Assembly (NCBI GenBank): GCA_016927425.1
Contig: JAFGMR010000081.1
Location: 1 to 43,446 of the forward strand
Origin: Methanotrichaceae archaeon
Lineage (GTDB): Archaea; Halobacteriota; Methanosarcinia; Methanotrichales; Methanotrichaceae
DNA: 43,446 nucleotides
Direction: 5' to 3'
Shown: positions 1-43,446 of the stretch, piece by piece
Layout: the number at the start of each line of letters is the position of its first letter
Position numbering within the stretch: position 1 is the stretch's first letter
Translations under genes and position numbers: made by a program
Notes under the pieces: model-generated
What the model saw: only the letters and a program-made list of their open reading frames with translations
Databases searched by the model: none
Told to the model about the DNA's origin: nothing

Positions 1-180
1 CAAACATCGCGACCAAATCGACCATCGAATCGTCCCCGTATCCTAGACCTCAGCGGTCTTATGCCACGGCAGATCCCGATTGCCGATAGAGCCTTATTCC
101 GAAAGCAATTAGTTATGGATGCAGGTAGGGATGCCCAGATGGACGCCAATTTGGATTCATCGAAAACAGCCAATGGATAA
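1..180 (+). CDS. Possible C-terminal tail of a gene cut by the window edge
   Basis: The frame beginning at base 1 stays open for 59 codons and ends at TAA 178-180, just before the flippase gene. The peptide is hydrophilic and rich in Arg, Asp and Asn, with no motif I recognise. Of the other two + frames, one closes within about 45 bases and one near base 89, so this is the longest open frame here. It could be the end of an upstream gene of the polysaccharide locus or simply chance. Confidence 0.25.
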   Translation, partial: QTSRPNRPSNRPRILDLSGLMPRQIPIADRALFRKQLVMDAGRDAQMDANLDSSKTANG

Positions 181-195
181 TATGGACGCTTCGAG

Positions 196-1464
196 ATGCT
201 TCGACGAGGCCTTGCCTGGCAGAAGGCGCTAGGGAATCCCGCTCACGCCGTAAGCGATCCCCTGATGAGGAACTCCTTCTTCATAGGGCTTAGCCGTGCG
301 GCTAACAAGGCGATCGGCCTGCTATTTTGGAGCGTCGCTGCCAGGTACTACTCGATAGCTGATGTAGGGCTTGGAACTGCCATGATCTCCTCGCTGGAGC
401 TCGTGATGATCCTATCCCGGTTCGGATCCGACGTCTCTATAATTCGCTTTATGCCACTGAGGGATAAGGACGTGGTCTTCAACAGCGGCCTCTGGATTCC
501 TGCAGCGCTCTCCCTCGCAATCAGCCTGGCATTCCTCGCAACAATGGATACGATCTCCCCCGACCTCTCCTTCATAAGGGATTACTCCATATTCTTCATA
601 GCGATCTGCCTCGCCCACTCTGCAACGCTTACAATTGGCTACGCCTTGATCTCAGAGCGCCGCGGGGGGGCATATCTGAGCCAGAACCTCCTCCTCTCCA
701 CACGCATCCCTTTCCTCCCCATCCTTGCTGGCATGGGTTGCATCGGCATCTTCTTCTCGCTCGGAGCAGCATACATAATAGCGCTCGTGGTATCGGCAGT
801 CCAGATCTCCAGGAATCTTCGATTCAGAGCGAGAATCGACAGGATGTTTCTCGAGGATACTCTGAGGTTCTCCTCCCTGAACTACCTGGCAAGCGTTCTA
901 AACGCAGCCCCCGCCCTCATACTACCGATCATGATCCTCAACATGCTCGGACCAATAGAGGCTGCCAGATGGTACGTGGCCTTCTCAGTAGCAAACATAA
1001 TATTGATAGTTCCCGACGCCATCAGCACCTCCTTCTTCGTCGAGGGAAGCCATGGCAGGGATATGGGAAAAGGCATCTTTCGGGTGCTATCGCATACCTT
1101 CGGCCTTCTGCTCATCCCTGTCGTGATCGTATATATCTGGGGCGAGGAGATATTAGGGCTTCTGGGGCCGGAGTATGCCAAGTCGATCGATCTCCTCAGG
1201 ATCCTGGTGCTCGGAAGCTTCTTCGTCACCGTCTACAGCCTCTACATCCCTATCCAGAACATCAGGGCTCGGCCAGGGATCGTCGTCCTCATGAACTTTG
1301 CGAGGTTCGTCTTTTTGCTCGGACTCAGTTATATATTCATATTCAGTTATGGGATAATCGGCGTGGGATATGCGTGGATTCTAACATATGCCGCGCTCAG
1401 CCTTGCCGTTGCATGCGAAGCCATAAGATTCGGCAGGGCGAAGAAAGGGATTGATCTTCCATGA
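196..1464 (+). CDS. Polysaccharide flippase (Wzx-like, MVF/MATE fold)
   Basis: A 422-residue integral membrane protein with about twelve hydrophobic segments spread over its length, as in Wzx/RfbX-type lipid-linked glycan flippases. The N-terminal part has the family's usual layout: a first helix after a short basic tail, then an ADVGLGTA-type turn near residue 55 and an arginine-containing loop near residue 80. The role would be moving undecaprenyl- or dolichyl-linked sugars across the membrane for export. The start is the first ATG after an in-frame TAA at 178-180; no strong ribosome site precedes it. Its stop overlaps the next gene in ATGA (1461-1464), so the two are translationally coupled. 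The glycosyltransferase and sugar-modifying genes of the facing operon support a surface-glycan role. The glycan itself cannot be read from the sequence. Confidence 0.85.
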   Translation: MLRRGLAWQKALGNPAHAVSDPLMRNSFFIGLSRAANKAIGLLFWSVAARYYSIADVGLGTAMISSLELVMILSRFGSDVSIIRFMPLRDKDVVFNSGLWIPAALSLAISLAFLATMDTISPDLSFIRDYSIFFIAICLAHSATLTIGYALISERRGGAYLSQNLLLSTRIPFLPILAGMGCIGIFFSLGAAYIIALVVSAVQISRNLRFRARIDRMFLEDTLRFSSLNYLASVLNAAPALILPIMILNMLGPIEAARWYVAFSVANIILIVPDAISTSFFVEGSHGRDMGKGIFRVLSHTFGLLLIPVVIVYIWGEEILGLLGPEYAKSIDLLRILVLGSFFVTVYSLYIPIQNIRARPGIVVLMNFARFVFLLGLSYIFIFSYGIIGVGYAWILTYAALSLAVACEAIRFGRAKKGIDLP

Positions 1465-3338
1465 GGCTCGACGATCGATTTGCGATCACCGGGAGGATCC
1501 TGCTCTATCTGATACCCGCAGTCGCAATCGTTGGGCTTGCGCTCCCACCCCTGCTAGGCCTGCACAGCCTGTCGCTCCTTGGAAGCTATCTCGCAATCCC
1601 CATGATAGCAGGAACGATCCTCTTTCTGATATATCGGGAGAGCCCCTATCAGGAGGTGAGGCTAAATGAGCGGATCTTTTACCTGTTCATAGCTGCCTAT
1701 GCGCCCCTATTCACCATATCGGCGTTGATACTGGCTACCTACACCCCCCGGCCTATCGGATATTACCTCGTGATAACGCTGCTAGCGACCATAGTCCTCA
1801 TGGAGATACTTCTATTCGAGGCTACCAGCGGAAGGGTGCTGATCATCCTCGCCCAGATCATTGCACTGAACCTCAACCTGATCTGGGGCGTTACAATGAA
1901 GTACCATCTATTCATCGGCAGGATGGATCCCATCTCCCACATATTCTACATCTCAACGCTGATGGAAGCGGCCCACGTGACCGATGCATTCGACAACTAC
2001 CGCGCCTTTCCCCTCTGGCACGTATTAGTTTATGCTTTATATATCATAATGAGATCGCCATTGCCACTGGAGAAGATGATCTTCCTTGCAAACGGCCTGG
2101 TCTATGCATTTCTCGTGCCGATGGCCTACCTTGTATCGAGGGCGGTATTCAAGGACCGGTCTCTTGCCCTGATGATCTCGCTTTTCATCGTCTTCTACAC
2201 GGATGTGCTACTTTACGGCATGTCCTCGATCCCCAGGAGCGTTGTCTCGTTCCTGGAGCTGATATTATTGTATTTTATCTTTATTAAAGATAGCACTATG
2301 AAGCTATTTATAATCGTGACTCTGACGATTGTCTTGATCCTCTACCATCCAGTGTCACTTCCGTTTATATTGGTGATATTTTCCATAATAATCATATTGG
2401 ATTTGATTTATGAAAGCAAAGAGGGGAGGACTATCGGCCTCAGATATCTCTTTTTTAGCATTGTATTCTGCATTGGGTATTGGATGTATAATTCAATATA
2501 CATATTAGAAGGCCTCCTGGAGAACGTGATGATCTCCGTGCCCTCCCTCCTTACAACCAAATCCATAGCAGATGCGCCATTCGATGAGCTATTCAACTAT
2601 CTCCAGTATGCTCCGCTGCTCCTCTTCATCGTATTCGGCATACTATGGGCGCTGAACGATGAGAGGTTCTCGACAAGGGCGAAGATGCTATGCCTCGTTG
2701 GGGTCTTATTGGTCGCGGTCTCCTTCCCCGGACCGATGCTCCTCTTCACACATTTTGTAAAGAGGTTCAACATCATGAGGTTTGGAGAATACGCATTCAT
2801 ATTCATAATCATGGCCTCGGCGGTCGGATTTTCAGGGCTCTTCCACAAGGCGAGAAGATATGGTCGATCCATCCTCGTCGTAACCTTCATGGCATTAATC
2901 TTCCTCTCGGTCTCGAACGACTTCACCGCCTCCGACAATCCCATTGTGAAGCGGACGTTCTATACGTTCTACATGAGCGAGAACGAGGTCGATTCGACTC
3001 GATTCCTTCCGCAGGTCGCTGGCGGATACGTCATGTCCGACTACGTCGTCGCAAGATATCTTGAGTGCTCTCCCTTCCAGGAAAAGGCACATGTTCTCGA
3101 GGTCGATCGCATAAATATGAGGCTTTTGAGAAACTCGTCCGACGACTTGCTGCTGATCAGGGCTAGCGAGCTCGATGAAAGGCCCTTGAAGCTCTACACC
3201 TCTATAAGAGGAAACTTCGTCTCGCACCCAAACCTGCTCAACCTGCTCGACTACTACATGCCGGATCTGGCCATGTGGGGAGAGCTTTCCGAGTACAACA
3301 GGATCTACGACTCAGGCGCCGTCCAGGGGCTCGTTTAG
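1461..3338 (+). CDS. Large multi-spanning membrane protein, probable GT-C-type glycosyltransferase or polymerase
   Basis: A 625-residue protein with roughly twelve or more hydrophobic helices in the first 480 residues, then a soluble C-terminal region of about 140 residues. An extracytoplasmic loop near residue 155 holds GRMDPISHIFY, and a short loop further on has the sequence DAFDNYRAFP. A long acidic first loop between early helices is typical of GT-C enzymes, which use lipid-phosphate-linked sugars. No named family is recognised with certainty, so a glycan polymerase is also possible. It overlaps the flippase by four bases (ATGA), which argues for a joint role in building and exporting the same glycan. 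The stretch around 2250-2500 is distinctly AT-rich because it encodes Ile/Leu/Phe-rich helices. Confidence 0.65.
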   Translation: MRLDDRFAITGRILLYLIPAVAIVGLALPPLLGLHSLSLLGSYLAIPMIAGTILFLIYRESPYQEVRLNERIFYLFIAAYAPLFTISALILATYTPRPIGYYLVITLLATIVLMEILLFEATSGRVLIILAQIIALNLNLIWGVTMKYHLFIGRMDPISHIFYISTLMEAAHVTDAFDNYRAFPLWHVLVYALYIIMRSPLPLEKMIFLANGLVYAFLVPMAYLVSRAVFKDRSLALMISLFIVFYTDVLLYGMSSIPRSVVSFLELILLYFIFIKDSTMKLFIIVTLTIVLILYHPVSLPFILVIFSIIIILDLIYESKEGRTIGLRYLFFSIVFCIGYWMYNSIYILEGLLENVMISVPSLLTTKSIADAPFDELFNYLQYAPLLLFIVFGILWALNDERFSTRAKMLCLVGVLLVAVSFPGPMLLFTHFVKRFNIMRFGEYAFIFIIMASAVGFSGLFHKARRYGRSILVVTFMALIFLSVSNDFTASDNPIVKRTFYTFYMSENEVDSTRFLPQVAGGYVMSDYVVARYLECSPFQEKAHVLEVDRINMRLLRNSSDDLLLIRASELDERPLKLYTSIRGNFVSHPNLLNLLDYYMPDLAMWGELSEYNRIYDSGAVQGLV

Positions 3339-3398
3339 ACCCTGCGGGGAAGCTGGGATTCCCAGGACGAGCCGCCTCCGCCGTCAATCGGATCTATT

Positions 3399-4127
3399 TT
3401 ATTTCTTCCCCCAGTTTGAAAGCCGTGATATCAGGGGCTGATTCATCACGGATAGGTATCTCAGCCGGCCGACGCGCTCGAAGCCCGCCTTCTCGATCCC
3501 CCTCTGTGATGCAGGATTTTTGATATCGGCCGAGATATAGACCGTTCCCTCTGGATCCTCTTCCCATATGTCACTGCAGATATGGCAGAGCATCTCAGGA
3601 AAGATGCTCTTGCCTCGAAATAAATCGTAAGTCCGGCAGAAGAAGATGTAATATGCATCATTTCCGGCGAACAGGCTGTGGCGGTTGTAGGAATACGGCT
3701 TGAACCGGGAGAGCTTGCACGATACATACCGGCAGGCAAGCTGGCCCTCCCAGCTGGCGAGATATACGCTGCAGCCTTTTCTCATGAGATACCCAAGCTT
3801 CCTTTCTTCGTCAAGGCCGGCGAGACCGCCCTCATCGGCTAACCTTTGCCATCCAAGGTCAGGCCGGTTCATCTGCGAGGAGACATCGACTGCCTCGGCG
3901 ATCCCATCGGATACCCTCTGCCGGCCCAGATCGGGATGCTTCCCCGAATTCTCCACATTACCGCCGGAGTTGCCGAGCCGTTGACAGAACTGCGAGCCTT
4001 GGTCATTCTGGGGCCTGAAGAGCTCCCCCCCACCCCAATGCCTCGCATAGACCCAGTTATCCACGTTCGTTATTGCGATCCTTTTCAGAATCCCGAGCAT
4101 AACGCGAAGATCGGATCGGGCTTTCAA
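3399..4127 (-). CDS. GNAT/FemAB-like acyltransferase
   Basis: A 242-residue protein whose C-terminal half looks like a GNAT-fold acyltransferase: around residues 204-222 the sequence NPASQRGIEKAGFERVG matches the usual end of the acyl-CoA-binding part. The N-terminal 90 residues are Gln/Gly/Asn-rich and not recognisable. The start chosen is TTG at 4127, because GAGGCGG lies about seven bases before it and it overlaps the stop of the upstream gene. The first ATG, at 4100, has no ribosome site and would shorten the protein by nine residues. It is the last gene of the - strand glycan operon. It probably acetylates or aminoacylates a sugar or lipid-linked intermediate; substrate unknown. Confidence 0.6.
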   Translation of the reverse strand: MKARSDLRVMLGILKRIAITNVDNWVYARHWGGGELFRPQNDQGSQFCQRLGNSGGNVENSGKHPDLGRQRVSDGIAEAVDVSSQMNRPDLGWQRLADEGGLAGLDEERKLGYLMRKGCSVYLASWEGQLACRYVSCKLSRFKPYSYNRHSLFAGNDAYYIFFCRTYDLFRGKSIFPEMLCHICSDIWEEDPEGTVYISADIKNPASQRGIEKAGFERVGRLRYLSVMNQPLISRLSNWGKK

Positions 4128-5143
4128 TGAAACCGCCTCTTCAAGACACTCCGGTAGAGCATCTCTCCAGCGGCTCCAAACGCCGTTTTCTTGTGCACCC
4201 GAAAGTATGTCGAAAGAGATGGATCGAACTTGGACTTGAAGAGGCAGAGCCTCGGGGTGTTTGCGCCGGAGAGCTCATAGACTCGGCATCCCTCCTCCCT
4301 CGCCCCCTCGATCGTCAGCCAGTAGGCACACTCGTTCACGTGCTGGATGGAGATATCCTGCCCAGGCCTGACGCCGCCGACCCAAGTTAAGTAGCGATCC
4401 TTGTAGACGACCACGCCCCAGATCCCAAGCAGATCCTCCTCTCCCTCGATGAGATAGAGGCGGACGCTCTCTGGAAAAGCGTCTGCCAGATCATCGAGAT
4501 AATCCACGGATACTAAAGGAGGCATGAGCCCCTGGCTCCCGTACCTCTCCGCCTCCATCCGATAGAAGGCCTCGATATCCTCCCTCGTCCTCGCCCGACG
4601 AAGGCTGATCTTGCCCATGCTCCGCTTAATGTATTTCCTCGTACGGTATTGGATCCCATCCCAGATCTCCTGCAGGGATCGATCGAGATCCAGCTCATAT
4701 GTGTACTGAGGCTCTGCCTGAAATCCGTTCCATATGAATGGCCTGACATCGCCAATCCCGGGGACGCAGGTGATGGCCACATGATGGGGCGAGAGCGTTC
4801 TCATGAGATCGAGCAGCCTCTGGACCAAGGCCTTGGAGTGCGCCTCCCTCTTGATCTGCGAATAGCGGTCATGATCCGTTGGCAAGACCGGTCCGAGATA
4901 GGGCACGCTAGTCCTCGGCGGGGGGGAGAGGAGGACTCTCAAGGCTCCAAACCTCCTGTAGAAGAGCGGCAGAAGGCCTATGAGCTGGCCTTCTCGATGG
5001 ACTCCGATGGGCAAGAAACCGTAGCCCGTATGCTCCTCGATAACTTTAAGGAAATCCCATCTGTGAAAGAGCATGCCATAAGGGCTCTCCTCGACGAGGC
5101 CCTCCCATGAATCCCTGTCGACGAGCATCTCATCGATAGCCAT
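4124..5143 (-). CDS. FemAB/BioF2-like acyltransferase (GNAT superfamily)
   Basis: A 339-residue protein resembling the FemAB-type group with a BioF2-like acetyltransferase domain, often found in exopolysaccharide loci. The N-terminal part has SPYGMLFHRWDFLKVIEEHT (roughly residues 20-40) followed by GQLIGLLPLFYRR, the typical opening of this family. The second half carries the tandem GNAT core with the segment YLTWVGGVRPG. The start is ATG 5143, with GGAGGTG eight bases upstream; an ATG at 5167 would add eight residues but lies before that site. It overlaps the upstream gene by 14 bases and the downstream one by four. In bacteria FemAB proteins add amino acids to peptidoglycan, which archaea lack, so the acceptor here is probably a surface sugar (inference). 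Confidence 0.75.
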   Translation of the reverse strand: MAIDEMLVDRDSWEGLVEESPYGMLFHRWDFLKVIEEHTGYGFLPIGVHREGQLIGLLPLFYRRFGALRVLLSPPPRTSVPYLGPVLPTDHDRYSQIKREAHSKALVQRLLDLMRTLSPHHVAITCVPGIGDVRPFIWNGFQAEPQYTYELDLDRSLQEIWDGIQYRTRKYIKRSMGKISLRRARTREDIEAFYRMEAERYGSQGLMPPLVSVDYLDDLADAFPESVRLYLIEGEEDLLGIWGVVVYKDRYLTWVGGVRPGQDISIQHVNECAYWLTIEGAREEGCRVYELSGANTPRLCLFKSKFDPSLSTYFRVHKKTAFGAAGEMLYRSVLKRRFH

Positions 5144-6176
5144 GCTCAAACCACCTCCAAACCTCATCAGACGATGCGATCCAGGCCTCCTTTCTCCTCC
5201 CGTAGTCGAGAAGCTTCCGATAAAGCCGAAGGGAATCCCTACGGAAGGGAGATGAGAACATGTTGTTGTGCCAGAGAACGGTCATTACGCCCCGATTCTT
5301 CTCGACGATATCGATAAGCGTCCTCATCACTTCCCACGCCTTTCCCATCTCAAGGCCGAAGAGGGCCATGTCCGCCAGGTTCAAGGGGATCTCAATGATA
5401 TCGATCGATCTCTCCTCGTCGAGGTCGTAGGGGAGATATGGATGGCACATCTGATTCCTGAAGCCGGCATGACGGCCGTAGCCGAATGTGCTGTCGTAAG
5501 AGAAGTCCGCCTCTGCCAGCAGCTTCCAGGTCTGCGGAACCTCGAACCTCAAATAATGGCCCCGATAGCCAAGGACCCTCTGACCGAGGCTCCTCTCCAG
5601 CCGCGCCTTCTCGCTCATCAGGTCTTTCAGGCTGTCGTAGGCATAGTATCCGCCATGGAGGCCAACGCTGTAGCCCCTATCGATAATGGATCCAAGATCC
5701 GCCTCCAGCTCCTCTATATCGTACCTGAACCTGCGAACATCCCTCTCCGTCGAGAGGAAGAAGAATGTGGACTTGGCATCGTATGCATCCTCGAGGTCGA
5801 TGATATCCATGAAGTTTCTATATGGGCTGCTTGCCCTTCCCTTCCATCTCCAGAGGAGAGAGCGCCTAAACCAGTCGAGCTCTTCCCTGCCGGCTTGATA
5901 GGGAAGAGAAGCGAGCATGTGGCTTAGGGGCGGATAGATATCGTCCACATCGTGCGTCAGGCAGAGGGCAAAACCCTCTCCTTCCGGATACTCGGGCGAA
6001 TAGCCCAACTGCTGCAGATACCTGGAGACCGCAGGATCTGTGAGGCAGTCGAGATCGTCCCTGTCGGGGACGTAGCGCCCGTGCTCGTCATGCCGCAAGG
6101 AGCGATACTCCTTCCTCCTCGTGAACTGATCCCAAAGACGGCTTTTCCCCATCAACGCTTCATGAATATCGATCAC
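5130..6176 (-). CDS. Polysaccharide deacetylase-like protein (NodB fold)
   Basis: A 348-residue protein of the polysaccharide deacetylase superfamily. The first motif is clear: LTHDVDD at residues 73-79 supplies the catalytic Asp and metal-binding Asp. The second motif, normally HxxxH, reads H174-GGY-Y178, so the second histidine is replaced by tyrosine. A third block, GYRGHYLRFE, follows near residue 200. The missing zinc ligand suggests a different metal site, a changed reaction or loss of activity; this is seen directly but its effect is inferred. The start is GTG 6176 with GAGGGCGG upstream, 15 bases after the previous stop. Together with the two acyltransferases downstream it may remodel N-acetyl groups on the exported glycan. 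Confidence 0.75.
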   Translation of the reverse strand: MIDIHEALMGKSRLWDQFTRRKEYRSLRHDEHGRYVPDRDDLDCLTDPAVSRYLQQLGYSPEYPEGEGFALCLTHDVDDIYPPLSHMLASLPYQAGREELDWFRRSLLWRWKGRASSPYRNFMDIIDLEDAYDAKSTFFFLSTERDVRRFRYDIEELEADLGSIIDRGYSVGLHGGYYAYDSLKDLMSEKARLERSLGQRVLGYRGHYLRFEVPQTWKLLAEADFSYDSTFGYGRHAGFRNQMCHPYLPYDLDEERSIDIIEIPLNLADMALFGLEMGKAWEVMRTLIDIVEKNRGVMTVLWHNNMFSSPFRRDSLRLYRKLLDYGRRKEAWIASSDEVWRWFEHGYR

Positions 6177-6191
6177 CGCGATCTGCCGCCC

Positions 6192-7244
6192 TCATCTCCC
6201 AAAAGGGAGCTCTTCTACAAGATCTACCATGAATCGAGATAGGTCAATCTTGTCCCTCAAGCACCTCTTTCTTCGCTCCTGCCAGATGGACTTGATATCA
6301 GGGGTTGCTACCAGGTCGAGGGCCTTTTCAAGCGCCTCTCTTTCCTCCCTGCAGTTCATGATGAGATCATACTTCTCCTCCAGCTCGATGAAGTTTCCCA
6401 TATCCCTCTGGCCCACGAAGGAATTACATCTGATAACCGGGCATCCGAGCACTCCGGCCTCGGTTGCCATCGTCTGAGAATCGCAGACGAGCATCTTCGC
6501 ATAGAAGAGGAGATGGTGTAGCTTCTCCGGGGAAATATCCAGGCGGAAGCGTTCGAGGTCCCGAGGAAGCAGCGACTCGGAGGAGATGAGGACCCTCGAG
6601 TGCCTTCCGATCTCCTCGACAAGCCCCCTCTTAGCATCGATCGAGAGGCCCATCCGGCCCCTATCGTGGTAGGAATTCCAGTCGATGAAGCGAAGAATCA
6701 CGTACCCATCAGGAGAGAGGCCGAGATCCCTCACCACCCCCTCATCCGGGCGGAAGTTGTCGGGGTGAAGGTAGGCGAGCTCCTTATAGCTATCCACCCG
6801 CACAGCCCTCCTGCCGTAGTCGTGCCGAACTGACGTCGGGGCAAGGATCACATCGGCGAATGGAAGGGTCAGCATATCGGCCAGGGGAAAGCCCACAGCC
6901 TCAGGCTCCGTGTCGGTGAATATCAGGGATTTTCGGCCAAGAAGCCTCGAGGAATGGGCAACGGCGGGATTTAGGACGCCTATTAGGCAGTCCGGCCGAA
7001 ACCTCCTCGCCTCTCTGTAGATCAGCAAATCCCTTTCAATCCACTCCCTAAGGAGGCCGTATCCCCTATGGCTGGCTCTGCCTATCGGCAGATAGGGGAT
7101 TGAATAGGCAGAGAGCAATTGAAGCGTCACCTCCTTATCTCTCGCAGTGACCCTTATCCGGTGCCCGCGCCGCTCCATCTCCCAGATGAAGTTCTTGAAG
7201 AGATGAACATGGGCCGGGTGGCCCGTATCGATCAGTATCCTCAT
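6192..7244 (-). CDS. DUF354 family protein (GT-B / UDP-GlcNAc 2-epimerase-like fold)
   Basis: A 350-residue protein that opens with the DUF354 signature ILIDTGHPAHVHLFKN followed by a basic strand and RVTARDKEVT. The C-terminal half has LVCDSQTMATEAGVLGCP (about residues 252-269), the nucleotide-sugar site typical of the UDP-GlcNAc 2-epimerase / GT-B fold. Biochemical function of the family is unsettled; members sit in archaeal surface-glycan loci and may be glycosyltransferases or epimerases. The gene starts at ATG 7244, overlapping the stop of the GT2 gene in ATGA, so the pair is co-translated. It probably acts in the cytoplasm on a nucleotide sugar or lipid-linked sugar. Confidence 0.85.
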   Translation of the reverse strand: MRILIDTGHPAHVHLFKNFIWEMERRGHRIRVTARDKEVTLQLLSAYSIPYLPIGRASHRGYGLLREWIERDLLIYREARRFRPDCLIGVLNPAVAHSSRLLGRKSLIFTDTEPEAVGFPLADMLTLPFADVILAPTSVRHDYGRRAVRVDSYKELAYLHPDNFRPDEGVVRDLGLSPDGYVILRFIDWNSYHDRGRMGLSIDAKRGLVEEIGRHSRVLISSESLLPRDLERFRLDISPEKLHHLLFYAKMLVCDSQTMATEAGVLGCPVIRCNSFVGQRDMGNFIELEEKYDLIMNCREEREALEKALDLVATPDIKSIWQERRKRCLRDKIDLSRFMVDLVEELPFGR

Positions 7245-8188
7245 CGCTCCTCGCGATTATTGTCCTGCATATCGAAGAGCATGGCAAAGAGGAGCGACTG
7301 CATCCCGAGAATCAGTATGAGAAACGAGAGGACCCCCCTGATGAAGAGAGAGCCTCCAAGCACGAACTTGTAATAAAGGGAGTATATGGCAACGAGAATT
7401 CCTAATGGAACGAGCACAACGCCCAGGATGTAGAAGAGGACGAGGGGATGAAAGTCCATGCATATGTACTTGACCTTCAGCCTCCAGAAGAAGTCGCATA
7501 AAAGAAGGAGCGATACCTTAGGGATGTACCTCCGGTATTTGATCTTTGACTTCTCACCCCCGTACCTTGCAGGAATGACCACGTCGACAGCCTGAAAGCC
7601 ATAGACGTTAAGCTTGACGAGGAGATCGTTGCAGTAGCCATATCCCGGATAGAGGGAGTCGAGGTCGATGCTCTCAAGCGCTCTCTGGCTGATCGCCGTA
7701 TAGCCATTTTGAGGGTCCATCAAATCCCAGTATCCGGAGGAGATCTTGGTCAACAGGGTGAGCATAGCATTTCCGATAAAGCGCCACCTGCTCATTCCCT
7801 GCCAGTACTCCCGGCTGAACAGGCGGTTTCCCTTGGAGTAGTCGGCCCTTCCCCCCACAATGGGATCGAGCAGGGATGTCATCGCCGCGGGATCCATCTG
7901 GTCGTCGCCAGCCATCACGACGGCGACATCCATGCCACCAGCAAGAGCCGCCCTATATCCGCTCGCAATCGCGGCACCTACGCCCATATTGCGATCATGG
8001 GCGATCAATTGGATCCGCTCGTCCACCTCGGCCATGGAGATCGCGAGTCCGGCCGTCCTGTCCGAGGATCCGTCGTCGACGACGTATATCCTATCGAGAA
8101 GATCCGGCATCGAGCATAGCGTCCTCTCTATAAGCCGCTCCTCGTTGAAGGCTGGAACGACAACACAGACCCTCCTCCCCTCATACAT
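7241..8188 (-). CDS. Glycosyltransferase family 2 with C-terminal membrane anchor
   Basis: A 315-residue GT-A enzyme. VVVPAFNEERLI (residues 9-20), VVDDGSSDRT (36-45) and GDDQMDP (94-100) are the nucleotide-sugar and metal-binding blocks of GT2 enzymes of the dolichyl-phosphate sugar synthase type. Two hydrophobic helices at the C terminus (about 243-270 and 276-303) would hold it in the membrane. The likely reaction is transfer of a sugar from a nucleotide donor to a polyprenyl phosphate or growing lipid-linked glycan. It is the first well-supported gene of the - strand operon running to 3399. Which sugar it transfers cannot be told. Confidence 0.88.
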   Translation of the reverse strand: MYEGRRVCVVVPAFNEERLIERTLCSMPDLLDRIYVVDDGSSDRTAGLAISMAEVDERIQLIAHDRNMGVGAAIASGYRAALAGGMDVAVVMAGDDQMDPAAMTSLLDPIVGGRADYSKGNRLFSREYWQGMSRWRFIGNAMLTLLTKISSGYWDLMDPQNGYTAISQRALESIDLDSLYPGYGYCNDLLVKLNVYGFQAVDVVIPARYGGEKSKIKYRRYIPKVSLLLLCDFFWRLKVKYICMDFHPLVLFYILGVVLVPLGILVAIYSLYYKFVLGGSLFIRGVLSFLILILGMQSLLFAMLFDMQDNNREER

Positions 8189-8194
8189 CCGATA

Positions 8195-8449
8195 TCACCC
8201 GAGACCCCCCAGATTATCAGCATCATGCTTGAGGATCAGCATTTCATCTTCTTTTCTGGCAACATTCCATTTGGGTTCGTCCGCCGGGATCGTCCGTCGA
8301 AGCTTCCAAAGATATTTCATTTGATCCGCCATCGTGGGCCAAAACCACCGCCAAAGGAGCTGTCTTTCCCATAAAGTAGGCTGGTTCAATATATAAAATC
8401 TTGCCTGTACTTGCTCCATTTCGTGCGCATACGAGAGATGCTGATCCAA
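8195..8449 (-). CDS. Short hypothetical reading frame, possibly a gene remnant
   Basis: An 84-codon frame ending six bases before the GT2 gene. The peptide is Trp-rich in the middle (LLWRWFWPTMADQMKYLWKL) and ends in Gly/Leu. The only start is TTG 8449 without a clear ribosome site, and a second, shorter frame overlaps it. The local sequence is more AT-rich than the operon. I do not recognise the peptide. It may be the eroded end of an older gene lying between the glycan operon and the acquired amidotransferase gene, or a real leader gene of the operon. Confidence 0.3.
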   Translation of the reverse strand: MDQHLSYAHEMEQVQARFYILNQPTLWERQLLWRWFWPTMADQMKYLWKLRRTIPADEPKWNVARKEDEMLILKHDADNLGGLG

Positions 8450-8460
8450 TAACCAAAACG

Positions 8461-8467
8461 TTTTAAG
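8461..8467 (+). promoter_or_regulatory. TATA-like box of the amidotransferase gene
   Basis: TTTTAAG lies with its centre about 25 bases before the ATG at 8489 and no Shine-Dalgarno sequence lies between. This spacing fits an archaeal TATA box driving a leaderless transcript. It is a match by eye only. Confidence 0.45.
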
Positions 8468-8488
8468 GATATAGACCAGACATATGCC

Positions 8489-9565
8489 ATGAATTATTGC
8501 AGGACGTGCTTGCTCTCAAATGCACATCCCTTCATAACATTTGACTCCGATAACGTATGCCAGTATTGCAGAAAACCCCCAACATATCTGTATAAAGAAA
8601 ATGAAGAATTTGTGGATATTTTAACTAAGATAAAATCAGAAAAAAAAGACTTTAATTGCTTAATTGGGCTAAGCGGCGGCAGAGATAGCAGTTATTTGGC
8701 GCTAAGAGCGATTAGAGATTGGGGTCTGCGCCCCCTTGCGTACTGTTACGATAATGGTCATATGCCAGAAAAAACTAAGGAAAACGTGAAAAAAATATCC
8801 GAAGAGTTAGGCATTAAACTCATAGTGATCGATAATGATGTTGGAAGAAATAGAAGCCTGTTTAAGAGGATCTTATTAGCATGGATAAAAAAGCCAAATC
8901 CAGGAATGATTCAAACATTGTGTATTGGTTGCAGAGGTGGGGTCAGCGGATGGATCCCCAAATTGCTCAAAAAATATAACATAAAATATATTTTAGATGG
9001 TACAAATAACTATGAAAACACATCGTACAAGTTGGGCCTATTTGGAATCAATGAGTATACATTTAATGCTTTTAAGGGAAGATATAAGCCCCTGCATTTA
9101 AAATTGGCATTCGCAATAAGTAAAGAGATATTTAAGAATCCATATTATATAAATCCATCAGTTCTATTCTATGGCGCCAGCGATTTCATCAAGGGATTTG
9201 GTGCAAATGTTGAGAGAATACATCCTTTCTTTTATGAGAAGTATAATGCTTCTGAGATCGTGAATGCCATTACAAGCGAGCTGGATTGGCAAAAACCCGA
9301 TTATTTTCCAGACTCTTGGCGATCCGATTGTAATATAGCTTTAATAAAAAATTTTATATCATATAGACTCTTAGGATTCTCCGACTACGATCTATTCTTT
9401 AGCAATATGATCAGAGATAAAGCGATAGACCGCCCCACTGCAGAGGAAAGGCTCCGGCAAATCAATCATAATCTGGATAAGTCTATCCCACAGATTAGCC
9501 AGATTCTGAGGTCTTATGGGATCGACTCCGGTTCGATACAGTCGTTTTTTAGTCTTATGCCTTAA
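8489..9565 (+). CDS. N-acetyl sugar amidotransferase (WbpG/PseA-like PP-loop enzyme)
   Basis: A 358-residue PP-loop ATPase of the group that turns an acetamido sugar into an acetamidino sugar using ammonia from a partner glutaminase. Cys4-x2-Cys7 and Cys24-x2-Cys27 form an N-terminal zinc-ribbon-like pair, and SGGRDS (residues 62-67) is the ATP pyrophosphate-binding loop. The segment CIGCRGG near residue 150 is also typical. Known members act on 2,3-diacetamido uronic acids or on pseudaminic/legionaminic acid. No hisH/hisF-like partner is in this window. The gene is strikingly AT-rich, with Lys/Asn/Ile codons unlike its GC-rich neighbours, and it is transcribed away from the operon; both point to recent transfer. 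Confidence 0.82.
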   Translation: MNYCRTCLLSNAHPFITFDSDNVCQYCRKPPTYLYKENEEFVDILTKIKSEKKDFNCLIGLSGGRDSSYLALRAIRDWGLRPLAYCYDNGHMPEKTKENVKKISEELGIKLIVIDNDVGRNRSLFKRILLAWIKKPNPGMIQTLCIGCRGGVSGWIPKLLKKYNIKYILDGTNNYENTSYKLGLFGINEYTFNAFKGRYKPLHLKLAFAISKEIFKNPYYINPSVLFYGASDFIKGFGANVERIHPFFYEKYNASEIVNAITSELDWQKPDYFPDSWRSDCNIALIKNFISYRLLGFSDYDLFFSNMIRDKAIDRPTAEERLRQINHNLDKSIPQISQILRSYGIDSGSIQSFFSLMP

Positions 9566-9647
9566 CAATTGGGCTTAGCTCGCCCCATTTCCGTGAGATT
9601 CATATCCATCCAGGACATGCCCACAAGACATGGCTTGGCGAAAGGGT

Positions 9648-9684
9648 GGGCGAAGGTGGCATATACGGCCTTCATTCTTCGCCC
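9648..9684. other. Intergenic hairpin
   Basis: GGGCGAAG (9648-9655) can pair with CTTCGCCC (9677-9684) around a 21-base loop; flanking GGGT and ACCC could extend the stem with a bulge. It lies in the 224-base gap after the AT-rich amidotransferase gene. No T-run follows on +, so a terminator role is uncertain. The rest of the gap shows only the promoter described next. Confidence 0.35.
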
Positions 9685-9712
9685 CTTCCACCCTCCGGAG
9701 ATTCAGCCGTAG

Positions 9713-9786
9713 CTTTTAAGACAATACAAGACCATCGAAAGAAATGCTTTTTCTAGGTTGAGAGATATTATCACATTAGGAGTGAG
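9713..9786 (+). promoter_or_regulatory. Promoter and ribosome site of the GerW-DUF2953 operon
   Basis: A TATA-like CTTTTAAG is at 9713-9720 and a strong ribosome site AGGAGTGAG at 9778-9786, three bases before the ATG at 9790. The distance implies a leader of roughly 45 bases. The same TAGGAGTGAG core occurs before the exported protein gene at 40074. Confidence 0.5.
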
Positions 9787-9789
9787 AAT

Positions 9790-10209
9790 ATGGGCAACAT
9801 AGAGAGCCTATTGAGGGCAGCATTCGGAGAGATGGAGAAGGTGATGACAGCAAGGACGGTCGTCGGCGACGCTGCCACATTTGGTGAGTTGACGGTCATC
9901 CCCCTCGTGAGCATCAAGATGGGATTCGGCGCTGGCGCGGGAGCCGAGGAGGGAAAGGAAGGAAGCGAGGGCGGAGGCGCCGGCGGCGGCGTATCGATAA
10001 AGCCGGTCGCAGTGATCATACTGGAAAAGGAGGGCGTGAGGATAGAGCAGCTCCATCCAGGAAGGGCGTCGACGCAACAGATGATCCTCGAGAAGGCGGC
10101 AGAGTTCATCCCAAAGCTCGCAGAGGGGGTCCCAAAGATGATGAAGAAGCATGGCGAGGAGGAAGAGAAGCCCCCCAAGGAGGCCGTAAGCGTTCCCGTA
10201 ACCGAGTGA
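9790..10209 (+). CDS. GerW/YtfJ family protein
   Basis: A 139-residue protein matching the GerW (YtfJ) family. It has an N-terminal helix, then TVVGDAATFGELTVIPLVSI, a glycine/glutamate-rich middle (about residues 45-68), and KPVAVIILEKEGVRIEQL. The family is named from a Bacillus spore protein, but it is widespread in non-sporulating bacteria and methanogens, where its function is unknown. A DUF2953 gene follows at 13 bases, the same pairing seen in bacteria, so they probably work together. The C-terminal 40 residues are helical and charged. There is no signal peptide; it is probably cytoplasmic or bound to the membrane through the DUF2953 partner. Confidence 0.85.
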   Translation: MGNIESLLRAAFGEMEKVMTARTVVGDAATFGELTVIPLVSIKMGFGAGAGAEEGKEGSEGGGAGGGVSIKPVAVIILEKEGVRIEQLHPGRASTQQMILEKAAEFIPKLAEGVPKMMKKHGEEEEKPPKEAVSVPVTE

Positions 10210-10222
10210 GGGCGAATGGAAG

Positions 10223-10777
10223 ATGGCGATCCTCCTAGCGTTGTTCCTATTCACCCTAGCCCTCCCATTCATCCCCATCGACCTCAGGCTTAGACTTGCG
10301 CAGGGAAGGGCAATGGTGCGCCTCGGCTGGCTCTTCGGCCTCGTTGGAAAGGATATGGCCACTGAAAGGAATATGGCCCAGGCCTTGGAGGATGAAGAAG
10401 AGCAGGGCAACGAGGAGCCCGTCAAGTGGAAGGAGATGCTGGAGATCCTCCGCGATCCCGGGATTGCGGCACGCATTTGGCGATTGGCCCGCGGATGTCT
10501 TGGAGGAGTCCAGATACGCGACATGAAGGGCACGATCAGGGTCGGCCTTGCCGATCCAGCGGAGACGGGGATTCTGCTTGGATACCTCTATGCCGTGGCA
10601 GGAGCGCTCTCTATCGACCTTTGCATCGAGCCGTCCTTCGATCTAGAATGCTTGGATGGGACAGCCGAGGGCACTCTCAGGCTCTGGCCATATCGCCTGA
10701 TTGCGCCCATTCTCTCCTTCCTCGCCTCGGCAAAGGTGCTCAGGATGGCAATTGGAATCGCGCGGAGGTCCCTATGA
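10223..10777 (+). CDS. DUF2953 domain membrane protein
   Basis: A 184-residue protein with an N-terminal hydrophobic helix (residues 1-17), the beta-strand IDLRLRLAQGRAMVRLGWLFGL typical in pattern of DUF2953, an acidic linker (about 52-72), and a second domain ending in hydrophobic segments near 112-128 and 155-175. Family function is unknown. It overlaps the next gene by four bases (ATGA at 10774-10777) and directly follows GerW, so the three genes form one translational unit. A role at the inner face of the membrane is inferred from the N-terminal anchor. Confidence 0.75.
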   Translation: MAILLALFLFTLALPFIPIDLRLRLAQGRAMVRLGWLFGLVGKDMATERNMAQALEDEEEQGNEEPVKWKEMLEILRDPGIAARIWRLARGCLGGVQIRDMKGTIRVGLADPAETGILLGYLYAVAGALSIDLCIEPSFDLECLDGTAEGTLRLWPYRLIAPILSFLASAKVLRMAIGIARRSL

Positions 10778-11052
10778 AAGGATGCTGGGAGGAGATGGCC
10801 GCCGATCCACCCATCGAACTCCCCTCGGCAATCCTTATACCGATCGCCCGAATCAGATATGGATTCCATCCAGGGGCAAGGGGAGGCGTCATCAGCGCCA
10901 CCAAGTTCCCGGAAGCCATCGTGATCGTTGCGCCTTCCGGTGCAACAGCCCTTCGTATGGATGGGAAGGAGATCCCCCTCGACCAAATCCTAAAGGATCT
11001 GCCCCTGGTCGAGGAGATTCTGCGAGGCCTGGAAACTCAAATCGTACTATAG
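10774..11052 (+). CDS. Hypothetical 92-residue protein coupled to DUF2953
   Basis: The start is the ATG at 10774, inside the ATGA overlap with DUF2953. The frame is open further upstream, but that part lies wholly inside the DUF2953 gene and is not expected to be translated. The peptide has alternating beta-type stretches (SAILIPIARIRYGF, EAIVIVAPSGATALRM) and a C-terminal helix with acidic residues (LPLVEEILRGLE). It has no signal peptide, cysteine motif or known domain. The beta-strand pattern with PIARIRYGFHPG resembles the style of the GerW-like fold, but I cannot assign it. It is probably the third member of the GerW module. Confidence 0.6.
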   Translation: MKGCWEEMAADPPIELPSAILIPIARIRYGFHPGARGGVISATKFPEAIVIVAPSGATALRMDGKEIPLDQILKDLPLVEEILRGLETQIVL

Positions 11053-11067
11053 AGCCGATGAGCATTC

Positions 11068-11892
11068 ATGCGCGAATATGGCGAGAGGTGGGACCCAAAG
11101 GGATATCGCGAGAGCGCCTCAGAGCAGAGGAGATGGGCGAGGGAGGTGATCGCGAAGCTTGGGCTAAAGGGAGATGAGCGAGTGCTCGACATAGGCTGCG
11201 GCGATGGATCGATCACCGCCGAGATTGCGAAGTTGCTTCCCCGGGGATCGGCCGTTGGGATAGACATCTCCCCCCAGATGGTCTCCTTTGCGAATGAGAG
11301 CTTTCCCACGACCACGAACCCCAACCTCAGCTTCCAGCGCGGCGACGCAAGCTGCCTGGAGTTCAAGGAGGAGTTCGATCTCGTGGTCTCCTTCGCCTGC
11401 CTTCACTGGGTACGCGACCACCACCCAGTCCTCGAAGGAATCGGGCGAGCCCTCGGTCCGAGGGGAAGGGCCCATCTGCAGTTTGGGGGCAAGGGAAACG
11501 CGAGCGGGATACTGGAGATCGCAGAATCTATGATCGAAGAGGATAGCTGGAAGGAGGGCTTCATCGAGTTCGAAGAGCCGTACAGCTTCTTCGATTCGGA
11601 GGAGTATCGCGGCTGGATCGAGGAAGCGGGCCTTCTCCCGATCTGCGTCGAACTGATTGAGAAGGATATGATCCAGCCAGGCAAGCAAGGGCTCGAGGCC
11701 TGGATCAAGTCGACCTGGCACCCCTACCTGGAGCGGCTCACGGCGGACCGGGCGGAGGAGTTCGTAGCCGAGGTAGCCGGCCGATATCTGCAGACACACC
11801 CCCTGGACGATGAGGGGAAGGTCCATGTGAGGATGGTGCGGCTGGAGGCGGTCTTCGATCGATCGGGATCAGATAGATATCGAATGGGATGA
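11068..11892 (+). CDS. SAM-dependent methyltransferase (class I)
   Basis: A 274-residue Rossmann-fold methyltransferase. VLDIGCGDGS (residues 39-48) is motif I binding S-adenosylmethionine, GIDISPQMVSFA is the acidic strand-2 motif, and FDLVVSFACLHWVRDHHPVL is the strand-4 region. The layout and the FACLHWV stretch resemble trans-aconitate 2-methyltransferase and small-molecule methyltransferases of that group. The substrate is not evident. It follows the 92-residue gene by 15 bases and precedes lemA by 12, so it is probably in the same transcript. Confidence 0.82.
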   Translation: MREYGERWDPKGYRESASEQRRWAREVIAKLGLKGDERVLDIGCGDGSITAEIAKLLPRGSAVGIDISPQMVSFANESFPTTTNPNLSFQRGDASCLEFKEEFDLVVSFACLHWVRDHHPVLEGIGRALGPRGRAHLQFGGKGNASGILEIAESMIEEDSWKEGFIEFEEPYSFFDSEEYRGWIEEAGLLPICVELIEKDMIQPGKQGLEAWIKSTWHPYLERLTADRAEEFVAEVAGRYLQTHPLDDEGKVHVRMVRLEAVFDRSGSDRYRMG

Positions 11893-11904
11893 GTTAGCAT
11901 ATAC

Positions 11905-12501
11905 ATGTCACTCCTGACCTACCTCATCCTGGCAGTCCTTGCCGCGATCTCAATTGCAGCCTACATGGTAGGCCTATACAACCGCCTTCAAAGCCTTAGA
12001 AACGGGGCAGAGGCCACATTATCCCAGATCAGGGTGGCGATGAAGAAGAGGCTCGATATGGTCGAGGGGCTGGTGGCCTCGACTGAGGCTTATGCCCACT
12101 TCGAGATGGAGGTGCTCGAGCGTATAACCGATCTTCGGGCAGGCCTTGGGGAGGCCCGGCCAAAGGACCTGGACCGCATCCAAGGCGAGAGCCAGGGCCT
12201 GATAGGAAAGATCAGCGCCGTTGCCGAGAGCTACCCAGACCTCAAGACCTCAGAGGCCATGGCATTGACGATGAATGCCATAAGGGATGTGGAGGACGAG
12301 ATCGCCAGATACCGCTACACCTACAACAACATAGTCCAGGAGTACAACACGATGCTCGATACATTTCCGTCGAGCATCGCAGCATCGAGGGCCGGCATGA
12401 GGGAGGAGGAGTACCTGAGCTTCGAGGTGGACGAGCTCGCAAGTCAAGGATACCTCCCATGGCAGGAGGAGCCAAGGAGGCCAGAGGCCGGCTGGAGGTG
12501 A
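11905..12501 (+). CDS. LemA family protein
   Basis: A 198-residue protein with an N-terminal membrane helix (about residues 3-22), then YNRLQSLRNGAEATLSQI, the conserved opening of the LemA fold, and the late signature YNTMLDTFPSSIAASRAGM. The rest is a helical bundle lying outside or inside the membrane according to the N-out orientation usual in the family. LemA proteins are common next to membrane proteins of the TPM/YgcG type, which are not present here. Function is unknown. A clear start (ATG 11905) follows the methyltransferase stop closely. Confidence 0.88.
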   Translation: MSLLTYLILAVLAAISIAAYMVGLYNRLQSLRNGAEATLSQIRVAMKKRLDMVEGLVASTEAYAHFEMEVLERITDLRAGLGEARPKDLDRIQGESQGLIGKISAVAESYPDLKTSEAMALTMNAIRDVEDEIARYRYTYNNIVQEYNTMLDTFPSSIAASRAGMREEEYLSFEVDELASQGYLPWQEEPRRPEAGWR

Positions 12502-12557
12502 GAGGCCGGAAAGCGTTATTAATACTGACAACCTCTGACATGGCGGAGGCTGGAGGG

Positions 12558-12860
12558 ATGCTTAGACATATCGTCATGTTCAGGATGAAGGAGTTCGCGG
12601 AGGACGCAGATGGGCGGCAGAACATGCAGAGGTTGAAGGCCCAGCTGGAAGGGCTGAAGGATATCATCGAGGAGATCAAGTTATTCGAGGTGGGCATCAA
12701 TATATCGGATGGAAATGTGGGCTGCGACCTGGTCTTATATTCGGAGTTCGAAGGGCTCGATGACCTACACCGCTACCAAGCCCACCCAGATCACATCAAG
12801 GTGGCCGATTTCGTGGGCAAGGTCTGCAGGGACCGGCTTGTTGCCGACTATACGGTCTGA
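12558..12860 (+). CDS. Dabb family (stress-responsive A/B barrel) protein
   Basis: A 100-residue protein with the dimeric alpha-beta barrel pattern: LRHIVMFRMKEFAED at the start, ending in HPDHIKVADFVGKVCRDR and a short strand. Family members are small ferredoxin-like dimers; functions range from hydrolytic stress proteins to polyketide cyclases, so none is assigned. The ATG at 12558 is chosen because GGAGG and GGAGGG lie just upstream and a TATA-like TTATTAAT (12517-12524) would place the transcript start near 12545. An ATG at 12540 would precede that. It probably has its own promoter. Confidence 0.82.
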   Translation: MLRHIVMFRMKEFAEDADGRQNMQRLKAQLEGLKDIIEEIKLFEVGINISDGNVGCDLVLYSEFEGLDDLHRYQAHPDHIKVADFVGKVCRDRLVADYTV

Positions 12861-12882
12861 CGAGACCTAGAAATCATGAAGA

Positions 12883-12913
12883 AAGGGGCGCCCCCTAAAG
12901 AGGGCAGCCCCTT
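12883..12913. terminator. Stem-loop between convergent genes
   Basis: AAGGGGC (12883-12889) pairs with GCCCCTT (12907-12913). An alternative self-complementary GGGGCGCCCC sits inside the left arm. It lies between the ends of the Dabb gene and the symporter gene, so it could stop transcription from both sides. No long T-run follows. Confidence 0.4.
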
Positions 12914-12941
12914 AAGGTCCTTATTCTGCATATACAGCTAC

Positions 12942-14360
12942 TTATTTTCCCGTGCCCTTGGCCACCTTCCCAGGTGCGGCTGTGAACAGGCTTGTCGCTA
13001 CGTAGGCCACCGTTCCGCATATCAGGCCAATGAATACTGGATGTATGACCGATCCGCTGTAGAAGTGCCAGAGCACGACCGATATGAAGGATGCGAGAAG
13101 GCTTGCAACGAAGCCCTGGCCTGTGCCGCCCTTCCAGTAGAGCCCGAAGATCAACGGCACGAAGACGCAACAAGCAATCACTCCCATGCTGACGGAGACG
13201 AGGGGCACTATCCCCTGCGGCATATCGTTTGCAAGGAGGGCGGAGACTCCGATTATAACCACTCCAAGGCCTCGCGTGAGCAGAAGGACACGGTCGTCGG
13301 AGATCGCAGGCGAGAAGAAGCGCAGTATGTCCGAAGTCAACGATGTGGTTGTGACGAGGACTATCGCGCTTATCGTGGACATGGCCGCGGAGATTGCAGC
13401 AAGGAGAATCAAGGCATCGAATCCCGGTGGAAGTAGGGTTGTTGCAACGAAGGGAATGAGGCTGTCGGGGCTTTTTACGAAGGGCGCGAGCTCCTCCGCT
13501 GTGAAGGCGCCGTAAGCGAGGACGCCGATTGAGAAGATGCAGAAGGCGTATACCGCAATGGAGATCGGGCCGTATATTCCTGCAAAGCGTACCACCCGCC
13601 TATCCCGTGCGGAGAAGATCATGATCAAGAGGTCGGGAAGGGCAACGAGGCCCAGGCTGATAGAGAACGCCATCCCTAAGCTCTTCTCCCAGGGCATCAT
13701 ATAGCCGCTCATGGAGGTAACTGCAGCAGGAATATGATCCCAGATCTGCATTCCCCCGCCCCTCTGCAGAAGGCTTCCGTAGAGCAGAACGGCTCCTACA
13801 AGCATCAAGAGCCCCTGGATGAAGCTTATCCAGAGTATTGCTGGAAGCCCCCCGACTACGTAATAGACGGCAACTATTGAGACTGCGATGATCAGGCCCT
13901 GAACGTAGGTGACACCCAAGAGCCCCTGGAATAGCTCGGCACAGCCCTTGTAGATCGCGACAAGGTAGATCGCGTACATGATCAGCATTATGACGGCGAG
14001 AACAACTTTCCCACCGGGGGATTTATAACGTCGCTCCAGAAGCTGTGGGACGGTCCTTGCATCGTACTCCTTTGCCATCGACCAGATCCGAGGAGCTATG
14101 AGCCAGGCCATGCAGGCGAAGAAGACGTGCAGAAAGACCGCCCAGATGGTCCAGGGAAGTCCGCAGACGAGGCCATAGCCTCCTCCCCCCAGGAAGGATG
14201 CCGCGCTGAAGTAGGCCGCTGTGAAGGCGATCCCGATCACTGCCGGATACATGATGTTGCGATCAGAGATCACGAAGCCGGAGAGGGTGCCCTGGCGAAG
14301 TCGAAGCGATAGGACGATTATTGCGAGGACGTAGGCCACGAGGAGGACCTGATTAATCAT
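12942..14360 (-). CDS. Sodium:solute symporter family (SSS) permease
   Basis: A 472-residue permease with about thirteen hydrophobic helices. The N-terminal block FVISDRNIMYPAVIGIAFT followed by YFSAASFLGGGGYGL is the SSS family signature (first core helix with the sodium site). A later block ALILLAAISAAMSTISAIVL is the helix-8 sodium-site region with its Ser/Thr residues. Substrates in the family include acetate, proline, pantothenate and others; acetate would be attractive in an acetate-using methanogen, but the sequence does not decide. It starts at ATG 14360, overlapping by eight bases a 30-codon gene for a single-span peptide, which matches the small accessory proteins found with archaeal SSS permeases. 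Confidence 0.88.
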   Translation of the reverse strand: MINQVLLVAYVLAIIVLSLRLRQGTLSGFVISDRNIMYPAVIGIAFTAAYFSAASFLGGGGYGLVCGLPWTIWAVFLHVFFACMAWLIAPRIWSMAKEYDARTVPQLLERRYKSPGGKVVLAVIMLIMYAIYLVAIYKGCAELFQGLLGVTYVQGLIIAVSIVAVYYVVGGLPAILWISFIQGLLMLVGAVLLYGSLLQRGGGMQIWDHIPAAVTSMSGYMMPWEKSLGMAFSISLGLVALPDLLIMIFSARDRRVVRFAGIYGPISIAVYAFCIFSIGVLAYGAFTAEELAPFVKSPDSLIPFVATTLLPPGFDALILLAAISAAMSTISAIVLVTTTSLTSDILRFFSPAISDDRVLLLTRGLGVVIIGVSALLANDMPQGIVPLVSVSMGVIACCVFVPLIFGLYWKGGTGQGFVASLLASFISVVLWHFYSGSVIHPVFIGLICGTVAYVATSLFTAAPGKVAKGTGK

Positions 14361-14445
14361 CGAATCGCCTCAGCGTGATGAGAAAGGTTATGGCAAGCAT
14401 CACTATCACCGAGACTATGAGGGCAAGGTATGGTGTGGGGACCAT
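14353..14445 (-). CDS. Symporter small accessory protein (30 residues)
   Basis: The ATG at 14445 has GGGAG just upstream, and the frame encodes MVPTPYLALIVSVIV followed by more hydrophobic residues and the basic/acidic end LRRFDD, with TAA at 14353-14355. That is one membrane helix with a charged cytoplasmic tail. It overlaps the symporter start by eight bases, so the two are translationally coupled. Very short peptides of this type directly before SSS permeases are known in methanogens as symporter small accessory proteins. It probably assists assembly or activity of the permease. Confidence 0.78.
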   Translation of the reverse strand: MVPTPYLALIVSVIVMLAITFLITLRRFDD

Positions 14446-15016
14446 TCAGGACTCCCCCGATCTATAGTTCATCTCCATATATTCCAAGACAGATCCTCCA
14501 ATGATGCATTCATTTGTACAAAGACGTGCGGAGGAGAGCATAGATGTTTAAAATCCTTTCGCCCTTTGGCGATGATGAGTGGAAAAGAGAGCTTCCCTTA
14601 TCTCAACCGCGAATGAACGCGAATGAACACGAATAATCTACTGTTAATTTGCGTTTATTTGCGGCCAATTTGAGCGATAATATGGCGTTTTGAGGGATTA
14701 TATTCGTGTAAGCGTTGATAATAAGCACAAATGGAAGATTGATGCCCTCAAGCAATTGAGCAGTTGCGAGAAGTGCGAGGGGGGGAGTCCGGGCGGACGG
14801 CATCTTGTTGAAGTATCGATGAATATGCGAATCAAGCCACCTCGAAGGGCTGGTCAACCCTTCACGCCAGAAGCGGCCGTGGCCGCCGCAGGAGATAAAA
14901 GAGACCGGGAGGCTCGACATGTTTCAACCTTCTGGACGGCGGCTGCCCTTCCTATCCACACGGAGGGTTTTGAGGCAGGATGTGCATTGATCCTTTGTGC
15001 CGATGACCGGCGCCGA
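14446..15016. other. Non-coding stretch of about 0.6 kb
   Basis: No convincing gene. Frames of about 100 codons exist on both strands but start without ribosome sites, run through the hairpin repeat, and have no recognisable domain or normal codon pattern. Besides the hairpin repeat at 14607-14664 there is a GAAGGG/CCCTTC pair near 14850-14870 and a C-box-like GATGATGA near 14570 without a matching D box. The first part up to about 14750 is AT-rich and the remainder GC-rich, so the stretch may be stitched from remnants. Confidence 0.5.
14607..14664. repeat. Hairpin repeat with 10-base units
   Basis: The left arm (14607-14629) is built of CGCGAATGAA-type decamers; the right arm (14642-14664) has TTTATTTGCG-type decamers in the opposite sense. 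Folded, 22 of 23 positions pair; three of these are G-T (G-U in RNA) wobbles and one position is a G-A mismatch, with a 12-base loop. A related sequence in inverted orientation occurs at 26623-26647, and similarity continues about ten bases beyond on the CTTATCTCAACC side. Function unknown. Confidence 0.75.
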
Positions 15017-15060
15017 CCCCTTCCGCATGAAGGGGGTTGAGGGAGGGAACCCCACCTCCC
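15017..15060 (-). terminator. Tandem hairpins after the bactofilin-like gene
   Basis: CCCCTTC (15017-15023) pairs with GAAGGGG (15029-15035) around CGCAT, and GGGAGG (15041-15046) pairs with CCTCCC (15055-15060). Both lie within 50 bases downstream of the stop of the - strand gene ending at 15065. They could end its transcript, though no T-run is evident. Confidence 0.4.
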
Positions 15061-15064
15061 GGCA

Positions 15065-16063
15065 TCATGCAACTGGGGCGCCCTGACCCCTATGCCAGCG
15101 AAGCAGGCCGTATATCAGGGCCCCAAATCCAAGGCTTGTGGTGATCAGGGATACAACCCAGCCCACGTAGGGAACCTGGTAGAGGATGTTCAGTATGATG
15201 AATCCCACCAGGAATGCCAATACGGGCCCGTCCTTCTTCAAACGAACGGTGATCGCTCGGCCGAGGCTGAAGGAGACGAAGAGCCCCGAGAGCATGACGC
15301 CAGCCATCAGAAATAGCAGCGTCAATAGGAAGAGGGGAACTCCTACAACCGTCATTGCGAAGATGACGGCGAGCACGACAGAGACGACTAAGCCAAGGAA
15401 GCCCGCCATCGTCCTCATGGCAGGAGAGGACCTGATCTCCTCGTCCATCGTGACGAAGACCTGAGGGAAGAGCCGCAGCAGTATCAGGCCAGCTATGAGA
15501 AACCCAAGGCTCATTATCAGGCCTAAGATGCTGATTCCATGCTCTGGAGGCCTCTCTTCCATCTTCTCGGTCTGATAGAATCGAACCAAACCTGCATGAC
15601 CCTTGTCCTCAAAGTTCTCGGCGTTGACGGTCAGCGTCCCGTTTATCGTCGCCGAGTTGTAGACGTCGCCGCCCCCGACCAAGGCGTCCTTTCCAACGGT
15701 CATGTTTCTATGGAGGTCGACCTGCCCCCCGGCGGCCACGAGGTTCCTCGTCACGTTGCCGAGCAAGTTGAGGTTGCCTCCAAGGGCGATGACCTTTCCC
15801 CCAACGTTCGATGAGAGGAGGACCTGGCCACCGCTTACGATCAGATCGCCCCTCACCGGAGCGTTGATGTTGACGTTGCCTCCGGCAACGATTGCGCTCT
15901 CCACAGGAGCGTTGATGTTCACCGAGCTTCCGACGGCGAAGACGTCGTCGTCGATGGGATCGTCGATTGAGACAGTATTTCCCGAGAAGAATTGCAGAGC
16001 GCAAGCCCCAGAGGAGAGGAGCAAGGCCAATATAGCGAACAGGACGGCGTGCTTCATCATCAT
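15065..16063 (-). CDS. Secreted bactofilin-like repeat protein with C-terminal membrane domain
   Basis: The ATG at 16063, preceded by TTGGGG, gives 332 residues; two further ATGs follow immediately and are also possible. A signal peptide covers about residues 1-23. Residues ~25-140 are a right-handed beta-helix of the polymer-forming (bactofilin) type, with repeated strands such as VNINAPV, DLIVSGGQVLLS and NLNLLGNVTRNLVAAGGQV. About four hydrophobic helices follow (roughly residues 180-325), with conserved glycines. The beta-helix would be outside the cell, unlike cytoplasmic bactofilins. It is a single gene, divergent from the U32 gene. It may form a surface scaffold or adhesive layer. Confidence 0.75.
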   Translation of the reverse strand: MMMKHAVLFAILALLLSSGACALQFFSGNTVSIDDPIDDDVFAVGSSVNINAPVESAIVAGGNVNINAPVRGDLIVSGGQVLLSSNVGGKVIALGGNLNLLGNVTRNLVAAGGQVDLHRNMTVGKDALVGGGDVYNSATINGTLTVNAENFEDKGHAGLVRFYQTEKMEERPPEHGISILGLIMSLGFLIAGLILLRLFPQVFVTMDEEIRSSPAMRTMAGFLGLVVSVVLAVIFAMTVVGVPLFLLTLLFLMAGVMLSGLFVSFSLGRAITVRLKKDGPVLAFLVGFIILNILYQVPYVGWVVSLITTSLGFGALIYGLLRWHRGQGAPVA

Positions 16064-16164
16064 AATCCCCAATTAAAATGGTAACTCATTGAATAAATAG
16101 GTTATCTGGAATTCACCTTTCCCATGCCAACCGTTAAACGCTACGCATGCGAGACGCAGACGCC

Positions 16165-18720
16165 ATGAGCATTAGGCTTCCCGAGCTGCTAGCGCCTGCA
16201 GGATCCTGGGACTCGATGAAAGCGGCCGTGGCCGCCGGAGCCGATGCAGTCTACCTGGGCGGGAGGCGTTTTGGGGCGAGGGCGAGCGCCGAAAACTTCA
16301 CCCTCGCGGAGATGGAGAGAGCGGTCGAGCATGCGCATCTGCGAGGAGTGAAGGTCTACGTCACAGTAAACACCCTCGTCCACGACCGCGAACTTGCCAA
16401 GCTTGCCGAGTACATGGTCGATCTCTATGCAATGGGGGTCGACGCCCTGCTGATCCAGGACCTAGGGGCAATCTCCCTTGCAAAGGAGGTCGTCCCCGGA
16501 ATGGAGCTTCACGGCTCCACTCAGATGACGATTCATAACGTGGAGGGTGCCATCAGGGCAGCGTCGCTCGGCCTTCGACGGGTGGTGCTTGCCCGGGAGC
16601 TTGCGCTCCCTGAGGTCGAGTCGATGGCCTCGGCAGGTATCGGCCTTGAGATCTTCGTCCATGGGGCGCTATGCTACTGCTACTCGGGCCAGTGCCTCCT
16701 CTCACAAGCGATCGGCGGGCGAAGCGGAAACAGGGGCGTATGCGCCCAACCCTGCCGAAAGCCCTACAGGCTGCTCTCTGGGGAGGCGGACGCATACGGC
16801 AGGATGAACTCGGGCAAGGCCGTTTCCCAGACGGGAAGAAGCTACCTGTTATCGCCAAGGGACCTATCCCTCTACCCCCACCTGGAGATGATCGTCCGCT
16901 CCCAGGTCGAAGCTATCAAGATCGAAGGGAGGATGAGGTCTCCCCTCTACGTCGCAACAGTCGTCGACGTGTACCGCCGGGCGCTCGATGCCATCGGAGA
17001 AGGCGAATGGTCCCCATCGCTTAAGGATATGGACGATCTCGCCCTTGCGTTCAACAGGGGCTTTACCGCAGGATACCTGATGGGAGAGCGAGGCGAGCCG
17101 CTGATGGCAACCGAGAGCCCTGAGAACCGGGGACTCCACTTGGGAAGGGTCTCGTCAGTCGACGGCCATGGCGTGGCCTCGATCGAGATCCATGGCACGG
17201 CGATTCCAGAGAAGGGAGACGGCCTTGTCTTCATCCAAGGCGACTGCAAGGTGGGTCTCGTCTTGAGAAGGGATCCCCTTGTTCGGGGAAGGCAGATCTG
17301 GCTCGACGTCCCGCCGTCGGTCGAGCGAGGGGCGATTGTTCGAATGACGCGCCGAGCCAGCCTGGAGCGAAGGATCCAAGAGATTATGCGGCGAGGAAGG
17401 CCACCAATCCCGATACGTATCGAGATGACATGGGACGAAGGCGTGCCGCTTGCAAGGGCGAGGATCGCAGGCCCGAAGGGCGATCTGCTCGTATCACTAG
17501 AGGGGGAACGGATGGAGAAGGCCCGCTCAAGCCCGCTCAGCAATGAACAGATCCGCACCCAGATCGAGCGAAGCGGGGGAACGCCCTTTGCGGTCGATCT
17601 CTCTATGAATTACCCTGGAGGGCTCTTCGCCCCTCCTAGAACCCTGAATCGACTCCGCCGCGATCTGCTGGAGGGGGCAGAGATCGCTCTCATAGAGGCC
17701 TTCAAGCCCTCGAAGGAGAAGGTTGCATCTTCCAGGTCGAGGCTTCCCGAGATCTCGGCCGAACCCCCATTCCATCGTAACGCCGCAAATCACCTAGCCA
17801 AAACATCTATGGCGAGGCTCATCGAGGTCCCGGCCGAGCTACTCTGCCCAGGTCGAAGTTCCAGTCCGACCCTCGCAGCGTACGCCGAAAGCCTTGAGAC
17901 AGTTGAAGGGGCTGTCCGAGGCGGATGCACCCGGATCTACTTCCAGCCGGAGGATCGAATCGCATCCTCCGCCACCTCGCCTGTGCCACCTCTGGAACTG
18001 CTCGAGCGGGCGGTCGATGCCGCAGGCAAGGGAGAGCTCGTCTGGAAGTGGCCACGTATCACCCGCCGCAGGTTCCTAGACATTGCCAAGCCCCTCCTTC
18101 CAAAGGCCTTCGATGCGGGAATCTCCGAGGTCATGGTAGACGGGCTTGGAGCAGCAAGTGCAGTCATCGAGGGGGAGCCTCGAATGAGCCTCTCCGGCTC
18201 GGCCGGCCTGAACATATGGAACTTCCGCTCTGCACTCCTCTTGAAGGAGTTTCGGCGCCTGACCCTCTCTCCCGAGCTCAACGCCCAAGACATCCTGGAG
18301 ACGGCTGCTCGGGTCAAGGCCCGAGGAGGTCCCAAGCTGGAGCTCGTTGTGCAAGGAAGCCAAGAGGTCATGGTCTCCGAGGACTGCCTCCCCTGCAGGG
18401 CTGCTCGAACCCTGAGCGTTCGAGACTCGACCTTGGGTCTATTGGACTCGACCGGAAGGACGTTTCCCCTCAGGTTGGACACCGAGGGGCGAACGCACAT
18501 CTTCAACGCGGTCGAGACTTCTCTCGTGGATGCCGTCCCCGCCCTTCTCGACATGGGAATCGCGTCGATCGTGATCGACGCTCGATGGCGTTCTCCCGCT
18601 TACGCTGAGAGGATGGCTCAGATCTATAGAAAGGCCATGGCCGGCGACGTCATGGTGGCAAAAGGGGAGGTCCGATCCATGGCATGGGGCGGGATCACAA
18701 CAGGAAGCCTCTTCCGTTAA
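16165..18720 (+). CDS. Peptidase U32 family protein (RlhA-like, DUF3656)
   Basis: An 851-residue protein of the U32 family. It opens with PELLAPAGSWDSMKAAVAAG and holds the core block HGALCYCYSGQC (about 166-177) with further cysteines at about 193 and 197 (GVCAQPC), the probable iron-sulfur ligands. The pattern matches bacterial RlhA, which hydroxylates a cytidine of 23S rRNA; other U32 proteins act in tRNA hydroxylation or ubiquinone synthesis. A second half of about 400 residues contains a DUF3656-like region and another cysteine pair, CLPC, near residue 740. The start ATG 16165 is preferred over 16147, because GTTAAAC lies about 30 bases upstream and the sequence then begins as in relatives. 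The target is inferred, not shown. Confidence 0.82.
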   Translation: MSIRLPELLAPAGSWDSMKAAVAAGADAVYLGGRRFGARASAENFTLAEMERAVEHAHLRGVKVYVTVNTLVHDRELAKLAEYMVDLYAMGVDALLIQDLGAISLAKEVVPGMELHGSTQMTIHNVEGAIRAASLGLRRVVLARELALPEVESMASAGIGLEIFVHGALCYCYSGQCLLSQAIGGRSGNRGVCAQPCRKPYRLLSGEADAYGRMNSGKAVSQTGRSYLLSPRDLSLYPHLEMIVRSQVEAIKIEGRMRSPLYVATVVDVYRRALDAIGEGEWSPSLKDMDDLALAFNRGFTAGYLMGERGEPLMATESPENRGLHLGRVSSVDGHGVASIEIHGTAIPEKGDGLVFIQGDCKVGLVLRRDPLVRGRQIWLDVPPSVERGAIVRMTRRASLERRIQEIMRRGRPPIPIRIEMTWDEGVPLARARIAGPKGDLLVSLEGERMEKARSSPLSNEQIRTQIERSGGTPFAVDLSMNYPGGLFAPPRTLNRLRRDLLEGAEIALIEAFKPSKEKVASSRSRLPEISAEPPFHRNAANHLAKTSMARLIEVPAELLCPGRSSSPTLAAYAESLETVEGAVRGGCTRIYFQPEDRIASSATSPVPPLELLERAVDAAGKGELVWKWPRITRRRFLDIAKPLLPKAFDAGISEVMVDGLGAASAVIEGEPRMSLSGSAGLNIWNFRSALLLKEFRRLTLSPELNAQDILETAARVKARGGPKLELVVQGSQEVMVSEDCLPCRAARTLSVRDSTLGLLDSTGRTFPLRLDTEGRTHIFNAVETSLVDAVPALLDMGIASIVIDARWRSPAYAERMAQIYRKAMAGDVMVAKGEVRSMAWGGITTGSLFR

Positions 18721-18810
18721 GGGCTGTCCGACTCTTCTGCCAAAGTGAGTCGACTATTTCGTAAGAGGTGGCCGAAAGCGATTCATATAATCGGTTCAGA
18801 CGAATCGGTC

Positions 18811-19302
18811 ATGGAGGTCCTTATCAAGAGATCGGCCAGAAGGAAGAAGACCATACAGGCGCGGATGGTAGGCGATGTTATGGAGGTTACGGCCCCCGAG
18901 GATATCCCGGAAGGCGAGCTCCAGGAGCACATATCCCGGCTGAAAGCCCGCATGGAGAAAAAGACCACGCGACGCGACGATGCCAAGCTGGAGGAGAGAG
19001 CGTGCCATCTAAATCGCAAGTACTTCCAGGGCAAGCTTGCCTGGAAGGGCATCTCCTACTCGACAAGGCAGATGAAGCGGAACGGATCCTGCAACATCTC
19101 GGAGAGGACGATCTTGATAAGCTACCGGCTGATGGATATGCCCCGCTGGGTTGAGGACTACGTCATAGTCCATGAGCTCGCCCATCTGGTGGAGCCAAAC
19201 CACGGCCGCAGGTTCAAGTCGCTCGAGATGAGGTATCCCCTGGCCGAGAGGGCGCGTGGATACCTCATTGCCATGGACCGGATGGCGAGGAAGGGAAGCT
19301 AG
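18811..19302 (+). CDS. YgjP/DUF45-type zinc metallopeptidase
   Basis: A 163-residue protein with the metal site HELAHLVEPNH: His121, Glu122, His125 and His131 (HExxH plus a later His). The N terminus, LIKRSARRKKTIQAR, is the typical DUF45 opening, so the domain is nearly complete. The start ATG 18811 is chosen because TTCATATAAT (18782-18791) lies about 24 bases upstream, as for a leaderless transcript. A GTG at 18745 would add 22 residues. Relatives (YgjP, WLM-like) are cytoplasmic; proteolytic targets are unknown. The gene ends convergently with hisD, the two stops sharing CTAG at 19299-19302. Confidence 0.82.
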   Translation: MEVLIKRSARRKKTIQARMVGDVMEVTAPEDIPEGELQEHISRLKARMEKKTTRRDDAKLEERACHLNRKYFQGKLAWKGISYSTRQMKRNGSCNISERTILISYRLMDMPRWVEDYVIVHELAHLVEPNHGRRFKSLEMRYPLAERARGYLIAMDRMARKGS

Positions 19303-20588
19303 CCCAGCTTCTCGAGCCTGCGCCTCACCGACTCCGCATGGCCTGGCAATCCCTCTGCCTCGGAGAGGGAGATGATCGTTTCGCTGAGACTATCGAGGCC
19401 CTCCGGGCTCAGGCTCTGGACTGTTATCTTCTTTACGAAGTGGTCCACGTTGAGCCCGGAAAAGACCCTGGCCCAACCAGATGTGGGGAGGACGTGGTTT
19501 GTGCCGCTCGCATAGTCGCCGGCTGCCACAGGCGTATGGGGTCCGATGAATATAGATCCTGCATGGCGGATCCCCTTGAGAAGGTCCATTCCATCCCTGA
19601 CCACGATCTCAAGATGCTCAGGCGCGAAGTCGTTTGCGAAGCTGACCGCGTCTTCGAGCCCTGAAGCGATCAGTATGGCGCTCCTCTGAAGGCCCTGCTC
19701 GACGATCTCCCTTCTCTCTGCAGAGAGCGCTTGCTCATCGATCTCTCCGGCAACTGCTCGCGCAAGCGCCTCATCAATTGTCACGAGCACCGAGATGGAT
19801 GCTGGGTCGTGCTCCAATTGCGCGATCATATCGGCGGCCAGTACATCGGGATGGGCTGTCTCATCGGCTATGATCAGCACTTCGCTTGGACCCGCCGGAA
19901 AGTCGATCTCGACCGTATTTCTGACGAGGAGCTTGGCTGCCGTCACATAGGCGTTTCCAGGCCCCACGATCTTCTCCACAGGGACGATGCTCTCGGTGCC
20001 AAACGCCATCGCAGCGATTGCCTGAACCCCACCCAGTTTGTAGATCTCGTCTGCGCCAGCCATATCGGCAGCGACGAGGGTTAGCGGGGGAATCGTGCCA
20101 TCGGGTGCTGGCGGAGTGCATACAACGACCCTTGGGACGTCCGCCACCTTTGCCGGGATGACCGTCATCAGCGCCGAGCTTGGATATGTAGCCCTTCCTC
20201 CCGGCACGTAGGCCCCAACCGAGTCGATTGGAACGATCTTCTGGCCGACGGTGATACCCGGAGCGATCTCCGTCATCCAGATGTCCTTCTCCCTCTGCTC
20301 ATCGTGAAAGGCCGCGATGTTCTCCGCTGCAAACGCGAGCGAGTCGAGCAGGTCCCCATCCACCAGATCGTAGGCGGCATCGATCTCCGAGTCCTCCACC
20401 CTGAAGTTGGCAAGATTTGCTCCATCGAACCGCTCCGTGTACTGGGCGAGGGCCAAGTCGCCTCGAGAGGCCACGCCCTTGATTATCTCGTCGACCGACT
20501 GCAGCATATCCTGGATTCCAACCTGCCTGTAGAGCAGTCCCTGGATCTCCTCATCGCCCAACTCCTCTATCTTTTTTAATATCATCAT
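19299..20588 (-). CDS. hisD: Histidinol dehydrogenase
   Basis: A 429-residue enzyme catalysing the last two steps of histidine synthesis, the NAD-dependent oxidation of histidinol to histidine. Clear family blocks are SVGAYVPGGRATYPSSALM, EKIVGPGNAYVTAAKLLV, ADMIAQLEHDPAS (catalytic Glu/His region) and GDYASGTNHVLPTSGWAR (zinc and substrate site, about residues 358-375). Length is normal. The start is ATG 20588 (or the next ATG), with GGAGGT upstream. It lies 51 bases after the DNA ligase gene and is probably the last gene of the ACT-hom-lig operon, giving an amino-acid theme to the locus. Confidence 0.97.
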   Translation of the reverse strand: MMILKKIEELGDEEIQGLLYRQVGIQDMLQSVDEIIKGVASRGDLALAQYTERFDGANLANFRVEDSEIDAAYDLVDGDLLDSLAFAAENIAAFHDEQREKDIWMTEIAPGITVGQKIVPIDSVGAYVPGGRATYPSSALMTVIPAKVADVPRVVVCTPPAPDGTIPPLTLVAADMAGADEIYKLGGVQAIAAMAFGTESIVPVEKIVGPGNAYVTAAKLLVRNTVEIDFPAGPSEVLIIADETAHPDVLAADMIAQLEHDPASISVLVTIDEALARAVAGEIDEQALSAERREIVEQGLQRSAILIASGLEDAVSFANDFAPEHLEIVVRDGMDLLKGIRHAGSIFIGPHTPVAAGDYASGTNHVLPTSGWARVFSGLNVDHFVKKITVQSLSPEGLDSLSETIISLSEAEGLPGHAESVRRRLEKLG

Positions 20589-20639
20589 CCTTGCCTACCT
20601 CCAGATCTAAGTCGAGAACCGTGACTTCGGAAAAGGGCT

Positions 20640-22298
20640 TCAGGAGATCTGCCGGCCCCTCTGCATGCCGTATATATGCTCTATCCTGTCCAGGTCGTCC
20701 GCCTCCTCCGGGGACTTATCATCCCTGACCCCAATGAACCGGGGAAAACGAAGCGCATAGCCCGATCTGTAGTTGGGGCTCTTCTGGATCTCCTCGTAGC
20801 CGACCTCGATGACCACCTGGGGCTTGATCTCCACCTCCATCCCCTGGCTCATCACAATAAGATCATTGAAGAGGTCGGAGAGCTCAGAGAGCTTGTCATC
20901 GTTGAGGCCTGTCGCAACCCATCCCACATCCACAAGCTCGCCGGAGGCCGGATCCGGGCAGGCAAGGCGATAGGAGCCAAGCAGCTTCGCCCGCCTTCCC
21001 TCGCCCCATCTCGCGCCTACAACGACCAGGTCCAGGGACTCCGCCACGGGCTTGACCTTGAGCCAGTTCTTCCCCCTCTTTCCGGGGGAATAGACGGATG
21101 CCGGGTTCTTGAGCACTATCCCCTCGTGGCCTGCCTTCAGTGCGGCCTCGTAGATCTGCTCAGCGACCAATGGATCGTCGGTGATCTCCTGCCTTGCCAG
21201 TATATCGGAAGAGGAGACTGCCTCGAGGAAATGCCTGCGCTCGACGAGGGGACGATCGATCAAGCTCTCCCCGTCCAGGTAGATGATGTCGAACAGGTTC
21301 AAACTGAGCGGGATCTTGGCAGCGACGCTTGCCACGTGGTACTTGCGGCGAAACCTCCTCAAGATTGCTTGAAACGGCAGAGGCCGGCCGCCCGCTCCAA
21401 CCGCCACCACTTCGCCGTCGAGTATCGCCTGCAACGCCCCAACCTTCCCCTCAGCCACCGCCGCGATCTCGGGAAGGGAGCTTGTGACGTCCTCCAGCCT
21501 GCGGGAGAATATCCGGATCCTCGATCCGTCCTTGTGTATCTGGACCCTCGCCCCATCGAACTTCCACTCGACGGCCATGGATGCCTCTTGAAGGGCGGCA
21601 GGTATGCTCTCGGCGACCTGGGCCAACATCATCTTTATCGGACGACCTATTGCGATGTTCAGCTTGGAGAGGCCTTCGTGCCTGGCCGATTGGGCAACGA
21701 GGCCGATATCGTTTGTCAGGTTGTAGCCCCTTTCCACGAGGTCCACCGGCTGATGGAATGCCTTTGAGATCGCGTCGCGCACCGACCCCACCCCGACGCC
21801 GATCCTCAGGTCCTCCATGGCCAGGCGGGCGATGTACTGCGCTTCAAGTGGTGTGGCCTCGCTGAAGAGGAACTGGAGGTTCTTGGCCTTGGCGTCCTGG
21901 CTGCCCCTGCCAACCGCCTTGGCAATCGCTTGAAACCTCTCGTAGACCTCGGAGATCGCAAGGGGCTCGCTCTCGGCAAACGAGGCGAGGGTAAGCGGCC
22001 TTCTCTCGGAGATGGCATGTTGAGCGACGAGCCCTACGTCGCCCGTCTTTCTTAAAAGATCGGTGATGGTCGCAGGATTTAGCCCCGCGGCCTTGGCAAT
22101 GGACCCATATAGTATGCTCGGCCCGACGCCTAGCTCCTGCTCGGGGATGAGCGTGCTCATGAGAAAGCTTGCAGCAATCCCAAGCTCCCGGTCGTCCAGA
22201 TCCTCCAGGAAGGAAGAGACCAGATCCACCTTATCGAGGTTCCCGCTCACCTCTTGGACCTTCTGGCAGAGCTCTGCGAACTGAAGGAAGCTCGTCAT
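20640..22298 (-). CDS. lig: ATP-dependent DNA ligase
   Basis: A 552-residue archaeal replicative-type ligase. The adenylation motif is EWKFDGARVQIH with the nucleophile Lys246; FDIIYLDGESLID is motif III, EGIVLKNPASVYSPG is motif IV and NWLKVKP is motif V. Residues 1-200 form the N-terminal DNA-binding domain and the last 150 the OB fold. It seals nicks during replication and repair. Its ATG overlaps the stop of hom in ATGA (22295-22298), so a DNA ligase is translationally coupled to homoserine dehydrogenase. Length is typical. Confidence 0.97.
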   Translation of the reverse strand: MTSFLQFAELCQKVQEVSGNLDKVDLVSSFLEDLDDRELGIAASFLMSTLIPEQELGVGPSILYGSIAKAAGLNPATITDLLRKTGDVGLVAQHAISERRPLTLASFAESEPLAISEVYERFQAIAKAVGRGSQDAKAKNLQFLFSEATPLEAQYIARLAMEDLRIGVGVGSVRDAISKAFHQPVDLVERGYNLTNDIGLVAQSARHEGLSKLNIAIGRPIKMMLAQVAESIPAALQEASMAVEWKFDGARVQIHKDGSRIRIFSRRLEDVTSSLPEIAAVAEGKVGALQAILDGEVVAVGAGGRPLPFQAILRRFRRKYHVASVAAKIPLSLNLFDIIYLDGESLIDRPLVERRHFLEAVSSSDILARQEITDDPLVAEQIYEAALKAGHEGIVLKNPASVYSPGKRGKNWLKVKPVAESLDLVVVGARWGEGRRAKLLGSYRLACPDPASGELVDVGWVATGLNDDKLSELSDLFNDLIVMSQGMEVEIKPQVVIEVGYEEIQKSPNYRSGYALRFPRFIGVRDDKSPEEADDLDRIEHIYGMQRGRQIS

Positions 22299-23305
22299 GA
22301 TCGTTGTGCATCTACATGATTGCCGCGGTATATGCTGACGATATCCGAGAGTATGGCGCTTGCGGTCTCTATACGGCCGGCTCCAAGGCCGGTCACTGTG
22401 ATCGTCCCTGAGAGATCCGTGTAGATCGCAGCGGCGTTTAGCGTAGACCCCACGGCGAGAGGGCTTCCCAAGGGGACTAGCATCGGCTTGACCGTGAGGG
22501 CCGGCACTTCCCCAATCAGCTTCACCGCATAACCTCTCTTGTGGGCGAGAATCAGGGACTCGGGGGTTATGCCCGTGATCCCGGTGACCTCTACATCGCC
22601 GTATTTCACGTCCATATCGAAGATGGAGTTCGCCAATATCGCCACCTTGCCCGCCGTGTCCACACCCTCGACGTCGTAGGAGGGATCGGCCTCAGCGTAT
22701 CCTAGCTCCTGGGCCTCGGTCAGAGCATGGTTGTATGGGTACTTCTCCTCGGCCATCCTGGTTAGAATGTAGTTGCATGTGCCGTTGAAGATCCCCCTGA
22801 TGCCGAGGATGGTGTTCCCAACGAGCGTCCTCTCGATCAGGCTGATGAGGGGCATGGTTCCTCCAACCGTCGCCTCGAACTTGAGGGCGACGTCGTTCTT
22901 CCTCGCGAGATCCTTCAGCCTTCGATAATCCACCACGAGGGGGCCTTTGTTCGATGTGACAACATGCTTTCCCATGGATAGGGCATCGACCATATGGCCC
23001 AGGCCAGGCTGGCCATGTACTATGTTCGTAGGGGTGACCTCGACTACGAGGTCGCAATCGATCGAGCCAAAGACCTCCCGTGCCGCCATATCGGAGTTGG
23101 CGACACCCTCCAGAGTGCGATGGTCCAGGATGTCCTTCGCGACAACGCCATCTGGCGCAAGGTACGTGCCCGTATGATCGGTGACGCTCACGAGCGTCAG
23201 ATCGAGGCCAATCTCCCCCATCAACTGCCGTTTCCTCTCCAGAACCTCCACAACCCCGTGGCCAACTACGCCATAGCCCACCAGGGATATCCTTACCTCA
23301 GTCAT
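22295..23305 (-). CDS. hom: Homoserine dehydrogenase
   Basis: A 336-residue enzyme that reduces aspartate semialdehyde to homoserine on the way to threonine and methionine. VGYGVVGHGVVEVLERK is the NAD(P)-binding loop; FEATVGGTMPLISLIE and GIFNGTCNYILTRM are the homoserine dehydrogenase signature; AEADPSYDVEGVDTAGKVAI holds the substrate-binding acidic residues. There is no C-terminal ACT domain, which fits the separate ACT gene immediately upstream (ATGA overlap, 23302-23305). That neighbour may be its regulatory partner. Confidence 0.97.
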   Translation of the reverse strand: MTEVRISLVGYGVVGHGVVEVLERKRQLMGEIGLDLTLVSVTDHTGTYLAPDGVVAKDILDHRTLEGVANSDMAAREVFGSIDCDLVVEVTPTNIVHGQPGLGHMVDALSMGKHVVTSNKGPLVVDYRRLKDLARKNDVALKFEATVGGTMPLISLIERTLVGNTILGIRGIFNGTCNYILTRMAEEKYPYNHALTEAQELGYAEADPSYDVEGVDTAGKVAILANSIFDMDVKYGDVEVTGITGITPESLILAHKRGYAVKLIGEVPALTVKPMLVPLGSPLAVGSTLNAAAIYTDLSGTITVTGLGAGRIETASAILSDIVSIYRGNHVDAQRS

Positions 23306-23817
23306 GGCTCATCCGCCTCGATAGGCTCTATAACCAGCAGATCCTTCTGGACACACACCTGGCGAAGGATGGACATTGCCTTCTGGATCTCATCCTTTCC
23401 CGTGGCCCGGATCCTGAGATAGGCAGAAGAGGGCTCATCTATCCCCGGCATGGAGAGGGAGAGGTCGACGACCTCGGCAAAGCCAGTGGAGTCAATCTGA
23501 TGGACGGTATCCCCAAGATCTCTGTCCAGCACATGGCCCACCAGCAGTACGGTGATCTCCTCCAGGAAGCGTTCCTCACCTGCGCGCACAACCATGATCC
23601 CATTGGCCTGAAGCTGCCCTTTTACCGTCTCCAACCTGGAACGATCCATCTCCAGGATCACGCGGACCGGTATGGTGCCCCGAGGGGTCTTCTTGTCCCG
23701 ATGGTGTAGAACGCTGATGATGTTGCCCTTCTGCTCCCGGAGCGGCTCGAGGGCCATCAGGAGTTGCCCTGGCTTATCCTCCATCTCCAAGTCCATCGAA
23801 AGTCGCATATCAAGCAT
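23302..23817 (-). CDS. ACT domain protein, probable regulator of homoserine dehydrogenase
   Basis: A 171-residue protein with two ACT-type segments: residues ~7-80 (DLEMEDKPGQLLMALEPLRE, then HHRDKKTPRGTIPVRVILEM) and ~95-165. No catalytic domain is present. It overlaps hom in ATGA, so the likely role is amino-acid-dependent control of homoserine dehydrogenase, probably by threonine or another product (inference). Two starts are close: ATG 23817, where GAGG is only two bases away, and ATG 23808 at better distance. Confidence 0.85.
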   Translation of the reverse strand: MLDMRLSMDLEMEDKPGQLLMALEPLREQKGNIISVLHHRDKKTPRGTIPVRVILEMDRSRLETVKGQLQANGIMVVRAGEERFLEEITVLLVGHVLDRDLGDTVHQIDSTGFAEVVDLSLSMPGIDEPSSAYLRIRATGKDEIQKAMSILRQVCVQKDLLVIEPIEADEP

Positions 23818-23885
23818 TCCTCGTTCTCTGCTGGTCCCAACCCATCCCCTTTAAGGACATAAACCTTGTGCAAGCATTCGACCGA

Positions 23886-23938
23886 GAATTTTATTTGGAT
23901 GTAAGTAGCCATGGCGATCATATTAGGCACTTGGAGGG
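23886..23938 (+). promoter_or_regulatory. Promoter and ribosome site of the small NosD-like gene
   Basis: The AT-rich GAATTTTATTTGG starting at about 23886 is a TATA-like candidate, and GGAGGG at 23933-23938 is a good ribosome site three bases before ATG 23942. The same gap must also hold the promoter of the ACT-hom-lig-hisD operon on the other strand. Confidence 0.4.
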
Positions 23939-23941
23939 AAC

Positions 23942-24637
23942 ATGTCCAACCATGAGATCCGCTGGCCCGCCTTAGGACTTGCGGCTACAATCGTCCTGCT
24001 CGTCGCGTCGGCAGGGTCTACGGTATTCGTATGCAAGGAGGGATGCAGCTTTGCAAGCATCCAGGAAGCCATCGACTCTTCTATTGAAGGAGATACGATA
24101 GAGGTCCTTAACGGCACCTATTCCGAGAACCTCTACCTGAACAAGCGCCTGACCCTAAAGGGGGAGGCGGGAGAGATGCCGATGATATACGGCGGCGGTC
24201 GCGCAAGCGCCATTGTCATCTCCGCCGATGGGGCGGTTCTCGAGGGGTTCAATGTGACGGGCTCTGGCCATTGCGGCTGTGGAGACTCCGGGATAAAGAT
24301 TCAGGCGAACAACTGTACCGTTCGAGGAAATATCATCCGCAACAATCGCTATGGGATATACGCCACCGGCAAGAACAATAGCATCTATGGAAACGACCTG
24401 ATCGGAAACGTGGCAAACGCATACGACACCGGCGAGAACTTCTGGGACCTCGGTCCGGAGGGATCGTCCAGCTCGCCGTGGGATATGTGGTACGGCGGAA
24501 ATTACTTCGGCGACTTCGACCAGGATGAGGAGGGCTGCAGGGACGAAGACGGCGATCGGATTTGCGACCGGCCCCATAACATCTCAGGCGGAGCCAATGC
24601 CGATCACCATCCGCTGGCAGGGCCGATCCTGGCCTGA
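23942..24637 (+). CDS. Small secreted NosD-like beta-helix protein
   Basis: A 231-residue exported protein. A signal peptide or membrane anchor spans about residues 8-28. The body is a right-handed parallel beta-helix of the NosD/PbH1 type: SIQEAIDSSIEGDTIEVLNG, then repeated GxYxxN and NRYGIYATGKNNSIYGNDL. Near the end EEGCRDEDGDRICDRPH resembles a calcium-binding Asp-rich loop (DxDGDxIC). Function in the cell surface is unknown; relatives occur in many copies in Methanothrix-type genomes. Another member of the theme is at 40074. Confidence 0.8.
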   Translation: MSNHEIRWPALGLAATIVLLVASAGSTVFVCKEGCSFASIQEAIDSSIEGDTIEVLNGTYSENLYLNKRLTLKGEAGEMPMIYGGGRASAIVISADGAVLEGFNVTGSGHCGCGDSGIKIQANNCTVRGNIIRNNRYGIYATGKNNSIYGNDLIGNVANAYDTGENFWDLGPEGSSSSPWDMWYGGNYFGDFDQDEEGCRDEDGDRICDRPHNISGGANADHHPLAGPILA

Positions 24638-24764
24638 AGTCCCGGGAGAATAGAAAGCCGACTTCTCTATCATCGAGAGCGATCGCCGCGGGCCGGGGAT
24701 GGCCATCGGCTTGGGAGATCGGCTTGGCCGACTCCTGAGCTGCCACCCTCGATAATAGGGGCAA

Positions 24765-25679
24765 TCAAAGGGGCCCCGTCACCGCCCGGAAGAGGATGTC
24801 CAGTATAAGGACTGCGAAGAGCACCGCCCTGTAGTTGGCCGACTGATAGAAGAGCAGGTCGCCGCGAGGAGCGGTAGGCTCTCTCGCGAACTGCCATGCC
24901 TGATAGACGAGCCATGACCCGGCAAGGGCTGCCCCTGCCATGTAGAGCCAGCCAAGGCCAGCCGTCGTCCCGAGGAGGAGCGAGAGGGCCAGGCCTGCCA
25001 ACCATATGGCGAGGACTAGCTTCGATGTTACGGGGATGCCGTAGGTTGCGGGAAGCGTGGGAATCCCCTTTGCTCGGTCCCCGGCAACGTCGCGAGATGC
25101 GTCGCAGTTGGTAAACGCCCAGTCGGTGATGCAGATCATGGCGCTTAACACCAGGGCGGCTGGATGGAGGCCGATTCCGGCCTTGAGGATGCCTGCAGGA
25201 GAGATCGCAAGCCAGACCCCGAGGGGGACGAGGCCGAACGAGAGGCCCACGAGGATCCAGCTGAAGGGCGTATGTCTCTTTGCCCAGCGGGAGTAGATGG
25301 TGATCAGGATGGTTGCTGCGATTAAAACGACGAAGCTCTCGGGATTGAGGTAGAGGGCGCAAGTACAGGCCACGAGGAAGAGAAATAGGGAGTAAAGGCC
25401 TGCCTCTTTTGCGGTTACGCGAGATGATGGTAGCGGCCGGCCCGGCATCCCCACCCGGTCGACGTCGACGTCGCAGTAGTCGTTGTAGACGTAGGAGCTA
25501 GTTATCGCCGCATAGGCCCCAACCGTGGCTATAAGGAAGGAGAGGGCCTCCGGCAGGCCGCCTGTGACGGCATATGCCGAGAGGAGGGCTGCGGCTGCGG
25601 GAAGAGCCAGGTCCATTGGGGCAAGTGGTGGGCGAAGGAGCTCCAGATACGGCCTGCATCTCATAACCGCACATGGCAT
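24765..25679 (-). CDS. UbiA family prenyltransferase
   Basis: A 304-residue membrane enzyme with about eight hydrophobic helices. NDYCDVDVD (residues 66-74) is the first Asp-rich motif, fitting NDxxDxxxD; DASRDVAGDRAKGIPTLP near 190-210 is the second. Such enzymes transfer a prenyl chain to an aromatic or glycerol acceptor. Archaeal possibilities are digeranylgeranylglyceryl-phosphate synthase (membrane lipid) or a quinone-type prenylation; the residues do not decide. It ends the short operon after glucose-6-phosphate isomerase (gap six bases). The start may be ATG 25679 or the in-frame ATG at 25664. Confidence 0.85.
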   Translation of the reverse strand: MPCAVMRCRPYLELLRPPLAPMDLALPAAAALLSAYAVTGGLPEALSFLIATVGAYAAITSSYVYNDYCDVDVDRVGMPGRPLPSSRVTAKEAGLYSLFLFLVACTCALYLNPESFVVLIAATILITIYSRWAKRHTPFSWILVGLSFGLVPLGVWLAISPAGILKAGIGLHPAALVLSAMICITDWAFTNCDASRDVAGDRAKGIPTLPATYGIPVTSKLVLAIWLAGLALSLLLGTTAGLGWLYMAGAALAGSWLVYQAWQFAREPTAPRGDLLFYQSANYRAVLFAVLILDILFRAVTGPL

Positions 25680-25685
25680 GGGGAA

Positions 25686-26408
25686 TCACCCGAGAAGGCC
25701 AACGAATAGGTCCATGTTCTCCAGGGGGTGGACAAGCCAGTCGAGCGCTTCCGGCTTCTCCCTTATGAGCGGATACATCTCGCGGCCCCGGGAGAGACCA
25801 AGCATCTTCAGGGCAGCGCTCCCGGGAGGCGGAACCTCCCGCAGGGGCGCCGCAGGGGAGCGGGGGTTGGCAACGAATCCGTCCTCAGTGAGGAAATAGG
25901 CCCCTCCCCCGACTGCCCTGATGGGCTCGTAGATCGAGGAGAAGGATCTAGCGACGTAGTTTGCCATCTTGAGCCTCTTATTGGAGGCGTTTATGGTGAT
26001 GTGGCCATAGCCTGGCGGAATTGCCGCCTTGTCCCCGGCTTTGGCCCGAATTGCCACGACGTCTGACTGGTCTTCCTTCTGAAGGAGGTAGACCGCCTCG
26101 CCCTCCAGGACCTCGTAGACCTCGGGATAAGTGATATCGGATCCCAAAACGGGGGGGTGGTAGTGGCCTGCCGTCTTTACGAACTCGACTCCAAGCATCC
26201 CTGGCGGGATGATGGTGATATCGTAGCGCAGATCCCTCTCGATGAGGCGCCCCTCGTCTGCGCGGCTCAGGTAGAGGTCCCTGTACATGTAGTAGAGGGG
26301 CCGGTTCTCGGCCTTTGCAAGCCACTCCTGGTCGTAGATCACTTCCCTCATATCGTAGAGCCAGCGGACATCCGGCTCCCTTGTCCTGCCCCCAAACGAA
26401 AGCTCCAT
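25686..26408 (-). CDS. pgi: Glucose-6-phosphate isomerase, archaeal cupin type
   Basis: A 240-residue cupin enzyme interconverting glucose 6-phosphate and fructose 6-phosphate. GHYHP with His82 and His84, Glu96 in YPEVYEV, and His136 in PPGYGHITIN are the metal ligands of the archaeal cupin PGI, unrelated to the bacterial enzyme. The N terminus is longer than in the smallest relatives. It probably serves gluconeogenesis and sugar supply for surface glycans. A TATA-like TTTATGTA lies about 25 bases before ATG 26408 and no ribosome site is evident, so the transcript may be leaderless. It is co-oriented with the UbiA gene. Confidence 0.9.
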   Translation of the reverse strand: MELSFGGRTREPDVRWLYDMREVIYDQEWLAKAENRPLYYMYRDLYLSRADEGRLIERDLRYDITIIPPGMLGVEFVKTAGHYHPPVLGSDITYPEVYEVLEGEAVYLLQKEDQSDVVAIRAKAGDKAAIPPGYGHITINASNKRLKMANYVARSFSSIYEPIRAVGGGAYFLTEDGFVANPRSPAAPLREVPPPGSAALKMLGLSRGREMYPLIREKPEALDWLVHPLENMDLFVGLLG

Positions 26409-26755
26409 GGATTACAGGTCGTCTCGAAGATACATAAAGGTGAAGGTCTGCGAGGGGAGATGTCGGATAGCTTGATAAGGGAGTTCGAAGCTTCTCGATT
26501 ACTTGAAGCTAACCGACCGTTCAATCGAACTTATTGCCAACTATGATATAAAGCAATTCATGTAAAGCGGTGTATTAATCGTGCGATAGGCGACATATGC
26601 ACGTGAATTAGATATTATATTAGCGTTCATTCGCGTTCATTCGTGGTTGAAATAAGAGTGGATAGGATGTTCACATCCCCCATCAAGCGAAGTAGGTTCG
26701 CCAGCCATGTCATCGGTGCCCCGCCGGCGGGATCCTCAAGACATTGTGCATATCC
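26409..26755. other. Intergenic stretch with repeat and palindrome
   Basis: The middle (about 26500-26660) is AT-rich and contains the array described at 26623. Near the end a perfect 12-base palindrome CCCGCCGGCGGG (26720-26731) lies 25 bases beyond the stop of the small membrane protein gene on the - strand and could form its terminator hairpin. The motif ATCCTCAAG occurs twice nearby. No gene is seen. Confidence 0.5.
26623..26647 (-). repeat. Second copy of the CGCGAATGAA repeat, inverted
   Basis: Read on the - strand this is CCACGAATGAACGCGAATGA and onwards, matching the left arm at 14607 in all but two or three positions. The similarity extends to CTTATTTCAACC beyond it. The right arm of the 14607 hairpin is not found here, so this is a half-element. 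Confidence 0.65.
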
Positions 26756-27031
26756 TCAAGCCTTCTTGCCAATCAGATAGAACCTTATGATGTTGATCGA
26801 GGCAGCCATCAGGAAGGAGTAAAGCGCCGCCCGTGCAAGCGGAGCGTAGCGGTCCGTCACCCATATGTCTACGATCTGATTGAGCGAGAGAAAGAGCCCC
26901 AACGTCGAGAGGGCAGCTACTGCTATAAGGATGAAGAAGATTGCTTTTCGAAAGATCCTGCCCATCTCCCCCTGGCCCTCAGCTGCTGAATCTCCCGGTT
27001 GCGGCGTTTGATCGACCTCATCCTCTTCCAT
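26756..27031 (-). CDS. Small two-helix membrane protein
   Basis: A 91-residue protein with an acidic/Gln-rich N terminus (about 25 residues), then two hydrophobic segments (AIFFILIAVAALSTLGLFL and AALYSFLMAASINIIRFYLI) and a short lysine tail. The ATG at 27031 has GGAGG seven bases before it. It overlaps the end of the lipoprotein gene by 14 bases, so both are made together. Family unknown to me; it probably partners the lipoprotein in the membrane. Confidence 0.72.
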   Translation of the reverse strand: MEEDEVDQTPQPGDSAAEGQGEMGRIFRKAIFFILIAVAALSTLGLFLSLNQIVDIWVTDRYAPLARAALYSFLMAASINIIRFYLIGKKA

Positions 27032-28019
27032 ATGCAAACCTCCGAAGAGCTGCGCCCAGGATCAGCCCAAAGAACCCCGCCAGGGCTCCAGGTCCCGGCA
27101 TCCCCTTCACACCCTCGGCCCGCCCATACCCGGCCGGCGCCTCTTCGGCTGCGGCTGCAGTCTCCTCAACCGTAAACGCGCCTGCATCCACGCTTCGGGA
27201 TACAATCCGTTCCTGATCCGAGAGACGGAGATCCTCCCTTAGCTGGACGAGGCCCTGCGCCGTCTTGACGAGGGTCGAGTTGGACCAGATCATGGCTTCG
27301 ACCAAGTAGTTGTACCCCTCTGGAACGGTCAGGTTGGTCGAAGCGATGATCGTCTTCTCCGGCTGGATGGGCTCAAGCTTCATCCACCTCTTGTCGGCCA
27401 AAAGGCCAGCATCCCGCTCCCTCGCCTTGACCAGCACGTCGTAGGAGCTGGAAGGATCCGATGCCTCGTTTGTGAAGTAGATGTCCGTCTGGATAGCCAC
27501 CCGTCCAACGCTTGCGTTTCTGACCAAAATGTCCATCTCAGCGACGGCTAAGCCGCTCTCCTTGACCTCGGGGAGCAAGGCCTCGAGATTTGAGATCCTC
27601 TTGTAGCTTCCCCCCATATCCCTCTCGCCCTCATAGGCATTGACCCGGATCTCATAGGAGCCCACCCTGGGAAGCGTGATGTTGTGTAAGATCTCGATCG
27701 TTCTCAACGCCCCTATCGATCCTATGGGAATGCGGACCTTCTCCAGGAGAAGATCGGTCCTCCTATCGTAGACCTTCAGCAGGAGGGAGGTGTTCTCGGT
27801 GGAGGCACTATCGTAGTTTCTGACGTAGATTGTGAGAATGAAGTCGACGTTGGAGCTTCGGACCTTCGAAGCGGTCATGTCGATTCCAGTTACGCTTAGC
27901 TGGGCCGTCTCCTCTGATGTCTTTATGCAGCCGCATAGGAGGAGGACGACGAGCGCCATCGCCAAGAGGATGAAGCGCTGGCGGTCCCTGGCCGCCCTCG
28001 CCCACAGCTTAGATATCAT
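27018..28019 (-). CDS. Surface lipoprotein with PGF-CTERM-like tail
   Basis: A 333-residue exported protein. The N terminus has a basic stretch, a hydrophobic helix and LLLCGC, where Cys31 is a plausible lipid-attachment site. The body (about residues 40-280) has beta-rich domains with NxT/S sites (for example NTSLLL, NITLPR), similar in style to the repeated DUF7490-type domains of methanogen and haloarchaeal surface proteins. The C terminus ends in PGPGALAGFFGLILGAALRR and a short basic tail, resembling the PGF-CTERM archaeosortase signal, though PGP replaces PGF. Having both signals is unusual. The gene overlaps the small membrane protein gene. Confidence 0.72.
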   Translation of the reverse strand: MISKLWARAARDRQRFILLAMALVVLLLCGCIKTSEETAQLSVTGIDMTASKVRSSNVDFILTIYVRNYDSASTENTSLLLKVYDRRTDLLLEKVRIPIGSIGALRTIEILHNITLPRVGSYEIRVNAYEGERDMGGSYKRISNLEALLPEVKESGLAVAEMDILVRNASVGRVAIQTDIYFTNEASDPSSSYDVLVKARERDAGLLADKRWMKLEPIQPEKTIIASTNLTVPEGYNYLVEAMIWSNSTLVKTAQGLVQLREDLRLSDQERIVSRSVDAGAFTVEETAAAAEEAPAGYGRAEGVKGMPGPGALAGFFGLILGAALRRFAYGRG

Positions 28020-28066
28020 GATTGAATATGATGCATGATTCTATTTCATACTACATTAGGGGTTGT

Positions 28067-28083
28067 GGCCCCCCCAGGGGGCC
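28067..28083. terminator. GC hairpin after the secreted protein gene
   Basis: GGCCCCC (28067-28073) and GGGGGCC (28077-28083) form a perfect seven-base stem around CCA. It lies 37 bases after the stop at 28120 on the - strand and could end that transcript. Confidence 0.45.
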
Positions 28084-28119
28084 GCCGGAAGACTGGCTGA
28101 TCAGCAAATGGACTGGGGA

Positions 28120-28584
28120 TTAGGGCCTGCAGTAGCTCTTGGAGCAGGGTACCTGGTTTCCTCCAATTGTGAAGAGCTCTGTAGCCACCTTTCGATAGTC
28201 CACGATCACGTCGACCTTCCACGTCCCCGGCATGAGCGATACCTCGTAGCCGCGGATCGCAAGATCGCTCCAGATGCATGAGCTCCAGTAGCCAGCAGGG
28301 CCGTCGGTTGGTGGAATCACGCCGAAGGAGCGCGAGTAGACGCGGCCGTTAGGAGAGTACCAGCGCCACTCGACCGAGTGCATCTTCAGGTCCCTCCAGA
28401 TCTTCAACCAGGAGACGGCCTGGGTGTCGGAAGTTGTGAAGGTGTAGCTCCTCTGCAACGGCTCGCCGCAGGGGCCCACCTCCTTTGCCATGGTGTGCTC
28501 GCTTAGGGGAAAGAACAGGGGTGTGGCTTCAGCGGTGCCCGCGAGGAGCAGGGCAAGTACCGCGAGCGCTATTCCGGACTTCAT
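28120..28584 (-). CDS. Small secreted protein of unknown function
   Basis: The ATG at 28584, preceded by GAGGTG, gives 154 residues with a signal peptide (KSGIALAVLALLLAGTAEA). A longer reading from 28632 lacks a ribosome site. The mature part has beta-rich blocks such as RSYTFTTSD, SVEWRWYSPNGRVYS and a tryptophan-rich loop (GYWSSCIWSD), plus four cysteines that could form two disulfides. The end WKVDVIVDYRKVATELFTI looks like an immunoglobulin-type strand set, as in proteins that describe surface or carbohydrate binding. No family is recognised. Confidence 0.7.
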   Translation of the reverse strand: MKSGIALAVLALLLAGTAEATPLFFPLSEHTMAKEVGPCGEPLQRSYTFTTSDTQAVSWLKIWRDLKMHSVEWRWYSPNGRVYSRSFGVIPPTDGPAGYWSSCIWSDLAIRGYEVSLMPGTWKVDVIVDYRKVATELFTIGGNQVPCSKSYCRP

Positions 28585-28708
28585 AATTGGGTTCACCTCG
28601 GTGAGGGGACGACGACAAGGGAAGTTCCGCACATCCCCTTCATTGCTGATATGATATATTCACAGAGGTAGTATTTTAAATTAACTTTTGGAAGTATCCA
28701 CGGACCGA

Positions 28709-29374
28709 TCAGATTCTCAATGGGACGATACCCCGGCGCCGTGCAACCTCCGCCGGCAGATCGATCGCCGCTTCGATCGCGTCGATGATGTGGCCGTCTG
28801 CTGTAGCAACGATCATTCCGCAGAGCTTGAGCTCTCTGTCAACAGCCCTGCAGGTCCTCGCGGTGCCTTTGAGGCCGAGCCTATCGAGATGTCCTCGCAT
28901 CTCGGCTGCAAGCTCACCGGATTTCGATATCTGCGAATCGAGGAGGATCTGAATATCAGAAGGACCGATATCGTTGAGGATATCAAATATCGCATCGATT
29001 GCAGGCCCCGTGACCGCAGATCGATGATAGTGGCGGGACGCCCCGCGGATATCGCGCAAGAGCCCGTCGTCGCAGAGGAAGACCTGGGCTCCCAGAAGGA
29101 GGCTTTCGGTCGTTATAAGCACGTTGTAGCCGTCGATGTAAAGCGTCCAGCCCTCGATTGCCCTGGCGGAAAGAAGCCTTCCCAGCCTTGCGGCTGCCGC
29201 CTTTCGGCCGACGACGACTCGGAGGAGGAGATGGCGCTCATCCTTGTCGAGGCGGTAATGGTCGGCTACGAAGCGCAGGGCGTAATCCTTCGGGTAAGAT
29301 CGGTCTGCGAGGTAGCGGATGTCCTTTGCCGCGGCCTTGATCTTCGACCCTATATCGACTGGCTGCGATGTCAT
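28709..29374 (-). CDS. DUF434 domain protein
   Basis: A 221-residue protein of the DUF434 type, with DIRYLADRSYPKDYALRFVA and the charged helix YRLDKDERHLLLRVVVGR near the start, then YIDGYNVLITTESLLLG and LCDDGLLRDIRG in the centre. The C-terminal half has DIQILLDSQISKSGELAAEM, in the style of a PIN/NYN-like ribonuclease core with Asp residues. I infer a nucleic-acid role from the Asp pattern, not from direct evidence. The start ATG 29374 is followed by MTSQPVDIG; no ribosome site. It stands alone. Confidence 0.75.
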   Translation of the reverse strand: MTSQPVDIGSKIKAAAKDIRYLADRSYPKDYALRFVADHYRLDKDERHLLLRVVVGRKAAAARLGRLLSARAIEGWTLYIDGYNVLITTESLLLGAQVFLCDDGLLRDIRGASRHYHRSAVTGPAIDAIFDILNDIGPSDIQILLDSQISKSGELAAEMRGHLDRLGLKGTARTCRAVDRELKLCGMIVATADGHIIDAIEAAIDLPAEVARRRGIVPLRI

Positions 29375-29507
29375 GAATAAATCGGGATTTCGAGGTTGGA
29401 GATCTGGCTTTCGAGGGCTGGAATCGGGGTTAATCGAAGACGGAGAATCATTATATCGATAGTAACGATCCGGACGGCTTGCGACGGCGGATCAAAGCGC
29501 CGTCCCT

Positions 29508-30044
29508 TCAGCACTTCAGCCTCTCTTGCGCCCTTGTCCTCACCTCTTCGTATAGATCCCTTCCGTGGGCGTCTATTGCAACGACCATCGGCCCCAGGTC
29601 ATCTGCCTCCATCTCCCAGATCGACTCCGCCATCCCGAGATCAGAGAGGAACGATCCCTTCACCCGCAGCTGTCCTGAAGCGGATGCACCGCACCCCCCT
29701 GGGTATGCTAGGTAGACCGCCCTTCCCCTGAGGCAGTCGGCCGCGCCCGGAAGGCCGCCTTTGCCAATGATTGCCCGGACGCCGAGGTCGACGACCTGGC
29801 TTGCATACCTCGCCATCCGGCCGCTCGTGGTAGGTCCTGCCGAGATGACATCGCCTCCACTAAGCAAGGGGCCACAGTGGTAGATCACAGCCCCTTCGAG
29901 GGGGATTAGATCCCTCCAGCTGGAGAGCCGAGCATGCGCCTTGTCCCGGGCGGTGTAGATGGTGCCGGAAAGCCATACGATATCTCCAGCCCTAAGTAGG
30001 AGGACCTCTTCGGACGTGAGAGGGGTCCTCAGGCGATGCTCCAT
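29508..30044 (-). CDS. Fumarate hydratase / tartrate dehydratase beta subunit
   Basis: A 178-residue class I fumarase beta subunit. It starts at ATG 30044 and overlaps the alpha gene by 16 bases; the longer open frame upstream lies in the alpha gene and is not expected to be used. Motifs include GDIVWLSGTIYTARDKAHAR, GPTTSGRM and DLGVRAIIGKGGL, matching the substrate-binding half of the enzyme, and AVYLAYPGGCGAS. With the alpha subunit it hydrates fumarate to malate in the incomplete citric acid pathway of methanogens. Confidence 0.92.
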   Translation of the reverse strand: MEHRLRTPLTSEEVLLLRAGDIVWLSGTIYTARDKAHARLSSWRDLIPLEGAVIYHCGPLLSGGDVISAGPTTSGRMARYASQVVDLGVRAIIGKGGLPGAADCLRGRAVYLAYPGGCGASASGQLRVKGSFLSDLGMAESIWEMEADDLGPMVVAIDAHGRDLYEEVRTRAQERLKC

Positions 30045-30859
30045 CCATCCTCCCCCACAATCGACGTGGCCATTCTGTGAGCCCAGCATTGCATGTTCAC
30101 GGCAACGGGAAGGGAGGCGGTATGGCAGCACGCCCGCTCCACCTTCACTCCGAGGGCGGTCGTATCCCCTCCTAGGCCCATCGGCCCGATCCCAAGCGAG
30201 TTTATCCTCTCCAAGAGCTCCAGCTCCAGGGGGGATGAGCCCGGCATCCGGAGGAGCGCCCTCTTCGAGAGGGCTGCTGCGCCGTCGAACGTCCCCCCGA
30301 GGCCGACTCCCACGAAGAGGGGCGGACATGCGTTTCCCCCCCTCTCGGCAACCGCCCTTACGACAAACTCCAGGGGATCGTCTACAGGGTTGAGCATGGC
30401 AATTACGCTCATGTTCTCCGACCCCGCCCCCTTGGGAAGCGCGGTTATAGAGAGATCCCGGCCGTCTACGAGATCCACGATCAAGGCCGGCATGCCAGGG
30501 CCCGTGTTGTCGCCGGAGTTGATGCGGCTCAAGGGATCGACTGCGTTTGGACGAAGCGGCACCTCCAAGGTCGCCCTGCGGACGCCTTCAGCCAGGGCCT
30601 CCTCGAGCGAGAAGTCAAGATCCGCCTTGCGGCCGAGGAGGATATGGAAGACTGGAAGGCCTGTATCCTGGCAGAGGGGAAGCCCGCGGGAAGCGGCCGC
30701 TTGGATGTTCTCCAGGATCGCTTCGAGATTGGAGAGCGCAAGCGAATCGCCTTCGGCATCCCTTGCGCTCCTGATGAGGTCCTCTACCCAGGGGGGAAGC
30801 GTGGTCTCCGCTCGTCGAAGGGCAGAGACGCATGCCTCGACCACGTCCTCTCGCCTCAT
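30029..30859 (-). CDS. Fumarate hydratase / tartrate dehydratase alpha subunit
   Basis: A 276-residue class I fumarase alpha subunit carrying the iron-sulfur cluster. Cys63 in LCQDTGLPVF, Cys178 in GGNACPPLF and Cys258 in MQCWAH are the expected three cluster ligands. SGDNTGPGMPALIVD and FVGVGLGGTFDGAA are further family blocks. The ATG at 30859 overlaps the end of the DUF166 gene (ATGA), so all three genes are coupled. In methanogens this enzyme feeds malate/fumarate between oxaloacetate and succinate or the reverse. Confidence 0.93.
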   Translation of the reverse strand: MRREDVVEACVSALRRAETTLPPWVEDLIRSARDAEGDSLALSNLEAILENIQAAASRGLPLCQDTGLPVFHILLGRKADLDFSLEEALAEGVRRATLEVPLRPNAVDPLSRINSGDNTGPGMPALIVDLVDGRDLSITALPKGAGSENMSVIAMLNPVDDPLEFVVRAVAERGGNACPPLFVGVGLGGTFDGAAALSKRALLRMPGSSPLELELLERINSLGIGPMGLGGDTTALGVKVERACCHTASLPVAVNMQCWAHRMATSIVGEDGWSIA

Positions 30860-31578
30860 CTCCCATCCCCTCGAATCCTGATCGGCCTCGACTGGGGCGG
30901 AACTACGAGATCGGTCTCCTTGCCTAGCGCCCTCTCCATGGCGTCCTTATGCAGGTCGCCTGATGTGTGTATGCCCCCGGGCGTGCCCCTAACAGCCCTG
31001 CATGGATACTGCTGGCAGATGAGGCCAGCGAGGGCCGGGGCCTCTTCGACGGTGCGCCCAACAATCTCCCTTGCCATATGCCATGTGGACCCGCAGGGCG
31101 ATCCCCTAATCACATCTACCTTCGAGATTTTGCCGTCCCTGGCCTCAACCTCGATCTCGGGGCGGCCGAGCTCTTTAGCGAAGGCGTCGATCACATCGAT
31201 CCCGCAAGGCTCAAGCGTGCAGCAGATCTCGTCGACCTCGATTGGAATTCCACTCTCCTCTGCAACCCTCTGAAGCTCGACGATCGATCCTGCACGGGCG
31301 ATCCCTCCCGGGACGATTGCGGCCTTGACGCCAGCCCTTCCGGCCCGGCGCAGGATCTCGGGCGTGAGATCCGGATGGAATACGTAGAGGATCAAAAGGT
31401 CGGAGCGGAAGACCGCTTGATCCAGATCGAGATCGTCGACGAACTCCTCCGGGTCCTCAATGAAATCGGGCAAAAACTCGGGAATGGCCACGGAGACTAC
31501 ATCGAAGTCGGTATGCTCCTTGATCGTCTCTATCAGCCGCTCGCCGTACTTGCCCCTCGTGACGACGCCTACTTGCAT
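30856..31578 (-). CDS. DUF166 family protein, cysteine-rich
   Basis: A 240-residue protein matching DUF166: MQVGVVTRGKYGERLIETI at the start, LYVFHPDLTPEILRRA, then ICCTLEPCGIDVIDAF. It has cysteines at 119, 120, 125, 162, 188 and 193, a pattern that suggests an iron-sulfur or metal site. The start ATG 31578 is chosen over longer reading because ATAATTAT (31601-31608) is centred 26-27 bases upstream, exactly as for a leaderless transcript. It heads the fumarase operon with an ATGA overlap. A role in making or repairing the fumarase cluster is a reasonable guess, but unproved. Confidence 0.8.
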   Translation of the reverse strand: MQVGVVTRGKYGERLIETIKEHTDFDVVSVAIPEFLPDFIEDPEEFVDDLDLDQAVFRSDLLILYVFHPDLTPEILRRAGRAGVKAAIVPGGIARAGSIVELQRVAEESGIPIEVDEICCTLEPCGIDVIDAFAKELGRPEIEVEARDGKISKVDVIRGSPCGSTWHMAREIVGRTVEEAPALAGLICQQYPCRAVRGTPGGIHTSGDLHKDAMERALGKETDLVVPPQSRPIRIRGDGR

Positions 31579-31600
31579 GCTGGAGGGATCGATATCAGGG

Positions 31601-31608
31601 ATAATTAT
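31601..31608 (-). promoter_or_regulatory. TATA box of the DUF166-fumarase operon
   Basis: ATAATTAT is self-complementary in part and is centred 26-27 bases before ATG 31578, the archaeal TATA distance for a transcript that begins at the start codon. The stretch GGATAATTATCC around it is a perfect 12-base palindrome, so a repressor could also bind here. Confidence 0.5.
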
Positions 31609-31715
31609 CCTTTTCGGAATGAAAACGACATCTGGCGTAAGTGGGTGGGAGATACACGAATAAAAGAGGTGAAGGGGGAGCATCGGCTACTCCCCAGGAC
31701 AATGCCCTCAGGCCG

Positions 31716-34700
31716 TCAATAGATCCTCCAACCATCCTGCTCATGCGGATCCGGATCTGTCCAGGCCTTCGTGTAGTAGAATATCGAAAAGTCTTTCTGG
31801 ATCGATCCATAGGCCATAGTAACGCCGTCGTTGGCTATAGCCCTGATGATGTTAGGGCCATCAGCAACCGCCCTCTGATAGGCAAGCGTTGTCAGAGGAG
31901 TGGCTGTGGCGTAGGCGTAGAGGTTTTTGACCTCCCCATCGCTTACGAACGTCCACGCCGTGGATCCGGAATTGCAGCCATCCCCGCCAAACGCCTGATG
32001 CCATATCTCTACCGTTCCGCCTGCGGCAGAGAGGCTCGATGTAGTCTCTCTGACCGATCGACCGGCATCGCTTCCCATGTCCTGGACATGGCCGCTGAAA
32101 GCGATGTTTCCAGGGCCAATATTAGCTGTAACACCTGAATATACAGACGAGCGGACTCCGCCCCAAAGGTTGAGAGATATGCTATATGGATCTTGTTTTA
32201 AGCTTTGGGCCTGCAGGTCATTTACATTGACCTGGGCACCGGACTGGTCAGCAAATATAACGATATTTCCTATCCAGAGGTTGGCGGGATTGCCAGCATC
32301 GCCAGTAGATCTCACGTAAAGCCCTGCATTGTTCTCATAGTCCAGATATTTGCATGCATCTGCATTGTAGGTCACCTCCTGGCCAGTTGCCTGGACGTTC
32401 CTGTTTGTGATCCTCGCATTCTTGCCGGCTGGGCTGCCGCTTGAGACGATCGCCCCCTCAATCTCGAGCCCTGCCCCCTCTCCCAGGACCTCCAGAGTGG
32501 AATGGGCTGACGGGCCGTCGACAAGCTCTAAGAGTGGAGATGATTCGACTTTCGTCGTCGCACTTTGATAAAGCGAAAAATCCCCTCCATCGGCGGTGGC
32601 TCCGTAGTTGATCGTGGCCTGGGGATCGGGGATCGATCTCGCAAGTGCAAGCCCGTTGAAGCCGAACAGAGGATTCTGGCCCGGATATCCATAATCATAT
32701 TCCATCCGCAGAGAGTTGGACAGCTCATCGTTCTCGCCATAGAGGGAATTTATATAGAAATACGCGTTTCCGGGGCTCGCCAAGCCTCCATCGATGTCGA
32801 CCCGTTGCTGGACAAGATCATCGGCGGCAAGAATCGTTCCTGAGCCAGTCAGGCTCGCCCCTGTCTCGGTATCGCTTCCTGTAGTCTGCAAGTGTGTCGT
32901 CGAGGAGGTGCTCATCAATCCGTTAGTCGCTCCGCTGTAATGCCTGATCTCGCTTCCTGTGCCTGAATCGGTTGTCTCTACGGAGAGGTCGTCGATCGCG
33001 ATTGCTGCATATGCATCGGAGGTCCCGCCGCCTCCGGTCAAGGCCCGATAGGATCCCTGGACGGCTCCATCATAGACCTCTAGCTCGTCGGAGGCGTACA
33101 ATATGTCTGAAGAGCATCCGGGAGTTACGGCCTCCAGCATCTGGTAGAACCTCGCCTGCTCTCCATTCTGCGGGAGGGGAGGGATTGATGCCAATGAACT
33201 TTGGACTTCAGGCTCAGGGGCTGTGTTATATGTGATTTCGACCAGCTTCCCATTCCAGTTTTTGTCAAAGGCGATATGAAACCTTGCATCCTGGAAAAAG
33301 TCTCCAGCGTTATCTAATTTCATTATTTGTTGAATCTTAGAAGATTCATCCCCATATGTGCTGTGAGCATTGAGGAAGTTATCTATTTTTTCCGCACGTG
33401 CCTTTACGTCTTCATGAATCTTGAGAATAGACCGCAAAAAATTTACTTTCTTTTTCACGTCAACCGGAGCGTTGCAGAAAAGAGCGAAATAACCTGGATT
33501 ACCCAACATCAATACCTGTTCATAGGTCAAATATTCATCCTTAAGAACTGGTTCATCATCCTCTTCTCCCTCGTATAGGGCAGAAGCTTGCTGAGTAATG
33601 TCCCCTGCAGTCAATATATACTCCACCGATCCCTCTGGGGCCTGGGCTTGCAGGTCGGTCTCAGTACTTACCCCTGTGCTATAACCCTTGGCGAGCCCAT
33701 CGTAGGTCAGGGCCCCTCCATCTACAAGGACGTGGGACGTTGAAAACACTGCTAGATCCTCGTCCTGGGCGGCAAGATCCTGGGCGATCGTGCCCTCTCC
33801 TTCCGTATGCACCTGCACCGTCCGATCCGTTCCCCTATCGAGCGCATATCCGCTCAGAAGAAGGTCTCCGGAAGCGAGGTTTGTATAGGACCTGGCATAC
33901 GTCCCGGTATCGATGGTCTCGAAGTTCCATGTCACATCCCCTGCGCGGATCCAGCTATTGATGCTGCCGCTGCCATCGATCGAGGGAATATCGGCCCAGG
34001 CCCTCGTGGCATCGACTCCAACGCTTGCAGATAGCGCCGCCTGGCCGCTTGCAAGATCCGTCAGAAATCCGGTCGAGTAGCCCAAGCTGTTTGCAAAAGA
34101 GCCCATCTGCAACCTGGCTTCGCCCTCAGGGACCGAGATCTCGACAGATGTCAGGGATGTGGCCGCTCGATCGGGCCGGGCAGTGGAGCTTGCCTTGTAG
34201 TTATCTGCAGATCCACCCTCCAAGGTCAATCTCTGGGATGCCGTATAGAGATCGGGAACCTCGGATGTCACTGTCTCGGAGCATGTGAAAAGCTCGGTTG
34301 TTATAAAGGGAATTGTATCGATATGATCCACAGATTGAGATACCGTTGCACAATCTACCGTGGCCCTGGCAGTTCCTATATAGCCCTGCACTGTGCCTCC
34401 ATTTCTCAGGTTTCCAGTTGCCCTGCAGCCCCTGTAGTTGGTGGCCTGGATCGTAGCGTCGATATCGTCGGCATTGATCGAGGTCAGGCTCTGGCGGGCC
34501 TGGACGTAGGCGCTTGGCCCAACCTCCCCCTCGCCAGGATACATGACGTATCTGTAGATGCTGTCCTCTGCATTCGATACGTCGACCTCGATCATGGCGT
34601 AGAGGCCGTTTGCGGCATCGTTTACCGAGTGCCTCTCGTGAAGGTCGCCTGCTGCCTGAAGCGTCCGGGAAAGCCCCAACCCCCCGGAGAAGGCGGCGAT

Positions 34701-34865
34701 TGCGCCATCCGAGATCCGGTCCTCGATATCGGCGCCGAATACCGTCGAGAAGCCCACGGTTGCCTCGCCATCGCTTGCTGAGAAGCTGGAGGAGATCTCT
34801 CCAATCGCCCCGCCTACCAGGAGCATGGAGAGAATTATGGCTGAAAAAAGATAATATTTGATCAT
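31716..34865 (-). CDS. Very large secreted surface protein (1049 residues)
   Basis: A 1049-residue exported protein with a signal peptide (about 1-22) and no C-terminal anchor visible. Most of it is Ser/Thr/Gly/Asp-rich beta-strand sequence with repeats of short motifs, for example EVGPSAYVQARQSLTS, TSLTSVEISVPEGEARLQM and SSLSAAGGTVEIW, as in beta-helix or adhesin-like surface proteins. A segment around residues 425-545 is different: lysine-rich, helical (CNAPVDVKKKVNFLRSILKI, KIDNFLNAHSTYGDESS) and encoded by AT-rich DNA. Such proteins are abundant in Methanothrix-type genomes and may line the sheath or extracellular matrix; this is inference. It stands alone, 137 bases from the DUF166 gene. 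Confidence 0.7.
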   Translation of the reverse strand: MIKYYLFSAIILSMLLVGGAIGEISSSFSASDGEATVGFSTVFGADIEDRISDGAIAAFSGGLGLSRTLQAAGDLHERHSVNDAANGLYAMIEVDVSNAEDSIYRYVMYPGEGEVGPSAYVQARQSLTSINADDIDATIQATNYRGCRATGNLRNGGTVQGYIGTARATVDCATVSQSVDHIDTIPFITTELFTCSETVTSEVPDLYTASQRLTLEGGSADNYKASSTARPDRAATSLTSVEISVPEGEARLQMGSFANSLGYSTGFLTDLASGQAALSASVGVDATRAWADIPSIDGSGSINSWIRAGDVTWNFETIDTGTYARSYTNLASGDLLLSGYALDRGTDRTVQVHTEGEGTIAQDLAAQDEDLAVFSTSHVLVDGGALTYDGLAKGYSTGVSTETDLQAQAPEGSVEYILTAGDITQQASALYEGEEDDEPVLKDEYLTYEQVLMLGNPGYFALFCNAPVDVKKKVNFLRSILKIHEDVKARAEKIDNFLNAHSTYGDESSKIQQIMKLDNAGDFFQDARFHIAFDKNWNGKLVEITYNTAPEPEVQSSLASIPPLPQNGEQARFYQMLEAVTPGCSSDILYASDELEVYDGAVQGSYRALTGGGGTSDAYAAIAIDDLSVETTDSGTGSEIRHYSGATNGLMSTSSTTHLQTTGSDTETGASLTGSGTILAADDLVQQRVDIDGGLASPGNAYFYINSLYGENDELSNSLRMEYDYGYPGQNPLFGFNGLALARSIPDPQATINYGATADGGDFSLYQSATTKVESSPLLELVDGPSAHSTLEVLGEGAGLEIEGAIVSSGSPAGKNARITNRNVQATGQEVTYNADACKYLDYENNAGLYVRSTGDAGNPANLWIGNIVIFADQSGAQVNVNDLQAQSLKQDPYSISLNLWGGVRSSVYSGVTANIGPGNIAFSGHVQDMGSDAGRSVRETTSSLSAAGGTVEIWHQAFGGDGCNSGSTAWTFVSDGEVKNLYAYATATPLTTLAYQRAVADGPNIIRAIANDGVTMAYGSIQKDFSIFYYTKAWTDPDPHEQDGWRIY

Positions 34866-35138
34866 ATCACAATCATCTCGTATTGTTTTATACTATTTGA
34901 TGCTGCAAAGGAGACGTTACCGAACAATAGTCATATCCATTCTATTTAAACATTATTGCGACTTAACACTAGATCGAAAGTACCTAATGATGCGTTGAGG
35001 ATGTTAGCTCCCCCCTGAATGCGTTATCTATTAGAATAGATATTATCGATATATATCAGCGCTTACATCGACTGCCTCGATCCCCTGACAGAGAAGCTCT
35101 GGAAAGAATAATCTAGTAGCTGGGCGAAATGGGCCTGC
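34866..35138. other. Divergent promoter region
   Basis: A 273-base gap between the large surface protein gene and cfbB. It is AT-rich, with TATA-like stretches such as TATTATCGATATATATC (about 35040-35056) for cfbB and TATTGTTTTATACTATTTG (about 34882-34900) facing the surface protein gene. No conserved riboswitch fold or ORF is evident. Confidence 0.4.
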
Positions 35139-36473
35139 ATGATCCCGGCATTCATGGTAGCCGGCACCCATAGCGGTGTAGGAAAGACGATCGTAACCCT
35201 CGGCCTCATGGCGGCCTTGCGAGCCCGAGGCCTCGATGTCCAGCCCTTCAAGGTCGGGCCCGACTTCATCGATCCCACCCACCACTCGATCATCTGCGGC
35301 CGGCCTTCACGAAACCTGGACACCTTCATGATGGGCGTCGATGGCGTCAGCCGGTCGTTCGCCCGCGCTGCAAAGGGCGCGGACGTAGGCGTCGTTGAAG
35401 GGGTGATGGGGCTCTTCGACGGCATGGACGGAGGCGACGTCGCAAGCTCAGCTCACGTCGCAAAGGCGCTCGGGCTCGATGTGATACTCGTCGTAAACGT
35501 TCACGGCATGTCCAGGAGCGCAGGGGCAGTTGTCCAGGGCTTTGCAGGCTTCGATCCCGCTCTCCGCCTTGCTGGCGTCATCCTAAACCAGGTGGGAAGC
35601 CCCCGCCACCTGGAGATGCTCCGCCAGGCGATAGACATCCCGATTCTAGGGGCGATTCCCCGCCGAAAGGAGATGAGCCTCTCTAGCAGGCATCTGGGCC
35701 TCGAGATGGGCTATGAGAGCAATCATGATATCGCAGCGCTCGCCTCCCTCCTGGAGGAGCACGCCGACATCGACCGCATCCTGGAGATGAAGGCCCCCTT
35801 GCCCAGACCTACGACAGAAGCGAGCGCAGCTGCAGAGGCTGGTGCTCGCGCGCCGGCAAGAATCGCCGTTGCAAAGGACGAGGCCTTCTGCTTCTACTAC
35901 CAGGACAACCTCGACATGCTCTCAAGATGCGGGGCAGAGCTTGTCCCATTCAGCCCGCTGAGGGACGACCTCCCGAACGTCGACGGCCTCTACCTCGGCG
36001 GCGGATACCCGGAGCTCTACGCCCGGGAGCTTTCAATCGCCCCTGCCCGCCACCAGGTCAGGAGGGCTGCGGAGGATGGCATGCCCATCTATGGCGAGTG
36101 CGGCGGGATGATCTACCTAGGCGAAGAGCTCGTCCTCGATGATGGAAGCTTCCCGATGGCAGGGGTTCTCCCGGTCCAGGTGACGATGACAAAGAAGCTA
36201 CAAGGCTTAGGCTACGTCGAGGCCGAGGTTGCTGGCGAGAATCCATTGGTTATAAAAGGATCCACCCTTCGGGGGCACGAGTTCCATTACTCGTTGGCTG
36301 AAGCTGGCAGGGACGCCCGCTATGCCTACTCCCTCAGGCGTGGAAAGGGGATTGCCGACGCCAGAGACGGCCTCGTCGAGCACGAGACCCTTGGAAGCTA
36401 CCTGCACGCCCATTTCAGCTCATTCTCCCCAAGGCACTTCGTCGAGAGGGCAATTGCCTACTCCAGGAGGTGA
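35139..36473 (+). CDS. cfbB: Ni-sirohydrochlorin a,c-diamide synthase (CfbB) or CbiA-type amidase
   Basis: A 444-residue two-domain enzyme. AGTHSGVGKTIVTLGL (about residues 8-23) is the ATP-binding P-loop; GPDFIDPTHH follows. The C-terminal glutaminase has YLGGGYPELYARE and IYGECGGMIYLG, with the Cys nucleophile near residue 322, and a final HEFHYS block. In methanogens this family amidates Ni-sirohydrochlorin for coenzyme F430 (CfbB) or cobyrinate for B12 (CbiA); which it is here is not proved by the sequence. The name reflects the methanogen background. A nuclease-like gene follows seven bases after its stop. Confidence 0.85.
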   Translation: MIPAFMVAGTHSGVGKTIVTLGLMAALRARGLDVQPFKVGPDFIDPTHHSIICGRPSRNLDTFMMGVDGVSRSFARAAKGADVGVVEGVMGLFDGMDGGDVASSAHVAKALGLDVILVVNVHGMSRSAGAVVQGFAGFDPALRLAGVILNQVGSPRHLEMLRQAIDIPILGAIPRRKEMSLSSRHLGLEMGYESNHDIAALASLLEEHADIDRILEMKAPLPRPTTEASAAAEAGARAPARIAVAKDEAFCFYYQDNLDMLSRCGAELVPFSPLRDDLPNVDGLYLGGGYPELYARELSIAPARHQVRRAAEDGMPIYGECGGMIYLGEELVLDDGSFPMAGVLPVQVTMTKKLQGLGYVEAEVAGENPLVIKGSTLRGHEFHYSLAEAGRDARYAYSLRRGKGIADARDGLVEHETLGSYLHAHFSSFSPRHFVERAIAYSRR

Positions 36474-36479
36474 TCTGAG

Positions 36480-36944
36480 GTGGCGGACCTGCAGCTAGAC
36501 GGCCCTCTTGCGCTTGCGTTCGCTGCAGCATTGATCCTCGGTGCAGCCATTGGGTCGATCTTCTGCTACCTGGCGGTAAAGGACAGGATGCGGCGCGAGT
36601 ACAAGCTGCTTCTTCGGGAGTGGAGGATGCAAGAGGAGAAGAGGATCAGGTCCCAGGCGCTGAATCGAAGCCGGGCTGTTCTCAAGGGCAAGATCGGCGA
36701 GCAGATGGCCCCCCTGCTGCCCGAGTTCAGGTACAACCCGGCCGACGCCCGCTTCATTGGAAGCCCTGTGGACTACGTGATCTTCGACGGCTACTCAGAG
36801 GCTCTCCAGGGGCAGGGACGGATAGAGAGGATCGTCCTTCTCGACGTCAAGACGGGCCGCGCAAAGCTCAGCCCCGTCGAGAGGAAGGTGGAAGAGGCCG
36901 TGGCCTCGGGGCGAGTGGCGTGGGAGACGCTGGAGCTTGGGTAA
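36480..36944 (+). CDS. Membrane-anchored Holliday junction resolvase-like protein
   Basis: A 154-residue protein with an N-terminal helix (about residues 8-30) followed by a charged coiled-coil region rich in Arg/Glu, and a C-terminal PD-(D/E)XK-type core: GKIGEQMAPLLPEFRYNPAD, then PVDYVIFDGYSE, and IVLLDVKTGRAKLS with Asp/Lys of the active site. The layout fits the predicted Endonuc_Holl family. The start is GTG 36480 after an AGGAGGTGATCTGAG-like ribosome stretch. It is probably co-transcribed with cfbB. Cutting DNA at the membrane is not demonstrated for the family. Confidence 0.75.
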   Translation: MADLQLDGPLALAFAAALILGAAIGSIFCYLAVKDRMRREYKLLLREWRMQEEKRIRSQALNRSRAVLKGKIGEQMAPLLPEFRYNPADARFIGSPVDYVIFDGYSEALQGQGRIERIVLLDVKTGRAKLSPVERKVEEAVASGRVAWETLELG

Positions 36945-36988
36945 AGGGGGGTCATCCCCAGCCAGTGGGTATAAAAATTCATGAAGTA

Positions 36989-37149
36989 ATCGGTCGTGAT
37001 TCTGAAATAGGTTGAAGTTTCCATAATCCGTCTGCAGCTTGCGATCTCATAAAAAGTCATTACGAGGGATTCTCTGGGAGAATCAATATCCATTGATGCC
37101 ACATTCCAAGGCAGACCCAAATTCCAACCCATAACGAATTCATGACCAT
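36989..37149 (+). mobile_element. Degenerate inverted-end element, copy 1
   Basis: The left end (36989-37018) and the reversed right end (about 37117-37149) share about 20 of 29 bases. Between copies the match is better: left ends agree at about 27 of 29 bases and right ends at 26 of 29. The interior also agrees over about 100 bases with copy 2, whose interior is longer by 120 bases. There is no transposase gene, so this is a MITE-like or eroded insertion element. It lies 86 bases before the Lrp regulator start. Confidence 0.62.
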
Positions 37150-37235
37150 CCTCCGGGCGGTCCCTCTAATCCAGCCATTTGCGAGAAGGGACCGCAAAGC
37201 CTTTAACAGCATCGAACGTTCTATTTTAGGATTCT

Positions 37236-37715
37236 ATGAGAGAGATCTTGGAGATCCTATCGGAGAACGCCAGGGCAACTCCAACGGAGATCGCAGCTCT
37301 CCTCGGCCGAGAGGTCGAGGATGTGGCAAGGGAGATCCGAGAGATGGAGGATTCAGGGGTCATCAGGAAGTACATCACCCTGGTGGACTGGGAGAAGGCG
37401 GATAGATCATATGTCTATGCGGTCATCGAGCTGAAGGTGGCCTTGCAGCGGAACACCGGATACGACGCTGTGGCCGAGAGGATAGCCAGGTTCTCCGATG
37501 TCGAGTCGGTGAGGCTGATCTCCGGAGATCACGACATATCGGCCACGGTTCGGGGGCGCTCCATGAAAGAGGTGGCGTTCTTCGTTGCTGAGAAGATCGC
37601 GACCCTCGAAGGGGTACAATCAACTTGCACCCACTTCATATTGAAGAGCTACAAGGAGCACGGAGTGATCTTGACGGAGAAGCCCAAGCCCAAGCGGCTG
37701 GTGGTGACCGCATGA
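37236..37715 (+). CDS. Lrp/AsnC family transcriptional regulator
   Basis: A 159-residue regulator. Residues ~5-50 form the winged helix with TPTEIAALLGREVEDVAREI and MEDSGVIRKY; the C-terminal part is the RAM ligand/oligomer domain with RLISGDHDISATVRGRSMKE. It overlaps the aminotransferase gene by four bases (ATGA), so it probably controls that gene and perhaps itself in response to an amino acid. A TATA-like TTCTATTTTAGG lies about 27 bases before the ATG. Confidence 0.9.
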   Translation: MREILEILSENARATPTEIAALLGREVEDVAREIREMEDSGVIRKYITLVDWEKADRSYVYAVIELKVALQRNTGYDAVAERIARFSDVESVRLISGDHDISATVRGRSMKEVAFFVAEKIATLEGVQSTCTHFILKSYKEHGVILTEKPKPKRLVVTA

Positions 37716-38911
37716 AGATGCGGATGAAGGAGATCTCGGCGCTTCGACCGGAGGCAAAGGTCGCAAGAAAGGTAAGGGCCATGCCACCCTCCGGCATCAG
37801 GAAGTTCTTCGATATGGTGAACGAGATGGACGAGGCAATCTCCCTAGGTGTGGGCGAGCCCGACTTCGTCACCCCTTGGCACATCCGCGAGGCCTGCATA
37901 TACTCCCTTGAAGAGGGGTACACCTCCTATACGTCCAACAAGGGCATGCCCGATCTGAGGGAGACGATCGCGGATCACGCCAAGGGCTGGCTGGGCCTGG
38001 ATTACGACTCTGAGGAGGAGATCCTCGTGACGACCGGGGTGAGCGAGGCTGTGGACCTGGCATTCCGGGCCATTTTGGATCCCGGAGACGAGGTTGTAGT
38101 TCCAGAGCCCTGCTATGTGGCCTACGTCCCCGACATAATGATGGCAGGCGGCGTGGCAAGTACGGTCTCAACCGACTCCTCCAACCAGTTTAAGCTCACG
38201 CCAGAGGCCATAGAGTGCGCAATCACAGATAGGACGAAGGCCCTCCTGCTCAGCTACCCGAACAACCCGACCGGCGCCATAATGACGAGGGGCGATCTGG
38301 AGGAGATCGCCGACGTGGTGGTGGAAAACGACCTGCTCGTCGTCTCCGATGAGGTCTACGACAAGCTGACCTACTCGGAAAAGCATACCAGCCTCGCCCA
38401 ACTCGATGGAATGCAAGAGAGGGTGATCGTGCTAAACGGCCTCTCCAAGTCGCATGCCATGACGGGATGGAGGATCGGCTATGTGCTCGGAGACCCGGCG
38501 CTTGTCGCGGCGATGACGAAGATCCATCAATATACGATGCTCTGCGCCCCAACTATGGCACAGATGGCGGCAGTTGAGGCCTTGAGTAGGGGAGATGAGG
38601 AGATGCTCAAGATGAGGCACGAGTACGACCTGCGTCGCAGGCTCTTCGTCTCCGGGCTCAATCGCATCGGCCTCACATGCTTCGAGCCGAAGGGGGCTTT
38701 CTATGCATTTCCCTCAGTAGAGGGAACGGGGATGACCTCAGCCGAGTTCTCCGAGATGCTGCTCAATGAGCAGAAGGTGGCAGTCGTTCCCGGAGATGTC
38801 TTCGGCCCAAGCGGCGAGGGCTTCCTGCGCTGCTCCTACGCAACCTCCCGGGAGGAGCTGATCGAGGCGTTGGACCGCATGGAGACATTTTTGTCCAAGC
38901 GAGGCCTCTAG
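37712..38911 (+). CDS. PLP-dependent aminotransferase (class I/II, AspB-like)
   Basis: A 399-residue fold-type I aminotransferase. SYPNNPTG (181-188), DEVYDKL (213-219) and LSKSHAMTGWRIG, where Lys246 binds PLP and Arg254 its phosphate, are all present; an arginine in FLRCSYATS near 378 binds the substrate carboxylate. Aspartate or aromatic amino acids are the most usual substrates in archaeal relatives. The ATG at 37712 overlaps the Lrp stop; the open frame upstream lies within the Lrp gene. It is followed by the CDP-alcohol transferase after 24 bases. Confidence 0.92.
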   Translation: MKMRMKEISALRPEAKVARKVRAMPPSGIRKFFDMVNEMDEAISLGVGEPDFVTPWHIREACIYSLEEGYTSYTSNKGMPDLRETIADHAKGWLGLDYDSEEEILVTTGVSEAVDLAFRAILDPGDEVVVPEPCYVAYVPDIMMAGGVASTVSTDSSNQFKLTPEAIECAITDRTKALLLSYPNNPTGAIMTRGDLEEIADVVVENDLLVVSDEVYDKLTYSEKHTSLAQLDGMQERVIVLNGLSKSHAMTGWRIGYVLGDPALVAAMTKIHQYTMLCAPTMAQMAAVEALSRGDEEMLKMRHEYDLRRRLFVSGLNRIGLTCFEPKGAFYAFPSVEGTGMTSAEFSEMLLNEQKVAVVPGDVFGPSGEGFLRCSYATSREELIEALDRMETFLSKRGL

Positions 38912-38935
38912 GCTCGAGGGCCAAACAGGGCGTAG

Positions 38936-39547
38936 ATGCTCAGATCATACCTCATTCGGGCTGGCAGCACCGACAAGGTGCTGAGGCCCTTCTCCCGCTT
39001 AGGCCTCTCCCCCAACTGCTGGACCGTCCTCGCCCTGGCATTCGCGTTCATTGGGGCAGCAGCGTTAGCTGCACATCAGCTTGCACAAGGTCTTGTGCTG
39101 TTCCTCCTATCCGGATTCCTCGATATGGTCGACGGGGCCGTTGCCCGCGAGCGCAACCTCAGCAGCGCCCGCGGAGCTTTTCTGGATGGAGTCCTGGACC
39201 GCTATGTGGAGCTTCTCCTCTTCCTGGGGCTGATGGCCTATCTTGGGGAGGGTGCATCCTATCTCTCGATTAGCGCGGTGTACTGGATCCTCCTTCTGAC
39301 ATTCGGGGCGCTGATGACGAGCTTCGTTAGAGCCTATGCCGACCACCGTGGCCTGGTCAAAGATCCGGAGGAGCTTCGCCGGATGGGCGGCCTCCTGGAG
39401 AGGGCGGAGCGTCTCTTGCTTCTATACATCGGAATGGCCCTCGGGCTCTTTCGCCCCGATTGGCTGCTCGTGATGATCGCCCTTACAGCCCTCCTCTCAA
39501 ACGCAACCACCCTTCAGCGAATGGCATATGCCCTGTCTAAGGGATAG
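38936..39547 (+). CDS. CDP-alcohol phosphatidyltransferase (probable archaetidylinositol-phosphate synthase)
   Basis: A 203-residue membrane enzyme with five or six hydrophobic helices. D63-x2-D66-G67-x2-A70-R71-x8-G80-x3-D84-x3-D88 is the exact CDP-alcohol transferase motif. In archaea such enzymes condense CDP-archaeol with inositol phosphate, glycerol phosphate or serine; the short length fits archaetidylinositol-phosphate synthase. The substrate is inferred. It ends the three-gene block between the two inverted-end elements. Confidence 0.86.
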   Translation: MLRSYLIRAGSTDKVLRPFSRLGLSPNCWTVLALAFAFIGAAALAAHQLAQGLVLFLLSGFLDMVDGAVARERNLSSARGAFLDGVLDRYVELLLFLGLMAYLGEGASYLSISAVYWILLLTFGALMTSFVRAYADHRGLVKDPEELRRMGGLLERAERLLLLYIGMALGLFRPDWLLVMIALTALLSNATTLQRMAYALSKG

Positions 39548-39633
39548 GCCCATGGGCAGCATTCAAGGGAGTTATTAGTATATATTATGTATTTTGATTA
39601 TTTAATTAATATATTTAATTAGATAAAGCGCCT

Positions 39634-39825
39634 GTGTCTGCAAAAGTGGAAGGATATGATTTCGCCCTAAAACATAATGTTGATCGTGATTCTGAAATAG
39701 GTTGGAGTTTCTATAACCCGCCTACAGCTCGCAGCCTCATGAAAGATCATCATGAGGAATTCTCGGGGACAATCGATATTCGGCCATGGGTGCGGGCAAT
39801 TGAAAGGAATCGCAAGAATCAGTAG
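39634..39825 (+). CDS. Small open frame inside element copy 2
   Basis: A 63-codon frame from GTG 39634 with no ribosome site. The peptide is hydrophilic, with RDSEIGWSFYNPPTARSLM followed by His/Glu- and Arg/Asn-rich residues. The same frame in copy 1 reads RDSEIG then a stop (TGA in place of TGG), and continues SFHNPSAACDLI, so the similarity is at the amino-acid as well as the DNA level. This could mean a decayed protein gene rather than a pure inverted-repeat element. No family recognised. Confidence 0.35.
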   Translation: MSAKVEGYDFALKHNVDRDSEIGWSFYNPPTARSLMKDHHEEFSGTIDIRPWVRAIERNRKNQ

Positions 39826-39965
39826 CCTGCTGTCAATTTTCGCCAAAATCCTCGCAAGGTCAATCGCTAGCGTTTTTCAGTAACTCACACACACGACCCG
39901 ATATTCGATGATTCCGTATTCCAAAACGGACACAAATTCCAATCCATAACGGATTCACGACCGAT
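39679..39965 (+). mobile_element. Degenerate inverted-end element, copy 2
   Basis: The left end (39679-39715) and the reversed right end (39925-39965) match at about 21 of 29 bases. The element is in the same orientation as copy 1, about 2.7 kb away, and its interior is longer by roughly 125 bases. It lies in a 526-base gap that is otherwise AT-rich (TATTTAATTAATATATTTAA near 39600). It ends about 110 bases before the NosD-like gene. Confidence 0.62.
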
Positions 39966-40012
39966 GTATATCGGTCCTAGGCACGCAGGCCTAAAGCAGA
40001 GGTGAAGGAAAG

Positions 40013-40067
40013 TATATATATAACATTGTAATAATGATTACTACATTAGTCTAAATAATAGGAGTGA
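40013..40067 (+). promoter_or_regulatory. Promoter, small palindrome and ribosome site of the NosD-like gene
   Basis: TATATATA at 40013-40020 is a strong TATA candidate. GTAAT...ATTAC (40028-40041) is a short inverted repeat that would lie at the transcript start and could bind a regulator. AGGAGTGAG (40060-40068) is the ribosome site, six bases before ATG 40074. Confidence 0.55.
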
Positions 40068-40073
40068 GTAGCA

Positions 40074-41705
40074 ATGAAGGAAAAAGCAAGGGATAGGGGC
40101 ACCTGGGTAATCCTATCGATCTTGATCTTCTCCCTCGGAGGAGCATCAGCTACAATAAATCAGCAGATAGCCGATGCCGCCCCCGGCTCTACCGTCTACA
40201 TCAACCCCGGCACATACGAAGAGAACGTGGTCGTTGACAAGCCAATCACATTGGTGGGGAGGAACAATCCCATTGTCACCGCACCGATCGGCGATGTCTT
40301 CAGCGTGACGAGCTCAGATGTGGTCATCACAGGCTTCTCGATCACCGGGACTGATGGAAGCGGCATCCGGGTGGCAAATACAAGCCCAAGCACCTGGAAG
40401 TTCCTCTACAACAACATATTCTCCAATGGCGTGGGGGTCACCGACCTCAGCACATCCACCGCAGATGCCAAGTATTGCTACTGGGGCGATGGAGGGACGA
40501 GCGGCTTCAAGGGAGCGCCATCGCCCCTTGCCCCCAACAACGGCATCCTCGGATCCGTGGCCTTCGCGCCATGGCTTACGGCGCCGGTGATCAATGGCCA
40601 TATCGGACTCGTTAACGGCTTTCCCTACCAGTTCGATAATCCCGATGCCAGGGTGAAGGTCGATATCCACGGAAGCAGCGAAACCTCGGGAATGATAGGA
40701 TCGGCCGCATATCTAGGCGCCCCATTCGACTCGGCCGGCTTGCCGGCCAGAGCTTGCAGATACGTGGATGCATTCGTAGCAGGATACGAGGATGGCACGG
40801 CAAGGGTGACGGTCTCCTACTACGACTCGGAGATAAGCCAGGTCGTCGAGAGTTCTCTCAAGCTCTACCTATGGAACGGACTCGACTGGGTGGAGGCGCA
40901 AGACGTCGTCAGGAACCTGCCGTTGAACACGGTCTCGGGAAGCTTCCCAGTCTCTTACCTCACGGGATCCCCAATCGCTCTCGCGGGCCAGGACTATGGC
41001 GTGACGATCCTGCCAGAGGAGAATCCGTCCCAGCCCATATCCTCCAAGCCCTCCTTCTCGACGTTCAAGATAGAATCATCTGCGCCGATCCTCGGAGTCT
41101 ACTACCAGATCGACGGTATCGATCCAGCGAAGTGGAAGGCAATACAGGAGAACATCAACGCCAAGACATGGTACTGGCCATCGTGGAGCATGACCGACGA
41201 GGATTGGGCCGCGCTTGGACAGGGAACGCACACCTTATACTTCTGCGCCACAAGGTCGGGGCAATCTCCATTCGGAGACAGCGGCGAAGTGAGATGGCAG
41301 TTCTTCAAGGCGACCGATGTAAGCGTGATCAGGCTGATCTCGCCCAACGGAGGAGAGACCTTGAACCGGCAACCTTTCGCCATAACCTGGGAGATGCCCG
41401 CACACGAGAACGTCTACGGCGTCTTCCTGACATACTCGAGGGACGGCGGTGCCACCTATCCATATGAGGTCGCAAACCTGCTGGGCCCAGAGACCAGCTA
41501 CGCCTGGCGCTCTCCCAACATCAAGTCCAATCAGGCACGGATCAAGGTGGCCGTGGTCTATTACGATGGGACTACTTACTCCGATACCAGCGATGCCAAC
41601 TTCGAGATCGTCAAAGGGTATTCGTTCACCTCCTGGAGACCTGGAAGCGGATTCTCCTCCTTCCGAGCTTGGCTTAAGCCCCCCTACTCCTTCAAGGCCG
41701 GATAA
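40074..41705 (+). CDS. Secreted NosD-like beta-helix surface protein
   Basis: A 543-residue exported protein. A signal peptide spans about residues 8-27. Residues ~28-150 are a right-handed beta-helix (TVYINPGTYEENVVVDKPIT, then VITGFSITGTDGSGIRVAN). Residues ~190-310 look like a beta-sandwich domain. Near residue 420 LISPNGGETLNRQPFAITWE begins a repeated surface domain known from bacterial and archaeal secreted proteins (SPNGGE motif). There is no clear C-terminal anchor. It probably sits in the outer matrix. Confidence 0.78.
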   Translation: MKEKARDRGTWVILSILIFSLGGASATINQQIADAAPGSTVYINPGTYEENVVVDKPITLVGRNNPIVTAPIGDVFSVTSSDVVITGFSITGTDGSGIRVANTSPSTWKFLYNNIFSNGVGVTDLSTSTADAKYCYWGDGGTSGFKGAPSPLAPNNGILGSVAFAPWLTAPVINGHIGLVNGFPYQFDNPDARVKVDIHGSSETSGMIGSAAYLGAPFDSAGLPARACRYVDAFVAGYEDGTARVTVSYYDSEISQVVESSLKLYLWNGLDWVEAQDVVRNLPLNTVSGSFPVSYLTGSPIALAGQDYGVTILPEENPSQPISSKPSFSTFKIESSAPILGVYYQIDGIDPAKWKAIQENINAKTWYWPSWSMTDEDWAALGQGTHTLYFCATRSGQSPFGDSGEVRWQFFKATDVSVIRLISPNGGETLNRQPFAITWEMPAHENVYGVFLTYSRDGGATYPYEVANLLGPETSYAWRSPNIKSNQARIKVAVVYYDGTTYSDTSDANFEIVKGYSFTSWRPGSGFSSFRAWLKPPYSFKAG

Positions 41706-41884
41706 GGTCCTCCGGCCAACTTTTTCTCCACCGATTCGATTCCGAGATGCGAGCGGTACTCGCGGACATCTTGCGAGATACACGCAATCGTAAGGCAAAC
41801 CTATAAATTTTTAGACGGCGAGGTCTGTGGCAAGGTTCGACCATTCTGACAGAAACTCAACACTGGTTCTCACATCGGGAGAGG

Positions 41885-42298
41885 TTGTGGATAGTCGAGA
41901 ATGGCAGGTTCAGATGGACCGACGCGAAGTTGGTCTGGGACTGGGACGGCTGCAACTTTAGCCTAGCGCGACTAGCCAAAAATGGGCTTTGCGCGGTCGT
42001 CAGGAGCAGTGCTAGCAAGGTCAGCCATTTCATGGGAGGAAGGGCGGTTGACCTGAGGTATATGATCGGCTTCAATGTCCGAGAGGTAACCCCACCCCAA
42101 GCAGAGCTATACTCTGCCTGGACTAATCCCCACCAGTCCAAGGAGCAGTCGGGTCTTATGGAGATGTTCTTTCTCAAGCGGGATGGCGACCGCTGGATTT
42201 GGCAGTGGGCCGAGGGCGAGATAGAAGACTCTGAGGTATATCGAACATACAGGAGAATAATCCAGGAGATTGAGAGGCCCCCCCCTTGCGACCGATGA
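41885..42298 (+). CDS. Uncharacterised protein, N-terminal part of a frameshifted gene
   Basis: An open frame of about 137 codons from TTG 41885. The peptide, for example LWIVENGRFRWTDAKLVWDW and MFFLKRDGDRWIWQWAEGEI, is Trp-rich and looks genuinely coding. The frame is open upstream to 41807 but has no ATG or GTG. TATAAATTTTT (41802-41812) is a candidate TATA box. The frame ends at TGA just after CCCCCCCC (42278-42285); removing one C joins it to the next frame without a gap. No known domain. Confidence 0.55.
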   Translation: MWIVENGRFRWTDAKLVWDWDGCNFSLARLAKNGLCAVVRSSASKVSHFMGGRAVDLRYMIGFNVREVTPPQAELYSAWTNPHQSKEQSGLMEMFFLKRDGDRWIWQWAEGEIEDSEVYRTYRRIIQEIERPPPCDR

Positions 42299-42869
42299 AT
42301 CGTTCGAGGCCCCGGATCTCGACCACAATGAGAAAGGAAAGATCATCCCCGTGATCTACCAGCCTGCGGTCGATGCTTTGTACAATTTTCTTCGGGAGGG
42401 CCACAGTGCCCCATCCACTGGCGGCGGGATCGAGGTGATATTAATATTCAATAACGAGGATCTTCGTCGCCACTCAATGGGCAGTGTGCTCAACCCAATC
42501 TACGAGGCATTCCGATGGCTCCGATACGGAAGGGTCTTGGACGTGGAAACCTTCCGAATCTACATAGACCGCGGAGGTGAGTTCATATTTGAGGAGATCT
42601 GCAGCAACGGCCATGGCCTCTACGAAGACGATATCCACGGTGATCCGCCTATCGCGCCTCGAAGAGTTATCAAGCACTTCTTCGCCAATGCCATGCATCC
42701 CGTGGTATTTGTCAACACATCCAACCACGCAATGGCGGAATATGACTCTAACCATTGCCTATGGAAGTGGGAGTACATTCCCGGAACCATGGGCTGTCCA
42801 GTAAAGCTGGGGCAAAAGAGCCGAGAGGAGATCGAGAGGTCATTTCGACCCTTGTTTAGGTTCTGGTGA
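42270..42869 (+). pseudogene. Uncharacterised protein, C-terminal part of the frameshifted gene
   Basis: This frame has no ATG for over 60 codons and its only near-start is TTG 42270, which overlaps the end of the previous frame. Joined across the C8 run it would form a protein of about 327 residues (counted from TTG 41885), with VILIFNNEDLRRHSMGSVLN, then IYIDRGGEFIFEEI and ANAMHPVVFVNTSNHAMAEY. The long uninterrupted sequence and lack of a start make a single split gene the best reading. It could be a real frameshift, a switching tract or a sequencing error. Function unknown. Confidence 0.55.
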
Positions 42870-42996
42870 GGCCATTAGGCAAATCCTATCGTCGGTAGAA
42901 TGCATCCCTTATCTGCCAAACTATTGGAGTGATCGTCTATCCGCCCTTGAATAAAGACAGGGAATGAAAAGATGCTAAATATGAGAAGAGTTGGGA

Positions 42997-43012
42997 CCTC
43001 CCGTTCCGGAGG
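42997..43012 (-). terminator. Hairpin after the right-edge gene
   Basis: CCTCC (42997-43001) pairs with GGAGG (43008-43012) around CGTTCC. On the - strand, the stretch beyond it is T-rich (TCTTCTCATATTTAGC), and it lies 22 bases after the stop at 43035. It is a plausible terminator for the right-edge gene. Confidence 0.4.
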
Positions 43013-43034
43013 CCTCTCTTATGAACGATCGCGC

Positions 43035-43446
43035 TCAAGCAATAGCCGGGGGCATATCCGCTGGTACATCGACCGGCGGCATGGCCACTGGGATCTTCGT
43101 TGCTGTAAAGTCCTGGACAGCGTTCTCAGCTAGGTCTACGACGGCAGGCTCGATGGTCTCCCAACCCTCTGCAGTCTCGACTGAGACGATGTACTGGCCA
43201 GCCATCAGGTCGGCGAAGGAGTAGGAACCATCCTCGGCGGTCTCAACCGAGTTGATGATCGTGCCTGCGGGCTGCTCCAGGTTGATGGTGAGGGCTGCAA
43301 TCCCAGTTCCTGTCTCGGCGTCGACTACCATCCCGGAGATCGTGTAAGCCTCGGCAGCAGCCTCGTCAGCGGCAGCCTGTGCAGCAGCGGCCTCATCAGC
43401 GGCAGCCTGTGCAGCAGCGGCCTCATCAGCGGCAGCCTGTGCAGCA
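43035..43446 (-). CDS. Secreted-type repeat protein, C-terminal part (cut by window edge)
   Basis: The visible 137 residues end at TGA 43035. They consist of a decapeptide repeat of Ala/Gln/Asp/Glu followed by a carboxypeptidase-regulatory-like (Ig-like, PF13620-type) domain: TISGMVVDAETGTGIAALTI, SYSFADLMAGQYIVSVETAE. The end PVAMPPVDVPADMPP is a Pro/Val-rich spacer with no anchor. Such domains are usual in archaeal surface proteins. The start and any signal peptide lie outside the window. Confidence 0.72.
   Translation of the reverse strand, partial: AAQAAADEAAAAQAAADEAAAAQAAADEAAAEAYTISGMVVDAETGTGIAALTINLEQPAGTIINSVETAEDGSYSFADLMAGQYIVSVETAEGWETIEPAVVDLAENAVQDFTATKIPVAMPPVDVPADMPPAIA
43361..43446. 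repeat. 30-base tandem repeat, almost three copies, continuing past the edge
   Basis: The unit CCTCATCAGCGGCAGCCTGT plus ten more bases recurs at 43361, 43391 and 43421, the last cut by the edge. Copies 2 and 3 are identical over the visible part, and copy 1 differs by one base (G for A). On the - strand it codes for the decapeptide ADEAAAAQAA, probably helical. Confidence 0.8.

Follow-up and report, generated by a model that had tools for sequence, protein, structure and literature searches.

Archaeal MITEs measure 90-570 bp and occur in several to dozens of copies, sometimes with direct repeats (PMC3852290, Table 4), and they commonly have only their inverted repeats in common with the autonomous partner (PMC3852290). 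An IS1595-linked MITE of Haloquadratum walsbyi, for example, is 165 bp long, with 25-bp inverted repeats and 8-bp direct repeats (PMC3852290). None of the 18 archaeal MITEs in Table 4 of that paper is assigned to IS1, and Methanotrichaceae are not among the hosts. The family that we describe here from a Methanotrichaceae archaeon lies within this size and copy range and likewise has its ends alone in common with an IS partner, but it differs from the tabulated MITEs in both its probable IS1-type partner and its host. It also resembles Correia elements and other bacterial MITEs (PMC10969869) in being short, dispersed, intergenic, and often upstream of genes. Our search of the literature, which was incomplete and is not proof of absence, found no IS1-linked archaeal MITEs. 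The mobile DNA of Methanotrichaceae has been little studied, and the family extends it by an IS1-linked MITE group that has moved recently and includes a nested case.

The window, i.e., the whole stretch of DNA that was analysed, is 43,446 nucleotides long (contig JAFGMR010000081.1 of GCA_016927425.1, positions 1-43,446, forward strand), and the assembly searched (G000) comprises 2.32 Mb in 94 contigs. The initial annotation had reported two related copies with inverted ends in this window; both were recovered there, with refined ends at most 3 bp away from the earlier ones (Table 1). Very probably, these copies, A and B, are MITEs with archaeal IS1-family ends that an IS1-type transposase moved in trans and that flank ancestral genes. 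The base counts originally given for the ends were reproduced as well, at 27 of 29 positions between the two left ends, 26 of 29 between the two right ends, and about 20 of 29 between a left and an inverted right end (checked in copy A). Both copies belong to type I, which is 156 bp long here and has GGTCGTGA... terminal inverted repeats. When compared by BLAST within the window, A and B align over 96 bp at 81% identity (E 5e-22) and over 62 bp at 79% (E 5e-10); overall identity is 79%, and the longest stretch without a mismatch is 21 bp. The nearest kin of A is a copy on contig C48 (96% identity), and that of B, with its nested element taken out, is a copy on contig C76 (94%). No target duplication is visible in the flanks at the outer ends of either copy; therefore, we infer the insertion of A and B themselves from the family, and both are presumably older than the recent copies.

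Table 1. Features of the locus, in window coordinates, and the IS1-family element of a relative, in the coordinates of its own locus.
Feature	Position	Strand	Remark
MITE copy A, type I, 156 bp	36992..37147	+	BLAST, end pattern, flank reading
Terminal inverted repeats of copy A	36992-37020 and 37119-37147		Copy A itself without remaining target duplication
Probable BRE/TATA of the Lrp gene (CGCAAAGCCTTTAA)	37193..37206	+	45 bp outside MITE A
Lrp/AsnC-family regulator	37236..37715	+	PF01037, 2.9e-15; flanking gene, outside the element
Class I/II aminotransferase	37712..38911	+	PF00155, 3.2e-75; flanking gene, outside the element
CDP-alcohol phosphatidyltransferase (lipid synthase)	38936..39547	+	PF01066, 5.3e-15; flanking gene, outside the element
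MITE copy B, type I, 281 bp including nested element	39682..39962	+	BLAST, end pattern
Terminal inverted repeats of copy B	39682-39710 and 39934-39962		No recognisable target duplication at the outer ends
Left 8-bp target duplication of nested element (CGATATTC)	39774..39781	.
Nested second element, type III, 117 bp (GGCCATGGGTG...CACACGACC)	39782..39898	.	Inside copy B
Right 8-bp target duplication of nested element (CGATATTC)	39899..39906	.
TATA-like stretch (AAAGTATATATATAA), upstream of 543-aa gene (40074)	40009..40023	+	Sequence read directly in window
Full IS1-family element, 1173 bp, in relative G015	L124:2074-3246		Same ends as the MITEs; duplication CACGAATG, 8/8

The nesting in copy B had been overlooked by the initial annotation. 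B is longer than A because of this nesting only, as its 125 extra bp consist of a 117-bp type III element and an 8-bp duplication, and in silico excision of the element together with one duplication leaves B at exactly 156 bp, equal to A. The two duplications that enclose the element are a perfect match (8/8), and separate copies of the same element occur at several other genome sites. On contig C69, another type I copy contains a nested type III element, here with a 7/8 duplication. Copy B was thus in place before it was struck by the second MITE, which left the perfect CGATATTC duplication behind; the order of any other events proposed here is deduced. In a relative of another genus, a type I-like right part (L071; G020:C43:18450-18500) lies beside a GGTTGTGA...CACTCACGACC segment, roughly at the internal site that the nested element of C69 occupies (GGAATTTGG), and this is possibly another nested case.

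To describe the family as a whole, copies were collected by BLAST against the genome's own assembly (E<=10), which returned 49 matches to B and 26 to A, most of them strong, and by an end pattern, GGTCGTGANNYNNNNNTNGGTTGGARTTT, with at most 2 mismatches allowed. The pattern matched 36 times in this genome and not once when reversed as a control; with the BLAST matches, this puts the recurrence far outside what chance would give. Across the family, it was present in 24 of 50 Methanotrichaceae genomes (0 in controls) and, at the same threshold, in 5 of 11 genera in a tally over well-assembled genomes; the exact left-end pattern had no match in a contig scan of genomes, which possibly did not include the home genome. 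Thus, the further copies and the joint recurrence of both ends that the MITE-like family proposed in the initial annotation should show were both found. Three types of short, non-coding, dispersed elements with inverted ends that recur from copy to copy can be distinguished: type I; type II, of about 331-340 bp, with the left end of type I; and type III, of about 117 bp, with GGYCRTG ends. The interiors of two type II copies (L062:1551-1881 and L058:2057-2398) contain inverted repeats rich in CACAAAG (ACCACAAAGGAACAAAG...CTTTGTGTCTTTGTGG), which may represent an additional repeat family within the element.

Many of these copies have retained target-site duplications of 8-9 bp. Exact 8-bp duplications flank type I copies on contig C25 of this genome and at G015a, G010, L202, and L207 in relatives, and a type I copy of a relative (G015b) has a 9-bp duplication; a 331-bp type II copy on contig C90 shows 8/8. 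Near-identical type II copies of ~340 bp are located at contig ends, and all five left ends found could be paired with a right end by their 8-bp flanks (C91-C30, C26-C71, and C25-C2 at 8/8; C35-C1 and C72-C19 at 7/8), with a chance expectation of 0.015 pairs at >=7/8. The right contig ends at C3, C75, and C94 are unpaired. Therefore, these elements moved recently in this lineage. The same near-identical copies account for many of the contig breaks in the assembly, and their duplications indicate which contigs join.

IS1 elements have GGTnATG ends, which the GGTCGTGA start of the ends described here resembles, and the 8-9 bp duplications are as for IS1. A full IS1-family element with the same ends as the MITEs was found in relative G015, which is assembled as one 3,008,626-bp chromosome (Table 1). 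It has two ORFs that overlap in the -1 frame, and within the overlap lies AAAAAAC (A6C), a slip site known for IS1. The top Pfam match of the second ORF is PF03400 (DDE_Tnp_IS1), with 38.2 bits against a gathering score of 24.1, and the fused transposase reaches 86.9 bits against the NCBIfam IS1 model (NF033558). Because this is just short of the cut-off of 100, we regard it as a divergent IS1 transposase. The MITE ends of relatives agree with the ends of this element in up to 90% of positions across 30 bp (E 8e-8), and MITE left ends match those of the G015 and own-genome IS1 at 20-22 of 29 positions. Among the IS1 transposases of Methanotrichaceae, those that share more than about 55% identity with that of G015 mostly have this end at the 3' terminus, whereas more distant ones (about 32% identity) are without it.

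In the genome itself, no complete IS1 element was readable, only fragments at contig ends, where the assembly breaks at repeats, and the first IS1 ORF was looked for there and not found. Two in-frame transposase fragments run off contig ends, one on C45 (46% identical, with GGTCGTGATTCTCTAACTAG... alongside) and one on C17 (51% identical); both are most naturally read as parts of a multi-copy IS1 that was presumably dropped by the assembly. If the partner is correctly assigned, these two breaks would be expected to hold entire IS1 elements bounded by GGTCGTGATTCTCTAAC...-type ends. Full-length IS1 copies with duplications were likewise not readable in other relatives, being broken at contig ends or diverged. 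Of what the initial annotation had proposed to search for, more copies and target duplications were found in this genome, and a full IS1-family element in G015.

The lack of an assembled partner leaves room for another IS family that generates 8-bp duplications, such as IS1595, which is linked to the H. walsbyi MITE, an element similar to the type I family in length, inverted repeats, and 8-bp duplications (PMC3852290). However, the G015 transposase scores only 30.4 bits to IS1595, its best Pfam domain is that of IS1, and the end sequence co-occurs with close IS1 transposases, so that we consider a partner of this other kind improbable. Given the target duplications, the G015 element with the same ends, and the own-genome fragments, we conclude that A and B are MITEs and that an IS1-type transposase most likely moved them in trans. 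In the proposed mechanism, such a transposase, presumably that of the genome's own IS1, would bind the GGTCGTGA...GGTTGGA(A/G)TTT ends in trans and paste the element into mostly intergenic sites, with 8-9 bp being duplicated.

A and B differ from IS1 itself in having no transposase, and their match to the 1173-bp element is terminal (~30 bp). Outside the ends, nothing in the type I interior matched the G015 IS1; therefore, only shared ends are claimed, and an origin of the interior from IS1 by deletion was considered and rejected. Across genera, type I copies are mostly 154-159 bp long, with interior segments that can be recognised as similar in some copies and not in others. Such a near-constant length and weak conservation of the interior, seen in three or more Methanotrichaceae genera, could mean that type I is not a recent deletion derivative but has been anciently maintained, with selection on the interior (e.g., for a host function or for the geometry of the transpososome); we regard this reading as unlikely. 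The inverted ends would also be able to fold, as in a structured or regulatory RNA. Such an RNA in place of a transposon is extremely unlikely, as there was no Rfam match up to E=1, the consensus fold pairs the terminal repeats only, with no compensatory changes in 14 sequences, and the target duplications and nesting demonstrate transposition.

The three genes between A and B are, by their conserved order, ancestral neighbours: the order Lrp-aminotransferase-CDP-alcohol transferase is found at every one of the 13 Methanotrichaceae loci whose length allows it to be seen, and the Lrp-aminotransferase pair also occurs at 8 loci outside the Methanotrichaceae. As A and B have the same orientation and lie 2.7 kb apart, they might instead be direct repeats at the borders of a block that is mobile or prone to recombination, and the initial annotation had proposed that they could delete or duplicate it. 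Several observations speak against this reading, which we hold to be very improbable: (i) the genes are adjacent at all of these loci; (ii) A and B represent different subfamilies, each closer to a copy on another contig than to the other, and share no identical run beyond 21 bp; and (iii) with 12-30 copies, a same-orientation pair this close arises in about 8-40% of random placements. The block is single-copy in this genome at the searched similarity, no deletion or duplication of it was seen, and the 8-mers flanking A and B, compared by eye, gave no match of the kind expected for hybrid flanks after a recombination exchange. Because of their limited similarity and separate subfamilies, A and B are best seen as independent insertions and poor substrates for recombination. 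On the preferred reading, IS1-mobilised MITEs would have landed in an ancestral Lrp, aminotransferase, and lipid-synthase neighbourhood, and their flanking of it would be happenstance.

The right ends of A and B lie 88 and 111 bp ahead of gene starts. Together with the MITE-borne promoters known in bacteria (PMC10969869), this could suggest that copies are kept as promoters or regulatory cassettes, with right ends driving or tuning the downstream genes, in line with the earlier proposal that the family seeded promoters. Among scorable copies of this genome (codon-based caller), the right end points to a gene start in 7 of 8 cases and the left end in 2 of 8. In relatives, however, the bias is absent (10 of 16 right ends versus 9 of 17 left ends); therefore, although suggestive here, an orientation bias is not claimed. 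On rough ORF calls, a general bias had seemed to hold for 13 of 15 right ends, and it was likewise discarded when it vanished in relatives. No clear archaeal TATA box was found in the MITE right end. The probable Lrp promoter lies outside A, and its motif (GCAAAGCCTATAAT) recurs with small changes upstream of Lrp in the Methanotrichaceae relatives displayed, which have no MITE there; therefore, element A did not create this promoter. The TATA-like stretch downstream of B is similarly outside the element, by 46 bp. Unlike the Correia elements, then, the MITEs here yielded no promoter of their own, and A sits outside an existing one, which makes a cassette role quite improbable and leaves promoter seeding without support. 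The block of genes and, at a minimum, the promoter of Lrp are older than the insertions of the IS1-type MITEs. Elsewhere in the window, two small adjacent ORFs of 137 and 199 aa (41885-42869) are without a Pfam match, and upstream of A (36480-36944) lies a membrane-anchored-looking endonuclease akin to archaeal Holliday junction resolvase (PF10107, 1.4e-41).
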